From a virus, in the IMG/VR virus record IMGVR_UViG_3300048556_000098, positions 1 through 23,011 of that record: a stretch of DNA of 23,011 bases. One strand, written 5' to 3'. Positions 1-23,011 of this stretch are shown here, one piece after another (the first letter of the stretch is position 1; each line of letters opens with the position of its first letter). The notes under the pieces were generated by a model. It saw nothing but the letters and a program-made list of their open reading frames with translations, had not been told where the DNA came from and searched no databases. The position numbers were made by a program, and so were the translations under genes.

Positions 1-392
1 CAGAAATTAAAACAGAAACTAAGAAAGAAAGTTTACGCAGACTATTCACAGAGAACGGTCTAGTACAAGAAGATGTGTATAAAGACAAGCGAGGGTTTGT
101 TATTATTACACGAACAGGAATTGACAAGATTATCAGTAACAGAGGAATAAAAGTTTCCTATGAGCCAATCATTATGGAGCGAGAGTGGGTTGTACTTAGA
201 TGTGTTGCAGAGATGTCAGAGAATCAACGCAGAGTAGAATCTTTTGGCGAATGTTCTAAAGAAAACACTATGGGTCTTGCGGGTAAGTTTCCTGTGGCTA
301 TGGCAGAAAAAAGAGCCAAGTCAAGAGCAGTACTAATGCTTACAGGATTCTATGAGCAAGGAGTTTATGGTCAAGATGAAATGGCTGACTAA
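1..392 (+). CDS. ssDNA-annealing/recombination-like phage protein, 5' partial
   Basis: The frame is open from the left edge (first full codon at position 3), so the true start lies outside the window; the internal GTG at 75 need not be the start. The visible 130 residues contain FVIITRTG, a segment ESFGECSKENT, and the helix FPVAMAEKRAKSRAVL followed by YGQDEMAD at the C-terminus. From memory, the combination of an 'FGE-S-N' strand and an 'AMAEKRA-RA' helix is typical of phage proteins related to the Rad52/Sak annealing group, which bind single-stranded DNA in replication and recombination. That assignment is an inference. Position at the head of a replication operon fits it. The stop overlaps the next ATG by one base. 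Confidence 0.5.
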   Translation, partial: EIKTETKKESLRRLFTENGLVQEDVYKDKRGFVIITRTGIDKIISNRGIKVSYEPIIMEREWVVLRCVAEMSENQRRVESFGECSKENTMGLAGKFPVAMAEKRAKSRAVLMLTGFYEQGVYGQDEMAD

Positions 393-628
393 TGGATTGG
401 ATAGATGAAATATTTGCTAGTGAACCTATCAGTAACACGCAGATAGCTGTTATTGAGGGTTTGCTAACAAGCGTTCCTTATGAACAAGATAACATTAGAG
501 ATATAGAGAACGGTCTTTTACATTTAACCTATCAAGAAGCATACGAGTTAATCGGTAAGCTAAAGGAAGATTACATACCAAAAGACCCTAGAGAACAATT
601 TGATAAAATCACAAAGAGATGGCAATAA
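392..628 (+). CDS. Small hypothetical protein downstream of annealing-like gene
   Basis: This 78-aa acidic, mostly helical protein starts in the stop codon of the preceding gene (TAATG), so the two are probably translationally coupled. It opens with MDWIDEIF, and the middle reads SNTQIAVIEGLL followed by a second helix LTYQEAYELIGKLKEDY. I recall such 'Q--YIE-LL ... MTYEEA-ELI-YL' helical pairs as companions or C-terminal tails of phage ssDNA-binding proteins, but I cannot name a family. No metal site, signal peptide or membrane segment is present. It overlaps the next gene by 10 bp. Confidence 0.7.
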   Translation: MDWIDEIFASEPISNTQIAVIEGLLTSVPYEQDNIRDIENGLLHLTYQEAYELIGKLKEDYIPKDPREQFDKITKRWQ

Positions 629-825
629 GAAAACACGCAATGACTAAAGAGGGTGCGATACTCTCAATCACAAGAAATCAGATAGGTAAACTTTCTGATG
701 GCAAGAGACCAATAGGAATATTAAAATCTTTCATAGATATGTATATGAAGGAAGATAATGACAGGATAAAAGAAACCTACAAAGTAGAGTTTGGAATAGA
801 ATTAGAAATCGTAGAATATAAATAA
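619..825 (+). CDS. Hypothetical protein (68 aa)
   Basis: A small unrecognised protein, basic at the N-terminus (MAIRKHAMTK) and acidic at the C-terminus (IELEIVEYK). Its ATG lies inside the end of the upstream gene, giving a 10-bp overlap in another frame, and the next gene follows after only 2 bp. The 'SITRNQIGKLSDGKRP' stretch is polar and the rest looks helical. Tight packing in the operon supports it being a real gene. No function can be assigned. Confidence 0.6.
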   Translation: MAIRKHAMTKEGAILSITRNQIGKLSDGKRPIGILKSFIDMYMKEDNDRIKETYKVEFGIELEIVEYK

Positions 826-827
826 TT

Positions 828-1064
828 ATGACAAAGATAGCAAACAATGAGTTTCACAAATTAGTGAGAATAACAGGAATGACTAAGCGTAGGTTTAGCG
901 AAGTAACAGGTCTGAAAGGAACAAGTATAGATAAATACCTACAAGACCCAACAATGCTTAGGCTTAAACACTTACAGCTACTAGCTGATGCAGAAGAGTT
1001 TAAGAACCAAGAGCTTGGAGATGTTGAACTATTAAATATGATTAAGCACGATGACAAGTTATAG
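828..1064 (+). CDS. Small helix-turn-helix protein
   Basis: A 78-aa protein with an apparent HTH at residues 13-45: the segment KLVRITGMTKRRFSEVTGL is followed by a second helix around TSIDKYLQDPTML. The pattern resembles Xre/Cro-type HTH units, in which a 'T--RFSEVTGL' helix precedes the recognition helix. It may regulate the early genes or assist replication. The C-terminus is an acidic helix and overlaps the DnaA-domain gene by 14 bp. The opposite-strand ORF here is a shadow. HTH assignment is moderately sure; the role is an inference. Confidence 0.65.
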   Translation: MTKIANNEFHKLVRITGMTKRRFSEVTGLKGTSIDKYLQDPTMLRLKHLQLLADAEEFKNQELGDVELLNMIKHDDKL

Positions 1065-1479
1065 AGAAGAAGTTTTAAAAAAAGCTGTTTGTAAGTATTA
1101 CAACATAACAGACAAAGAACTACACTCTAGGTCTAGGAGGTCTGAGATTGTAGGTGCTAGAAGAATGTTTTACTATATGGCTAGGAAGCATTTTGACCAA
1201 ACATATAAGTCAATAGGCAGAAAGTTTAATCAAGACCACGCAACAGTAATATTTCACGAAAAGAAATTAGCATCTTTCTTAACATTTGACAAGTCAGAGA
1301 TAAGAAAGTACATCAAGGTAAGGGATATGGTTTTTGACGAGATTACATATCTTAATATAAAAGATGAAATGGACTCCCTATTAAGAGATAAGATAATTAT
1401 AGATGATAGGTTATTTGAAATAAAGAATGAATTAACAGCAATTAGTAATCAAAACAATTTTAACTATTATGGAAATTAA
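1051..1479 (+). CDS. Free-standing DnaA domain IV (origin-binding domain) protein
   Basis: A 142-aa protein with the C-terminal DNA-binding domain of DnaA but no AAA+ ATPase domain. Residues 8-75 show the known pattern: LKKAVCKYYNITDKEL for the first helix, SRRSEIVGARRMFYYMAR, then YKSIGRKFNQDHATVIFHEK. The last part matches the DnaA signature (DHxTV--H--K) that contacts the DnaA box. Residues 80-142 form a helical extension unlike DnaA. Such stand-alone domains in phages probably mark the phage origin or compete with host DnaA; that role is inference. It overlaps both neighbours and sits between an HTH gene and an SSB-like gene. Confidence 0.85.
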   Translation: MTSYREEVLKKAVCKYYNITDKELHSRSRRSEIVGARRMFYYMARKHFDQTYKSIGRKFNQDHATVIFHEKKLASFLTFDKSEIRKYIKVRDMVFDEITYLNIKDEMDSLLRDKIIIDDRLFEIKNELTAISNQNNFNYYGN

Positions 1480-1780
1480 AGGAACTTTAGAAGCAAAGTT
1501 TGAAACTAAAACTTTCAACAGCGGATTTAGAAAAAGAGAGTTTGTGGTAAACACAGGAGGCGAATACCCTCAGTCAATCAAGATGGAGGTCGTTAAAGAC
1601 AACATAGAAAAGATTGACAGTATGGAGGTAGGAACTGAGGTCACTTGCAAGATTGACATCAGAGGTCGCCTGTATGAAGGAAACTACTATAACAACATAT
1701 TAGCTTGGGCAATCAATGTCGGTGGTGCAAAGACAGAGAAGGCTGATACTGTTAAAGAAGAATCAGACTTACCCTTTTAA
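1469..1780 (+). CDS. SSB-like OB-fold protein (DUF3127-like)
   Basis: A 103-aa protein with a single predicted OB fold: beta-rich segments at MEIKGTLEAKFETKTF, KREFVVNTG, QSIKMEVV, GTEVTCKIDIRGR and YYNNILAWAINV. The order and spacing match the DUF3127 family of Bacteroidetes, regarded as SSB-like. The C-terminus is a short linker ending EESDLPF, close to the acidic D-LPF tail by which bacterial SSB recruits partner proteins. It probably coats single-stranded phage DNA. It overlaps the DnaA-domain gene by 11 bp, consistent with a replication operon. Confidence 0.82.
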   Translation: MEIKGTLEAKFETKTFNSGFRKREFVVNTGGEYPQSIKMEVVKDNIEKIDSMEVGTEVTCKIDIRGRLYEGNYYNNILAWAINVGGAKTEKADTVKEESDLPF

Positions 1781-1809
1781 CGTAAGGGAACTGATAAGAA
1801 TATTTGATT

Positions 1810-2025
1810 GTGAAATCGAACACTAAAAGAAAGTATGTGTCGAGGGTGGATAAGCTATTACAAGCCAATGCCGCCCTCAACGCTTCTCTCGGTATAGATA
1901 GCACCAAAACCGAGATTGAATTCGTTAGAAAGCATATAAGAGCTAATATAAGAGCTATTAAGGAATTATGTCCATACACACATTCTATTATTGACATAGA
2001 TGATAATCATAAGACAACAAAATGA
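1810..2025 (+). CDS. Hypothetical protein (71 aa), GTG start
   Basis: A small, helical, basic protein of no recognised family. There is no ATG near the 5' end: either GTG at 1810 or TTG at 1804 could start it, and I prefer GTG. The body reads YVSRVDKLLQANAALNASL and FVRKHIRANIRAIKEL, two amphipathic helices, and the C-terminus is DIDDNHKTTK. Its stop overlaps the next ATG (ATGA), suggesting coupled translation. The opposite-strand ORF over this stretch is a shadow. It may be a small DNA- or protein-binding accessory factor, but nothing in the sequence proves that. Confidence 0.55.
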   Translation: MKSNTKRKYVSRVDKLLQANAALNASLGIDSTKTEIEFVRKHIRANIRAIKELCPYTHSIIDIDDNHKTTK

Positions 2026-2201
2026 ATTGGAATAGTAAACAAAAAGAACATACAAAGTTAGTCAAGATAGAAACCATAGCAACTGCTGAACATTGTAAGC
2101 ATTTAAAAAGCATAGGTCATTCTGTTGCAGACATTGCAGATAAGTTAAATTTAAGTAAGGCTAGGATTTATGAATACCTGAAGTACAAGGAGGTTGATTA
2201 A
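2022..2201 (+). CDS. 59-aa resolvase/sigma-type HTH protein
   Basis: A small ORF starting in ATGA overlap with the previous gene and ending just before an A-rich promoter. The protein begins MNWNSKQKEH and carries a clear HTH at residues 24-54: CKHLKSIGHSVADIADKL, then a recognition helix LSKARIYEYLKY. 'SVADIADKLNLSKARIYEYL' has the pattern of resolvase-type (HTH_7) domains, but no catalytic domain is present. It is probably a small DNA-binding regulator, and its placement directly before the promoter region at 2223 would suit autoregulation. Function is inference; the HTH is fairly clear. Confidence 0.7.
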   Translation: MNWNSKQKEHTKLVKIETIATAEHCKHLKSIGHSVADIADKLNLSKARIYEYLKYKEVD

Positions 2202-2222
2202 AAAAAAACTAAAAAAGTTTGC

Positions 2223-2251
2223 TTGTATGTAAAAAAGTTTACTTATCTTTG
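2223..2251 (+). promoter_or_regulatory. Bacteroidetes-type early promoter for 2280-3682
   Basis: TATCTTTG at 2244-2251 matches the -7 consensus TAnnTTTG, with a TTG at 2223-2225 about 18 bp upstream as the -33 element. A direct repeat AAAAAAGTTT occurs at 2211-2220 and 2231-2240, exactly 20 bp apart. The first downstream start codon is at 2280, leaving an A-rich leader of about 28 nt. Confidence 0.75.
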
Positions 2252-2279
2252 CTGTGTTAAACAATTAAACTAAAACATT

Positions 2280-2393
2280 ATGATTATAATAAGCAAAATA
2301 ACAGGTAGAGATGTATCAAAAGAATATCTCGGACTAATGAAAGGATTAATAACTCGAGATGAGTTTGAGTTAATTACAATGACAATTAAATAA
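2280..2393 (+). CDS. 37-aa leader ORF, hypothetical
   Basis: A short ORF, MIIISKITGRDVSKEYLGLM followed by a helical tail ending MTIK, placed directly after the promoter at 2223. Its start region is strong for this genome: AAACTAAAACATTATG, repeated exactly before the next gene at 2395-2410. That conserved leader is the main evidence that it is translated. The protein resembles no family I know. It could act as a leader peptide for the replication initiator or be an independent micro-protein. Confidence 0.55.
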   Translation: MIIISKITGRDVSKEYLGLMKGLITRDEFELITMTIK

Positions 2394-2407
2394 AAAACTA
2401 AAACATT

Positions 2408-3076
2408 ATGGCAAAACGAATGACAGATACAGATAAGTGGAAGAAACGCTTTTTAAGGGAGTTAAAGCCACAACACAAGCTACTATGGTTCTACATATTA
2501 GATGACTGCAATCACGCAGGAATATGGGACGTTGATATAGAGGTGGCTTCTATTAGAGTAGGAGAAGAACTAATATACGATATGTTGCCACAGGCATTTC
2601 TTGACAAGATAGTTATCTTTGACAATGGAGATAAGTGGTTTATTCCTGAATTTATTGACTTTCAATATGGCGAATTGAATCCTAATTCTAATGTGCATAA
2701 ATCAGTAATTGCACTTCTTGATAAATATAATCTTGAAGGGTATATGAAGGGTTCACAAGGGGTACAAAGTACCCTTAATAATAAAGATAAGGATAAAGAT
2801 ATAGTTAAAGTTAAAGCTAAGGTAAAGAGGTTTGCAAAGCCAACAATCGAAGAAGTAGCTGACTATTGCAATGAAAGGCAAAATGATGTAGATGCTGAAA
2901 AGTTTTACGACTACTATTCTTCTAACGGTTGGAAAGTAGGTAAGAATGCAATGAAGGATTGGAAAGCATCTGTAAGAACTTGGGAAAAGAATACTACCCA
3001 ACAACAAAAAGTATCACAACCTAAACAAGTATTAACCGCTTGGGAACAAGCTAGAACACAAATCAACAATGGCTAA
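2408..3076 (+). CDS. Replisome-organiser-like replication initiation protein
   Basis: A 222-aa protein with the layout of phage DnaD-like or replisome-organiser initiators. Residues 1-95 look like a winged helix (DKWKKRFLRELKPQHKLLWF, then NHAGIWDVDIEVAS). Residues 118-140 form a charged linker with KDKDKD and KVKAKVKR. Residues 142-195 form the C-terminal domain, with PTIEEVADYCNER and the segment SNGWKVGKNAMKDWKASVR. In related phages such proteins bind the origin and help load the helicase; here this is inference from fold pattern and context. A decayed copy of its linker region lies upstream of the terminase genes (see 8273-8383). It overlaps the next gene by 8 bp. Confidence 0.75.
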   Translation: MAKRMTDTDKWKKRFLRELKPQHKLLWFYILDDCNHAGIWDVDIEVASIRVGEELIYDMLPQAFLDKIVIFDNGDKWFIPEFIDFQYGELNPNSNVHKSVIALLDKYNLEGYMKGSQGVQSTLNNKDKDKDIVKVKAKVKRFAKPTIEEVADYCNERQNDVDAEKFYDYYSSNGWKVGKNAMKDWKASVRTWEKNTTQQQKVSQPKQVLTAWEQARTQINNG

Positions 3077-3287
3077 TTACACAGAAGAATTTTGGAACGA
3101 ATACAATAAGAATAGAAGTAGAGCTAGTGAGTATACTAAAAATTTTCTTAAAGATATGAATAACAACGGAACTTTAAGGTCAAGAAAAATCAATGAGTAT
3201 AATATGCACTATATGATTACAGGATTTGTCTGCCACGATAAGGCTGATATGAGAAGAATGCAAACACGAAATAATATAGTATTATAA
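3069..3287 (+). CDS. Hypothetical protein (72 aa)
   Basis: A small, basic, polar protein beginning MANYTEEFWNEYNKNRSRAS and ending MQTRNNIVL. No family is recognised. It starts inside the end of the replication initiator gene (8-bp overlap) and its stop overlaps the next ATG by one base, so it is probably translated as part of the replication operon. No membrane segment, metal cluster or HTH is evident. It may be an accessory to the initiator, but that rests on position only. Confidence 0.6.
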   Translation: MANYTEEFWNEYNKNRSRASEYTKNFLKDMNNNGTLRSRKINEYNMHYMITGFVCHDKADMRRMQTRNNIVL

Positions 3288-3682
3288 TGGATAAGACTAG
3301 ACAAATATGGTATAGATTTGCCAACGATAGAGAATCTCTTAACATAGATTGTGTAGATGCCCTAAGCAAGTGTTATCTGATGCTAGGTCAGAAACCCGAT
3401 ACAGAGCAAATTGTGATGATGTCGAAACTGCTAGTAGATGACCTGTCGAGGTTCTACCCGTCAATGGAGATGGCTGAGGTAATGTTTGCATTTGAGCAGG
3501 GTATAAGGCATTCGGATAATGGAGGCTTTGTAAATGTGCGTAATTGGAATATATGGCTCAAGGAGTACAAAGCTAAGGCAAACCTTAAAAGACAACAACG
3601 GCAACTAACCGACTATCAGAAAGATAGGGATAGTCAGAAAATGATGGGCGACACTATCAGTAAAGCAAAAAGATTAAAATAA
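3287..3682 (+). CDS. Phage replication-region protein, possible helicase-loader accessory
   Basis: A 131-aa protein with two parts. Residues 1-95 are helical and include EQIVMMSKLLVDDLSRFYPS and MAEVMFAFEQGIRHSDNGG, then VNVRNWNIWLKEY. Residues 96-131 are a basic, glutamine-rich tail (KANLKRQQRQLTDYQKDRDS). I have seen similar 'AFE-G---...-N---W-WLK-Y' proteins next to initiators in Bacteroidetes phages, but I cannot give a family name. Immediate linkage to the replisome-organiser-like gene suggests a replication role. It ends just before the promoter at 3684. Confidence 0.6.
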   Translation: MDKTRQIWYRFANDRESLNIDCVDALSKCYLMLGQKPDTEQIVMMSKLLVDDLSRFYPSMEMAEVMFAFEQGIRHSDNGGFVNVRNWNIWLKEYKAKANLKRQQRQLTDYQKDRDSQKMMGDTISKAKRLK

Positions 3683-3683
3683 T

Positions 3684-3714
3684 TTTGGTATTCCAAAAAA
3701 AAGTTATATCTTTG
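3684..3714 (+). promoter_or_regulatory. Bacteroidetes-type early promoter for the peptidase operon
   Basis: TTTG at 3684-3687 (-33) and TATCTTTG at 3707-3714 (-7) are separated by 19 bp. The spacer holds an AAAAAAAAGTT tract like the other early promoters. The downstream ATG is at 3746, with an A-rich leader of about 31 nt. Confidence 0.8.
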
Positions 3715-3745
3715 CAGAGTATTAATCAAACAAAAACAAAACTAT

Positions 3746-4822
3746 ATGAATTACAAACAACTACTTATCGACACCTTATCGGTGCAATCTTATTCAGGGC
3801 AAGAAGATTTAATGATTGCCTACATACAACAATTTGTCAAGGACAATGTTCCTCAAGCTACTATCGAGGTCAAGGACAACAACATCTATGTTACCAAAGG
3901 TGCTGCTGAATACTATCCTTGCATTGTATCTCACACAGATACAGTACACAATATACATCAAGACTTCGGTGTTTACGAAAGAGATGGTGTATTGTTTGCA
4001 TTTAGCAACGATGTAGAAACGCAGGTAGGTATAGGTGGCGATGACAAGGTAGGTGTATGGATTGGCTTACAGATGCTATTGGACAAAGATGTTGTCAAAT
4101 GCGCTTTCTTTCACAGCGAGGAGATAGGCTGTGTAGGTAGCTCCGCCGCAGATATGGACTTCTTCAAAGATGTAGGCTACTGCTTTCAATCAGACAGACG
4201 TGGCAACAAAGACTTCGTAAACAACATATACGATGTTCAGTTGTTCAGCGAGGAGTTCTCACAGAAGATTTCATCTACACTTCACAAGCACGGCTATGCA
4301 GAAACATCAGGTGCATTGACGGATGTATATCAGCTCAAGCTCAACGGCTTAGATGTATGTGTAGCTAATATGTCTAGCGGCTACTATGCACCACACTCAG
4401 ACAAAGAGGTTGTAGATGTTGCAGACGCTACTAACTGCTGTGATATGATTTCATCACTTATAGATTTATTAGGTTGCAATCTATATGTTCAGAAATCTGA
4501 AGCTCCATCTTGGGACGAGTGGTCTGATTGGAAGCCTAGAAAGAAAAAGAAAGGTAAGTTATCAAACAGAGTTACATACAAAGAAACGTACGACAACTTA
4601 GGATATGCTTATGTAAATGGAAATCTAGTAGGCAACAAGTCTTACAATGATTGGGGTATGCACGAGCAATACGACTACGAAGATGACAATATGCTTACCA
4701 ATGTCGGTAAGTGCCAATGGTGTGACAGCAAGGTCTATGTGTCTGATGCGATAGGAGATGACTGCAAGTATTGCATAGGTTGTGATACGATAGTAGATGA
4801 TAGTCAAGTAGTAAACATATAG
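3746..4822 (+). CDS. M20/PepT-like zinc metallopeptidase with C-terminal Cys cluster
   Basis: A 358-aa protein with a full set of di-zinc aminopeptidase (M20/M28/M42 clan) ligands. These are H63 and D65 in VSHTDTV, D99-D100 in GIGGDDKVG, E125-E126 in FFHSEEIGCVGS, D150 in SDRRG, and H217 in YYAPHSDKE. The order and spacing fit PepT-like tripeptidases, but the core (about 245 residues) is shorter, so the dimerisation domain may be reduced. A basic linker (PRKKKKGK, residues 264-271) leads to C323/C326 and C340/C343/C346, a zinc-ribbon-like cluster not usual in this family. It has a dedicated promoter. The substrate is unknown; peptide scavenging or attack on a host defence or signalling peptide are both speculative. 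Confidence 0.82.
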   Translation: MNYKQLLIDTLSVQSYSGQEDLMIAYIQQFVKDNVPQATIEVKDNNIYVTKGAAEYYPCIVSHTDTVHNIHQDFGVYERDGVLFAFSNDVETQVGIGGDDKVGVWIGLQMLLDKDVVKCAFFHSEEIGCVGSSAADMDFFKDVGYCFQSDRRGNKDFVNNIYDVQLFSEEFSQKISSTLHKHGYAETSGALTDVYQLKLNGLDVCVANMSSGYYAPHSDKEVVDVADATNCCDMISSLIDLLGCNLYVQKSEAPSWDEWSDWKPRKKKKGKLSNRVTYKETYDNLGYAYVNGNLVGNKSYNDWGMHEQYDYEDDNMLTNVGKCQWCDSKVYVSDAIGDDCKYCIGCDTIVDDSQVVNI

Positions 4823-4826
4823 GACT

Positions 4827-5273
4827 ATGGAAACAATATTGATAACACTATTGCTTATTTCTATTTTATATCTTATATTCGCACTCAATGATTTGCGAAA
4901 CGATATTAGTGATGTTGAGTTTAGAATGGATATTCTTAAAAAGACTTGTGCAGATTACGAGAAAAGAATTAAAGAAATAGAATATGGCAGACAAGCCGAA
5001 GCTAACAGAAGAGCGAGTGCAGATAGCTATCGTAGAATATGTAAAAATGCAATATCCAAATGCACTACTTACTGCAACAATGGGTGGTCAGTTTCAAAGA
5101 CACTACTCACAAAGGCTCAAGGCAAAGCGCACAGGATATTTGAGAGGAGTATCAGACCTGCTTATATTCGAGCCAAACGAGAAGTACAACGGCTTGTTTA
5201 TAGAGCTAAAAAAAGACAAGAAGTCTTATCCCTCAAAGGAGCAGAAGTTATTCATTCAGAACGCTTTAGATAG
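4827..5273 (+). CDS. Membrane-anchored coiled-coil ORF, overprinted by the nuclease gene
   Basis: The first 157 bp look like a real gene. A transmembrane helix (TILITLLLISILYLIFAL, residues 3-20) is followed by a coiled-coil-like segment (VEFRMDILKKTCADYEKRI), with the start 4 bp after the peptidase stop. The frame then stays open for another 290 bp across the VRR-NUC gene in a different frame. That would add about 95 very basic residues (for example AYIRAKREVQRLVYRAKKRQ). Either this is a true overprinted C-terminus or an indel removed the original stop. The N-terminal part resembles small phage inner-membrane proteins such as spanin subunits or Rz-like anchors, but the location does not suggest lysis. 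Confidence 0.5.
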   Translation: METILITLLLISILYLIFALNDLRNDISDVEFRMDILKKTCADYEKRIKEIEYGRQAEANRRASADSYRRICKNAISKCTTYCNNGWSVSKTLLTKAQGKAHRIFERSIRPAYIRAKREVQRLVYRAKKRQEVLSLKGAEVIHSERFR

Positions 5274-5352
5274 AGGATACTACGCTGTCTGCTGTAAGGG
5301 TTTTGACCATTGCAAAGAAACCATAGATAAATACTTTAACAATGAAATCTAA
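4984..5352 (+). CDS. VRR-NUC domain nuclease
   Basis: A 122-aa single-domain nuclease of the VRR-NUC branch of the PD-(D/E)XK superfamily. Visible motifs are the N-terminal helix EERVQIAIVEYVKMQYPNAL (residues 9-28), GYLRGVSDLLIF with D58, GLFIELKKD with E74 and K76, and the conserved SKEQKLFIQNAL helix with Q87. Length is normal for phage stand-alone VRR-NUC proteins, which are linked to replication and recombination and can cut branched or flap DNA. The ATG at 4984 lies inside the membrane ORF in another frame. It overlaps the DUF3310 gene by 11 bp. Confidence 0.9.
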   Translation: MADKPKLTEERVQIAIVEYVKMQYPNALLTATMGGQFQRHYSQRLKAKRTGYLRGVSDLLIFEPNEKYNGLFIELKKDKKSYPSKEQKLFIQNALDRGYYAVCCKGFDHCKETIDKYFNNEI

Positions 5353-5674
5353 ATACTACTACGAATACACAAGGAATATGGATACCACGAACAAAAGTGA
5401 ATTAGAGAGAATAAACAATAAGCTGTTCAATGAAACTGCTAAGGAGAGAAACATACCAAGCTATTACATTGGCTCTGTGTATGGATATGAAGCGCGTAAG
5501 GTAGTTGAGGATTGGAATTTATCGTACAACATTGGAACTGCCGTTACATATCTTCTTCGTGCAGGTAAGAAGGTAGAGCAGGGTATGGATAACAAGGCAA
5601 AGCATATCGAGGATATTAAAAAGACTATTAATCATCTCAAGTTTGAGATAGAAAGATTGGAGAATGAGCGTTAA
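5342..5674 (+). CDS. DUF3310 family protein
   Basis: A 110-aa protein whose residues 49-105 match the DUF3310 pattern: YEARKVVEDWNLSYNIGTAV, then TYLLRAGKKVEQG, then EDIKKTINHLKFEIERL. In this family the 'D--LS--LG-A--Y--RAGKK ... DI-KA--HL--EI' helices form the whole domain; it includes part of T7 gp1.7, which has nucleotide kinase activity. Activity of the short stand-alone form is not established. The first 48 residues are polar and less conserved; M13 is an alternative start. The 11-bp overlaps on both sides place it in the same operon as the nuclease. Confidence 0.82.
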   Translation: MKSKYYYEYTRNMDTTNKSELERINNKLFNETAKERNIPSYYIGSVYGYEARKVVEDWNLSYNIGTAVTYLLRAGKKVEQGMDNKAKHIEDIKKTINHLKFEIERLENER

Positions 5675-5861
5675 TATATACGACAGGAAAGACCGTAGAG
5701 GTGGGGGCTATGCCAAGCGCAAGTTTACCCTAGAGGAGGCGGAGGCCATACGGGGGGAGTATAGGGGTGGTGGTATTAGTCAGACCAAACTCGCTAAGAA
5801 GTACGGTGTATCTCAGCCCATTATCAATATGATTATCAAAGGTAAAACATATAATAGTTAA
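5664..5861 (+). CDS. Small HTH protein with G-rich coding patch
   Basis: A 65-aa basic protein. After a flexible basic start (DRKDRRGGGYAKRK) it has an HTH: LEEAEAIRGEYRGGGISQTK, then LAKKYGVSQPIINMIIKGKT. The 'S---LAKKYGVSQ--I--II-GKTY' pattern is typical of the HTH found at the end of phage HNH endonucleases and in small phage regulators; no nuclease motif is present here. The DNA at roughly 5690-5775 is much richer in G than its surroundings, hinting at a separate origin. It is the last gene before the promoter at 5867 and could regulate it. Confidence 0.68.
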   Translation: MSVNIYDRKDRRGGGYAKRKFTLEEAEAIRGEYRGGGISQTKLAKKYGVSQPIINMIIKGKTYNS

Positions 5862-5866
5862 ATAAG

Positions 5867-5898
5867 TTTGCATAACTAAAAAAAAGTTTGTATCTTTG
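5867..5898 (+). promoter_or_regulatory. Bacteroidetes-type early promoter for 5924-6136
   Basis: TTTG at 5867-5870 (-33) and TATCTTTG at 5891-5898 (-7) are spaced by 20 bp. AAGTTTG occurs at 5864-5870 and again at 5884-5890, a 20-bp-spaced direct repeat like that in the promoter at 2223. The start codon at 5924 follows a 25-nt A-rich leader. Confidence 0.82.
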
Positions 5899-5923
5899 TA
5901 GTGAATTTAAAACTAAAAACATT

Positions 5924-6136
5924 ATGAAATCAAACAGAAGCATCAAAGACTCTTACTACATAGAGCAAGACAACTACACGCTAGAGGTTTTCTACCACTA
6001 CTACTCAGAGAGAGATACTAACTACGAAGAGTTAGAAATAGAAAAGGTTATACTCAACGGAGATACTGATGTAACAGACCTGTATTGGGATTACATTGAC
6101 CTAGAAGATACAATCATACAATCATTAGATTTGTAA
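5924..6136 (+). CDS. Hypothetical acidic protein (70 aa)
   Basis: I chose ATG 5924 because the longer frame would begin with a TTG inside the promoter -7 box; the ATG is preceded by the recurring leader AAAACTAAAAACATTATG. The protein is acidic and rich in tyrosine and aspartate (for example YYIEQDNYTLEVFYHYYSER, ending in LDL). No family is recognised. It is a single-gene transcription unit with its own early promoter and a strong terminator just downstream. This is the arrangement expected for an early host-takeover or DNA-mimic type protein, though that is only a guess from context and charge. Confidence 0.72.
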   Translation: MKSNRSIKDSYYIEQDNYTLEVFYHYYSERDTNYEELEIEKVILNGDTDVTDLYWDYIDLEDTIIQSLDL

Positions 6137-6150
6137 TTATGTTTTTGTTT

Positions 6151-6190
6151 AGGGGGTCGGTGAAACTGCTTTGCCGCCCTCCTTTTTTTT
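6151..6190 (+). terminator. Strong intrinsic terminator
   Basis: AGGGGGTCGG (6151-6160) pairs with CCGCCCTCCT (6174-6183), with one G-U pair and one U-C mismatch. The 13-nt loop is TGAAACTGCTTTG, and a run of T follows to 6190. It ends the transcript of the 70-aa gene and separates it from the next cassette. Confidence 0.85.
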
Positions 6191-6236
6191 ATAGCCATTG
6201 AAACTGCCACCTCCCTGAAACTGCCCTGAAACTGCC
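6161..6236 (+). repeat. Four copies of TGAAACTGC(C/T) around the terminator
   Basis: TGAAACTGC occurs at 6161 (the terminator loop), and TGAAACTGCC at 6199, 6216 and 6227; a degenerate ACCTGCC follows before another T8 run. The stretch 6191-6250 is C-rich and G-poor, unlike the surrounding DNA. The remaining interval to 6326 is AT-rich with no gene that I can support. Confidence 0.7.
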
Positions 6237-6326
6237 ATCGACCTGCCTTTTTTTTAGCACCACCCATTTTTGAGTTTTCAACATTTTCATTGTTAATAAC
6301 TTTTTATTGTGTTTTTCTTGCATATT

Positions 6327-6353
6327 AAAAAGTTTTGATTTCGTAAACTTTTT
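6327..6353. repeat. Perfect 9-bp inverted repeat, operator candidate
   Basis: AAAAAGTTT (6327-6335) and AAACTTTTT (6345-6353) are exact inverted copies around a 9-nt centre. The right arm runs into the -33 TTTG (6351-6354) of the next promoter. The half-site resembles the AAAAAAGTTT motif found in the other early promoters. Confidence 0.55.
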
Positions 6354-6383
6354 GTTGTATGTATTAAATTTTTTGTATATTTG
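6351..6383 (+). promoter_or_regulatory. Bacteroidetes-type promoter for the 6413-7946 cassette
   Basis: TATATTTG at 6376-6383 is the -7 box. TTTG at 6351-6354, or TTG at 6355-6357 with an 18-bp spacer, can act as the -33 element. The first ATG is at 6413 after a 29-nt A-rich leader. Confidence 0.75.
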
Positions 6384-6412
6384 CTGTATATTAATTAAAA
6401 CAAAAACACATT

Positions 6413-6613
6413 ATGAAAAAGTTATTAGAATTATTAAACCGATACGCAGACGAAAACGGCGTTGAAAAATTAGGTAATTTACTAGAGAAAAACGGATATA
6501 ATAAAGATTATTATATTTATTTGTTAAATCTTTCTGAAGATACCCATTTTTTTGAGCATAAAAAAAGTCTTATTGACTTACTAGAGTCTAACCTTGAAGA
6601 ATTACCTTTTTAA
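6413..6613 (+). CDS. Hypothetical protein (66 aa), first gene of cassette
   Basis: A small acidic helical protein beginning MKKLLELLNRYADENGVEKL and ending LESNLEELPF. Its ATG follows an AAACAAAAACACATT leader, as in other early genes. No family is recognised, and no membrane segment or metal site is seen. It is the first gene after the promoter at 6376 and lies 27 bp before the larger Cys-cluster gene. It could be an antitoxin-like or inhibitor-like partner of the next protein, but nothing proves this. Confidence 0.65.
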   Translation: MKKLLELLNRYADENGVEKLGNLLEKNGYNKDYYIYLLNLSEDTHFFEHKKSLIDLLESNLEELPF

Positions 6614-6640
6614 TCTTTAAACCTTTAAACTTTTAATCTT

Positions 6641-7741
6641 ATGAAATATTCATTAAATCAATTATTTAAAATAGCTATTAAAGATATCGAGTCTTTAGGC
6701 TTTAATAGTAAGGAATACAATACAGCTACACCCATAAAATTAGGATTTAGTCAGTCAGATTTTAGAAAAGTTAGCTATATAACAGAAAAGAAACAAAACG
6801 AATTGCTAGAGTATAAGCAAAAAGAAAATAAAACTTTTACTAAAGAAGAGCGCAAAAAGTTTTTCTATCATACGACTATCGAAAAATTAGTAAATAAGTA
6901 TTTCACTGATGCTGTATCGGATAACTACAAATGTCAAGAAATTATCGAGCAATTGAAAAAGCATTTATTTGATTTAAAAAAATTAGATTTAAAAATATTT
7001 GAAGGTAACGACATTGCAACGATTTATTCAAGCGAAGCCAACGCAATTGGTTCGATGTCTTGTATGCAAGGTAAACCTAGTGGATACTTTGAAATTTACA
7101 AAGATTTACCTGTAAAACTTTACACCATCTTAGAAAATGGTACTTTATACGCTCGTTGTCTTGTTTGGCAAGTCAGCCGCTCTTATTGGGCTAAGCCAAA
7201 AATATACATAGATAGAATCTATACTTATGCCCATAATGAACCGCTATCGAATCATATATATAAAAGAATGATTCTTGATATTATGCGAATGAATAAGATT
7301 TATAAGAGCGAAACTATAAACGCCTATAATTTTAAACATATCAACTCGGACGATATAAACGGCCGTTCATATTGTCCCTTTAATGAAGTGTATTTTAAGT
7401 CTATGAGCTTAACCGATTTTGATTCATTCCCTTATATGGATACCTTTCAATATGGTAATGATTCGGACGATTTACTTTCTATTGATAAGGAGGATTCTAG
7501 CACACACTTTTTCGATTGTACTAGCGGTAGCTATTCAGATGTCGAGCAAATAACTTGTGAGTGTTGTGGTGCTAGTATTAGCGAAGACGAGCAAAACTAT
7601 TGCGAAGATACAAGTGAAACACGTTGCGACGATTGTACAAGATACTCTGAAGTTGACGGCTGTTACTATTCAGAAGAGAATGTGACATATATCAACGGCA
7701 ACGTCAATAGCTATGTACATAACAGCGATATACAAGATTAA
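6641..7741 (+). CDS. Phage protein of unknown function with C-terminal Cys (zinc-ribbon-like) cluster
   Basis: A 366-aa protein. Residues 1-110 are helical and lysine-rich. Residues 120-240 form a mixed domain with GSMSCMQGKPSGYFEIY and GTLYARCLVWQVSRSYW, a pattern I recall from phage proteins of unknown function ('SCM-G--...-Y ... --AR-L-W'). The acidic C-terminus carries C306, C308/C309, C321, C329/C332 and C341, enough to bind zinc, followed by YYSEEN. Six of ten arginine codons are CGN, against about three of 22 in the terminase gene, which suggests separate ancestry. It is the main gene of a promoter-to-terminator cassette. Function is unknown. Confidence 0.72.
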   Translation: MKYSLNQLFKIAIKDIESLGFNSKEYNTATPIKLGFSQSDFRKVSYITEKKQNELLEYKQKENKTFTKEERKKFFYHTTIEKLVNKYFTDAVSDNYKCQEIIEQLKKHLFDLKKLDLKIFEGNDIATIYSSEANAIGSMSCMQGKPSGYFEIYKDLPVKLYTILENGTLYARCLVWQVSRSYWAKPKIYIDRIYTYAHNEPLSNHIYKRMILDIMRMNKIYKSETINAYNFKHINSDDINGRSYCPFNEVYFKSMSLTDFDSFPYMDTFQYGNDSDDLLSIDKEDSSTHFFDCTSGSYSDVEQITCECCGASISEDEQNYCEDTSETRCDDCTRYSEVDGCYYSEENVTYINGNVNSYVHNSDIQD

Positions 7742-7765
7742 TCTATTAACCTAATTTTAAACATT

Positions 7766-7864
7766 ATGAATTTAACACAGAAACAAAAGGACGTTTTATA
7801 CTTATTGAGTGTACCCGTTTTGATGTTGTTGTTATTCCTTAGTGAATATCTGACAAGATTTTAA
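7766..7864 (+). CDS. 32-aa single-pass membrane peptide
   Basis: A micro-ORF behind a TTTTAAACATTATG leader. It reads MNLTQKQKDV followed by a hydrophobic helix LYLLSVPVLMLLLFLSEYL and ends TRF. Charge distribution (short N-terminal polar part, one helix) fits an inner-membrane peptide. A second hydrophobic frame follows at once in the +1 frame (7854-7946), so the two may be halves of one two-helix protein. Holin-like or toxin-like roles are possible, but there is no direct evidence. Confidence 0.5.
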   Translation: MNLTQKQKDVLYLLSVPVLMLLLFLSEYLTRF

Positions 7865-7946
7865 CAATAGCGACAAGGCGAAAGTTACGTTAATACCTTT
7901 GATTTTTGCGCTTATTATTATGATTTTTGAATGGTTATTTGCTTAA
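7854..7946 (+). other. Hydrophobic +1-frame continuation, possible second half of the membrane ORF
   Basis: This open frame follows a TGA at 7851 and has no ATG at its 5' end. It encodes FNNSDKAKV followed by a membrane helix (TLIPLIFALIIMIFEWLFA) and stops at 7946. It begins where the 32-aa peptide ends, one base out of frame. A +1 frameshift at the TTT-TAA stop, or a single-base indel in evolution or sequencing, would give one hairpin-like two-helix membrane protein. Confidence 0.35.
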
Positions 7947-8000
7947 AAAATTCATTCAACTAAGCAAGAAAACAAATATTTAACGCACTTTTCAACAATT

Positions 8001-8037
8001 TTGGCGGATTTCTTTACAGATTTCCGTCAATTTTTTT
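8001..8037 (+). terminator. Intrinsic terminator ending the cassette
   Basis: TTGGCGGA (8001-8008) pairs with TCCGTCAA (8023-8030) with one G-U pair. An inner TCT/AGA extension closes on a TTAC loop, and seven T residues follow (8031-8037). It marks the end of the transcript from the promoter at 6376. Confidence 0.82.
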
Positions 8038-8043
8038 GCTCGT

Positions 8044-8067
8044 GTTGTGTAGCCACATATACGCAAC
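8044..8067. repeat. 8-bp inverted repeat just after the terminator
   Basis: GTTGTGTA (8044-8051) and TACGCAAC (8060-8067) form a stem with one G-U pair around the 8-nt loop GCCACATA. No T-run follows, so it is not a second terminator. Between here and 8400 the only other visible items are the small ORF at 8114, an inverted CTGCGA-like element and the gene relict. Confidence 0.4.
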
Positions 8068-8113
8068 CATAACAAAATGAAATCCAATTTTATAAGTTAG
8101 TAAATAGTATGAT

Positions 8114-8239
8114 ATGTTGAGAGATATATTCCTTTTAGGGGATTCGTTTATTCAACGTTGCAAGGAAAGTACGCAAGTTAGTGAAATAAAAAGACAATCT
8201 TTCGCAAAAGTAAGGGGAAAAGGTAAAAAGTTATATTAA
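8114..8239 (+). CDS. 41-aa small ORF, uncertain
   Basis: ATG 8114 opens a 41-codon frame: MLRDIFLLGDSFIQRCKEST continuing to a strongly basic tail (VRGKGKKLY). There is no promoter or A-rich leader of the type seen at other genes, and it lies in an otherwise noncoding stretch. The basic C-terminus could bind nucleic acid, but the ORF may be chance. Confidence 0.25.
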   Translation: MLRDIFLLGDSFIQRCKESTQVSEIKRQSFAKVRGKGKKLY

Positions 8240-8272
8240 GAGGCAAAAATGACCCCCATATAATACAAAAAA

Positions 8273-8383
8273 AATTTTAAAAGGGTATTTTATAACTAAG
8301 GGTTAGTTAAGGGTTGCTGAAGGGTACAAAGTAGCCTACATAATAAAGCTAAAGATAAAGCTAAGGTTAAAGCTATTTGTTTA
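8273..8383 (+). pseudogene. Relict of a replication-initiator linker (paralogue of 2408-3076)
   Basis: In one frame the DNA reads, with stops, YN-stop-GLVKGC-stop-RVQSSLHNKAKDKAKVKA. The intact initiator has YNLEGYMKGSQGVQSTLNNK followed by DKDKD and KVKAKVK. At the DNA level both share GGGTACAAAGTA (2760-2771 and 8324-8335) and a following AATAAAG...AAAGATAA...GCTAAGGT string. Two in-frame stops and a missing codon show that this copy no longer codes for the protein. It is the remnant of a duplicated or exchanged initiator gene, or of a recombination junction between related phages. Confidence 0.6.
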
Positions 8384-8407
8384 GTTTTAGTTTTTTAATT
8401 ATGTTTG
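8376..8407 (+). promoter_or_regulatory. Promoter for the terminase genes, -7 box 4 nt before ATG
   Basis: TTTG at 8376-8379 and TATGTTTG at 8400-8407 are spaced by 20 bp. The ATG at 8412 begins 4 nt after the box, where transcription itself is expected to start, so a leaderless mRNA is predicted. Confidence 0.72.
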
Positions 8408-8411
8408 CATT

Positions 8412-8786
8412 ATGAGTGAAGAAAAGAAGAAGGTTGTAGGCAGACCTTTTGCCGTTGGTAATACGGTAGGAGGTAGAACTAAAGGAGCTTTAAACAAGAC
8501 CACTAAGTTCTCAAGAGAAGTGCTTACCCTAGCATTAGCAGGACAGGAAGATAATATTAGAGAAGCATTGGAAAAGCTATCTAAAAAAAATCCTGAAGCA
8601 TATATCAATGCGGTAGCTAAACTTCTAAACTACGCCATACCAAAACTGCAATCTACAGAGATAAGTTCAAACGGAAATACTAAGATAGAGATAACTCTTG
8701 ATGATAGTATGAGTGTTGATGACCTCAAACAAAGAATGGCTGAGATGGAAGCCGAAGATGCAGACTTTGAAGATTTAGATGGATAA
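8412..8786 (+). CDS. Small terminase subunit-like DNA-binding protein
   Basis: A 124-aa protein directly before terL with an 8-bp overlap. The N-terminus (GRPFAVGNTVGGRTKGA) is a basic, glycine-rich segment of the 'GNP-GGRPKGA-NK' type found in phage and prophage small terminase-like proteins. Residues 30-75 are helical (FSREVLTLALAGQEDNIREA), and the C-terminal third is acidic (EAEDADFEDLDG). Small terminases recognise the packaging site and recruit the large subunit. The assignment rests on position and N-terminal pattern, as small terminases vary widely. Confidence 0.7.
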   Translation: MSEEKKKVVGRPFAVGNTVGGRTKGALNKTTKFSREVLTLALAGQEDNIREALEKLSKKNPEAYINAVAKLLNYAIPKLQSTEISSNGNTKIEITLDDSMSVDDLKQRMAEMEAEDADFEDLDG

Positions 8787-10206
8787 GACTAAAAAGGAAC
8801 AACTGCTAAAGGCGATGGAGAAAGCCATCTGCGAGAAATCATTCTATGAGTTCTTTGTCAAAGCCTTTCCAATAGCAGAACCCTCAGTTCCTTTATCCAC
8901 AAACTTCCACCACAAATACCTTTGCGATATTCTGCAAGGAGAAGCAGAAAGAATAATTAGAGGCGAAAGAAAGGGTAAGGATATAATTATTAATATTCCC
9001 TTCCGTAGCACTAAGTCATTACTTGTGACAGTTATGTTTCCCGCTTGGTGTTGGGCGGTATATCCCAAAATGAGATTTATCACAGCATCATACTCGGCTG
9101 AGATTAGTATAGAACACGCTACCAAGTCTAGGGACATAATAAATAGCGAATGGTTTCAAAGTCATTGGGCAGAAACATTCCAAATTAAAAAAGACCAAAA
9201 CCTAAAAGCTAGATACGAGAATACACATCTAGGAGTTAGAAGAGCAACATCTGTTGGAGGCTCGGTAACAGGGCAGGGTGGAGATATAATTCTTGTCGAT
9301 GACCCTACATCACCAAAAAATGCCGCATCCGAAACAGAAAGGGATAATGCTAACGAATGGTATAAGTCAACATTGTATTCACGACTTAACAATCCAACAA
9401 CGGGAGTTAGAATAATTATTATGCAAAGGGTACACGAAGATGACCTTAGCGGTTACCTTCTATACAACTCACCCGACAAACATCATCATATCTGCATACC
9501 CGCAGAACTTTCTAGTGACCTAAAGCCATATTCATTGGCCGACAACTATCAAGATGGTTTATTTTGGAAAGAAAGATTCTCACAAGAGGTGCTAGATGAC
9601 TATAAGTCAGCTTTAGGTAGTTATGGATATGCAGGACAGTTGCAACAGCGACCAACACCTGCCGATAGCGGTATGATACAGAAGAATTGGTTTAAGATAG
9701 ACGAAGAGAAAGTGGATGATGTAGTGAACTTCGTCATTGACCCCGCATACACCGCAAGTCAGAAGAACGACCCATCAGCATTGATGGCATATACATTTAG
9801 CGAGGGTAAGTGGCAAATTAGAGAAGTTCAAAACGTAAGATTGGAGTTTCCTGACCTTGTAAAGCATATTATTAAGTTTGTAAACAAAAATGGCTACAAT
9901 AAACAATCAAAAATATTTGTAGAGCCTAAAGCAAGTGGTAAATCCATTGTGCAGACTCTAGTTAGAGAAACAGGACTTAATATAAAAGAAGATAAGCCGC
10001 CTACCAAAGACAAGGTGGCGAGGGTGCAGGACATTAGTGCTAGTATAGAAACAGGAAGAGTTTCACTACTAAGAGGTCATTGGAACGAAGAATTCCTTAT
10101 GCAATGCCAAACATTTCCTGCTGCAAAGCACGATGATATGGTAGATTGCCTTGTAATGGCATTAAATAGACACTTTAACGGCAAGAAAATAGTATTTTTT
10201 GGGTAA
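8779..10206 (+). CDS. terL: Terminase large subunit (packaging ATPase and nuclease)
   Basis: A 475-aa protein of full length. The ATPase domain has a variant Walker A, IPFRSTKS (residues 73-80, K79), Walker B GDIILVDDP (168-176, D174/D175), and motif III RIIIMQRVHEDD (211-222). The RNase H-like nuclease domain has FVIDPAYT (D321), IFVEPKASGKS (E382) and KHDDMVDCLVMA (D452/D453). It is the motor that pumps DNA into the prohead and cuts the concatemer. It overlaps the small subunit gene by 8 bp. A perfect DnaA-box 9-mer at 8893-8901 lies inside it, which may be chance. Confidence 0.96.
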   Translation: MDKTKKEQLLKAMEKAICEKSFYEFFVKAFPIAEPSVPLSTNFHHKYLCDILQGEAERIIRGERKGKDIIINIPFRSTKSLLVTVMFPAWCWAVYPKMRFITASYSAEISIEHATKSRDIINSEWFQSHWAETFQIKKDQNLKARYENTHLGVRRATSVGGSVTGQGGDIILVDDPTSPKNAASETERDNANEWYKSTLYSRLNNPTTGVRIIIMQRVHEDDLSGYLLYNSPDKHHHICIPAELSSDLKPYSLADNYQDGLFWKERFSQEVLDDYKSALGSYGYAGQLQQRPTPADSGMIQKNWFKIDEEKVDDVVNFVIDPAYTASQKNDPSALMAYTFSEGKWQIREVQNVRLEFPDLVKHIIKFVNKNGYNKQSKIFVEPKASGKSIVQTLVRETGLNIKEDKPPTKDKVARVQDISASIETGRVSLLRGHWNEEFLMQCQTFPAAKHDDMVDCLVMALNRHFNGKKIVFFG

Positions 10207-10237
10207 ATAGCTTATAAAATTGAAATTTGCACAAAAA

Positions 10238-10272
10238 CTGCGACAGATAACACATACTAATAATTAATTTTG
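10238..10272 (+). promoter_or_regulatory. Late promoter with CTGCGACAGATA element, no -33 box
   Basis: TAATTTTG at 10265-10272 is the -7 box, and the ATG at 10278 follows 5 nt later. There is no TTG or TTTG at the -33 position. Instead CTGCGACAGATA lies at 10238-10249, exactly 15 bp upstream of the -7 box. The same element at the same spacing precedes the prohead protease gene (22150-22184). Confidence 0.62.
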
Positions 10273-10277
10273 CAGAA

Positions 10278-10670
10278 ATGAATACTTTTAAGCATATAAA
10301 CAGCAAACACAACGCTTTGGTAAGCAAATACCTGACCTACATACAAAAGCAGGTCTATAACGCTACCGAAACCGCTAATGATGGTAAATACGATGATTTT
10401 CAAGACTTACTTGAAGATATTGTGTTGTATCACAATGATTTTGCCGATACGGGCTTAAATAAGGATAATTTAGAGGAATGGGCATTTGCTATCCCTAATT
10501 TAACAATGTTTACAGCATTAGGATTCTTTGCAGGATTAAGAAACGAAGAAAACGATGACACCATTGAGGATTGCGTAAGAAACGTATATAGTTCCACAAT
10601 GGATGTCGTAGGCAGTCTATCTGACCTAATGAAAGATGAAGAAGAAATAAAAGAAATGGAACAATGTTAA
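10278..10670 (+). CDS. Hypothetical virion- or late-region protein (130 aa)
   Basis: An acidic helical protein behind its own late promoter. It begins MNTFKHINSKHNALVSKYLT, contains DDFQDLLEDIVLYHNDFADT, and ends in a run of charged residues (KDEEEIKEMEQC). No family is recognised. It overlaps the next gene by 7 bp, linking it to the tail-assembly-chaperone-like genes. It could be an adaptor, a small tail factor or a late regulator; position alone cannot decide. Confidence 0.7.
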   Translation: MNTFKHINSKHNALVSKYLTYIQKQVYNATETANDGKYDDFQDLLEDIVLYHNDFADTGLNKDNLEEWAFAIPNLTMFTALGFFAGLRNEENDDTIEDCVRNVYSSTMDVVGSLSDLMKDEEEIKEMEQC

Positions 10671-11308
10671 CAATAGAGATAGAGGACAAAGAATATAATA
10701 TTCCTGACTCTTGGGAAGAGATGACACTAGACTATTATTGTGTAATACATTCAATAATATCAAAGTATCAGAAAACCCAAGAAGAAGAAGATAGTGAAAA
10801 TGATTTAACAAAATATTTCTTTCATCAAGAAAATAAGATGCACAAAGAGCTTTTTTGTTATATGACAGGATTAAGTTCCGAAAAAGTAAATAATATATCA
10901 ATGGATAGCATAAACTCTGTTTTAGGCTGCCTAGAAAGTATTATGAAAGATTATGAGCCTAAAGGTGTTGATTCTTTTAAGTTTGAAGGAGATATTTATT
11001 ATTTTCCAATAGACTTTCTTAGAACAGGAACTTTTGGCGACTACATAGAGAGTCAGCAGTTAGAAATGAATACTCAGTACCTAAAAAACGGAAGGTTTGA
11101 TGTTTTACCCGAACAAATGGCTATTTTATGTAAAAAAGTTGACGAAGATGTTGATTTAGACAATATTGATGAAAAGGCGAATAATTTTCGCAGATTAACA
11201 ATGGATATCGTTTGGGAGTTCAGTTTTTTTTTGAACAAGAAAACAATTCAATCACTAGGCGTTATCAAAACCTTTTCAGAGATGGTCAAACAAAAAGTAT
11301 TGCAGTAG
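10664..11308 (+). CDS. Tail assembly chaperone-like protein
   Basis: A 214-aa protein beginning MLTIEIEDKEYNIPDSWEEM. The 'I---W-E-T---Y' start is common to tail assembly chaperone-like proteins of siphoviruses. Residues 30-110 are acidic and helical, residues 105-150 look beta-rich (FKFEGDIYYFPIDFL), and the C-terminus has WEFSFFLNKKTIQS. A following ORF in the -1 frame overlaps its 3' end, and a run of nine T residues (11224-11232) lies in the overlap. This recalls the G/GT frameshift pair of lambda-like phages. The chaperone role is inferred from position before tail genes and this layout. Confidence 0.6.
   Translation: MLTIEIEDKEYNIPDSWEEMTLDYYCVIHSIISKYQKTQEEEDSENDLTKYFFHQENKMHKELFCYMTGLSSEKVNNISMDSINSVLGCLESIMKDYEPKGVDSFKFEGDIYYFPIDFLRTGTFGDYIESQQLEMNTQYLKNGRFDVLPEQMAILCKKVDEDVDLDNIDEKANNFRRLTMDIVWEFSFFLNKKTIQSLGVIKTFSEMVKQKVLQ
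11224..11232 (+). promoter_or_regulatory. T9 candidate -1 ribosomal frameshift site
   Basis: In the zero frame the tract reads AGT TTT TTT TTG, which contains the ideal slippery heptamer T-TTT-TTT. A -1 slip enters a frame that stays open to 11520, replacing the last 26 or so residues of the chaperone-like protein with a roughly 97-residue extension. Confidence 0.4.
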
Positions 11309-11325
11309 CGAAAGCAAGTAAGATA

Positions 11326-11520
11326 ATGAAGCCGTTTGGTTGGCTAAATACCTTATACGACCTATCGCTTGATGGAGTATTTACAAAAGATGGTAAAGAT
11401 GCTATGCAAAGTGTAAAAGATGAGAAGTTGTATAAAGTTATGACATACCTGTCTTGGAAAACTGCAAAAGGAGATTATGAACTAGCTGTTAATGAAGAGC
11501 AGCAGAAGCAAATAAAATAA
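11326..11520 (+). CDS. Small tail-region protein, or second half of a frameshifted chaperone
   Basis: From ATG 11326, 17 bp after the previous stop, a 64-aa protein starts MKPFGWLNTLYDLSLDGVFT and ends NEEQQKQIK. The same frame is open back to 11212, through the T9 tract, so it could be made as a C-terminal extension of the upstream protein. I have seen 'GWLN-LYDL---GVF ... V--Y-LSWKTA' proteins in tail modules of Bacteroidetes phages but cannot name the family. Independent translation from 11326 is the simpler reading. Its stop overlaps the next ATG (TAATG). Confidence 0.6.
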   Translation: MKPFGWLNTLYDLSLDGVFTKDGKDAMQSVKDEKLYKVMTYLSWKTAKGDYELAVNEEQQKQIK

Positions 11521-12695
11521 TGGGTTTTACTAAACTTAGAGAATTAAGAGATAGGTTTGAGCAACAATGGATAAATGGTGGCTTCATCTTTGGTTACGAG
11601 AATGAAATCAATGAGAATCACAACAATGACTATCCATTACTTGTTGTCTTACCACCAACATCAGAACTTCCTGCTACGGAAGGCGATGTGCAAGAGGAAT
11701 ACACTTTCGAGTGCCTAGTCGTTAAGCCATACTACCAAAACCAAGCAGGTTCGCTTGATGTCGTATTCAGCTTATTGGAGCAAGAAGCATTGACTTGGCT
11801 ACAAAGGGTGTTGGATAGCTACACAAACAAAGAGGTAATTTTAAGTCCTGACAGTATATCAGTTGAACGAGAAAAAGAACTATATAACGACAAGTTGATA
11901 CAGGTCAGGCTTACTTTTACTTTAAATGCGTTCTCTCACGACTTTACAAGGCTTGATGAAGCATTTGTTAAGGGATTGACACCTTTGCTTTGGTTAAAGG
12001 CTGATATGGGTGTTAAAACGGAGTTCTTTGGCGGTAATGAGGTTGTAAACAAATGGATTGACCAAAGTGGTAATGCAAATCACTTTGAACAAACAACATC
12101 AGCTAAGAAGCCTCTGTATAAGTACGAGATGTCATCCAACAGCTATCCTTATGTATTCTTTGATGGAACAAATGACTTCTTGGATTGTGTTAACGACTCC
12201 CTTGATGGAACTGCTGATGGTTTGAATAATGGACTATCTGTATTCTATGTAGCTAAGGGATATGATGGCTATGGTGGTTATGTGATAACTAAGAATTTAG
12301 ACAACGCAGCAAAAGCAAATTTCGCTGTTAGAATATCAACACAGGGTGGCAATCTTAATTGGAGAACTCAAGTGCAAGATAGCGATGACGATTTGTTAGA
12401 CTACATATATACATCAAACTCAGCAAATCAGGTTTCCGCTAATGGATTCACAAAGCATAAAACAAATCATAGCGTAAAGTCTTTTGAGAATGGCTCTTTG
12501 GTTGATGTTGAAACAAATCCTGACTTTGATGTTGAAGCATTACAAGACCTATACCCACTAAGACTAGGTGCTGCTAGAGATACCATTGGACACCTAAAAG
12601 TTGACATACAAGAGATTCTTATATTTGAAAAAGAACTTACTGTCGAAGAAGTTACAAAATTATCAGATTACTTAAAACATAAATACAATATATAA
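11520..12695 (+). CDS. Tail terminator-like domain fused to a LamG/concanavalin-like lectin domain
   Basis: A 391-aa two-domain protein. Residues 1-148 look like a tail completion/terminator fold: helix LRELRDRFEQQWINGGFIFG, strands YPLLVVLPPT and YTFECLVVKPYY, helix LLEQEALTWLQRVLDS, and a final strand LIQVRLTFTL. Residues 153-391 show the LamG/ConA-like pattern: LTPLLWLKADMGV, VNKWIDQSGNANHF, YPYVFFDGTNDFLD, and a late ILIFEKELTVEEVTKLSDYL. The LamG part probably binds carbohydrate and would be displayed on the virion. A terminator joined to a lectin is uncommon. It overlaps the next gene by one base (TAATG). Confidence 0.78.
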   Translation: MGFTKLRELRDRFEQQWINGGFIFGYENEINENHNNDYPLLVVLPPTSELPATEGDVQEEYTFECLVVKPYYQNQAGSLDVVFSLLEQEALTWLQRVLDSYTNKEVILSPDSISVEREKELYNDKLIQVRLTFTLNAFSHDFTRLDEAFVKGLTPLLWLKADMGVKTEFFGGNEVVNKWIDQSGNANHFEQTTSAKKPLYKYEMSSNSYPYVFFDGTNDFLDCVNDSLDGTADGLNNGLSVFYVAKGYDGYGGYVITKNLDNAAKANFAVRISTQGGNLNWRTQVQDSDDDLLDYIYTSNSANQVSANGFTKHKTNHSVKSFENGSLVDVETNPDFDVEALQDLYPLRLGAARDTIGHLKVDIQEILIFEKELTVEEVTKLSDYLKHKYNI

Positions 12696-14932
12696 TGCCT
12701 GATTTATTCATAGTTGACGAACCAAGAGAAACGATACAAAGTGTATATAGTCCAATAAAATATACAGCAAGGTATAATTTCGGCTCATCATATACACTTG
12801 CAGAAGCTAAAGCTAAATACCCTAGTTGTAGGGTAAGTATATATCCTAGAAATCCATACACAGGTGTTTTGGAAACAAGTAGAGGTGTTCAGATAAGACT
12901 TCAGCCTAGTATAGATATTCCTAATTGGGAAAGCGACCAAACACCAAACAACGACTATGTGTATTACACAATAGATGTTTCTAGCATAGCAAGAGATTTT
13001 GTTTCTTACGATTTAAGACCTTGTACTCACGATACATCAACTAAAGTTAAGAGAGATATAACAATGGGTCAAATCTCTAAAAATGTATTTGAAAGAATTA
13101 AAGTTCAGTTTCAGTTGGAGGAAATAAATTCTAGCGGTCAGTTAGTAGATGTATCAGGAGAAACGGACTTCGGAAACTTTATAGCTGTAAATTCAGCACT
13201 TCTACACGAAGAAGAACATTACCTTAGCATTTCAAATGAACTACTTACGGGTAGTGCAACTCAAGTACAGGGCGATAATCTATCAATACAATATTTGCAC
13301 AGAACAGGAACAGGATATGAAGCAGGAAGGCAAAAGTATTTGACAACAAAACCAACTAATTATAGAGTTATAGGTCACGATGAATGCGAATACTTGTCAT
13401 TCGCACTATTTGATTCAGGAACTTGCCCTAGAGCAGTAGTTCGTTTTTACGATGCAAATGGTAATGCTATACCAACATCAGATTCATCAAAAGGATATGT
13501 TCTTGTTATAAGTAAAACAACTGATGGAGAAGGTAACTTAGGAACTGACCTCAATAGTTGGGGAGATATGACAACATCAGATTTATCAGGACTTACTAAT
13601 CCCAATAACTGCGTGGTTCAGATTGGAGTAGGCACAAGAAATATAAAAGAATCGCCTGATGCTGAATGGAACAACGATGAGCCTTTAACTGACTTCTCAA
13701 ATGTATCATATTATACCGTTCAAACAGATGACACAGGCTCTCCTTCAGATAAGATAGGAGAAAAGGTAACTTACTACATTGACCACACAAGAGAAAGAGT
13801 TAATGGAGTTAGATTCCATTGGCAAAATAGATTAGGCGGTATTGATAGCTACACCTTTGATGGTGCATTTACAGAGGGAATAAACATATCTTCTAAATCA
13901 TACGAGCAAAGCATATATCCTGAGTTTAGAGGTCAATTAGGAAGTAGCACATCTAGTCCAAATGCTACGATAGGTGATAATAAAGGTTATCATTTTGCAT
14001 CGAGTAATTATGGTGCTGTTGTGCCTAGAGTTGCAGGTCTTACTGATGACAAATATCCATCGGTTAGAAAGTCAAAGGTAAAGGCTGTTAAAGAAGGAAC
14101 TGCTATATCAAGACCTTACGGAATTGCCGAACAAGATATGTTTGAGGATTTATTAGCTTCACCAAATGTATGGATAGAGAAAGGTTGGATAGGTAAAGAA
14201 GTGTTTAGAGAGGATTGGAGTGGCTATGCTGCTGTATCTAACATTACCGATAATTGGAATGTTGAAGATGGTGATTTTACTACTAACGGTTCTTTTGAAA
14301 CTGCCAAAGGTCACATAACAGGAACAAGATGTTATGAGAAGGGTGATAACTCAGGTGATGACACACTTTGGGCATCAAGTAAAAAGTTCATCAAGTACAA
14401 TCCAAAAAGCATATATGAAATTGAGGTTAGAATAAAAAGTGAACACGACAGCACAGGTGAAGAATATGTTGGTTTTACAGGTTATGCTGCCAACAAAACA
14501 ACTAAGATAAGCACAACAGGTGCTGACCAATTTGACAACGCACACTATGTTACTTTAAATGAGTATGACCAAACAGATGTAGATGAATGGAAAACATTTA
14601 GAGGTTATGTTACAGGACATTCTACAACTGCTGCTGTTCAGTCTAATAACGTAAATAACCCATCAACAGCATATACAGGTATTGAATTTATATCTCCAAT
14701 GTTTTTGTTAAATCACGATGATGCAGCGGGAGAGGTTCTTATAGACCACATTGTAGTAAGAGAGTATCAAACAGACATACCTAACTCTAAGGGTTGGTAC
14801 TCTACACTTAACAGAAACTACTATGTTCCTGTTGTTGTTAAGGATGCTAGTGTTACTACATTTGACAACGAGAACTTACAGAGATGTACTTTAAATTATA
14901 TAGAAAGCAAAGCTAAAAGAACAATAGAATAA
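12695..14932 (+). CDS. Large tail protein with inserted CBM-like jelly-roll domain
   Basis: A 745-aa virion protein. The N-terminal 130 residues form beta-rich modules (SVYSPIKYTARYNF, CRVSIYPRNP, IARDFVSYDLRPC), a start I associate with Bacteroidetes phage tail proteins. Residues 180-500 hold further beta domains. Residues 503-690 resemble a CBM4/9-like jelly roll: FREDWSGYAAVSNITDNWNV, IYEIEVRIKSEHD, EWKTFRGYVTGH and a terminal VLIDHIVVREYQ. The C-terminus returns to the tail fold (YYVPVVVKDASVTTFDNENL). It probably sits in the distal tail and contacts cell-surface glycans. Exact role (baseplate, spike or fibre) is not settled. Confidence 0.7.
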   Translation: MPDLFIVDEPRETIQSVYSPIKYTARYNFGSSYTLAEAKAKYPSCRVSIYPRNPYTGVLETSRGVQIRLQPSIDIPNWESDQTPNNDYVYYTIDVSSIARDFVSYDLRPCTHDTSTKVKRDITMGQISKNVFERIKVQFQLEEINSSGQLVDVSGETDFGNFIAVNSALLHEEEHYLSISNELLTGSATQVQGDNLSIQYLHRTGTGYEAGRQKYLTTKPTNYRVIGHDECEYLSFALFDSGTCPRAVVRFYDANGNAIPTSDSSKGYVLVISKTTDGEGNLGTDLNSWGDMTTSDLSGLTNPNNCVVQIGVGTRNIKESPDAEWNNDEPLTDFSNVSYYTVQTDDTGSPSDKIGEKVTYYIDHTRERVNGVRFHWQNRLGGIDSYTFDGAFTEGINISSKSYEQSIYPEFRGQLGSSTSSPNATIGDNKGYHFASSNYGAVVPRVAGLTDDKYPSVRKSKVKAVKEGTAISRPYGIAEQDMFEDLLASPNVWIEKGWIGKEVFREDWSGYAAVSNITDNWNVEDGDFTTNGSFETAKGHITGTRCYEKGDNSGDDTLWASSKKFIKYNPKSIYEIEVRIKSEHDSTGEEYVGFTGYAANKTTKISTTGADQFDNAHYVTLNEYDQTDVDEWKTFRGYVTGHSTTAAVQSNNVNNPSTAYTGIEFISPMFLLNHDDAAGEVLIDHIVVREYQTDIPNSKGWYSTLNRNYYVPVVVKDASVTTFDNENLQRCTLNYIESKAKRTIE

Positions 14933-17589
14933 TGGCAGAAATAAGAGTTGAGCTAAGAGATTTTACTGACAGCATATTAGGTAACCTTGATATTACATCA
15001 AGTGATGACTTTCCTTTGTCACTTAATTATCAAAACTTTGACGTAAGAGATTTTAATTCTCGTAATGGTAGTTTTAGTAAAACTTTTAAAGTTCCTGCTA
15101 CAAGAAACAATAACAGGCTTTTTAATCATATATACACAGATGGTCACGCTTTAGTTAAAGATGCTATAAAGCAAATACCATCTATAATATATTCTGACAA
15201 TATACCCATAATAGTTGGAAAGCTAAGGGTTACGCAGATAATAAAAGATACACGCATACAAGAGTATGAGTGTATATTTCTTGGTGACAATATGGATTGG
15301 GCAAACTCGATTAAAAACAAAGAGTTAAAAGAGTTGACTTTTAGCGACTCTCAAGGTTATATATTTGAAAATCCCCACGGATTTGATGGTAATAGTCCCA
15401 ATCAAAATGCTCACAGCTATCAAGATTTTTCTTCTACTATTGACAAGCTAGTTTATCCTTTACTTTCGGTAGGCGAAGGAGATAGCGTAAAAAATCAAGT
15501 TGTAGAGTCTGATTTTGTTCCTTGTGTTTACGTCAAGAATGTTTGGGACAAAATATTCCAAGCACAAGGATATTCGGTTACATCTACGTTCTGTGATAGC
15601 GATTTCTTTAAATCACTTGTAATGCCTTTGATATTTGAAAAAAATGCTGAGGTTTTCAATGATAAGTTTGGAAAGATATATAGAAATACAGATGAAAACC
15701 TAACCGATGAAGTGGCAGGAAATAGCTTTAGTGATGGAGATGGAGATGTAACTTTAAACAGAGCAGTTGGAAATCCAATCGTAAACATAGATGCTGACCC
15801 TGTTACTTATGACCACGATGGAGATGGCTCTAAAGATTATGGAAACGATACAGGCGGTGTGTTCTATGTATTTGGTGGTGATGAATTTACTGATGATGCA
15901 CCTTCAGATGGTGCTTTTAATAATGTAGCTGACGGAAATTCGGGTCTAAAAAGTTTGCTTGTTAAAAACTCTGAAGGAGAGTCAAATTTAGACTTTGATG
16001 TTTCAGTGAATGTTTTTAATAACAGTTCTTTTAGTGCGGGTTCAGACCCTAATATGGATATATACGTTCAGGCTTATGTTGCCAAAATATCAGACACAGA
16101 TGACGATGACTTATCACAGCTAAGAGATTCGGATAATATAATTTACGAAAGCTCATTAAGGTATATAACCATACATAAAAACGATAGTCCTGCTAGTATT
16201 GACTTAGGTAGTTTTAGTGAATCACTAACTGTTGATGATACCGTAGGTACAAAATATGTTTTTTATGTTAGATTTTATTTGCAAGATTATGCAGGAGAAA
16301 CAGTTCCTATTTTCGGAGGTGATGACAATGGTGATGTTGGTATAAAATACAAGTCAGGAAGTTATATCGAAATATCGGATGGCGATGAAATAGAAATAGG
16401 AACACAGATTCCTAGAATACATACATTGCTACCAAACGCAAAACAATCTGAATTTGTAAGTGGTATAGCTCAAATGTTTAATCTTCAGTTTGAAACAGAC
16501 AGCATAGCTAAGGAAATAAAAATAGAGCCTTACGACCATTTTTATGGCTCATTTACAAACGCTATTGATTGGACTGATAAGATAGATTATTCAAAAAACA
16601 TAACAGAAGAATTTTTGTATGACATAAAATCAAAAATAGTATTAAAGTACAAAGATGCTAGTAATGATGCTTTTCTTGAAAGATACAATAAAAAGAACTT
16701 TATAGATTGGGGTTCATACGAAGAAGTGGATGAGTCTGAAAGATTCTTGGAAGGAGAGTATGTTATTGAAAATAAATATTTTTCACCCACGTTTAACTAT
16801 CACGAGATAAAATATATTGACGAAACAACATTGAATTTAGCTACGGGTGTTGCCGCAACAGAGGACAACTACAATGCTGCATCTGCAATAGTTGCGCCAT
16901 TAATACCCATATACCACAAAGAATTTTCAGACCTATCAACTAAAGAAGATAGAGGAGAAAAAGAGTTTGATATAGGAGCTAGGATATTACTTCTACCTCC
17001 CGCAAATGGAGCTAACATACAATATAATAGTGACATAACTATAATGTTTAGTAGTGAGTTTGCACTTCCAACATCATATAGCTATGCTCCACTACCTAAT
17101 AACGATATGGATGCTGAAAGTAAGAATAACCCTAGATTTACTAGAGCTAACTTCATAAATATTGACAATTTTAAATGGAATGGCTCTACTCTTGACTTTG
17201 CCCAATTAAACAATGGATATGAAAATGTTGACTTAAACTTGTCTTTTGCAGATGTTAAGTACGATGTTCCTCAAGCATATGTTACAGGAGGGTTAAAGAC
17301 TATGAAAGGTCTTTACCATCACTATTATGAAAATATGTTTAAGCAATTAAAGCAAAAGCCAAGAATAAAAAAGATTTACCTAAACCTTAAAGATAAAGAC
17401 GTTTCTAACTTAGACTTTAAAAAACTTATATTTTTAGATGGTAATTATTACAGGTTAAATAAAATAGTTGACTATAAACCACATCTTAAAGATTCAACAA
17501 AGGTTGAGTTAACAGAATACTTTAAGTTGGGTGGTGATGCTGAAACAGTTGGAGAAACAATGAATATGGTAAACGGTATAGATTTATAA
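14932..17589 (+). CDS. Large tail/baseplate protein with calcium-loop-like motif
   Basis: An 885-aa virion protein. The N-terminus (IRVELRDFTDSILGNL, then RNGSFSKTFKVPATRNN and LFNHIY) is a pattern I recall from baseplate or tail-hub proteins of Bacteroidetes phages. Around residue 294, DHDGDGSKDYGND has the aspartate spacing of EF-hand or thrombospondin type-3 calcium loops. An acidic middle region (about 250-480) includes a beta-sandwich-like insertion. The C-terminal third contains PRIKKIYLNLKDKDVS and FLDGNYYRLNKIVDYKP, resembling the end of tail-hub proteins. It overlaps the neighbouring genes by one base each. Confidence 0.7.
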   Translation: MAEIRVELRDFTDSILGNLDITSSDDFPLSLNYQNFDVRDFNSRNGSFSKTFKVPATRNNNRLFNHIYTDGHALVKDAIKQIPSIIYSDNIPIIVGKLRVTQIIKDTRIQEYECIFLGDNMDWANSIKNKELKELTFSDSQGYIFENPHGFDGNSPNQNAHSYQDFSSTIDKLVYPLLSVGEGDSVKNQVVESDFVPCVYVKNVWDKIFQAQGYSVTSTFCDSDFFKSLVMPLIFEKNAEVFNDKFGKIYRNTDENLTDEVAGNSFSDGDGDVTLNRAVGNPIVNIDADPVTYDHDGDGSKDYGNDTGGVFYVFGGDEFTDDAPSDGAFNNVADGNSGLKSLLVKNSEGESNLDFDVSVNVFNNSSFSAGSDPNMDIYVQAYVAKISDTDDDDLSQLRDSDNIIYESSLRYITIHKNDSPASIDLGSFSESLTVDDTVGTKYVFYVRFYLQDYAGETVPIFGGDDNGDVGIKYKSGSYIEISDGDEIEIGTQIPRIHTLLPNAKQSEFVSGIAQMFNLQFETDSIAKEIKIEPYDHFYGSFTNAIDWTDKIDYSKNITEEFLYDIKSKIVLKYKDASNDAFLERYNKKNFIDWGSYEEVDESERFLEGEYVIENKYFSPTFNYHEIKYIDETTLNLATGVAATEDNYNAASAIVAPLIPIYHKEFSDLSTKEDRGEKEFDIGARILLLPPANGANIQYNSDITIMFSSEFALPTSYSYAPLPNNDMDAESKNNPRFTRANFINIDNFKWNGSTLDFAQLNNGYENVDLNLSFADVKYDVPQAYVTGGLKTMKGLYHHYYENMFKQLKQKPRIKKIYLNLKDKDVSNLDFKKLIFLDGNYYRLNKIVDYKPHLKDSTKVELTEYFKLGGDAETVGETMNMVNGIDL

Positions 17590-18512
17590 TGAGAAAGATA
17601 AGAACTAAACATAGAGATATTAGGGTAAAACCAAAGAATGTTGGTTATCAGCTTTACTGCACCATAGATGGTGTATTGACACCTGTTGTGTATAAAAACA
17701 AAGACATAAACGATGTAGAGTTTTATGAAGAAGTTAGCATAACTAAGAGAAGAAGATTAAGTAGGCAAAAATCTTTACAGAATACTAGAAGTTTTAACAT
17801 CCCTGTTATACAAGATTCCACCGTTATAAACCCTTTATTTGTTTTTAATTACAATAGCGGAATAAAAGAGGTTACTAGCGGAAACAATCTTAAAACTTGG
17901 AACTCATCCATAGGTACTAATCAGCTTACTATGCCTGTAACAGCTACGCAACCCGATATTGGTCTTAAAGGAAATGGTATAGAAGGAATTTCTCCTATTT
18001 ATTTCAACTACGACAACTCAGACTATATGATTTTTAGTAGTGGTGTAACTCTTACGGGAGATTTTACAATATTTATGTATGTAGAGCCAATACCATTAAT
18101 TCCAAAAGTGCATAAGAAGCATAGGTTTTTAGGCAAGAGTGATGATAACGATATGTATTTTTCAATAGGAGAATCAGGAAACACATCTTACACTTTAAGT
18201 TTTTCATCTATCAGTAAGGTTCAGGTTTCTATAACACCTGAGTATTGGCAGCCTAGTAGTAAAAAGATATTGATAACATTACAAAGAAGTGGAACTACTT
18301 TATATATAAGAGAGAATGGTGTGCAAGTGGCTAGTGAAACTGTGCCTACAACAGACTTAGCTTTTAATCAGTTTGGAATAATAGGTGGATTAACATCAGA
18401 CACTTACAACGGTTCACTATATCACGCATCTGCTTACGATGGATATATAACAACTGAACTAGCTTCGTTAGAAAGAGCTATCATTAAAAAAGCATCATTG
18501 GCAAAAGGATAA
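17589..18512 (+). CDS. Tail protein with second LamG-like lectin domain
   Basis: A 307-aa protein. The first 80 residues are basic and form a short anchor (KIRTKHRDIRVKPKNVGYQL, later SITKRRRLSRQKS). Residues 85-307 follow the LamG/ConA-like layout: VIQDSTVINPLFVFNYNSGI, NLKTWNSSIGTNQL, YNDYMI-like strand at DNSDYMIFSSG, TGDFTIFMYVEP, and the end YNGSLYHASAYDGYITTELA followed by the C-terminal helix. It is the second lectin-like domain of the tail module, diverged from the one at 11520. It probably contributes to adsorption. It is joined tightly to its neighbours. Confidence 0.7.
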   Translation: MRKIRTKHRDIRVKPKNVGYQLYCTIDGVLTPVVYKNKDINDVEFYEEVSITKRRRLSRQKSLQNTRSFNIPVIQDSTVINPLFVFNYNSGIKEVTSGNNLKTWNSSIGTNQLTMPVTATQPDIGLKGNGIEGISPIYFNYDNSDYMIFSSGVTLTGDFTIFMYVEPIPLIPKVHKKHRFLGKSDDNDMYFSIGESGNTSYTLSFSSISKVQVSITPEYWQPSSKKILITLQRSGTTLYIRENGVQVASETVPTTDLAFNQFGIIGGLTSDTYNGSLYHASAYDGYITTELASLERAIIKKASLAKG

Positions 18513-18513
18513 T

Positions 18514-19041
18514 ATGGCAGAGATTAGTTTAAAGCAGATGAGAAGTATTCTTCGAGATATTGGAGATGATTTAGTAGATGGTATAAGAGGTGAGTTAAGC
18601 AGACAAGGACACAACAACACAGGAACTCTTTCTGATAGTATTAGGTATGAGATAGAAGAGTTTGGAGGTAATATGTCTTTACTTGTTATAGCAGACGATG
18701 TTGAGTATGCTCAATATGTAAATGAAGGGTTTTTTCCTAACTCACTACCAAATATGGATGCCATACAGGAGTGGGTTAATGAAAGAGGTATAACTCCTAG
18801 TAGTCAAAAAATGAAAAACTCTAAAGACCCTCAAAGAGCGTTAGCCTTTGCAATAGCTAAGGCAATGATGAGTGAAGGTTCTCCTACAAGTGGTGCTTTT
18901 AAATATTCAAGCAATAGAAAGAGAAGAGGTTTTGTTAATAGACCCTTTGGCTCAAGAAAAAGAGGTATAGAAAGAAAAATAGTAGATGGTATGTCTGTTG
19001 AAATAGATATATCTATGGATTCAATAATTAAAAAAGCATAA
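18514..19041 (+). CDS. HK97 gp10-like tail completion protein
   Basis: A 175-aa protein with the HK97 gp10-like pattern: helix LRDIGDDLVDGIRGELS, then GTLSDSIRYEIEEFGG, LLVIADDVEYAQYVNEG, and a second helix RALAFAIAKAMMS. The C-terminal third is basic (NRKRRGFVNRPFGSRKRG). Such proteins act at the head-tail connector or tail end in siphoviruses. In most phages this gene lies near the head-tail connector genes; here it lies directly before the tape measure gene, sharing one base with it. Confidence 0.75.
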   Translation: MAEISLKQMRSILRDIGDDLVDGIRGELSRQGHNNTGTLSDSIRYEIEEFGGNMSLLVIADDVEYAQYVNEGFFPNSLPNMDAIQEWVNERGITPSSQKMKNSKDPQRALAFAIAKAMMSEGSPTSGAFKYSSNRKRRGFVNRPFGSRKRGIERKIVDGMSVEIDISMDSIIKKA

Positions 19042-21809
19042 TGGCAAAAAAGGTAAATACTTTAATTGAGGTTACTATAAAGGGTAACGACAAGCTAATA
19101 GCATTAAGAAAAGAAGTAGAGCTCTACTCTAAAAATCTTAAAGACTTAAAGAAAGAAAATAAAGATGTAAAAAACATTAGCGATGAAACTGCTCGTGCTT
19201 TTGCAGAACAAGAAACAAGTCTTAAAAAAGCTAGGAGAGAATATGGTAACGCTCAGAAAGAACTAAAAGGATTTAGCGAAACCACAAAGAAGTCAACAGG
19301 ATTTGTTACTAAAATGGCTAAAAGCTTTGGTCTTGCTCAGATTGGAGCTACTCTGTTTATGAGAGCTATGAATGCGGTAAGACAGGCTGTGTTAAATGCT
19401 GTAAATACTATTTCTGACTTTGACTTTCAAATGGCTAAGGTAAAAGCGATAACGGGAGCAAACGCTAAGGAATTTGCTAAGTTAGAGTCGTCTGCAATGA
19501 GATTGGGTAGGACAACTTTCTTTACGGCTACACAGGTGGCTGAAATGCAAGAATCCTTGTCAAGGCTAGGTTTTACTACAACAGAGGTTGTTGCTGCTCA
19601 AGAAGCTATATTAGAGTTATCTACCGCAATGAGTTCTGACTTAGGAAGAACAGCTACCATTGTTGCTGCTGCCATAAGAGGTTTTGGTGCTGATGCGAAC
19701 CAAACACAAAGGTTTGTTGATGTTATGGGTAAGTCTTTCACAAGTTCTGCGCTAGACCTTGAAAAGTTTCAAACGTCAATGACTAAAGTTTCAGCTATTG
19801 CTGCTGACTCAGGATTTACTTTTGAGGAAACAACATCTATGTTGGGATTGCTAACAGACAGAGGTATTGAAGCGTCTATTGCAGGTACATCTTTGCGTAA
19901 CATACTTCTTAAAATGCAAGACCCTACGTCTGACCTTTCTAGGAGATTAGGTCAAACCGTTCACTCAGGAGAAGATTTTATAAAGGCTCTAAGAACATTA
20001 AAATTAGAGGGTACTGAAATGGCTGATGTAATGGGGATTGTTAATATTAGACAGGCTAACGCATTTACAGCTTTCATAAATAGTGCCGATGCTTTGGAGC
20101 TTTTCAACACAAGACTAGAACAGGCTAATGGCTCAACGGGAGAAATGGCTGAAATTATGGAGGACACCCTAAAGGGTTCTATAAACAAAGCTAAGTCAGC
20201 TTGGGAAGGATTTATACTGTCATTGGATAGTGGGAGAGGAACTGTTGCCACAACACTAAGAGGTGTTTATGGTGCTGCTACATATTGGCTAAATAGGTGG
20301 GCAGACCAAATGGCTACAACAAGTCAAACCGCAGAAGGTATTGTTGATAGTCAATTAAAAACTGCTCAATATCAAATATCGGAAACATCAAGGCTTTACG
20401 GAGAAGAGGCTGCGGGAACTTTGTCAACTCAACTAAAGATTCAATCTGAAGATTTAAAAAAGTCTTTAGAGGGTATGCAGAAAGAGTATGAAAGGCAGTT
20501 GGAAATATCTGAAAATGCTAATTTTGGAATAGCTAGAGAAAATGCTAGAGAAGAAGCTGAAAGACTCAAAAAAAGAATTCAATCTTATCAAATAGCCACT
20601 CAAGAGATTATAAGAATGTCTGAGGAGGAAGCTAAAAAAGAAGAAGTTAATCAAAAGAAAAGAGAGCAGGATAGATTGAATGAGTTGGCAAGACAAAAAG
20701 ACTTGATAGCAATACAGGAAGATTTGTTAGACCAAGCTAAACTTATGCCTCAAACAACAGAGGCTGAGATTACTGCAAAGAATAAAAAGATTGCTGTAAT
20801 TGAAACTGAAATATCAAGATTAAAAGCCTTAGGAAAAGAACAAAAGAAAACAACAGGCAAGACTGAATCACCTATTGCTGATGATTTTAGTGGTCAGGCA
20901 GAAAAGATAGCTAAACAAAGATTCTCTATTATAGAGCAAGAGATGTTTGATAAGGAGCAAGTTCTTAGACAGCAATATATTGATGGAACTATTTCTACTG
21001 AAGATATGTTAAATCAAAAGATTTTTGAAATGAAAACTAAACACCTTCAAGATTCTTTAGTTCAAGAGCAAGGGTTCTTAGATAGTATGTTTAGTGCTAA
21101 TGAAATTGTATCAAACGCTCTCATAGAACTAAAGCATAAGGAAAAGTCAGCCACAGAAAAATCTCAGATTGCTAAGGATAAAGCAACTCAAGATGAAATA
21201 CAAAATATAATACTTCACTCAGCAACAGCTCAAGAAGCTTTTTCTCAAATAATATCAATGAAAATTAATGAGATATTATTAGATGCTATGGGTTCTCTTT
21301 GGGGAGATAAGACAATACCGTTTTTAGCTAAAGTAGGATTGGCTATCGGAATGAAATCATTAGTAACACCTCTAATAAACAGTCTTCTTGGTGGCGGTGG
21401 AGGACAAGCCACAGGAGAAACTGTTAGCGGTGAAGATACATTTGCTAACGGAGGACTTACAAGAGGTGGTATGTTTCAAGGCAACTCACACGCTAATGGC
21501 GGTGTTAAATTTAGAGTTGGTGGTAGAATACACGAAGCTGAAGGTGGTGAAGCAATTATCAACAAGAAATCAACAAGTATGTTTAGGCCTGTACTATCAG
21601 CTATCAATAGCTACAATGGTAATGGTGTAAAGTTTGCTGATGGTGGTTTACTCAATAGTGGAGAGAAGTTTGCTATGGGTGGAGAGCTAAGGTCAGCACA
21701 ACAATTAATAAGTGGAGGAGTGGGAACTTCTAAGGTTGTAATCGTAGAAAGTGATATGACAGAAGTGCAGAATAGAATATCTGCTATTGAAAGTCAGGCT
21801 ACTTTTTAG
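19041..21809 (+). CDS. Tail tape measure protein
   Basis: A 922-aa protein, the longest here. Residues 1-90 are a coiled coil (LRKEVELYSKNLKDLKKENK). Residues 92-123 contain a hydrophobic helix (IGATLFMRAMNAVRQAV). Residues 135-390 match the TP901-type tape measure core (MQESLSRLGFTTTEVVAAQE, RTATIVAAAIRGFGADANQT, GIEASIAGTSLRNILLKMQD). Residues 440-700 form long coiled coils. The C-terminus is glycine-rich with FANGGLTRGGM, HANGGVKFRVGG and EGGEAIINK, typical for the family. It sets tail length and is ejected during infection. A 922-residue protein would predict a tail of very roughly 140 nm by the usual 1.5 Å per residue rule. Confidence 0.93.
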   Translation: MAKKVNTLIEVTIKGNDKLIALRKEVELYSKNLKDLKKENKDVKNISDETARAFAEQETSLKKARREYGNAQKELKGFSETTKKSTGFVTKMAKSFGLAQIGATLFMRAMNAVRQAVLNAVNTISDFDFQMAKVKAITGANAKEFAKLESSAMRLGRTTFFTATQVAEMQESLSRLGFTTTEVVAAQEAILELSTAMSSDLGRTATIVAAAIRGFGADANQTQRFVDVMGKSFTSSALDLEKFQTSMTKVSAIAADSGFTFEETTSMLGLLTDRGIEASIAGTSLRNILLKMQDPTSDLSRRLGQTVHSGEDFIKALRTLKLEGTEMADVMGIVNIRQANAFTAFINSADALELFNTRLEQANGSTGEMAEIMEDTLKGSINKAKSAWEGFILSLDSGRGTVATTLRGVYGAATYWLNRWADQMATTSQTAEGIVDSQLKTAQYQISETSRLYGEEAAGTLSTQLKIQSEDLKKSLEGMQKEYERQLEISENANFGIARENAREEAERLKKRIQSYQIATQEIIRMSEEEAKKEEVNQKKREQDRLNELARQKDLIAIQEDLLDQAKLMPQTTEAEITAKNKKIAVIETEISRLKALGKEQKKTTGKTESPIADDFSGQAEKIAKQRFSIIEQEMFDKEQVLRQQYIDGTISTEDMLNQKIFEMKTKHLQDSLVQEQGFLDSMFSANEIVSNALIELKHKEKSATEKSQIAKDKATQDEIQNIILHSATAQEAFSQIISMKINEILLDAMGSLWGDKTIPFLAKVGLAIGMKSLVTPLINSLLGGGGGQATGETVSGEDTFANGGLTRGGMFQGNSHANGGVKFRVGGRIHEAEGGEAIINKKSTSMFRPVLSAINSYNGNGVKFADGGLLNSGEKFAMGGELRSAQQLISGGVGTSKVVIVESDMTEVQNRISAIESQATF

Positions 21810-21817
21810 TATATTTG
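21787..21817 (+). promoter_or_regulatory. Promoter between tape measure and regulator genes, -7 box 3 nt before ATG
   Basis: TTG at 21787-21789 (-33) and TATATTTG at 21810-21817 (-7) have a 20-bp spacer. The -7 box begins immediately after the tape measure stop codon and the ATG at 21821 follows 3 nt after it, so a leaderless transcript is expected. Confidence 0.72.
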
Positions 21818-21820
21818 CGT

Positions 21821-22138
21821 ATGATAAGACAGAATAGTGCCGATATTGTTGATGAGTTCATAGAACTTATATACAATGAAGTTAAGGTGCGATACTCTGA
21901 GGAAGCAGGAATAAAGAATGTCCTAAACCATCTATCAGAGAAAGGTCTTATCGAGCCAAGAAAGCTAAGAGATTATATGATAATAAGAGATTTTGACAAG
22001 GTGTTGGAATCTAACAATGGTAACTACACATTTACATATATGGACATATCCATTAAGTACGATGTATCAGAAAGAACCATTCAGAATATTATGTATAAGC
22101 ACAAGCGTAAATTCAACAAGGACTACAATATTAGGTGA
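21821..22138 (+). CDS. Small HTH-like protein, possible late regulator
   Basis: A 105-aa protein. I chose ATG 21821 over the TTG at 21815, which lies inside the promoter box. The N-terminal half is helical (ADIVDEFIELIYNEVKVRYS), followed by KNVLNHLSEKGLIEPRKL. The C-terminal part has an HTH-like segment: FTYMDISIKYDVSERTIQNI, then MYKHKRKF, where 'SERTIQNIMYKHKRKF' looks like a recognition helix. It sits alone between tail and head genes with its own promoter, and directly before the CTGCGA-type promoter of the protease gene. It is a good candidate for a late regulator; this is inference. Confidence 0.68.
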   Translation: MIRQNSADIVDEFIELIYNEVKVRYSEEAGIKNVLNHLSEKGLIEPRKLRDYMIIRDFDKVLESNNGNYTFTYMDISIKYDVSERTIQNIMYKHKRKFNKDYNIR

Positions 22139-22149
22139 TTGCCTCATTT

Positions 22150-22184
22150 CTGCGAAAGATATGATACATTAATTATTAAATTTG
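22150..22184 (+). promoter_or_regulatory. Late promoter with CTGCGAAAGATA element, no -33 box
   Basis: CTGCGAAAGATA at 22150-22161 is followed after exactly 15 bp by TAAATTTG at 22177-22184, and the ATG at 22189 comes 4 nt later. No TTG or TTTG is found at -33. The layout is the same as that of the promoter at 10238-10272. Confidence 0.65.
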
Positions 22185-22188
22185 CAAA

Positions 22189-23011
22189 ATGAACAAATGG
22201 TATTCAATAGAAAACAAAGCAGATAATAACGTAGAAATATCTATCTATGATGAGATAGGTGACTACGGAACATCTGCTAAAAACTTTATAGAGGAAGTTA
22301 AAGCTGTTGGAACTGCTGACATCACATTACGCATCAACTCAGTTGGTGGTAGTGTATTTGATGGTTTAGCTATTTACAATACTTTACGTTCTCACAATGG
22401 GTATGTAAACATAAAGATTGAAGGCTTGGCTGCTTCTATATCTACTGTCATAGCAATGGCAGGGGATAACATAGAGATGTCAGAAAACGGATTCTTTATG
22501 ATTCATAACCCATTTGGACAATCGGCAGGAGAAGCAGGAGATATGCGTAAAACTGCTGACTTACTTGACAAAATTAAGAATGAGATTATTGAGATATATT
22601 CTAAGAAGTCTAGCCTAACGACTAAACAACTTTCGGATATGATGGATAAAGAAACTTGGTTATCAAGTGAAGAAGCAATGGAATATGGATTTGTAGATAC
22701 AATTACTGCTCCTATGAAAGTTGCTGCATCTTTTGACCTTTCTAAATTTACTAATGTGAACGAGAAAGAGGTCAATGATAAATTGAAATTAAATAATAAT
22801 AATAAATCAATTAAAATGACTGAAGAATTAAAAACTTGGTTCAACGGTGTTAAAGAAGAAATCTTAAACGCTGTAAAAGGAGAGAATGTTTCTACTCCTG
22901 CTGAAGAAGTTTCTGTTTCTATTTCTGACAATGAGGTTATCGTTAATAAGCTAGAAGAACTAGAAGAAAACGCTAACTCTTTGCGTGAAGAAAAAGAAGA
23001 ATTAGCAGGTC
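22189..23011 (+). CDS. ClpP-type prohead protease, probably with embedded scaffold, 3' partial
   Basis: The frame is open to the right edge (274 residues visible). Residues 15-180 match phage ClpP-like head maturation proteases: ITLRINSVGGSVFDGLAIYN, EGLAASISTVIAMAG with nucleophile S83, FFMIHNPFG with H106, and ETWLSSEEAMEYGFVD, where E155 sits at the place of the ClpP aspartate. After a low-complexity LKLNNNNKSIK linker comes a helical, acidic region from M210 (TEELKTWFNGVKEEI ... LEELEENANSLREEKEELAG) that looks like a scaffolding protein. An internal ATG at 22816 has an A-rich leader. Portal and capsid genes are expected just outside the window. Confidence 0.9.
   Translation, partial: MNKWYSIENKADNNVEISIYDEIGDYGTSAKNFIEEVKAVGTADITLRINSVGGSVFDGLAIYNTLRSHNGYVNIKIEGLAASISTVIAMAGDNIEMSENGFFMIHNPFGQSAGEAGDMRKTADLLDKIKNEIIEIYSKKSSLTTKQLSDMMDKETWLSSEEAMEYGFVDTITAPMKVAASFDLSKFTNVNEKEVNDKLKLNNNNKSIKMTEELKTWFNGVKEEILNAVKGENVSTPAEEVSVSISDNEVIVNKLEELEENANSLREEKEELAG
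22816..23011 (+). CDS. Candidate in-frame internal scaffold protein, 3' partial
   Basis: ATG 22816 (residue 210 of the protease frame) is preceded by AATAATAATAATAAATCAAT-type A-rich DNA like the other translation starts in this genome. The product from here is purely helical and acidic (KTWFNGVKEEILNAVKGE, then NKLEELEENANSLREE). In lambda, Nu3 is made in the same way from an internal start in the protease gene C. It runs off the window. Confidence 0.45.
   Translation, partial: MTEELKTWFNGVKEEILNAVKGENVSTPAEEVSVSISDNEVIVNKLEELEENANSLREEKEELAG

Follow-up and report, generated by a model that had tools for sequence, protein, structure and literature searches.

A position-fixed element at two structural-gene promoters of a phage family diverges with a candidate phage activator

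Promoters of the Bacteroidetes primary sigma factor combine a -33 TTTG motif with a -7 box, TAnnTTTG (PMC6847099, PMC7366714). How might a phage switch on its virion genes from promoters that keep this box and have no -33 TTG? The question is raised by two promoters 12 kb apart in a viral record of 23,011 bases, the whole of which we analysed (the window). The record is probably a fragment, because close relatives reach 34-36 kb, and a DNA similarity search with it found no match among known phages. The nearest cultured terminases come from Croceibacter phages (44%) and from those of Chryseobacterium and Cellulophaga, one sewage phage ranking between them; a marine member of Flavobacteriia is therefore the likely host, and the phage family is likely to be an uncultured marine one. 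In genomes of the Genome Taxonomy Database (GTDB), the terminase has one distant match (35%). Here we describe a conserved pair of sites, fixed in position and present in two copies per genome, that diverges together with a phage protein of 105 amino acids encoded at 21821-22138. On the sequence evidence, the shared element is probably the site of this helix-turn-helix (HTH) protein, which would act as a phage-coded activator driving both structural operons.

Two promoters share an upstream element

Element A (CTGCGACAGATA, 10238-10249) and element B (CTGCGAAAGATA, 22150-22161), both on the plus strand, are each separated by a 15-nt spacer from a box of the host type. At promoter A, the box (TAATTTTG, 10265-10272, plus strand) stands 5 nt before the ATG of open reading frame (ORF) 10278 (10278-10670, plus strand; 130 aa, no family match), the first of the genes that run through that of the tape measure protein and make up the tail operon. 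At promoter B, the box (TAAATTTG, 22177-22184, plus strand) stands 4 nt before the ATG at 22189 of a gene for a ClpP-like head maturation protease (22189-23011, plus strand; PHROG 133, E = 4.5e-76; Pfam CLP_protease, E = 5.4e-36), which runs off the contig end. In a relative (G015), the protease gene is followed by genes that we read, on gene order and sequence, as capsid, portal and adaptors. Elements, spacers, boxes and start codons lie exactly where an earlier note on this DNA had placed them. Its statement that neither promoter has a -33 TTG also stands, with none found 16-24 nt upstream of either box (a -33 TTG is expected at about 19-21 nt).

By the box numbering of Flavobacterium johnsoniae (T-12 A-11 T-8 T-7 T-6 G-5; PMC6847099), the elements would cover -39 to -28 of the tail-operon and head-operon promoters, and transcription would start at, or within one base of, the A of the ATG, the start position being assumed from F. 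johnsoniae spacing. Within the clade of the window, both sites have TAnnTTTG 4-5 nt before this expected start. Leaderless mRNAs are rare in Bacteroidetes (5.5% in F. psychrophilum; PMC9723704).

Four promoters with a box before an ATG were found in the window, and in each the box is 3 to 5 nt from the ATG. The two without the element have the canonical TTG-N20-box arrangement, whereas the two with it have no TTG at 16-24 nt. One canonical promoter (21787-21817, plus strand; TTG at 21787-21789, N20, TATATTTG at 21810-21817) ends 3 nt before the ATG of ORF 21821 and is kept in relatives, although it overlaps the end of the tape measure coding region. The other (8377-8407, plus strand; TTG, N20, TATGTTTG) lies 4 nt before the ATG of ORF 8412, the upstream partner of the terminase gene, and serves as an element-free comparison. 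By itself, the absence of a -33 TTG carries little weight, because the -33 motif is hardly visible in F. johnsoniae promoters (PMC6847099).

The two 12-mers agree at 11 of 12 bases. The earlier note had stressed this agreement at identical spacing, and it proves to be unique: the window has 46 TAnnTTTG matches on its two strands, and no other pair of them reaches it, the next best pair at the same offset agreeing at 9.

The element pair is conserved in relatives

We scanned the viral-contig collection for CTGCGAMAGATA-N{5,25}-TAnnTTTG, with the other spacings as control. A spacing of 15 gave at least 59 matches (a count that includes the window itself and overlapping loci), against at most 9 for each other spacing among the matches listed; every listed match at spacing 15 precedes an ortholog of ORF 10278 or of the 22189 protease gene. 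A relaxed search of 12 clade records for TGCGA-Nd-TTTG peaked at d = 25, with 25 matches against no more than 10 at other values of d. Promoters A and B account for 24 of these 25, exactly two per record in 12/12 records, so that the TGCGA core heads the tail operon and the protease-capsid-portal operon throughout; the remaining match, in G008, has no ATG after it. In the clade genomes, even the ones of 34-36 kb (G001, G008, G015), no third promoter of the element type was found. The earlier note had named a lack of copies in relatives as evidence against it; instead, both sites are present at the fixed spacing in every clade record. There are only two copies per genome, and the 12-mer is specific to the clade.

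To avoid circularity, B sites were also collected by protein similarity rather than through the element. In the resulting 23 distinct sites, TGCGAA (-38 to -33), TT (-41, -40) and the box TAA.TTTG are all invariant, and the element holds 1.61 bits per position compared with 1.06 upstream of -44. One B site (L173) has the element a base nearer the box (spacer 14), reflecting either misassembly or natural variation in spacing.

Chance, or a recent non-functional duplication, could also leave two similar sites, and the spacers of A and B do agree at 10/15 bases. However, base composition predicts only about 0.007 pairs agreeing at 11/12, and across the 23 distinct B sites the flanks vary around an unchanging core. 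There is also a fixed difference between the sites, TGCGAC at A and TGCGAA at B, in 12/12 clade records, which speaks against mere copying from one to the other. Conservation thus already contradicts this explanation, to which we give next to no probability.

The two sites diverge together across lineages

Beyond the clade it is the position that is more widely kept, and the core varies from lineage to lineage. In records whose ORF 21821 protein is 55-60% identical, the core has changed and its distance from the box has not. The outside-clade A cores are TGCGAAAC, TGCGTAAT, TGCTGTAT, TTCTAATG and TGCACTAA, and the B cores TTCGCAAA, TTCGTATA, TTCCTATC, TTCTAAAG and TTCACAAT. In these records, T[GT]CG-N26-TTTG-n2-5-ATG gave 28 matches compared with at most 13 at other spacings. 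A and B have only part of the core in common here, and the box at A is often without TA at -12/-11. The idea of one identical element at A and B in every lineage was rejected, since the two differ outside the clade.

The sites of one genome nonetheless resemble each other more than they resemble those of other lineages. Across ten hand-picked lineages, identity over the 6-base core averaged 4.3 for own A-B pairs versus 3.6 for cross pairs (permutation P = 0.003), and identity over a 14-base element 7.6 versus 6.4 (P = 0.007); as the genomes are related, these and the following P values are optimistic. With a 10-base core window, P was 0.07 for the ten lineages and 0.009 for a set of 17 distinct pairs. 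The spacer also has some own-pair effect (P = 0.02), and none was found upstream of the elements (P = 0.5). One genome (G039) has GAAA for GATA in both elements.

A shared element at a fixed distance from the host box is therefore found at several promoters of one phage family. Among cultured phages, Cellulophaga phage phi17:1 has two box-ATG layouts, both without the element, and Croceibacter phage P2559Y has no such layout.

The element tracks ORF 21821

Which phage gene, if any, changes with the element? We correlated pairwise protein identity with element identity for 37 genes, 25 from the window and 12 from the rest of the G015 genome. The 12-base window for element identity was that set by the original finding. 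The comparison used 18 dereplicated genomes, after dropping those in which both elements were identical and ORF 21821 identity was 96% or more; for G035 and G036, the B sites were taken manually from the protein-similarity set.

ORF 21821 predicted element identity best at A and at B alike (r = 0.74 for each), and its C-terminal HTH half (0.75/0.76) did slightly better than its N-terminal half (0.67/0.65). Genes lying close to the sites did worse: r was 0.38/0.48 for the terminase, whose gene is 71 bp from the ATG that follows site A, 0.45/0.59 for ORF 10278 behind A, 0.26/0.28 for the tape measure protein that adjoins ORF 21821, and 0.15/0.28 for the gene read as capsid. ORF 17589 reached 0.73 at A and a lower 0.60 at B. 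In bootstraps, ORF 21821 beat each other window gene in 90-100% of cases. With the mean divergence of the other window genes removed, it kept a partial r of 0.52/0.49, which none of 5,000 permutations reached. Of eight other genes treated in this way, none exceeded 0.2 at B, and only ORF 17589 was high at A (0.48). Because the genomes are related, the comparison of gene with gene is a stronger argument than the P values.

Mosaic genomes point the same way. Compared with the window, G001 has a terminase identical at 100% and ORF 21821 at 99%, and ORFs 14932-19041, between the sites, at only 30-64%. In G046-G048, the terminase is 85-86% and the tape measure protein 39-42% identical, ORF 21821 is 98-99% identical and both elements are exact. 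The elements thus follow ORF 21821, and neither the genes around A nor those between the sites, across a distance of 12 kb between ORF 21821 and site A with strong mosaicism in between. That the element changes in step with ORF 21821 across relatives suggests that its protein switches on virion production, and lends support to the earlier note's choice of this protein as candidate binder. Separately, the divergence of 14932-19041 from G001 has the look of a whole-module exchange of tail genes.

Another phage regulator might instead read the element, ORF 21821 merely travelling along. Of two such HTH-like ORFs, 828 is nearly as good a predictor at B (r = 0.46 at A, 0.69 at B), 5664 gives 0.41/0.51, and both are present in the clade genomes that cover them. 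We consider this quite unlikely: on the same genomes both are weaker (bootstraps favour ORF 21821 at 0.94 and 0.97, respectively), and in G035, ORF 828 is only 55% identical, as outside the clade, yet both sites keep the clade core.

The site could also belong to the host, as the target of some host factor or of an alternative sigma factor, with no phage activator involved. The position, -39 to -28, would fit an upstream sigma contact (PMC6847099), and the lineages may infect different hosts. This would leave unexplained why a phage HTH gene predicts both sites best and its neighbouring phage genes do not; moreover, the TAnnTTTG box that the promoters retain belongs to the primary sigma factor, and we regard the host-factor explanation as very improbable.

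ORF 21821 encodes a putative helix-turn-helix regulator

The proposed activator gene (21821-22138, plus strand) follows the tape measure gene by only 11 bp, at the tail operon's end, and stands directly before site B in 18/18 first-set relatives that cover the region. AlphaFold2, run with 19 sequences, predicted an all-helical protein (pLDDT 77) in which helices 69-80 and 84-99 form a C-terminal HTH. Relatives of the protein are encoded in 362 viral contigs; searches found none in 50,697 phage records and none in 84,980 bacterial and archaeal (GTDB) genomes. A fold search returned only generic HTH and homeodomain matches (best viral match A0A1B1IQL3, E = 1.1e-3), a sequence search of solved structures nothing significant, and comparison with known activators no significant match.

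Membership in the Mu Mor/C family was considered and not upheld. PHROG 836, 'late transcriptional activator', matches 11/19 family members weakly (best E = 0.0047), and it matches Mu Mor and C, but it also gives matches in 14/14 control genomes and is thus unspecific. Direct profile comparison by hhalign gave a probability of 0.85% (E = 0.065), and Pfam Mor did not match ORF 21821. A second small HTH-like protein in the window (2022-2201, 59 aa) matches PHROG 836 too. As a general reader of the element it was rejected: it is absent, unless missed, from clade records G015, G034, G035 and G036, of which G034 lacks much of the region.

The sign of the effect is a separate matter. ORF 21821 protein could bind the element and repress or delay both structural operons, and the linked divergence matches protein to site without giving the direction of control. 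We hold repression to be possible but unlikely. The element-bearing promoters have no -33 TTG and the two element-free ones do, which fits a need for help, and the lack of any ORF 21821 relative in the bacterial and archaeal genomes gives no sign of a resident, repressed prophage.

Proposed mechanism and comparison with known systems

We favour activation, as follows. ORF 21821 protein would be made first, from its own host-type promoter, as expected for a regulator made before its targets. It would then bind DNA around -39 to -28 in the two promoters that have the -7 box of the host primary sigma factor and no -33 TTG, and recruit host RNA polymerase to two presumably late operons, one of tail genes from 10278 onward and one of head genes for protease, capsid and portal. 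Both transcripts would start at or beside the AUG and be nearly leaderless. Promoter A would also feed its own activator gene, because ORF 21821 ends the tail operon.

The closest parallels are those of better-known phages. In T4 middle promoters (MotA/AsiA, sigma appropriation), a phage element likewise takes the place of the host's upstream contact, at a fixed distance from a retained -10/-7 box. The MotA box is centred at -30 with a TGCTT core (PMC2988021), whereas the host box here is TAnnTTTG and the element centre lies near -33.5; the genes are structural rather than middle, and each genome has two sites where T4 has nearly 60. MotA has a double wing with beta strands, unlike the predicted all-helical ORF 21821 protein, and was not among the structure matches listed for it. 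Phage Mu has Mor and C, small HTH proteins that activate late operons whose promoters have poor upstream elements (PMC4461284). The protein size and motif, the late operons and the poor upstream promoter elements are alike, with activation proposed here; the sigma factor and the site differ, and the direct profile comparison was non-significant. The ORF 21821 system would thus work like T4 MotA or Mu C, and our tests gave no grounds for placing the protein in either family. Bacteroidetes primary sigma promoters (PMC6847099, PMC7366714) have the same -7 box at the same distance from the expected start; here, a conserved foreign element replaces the -33 TTG, and the start would lie at or beside the AUG.

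The earlier note knew of no late-promoter class of this type in Bacteroidetes phages, and in the open-access literature we likewise found none, nor any account of a phage-coded late-gene activator in these phages. We lean towards an undescribed family of late activators that substitutes for the -33 contact made by the Bacteroidetes primary sigma factor, its specificity shifting by lineage together with both promoters and its head and tail mRNAs nearly leaderless. If so, several hundred viral contigs would carry a one-protein, two-promoter switch acting on the phylum's unusual sigma factor. They would offer a natural series of matched protein and site variants in which the protein's DNA-reading code is directly testable, and the system could give an inducible promoter for flavobacterial genetics.

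Further observations

Three smaller features were noted. Downstream of the terminase in L020-L024 and L026-L030, most records have a five-codon frame, ATGGATAATAATATATAA, directly after the A-site box and before the next real gene, a possible leaderless mini-cistron. The A site of L020 (2202-2260; also L026 and L030) has a perfect inverted repeat, TATTTTC-AA-GAAAATA, in the element region, perhaps the mark of a dimeric binder in that lineage. The 142-aa protein encoded at 1051-1479 of the window carries the C-terminal DNA-binding domain of DnaA (Pfam Bac_DnaA_C, E = 1.7e-19) and is possibly a binder of the phage replication origin.
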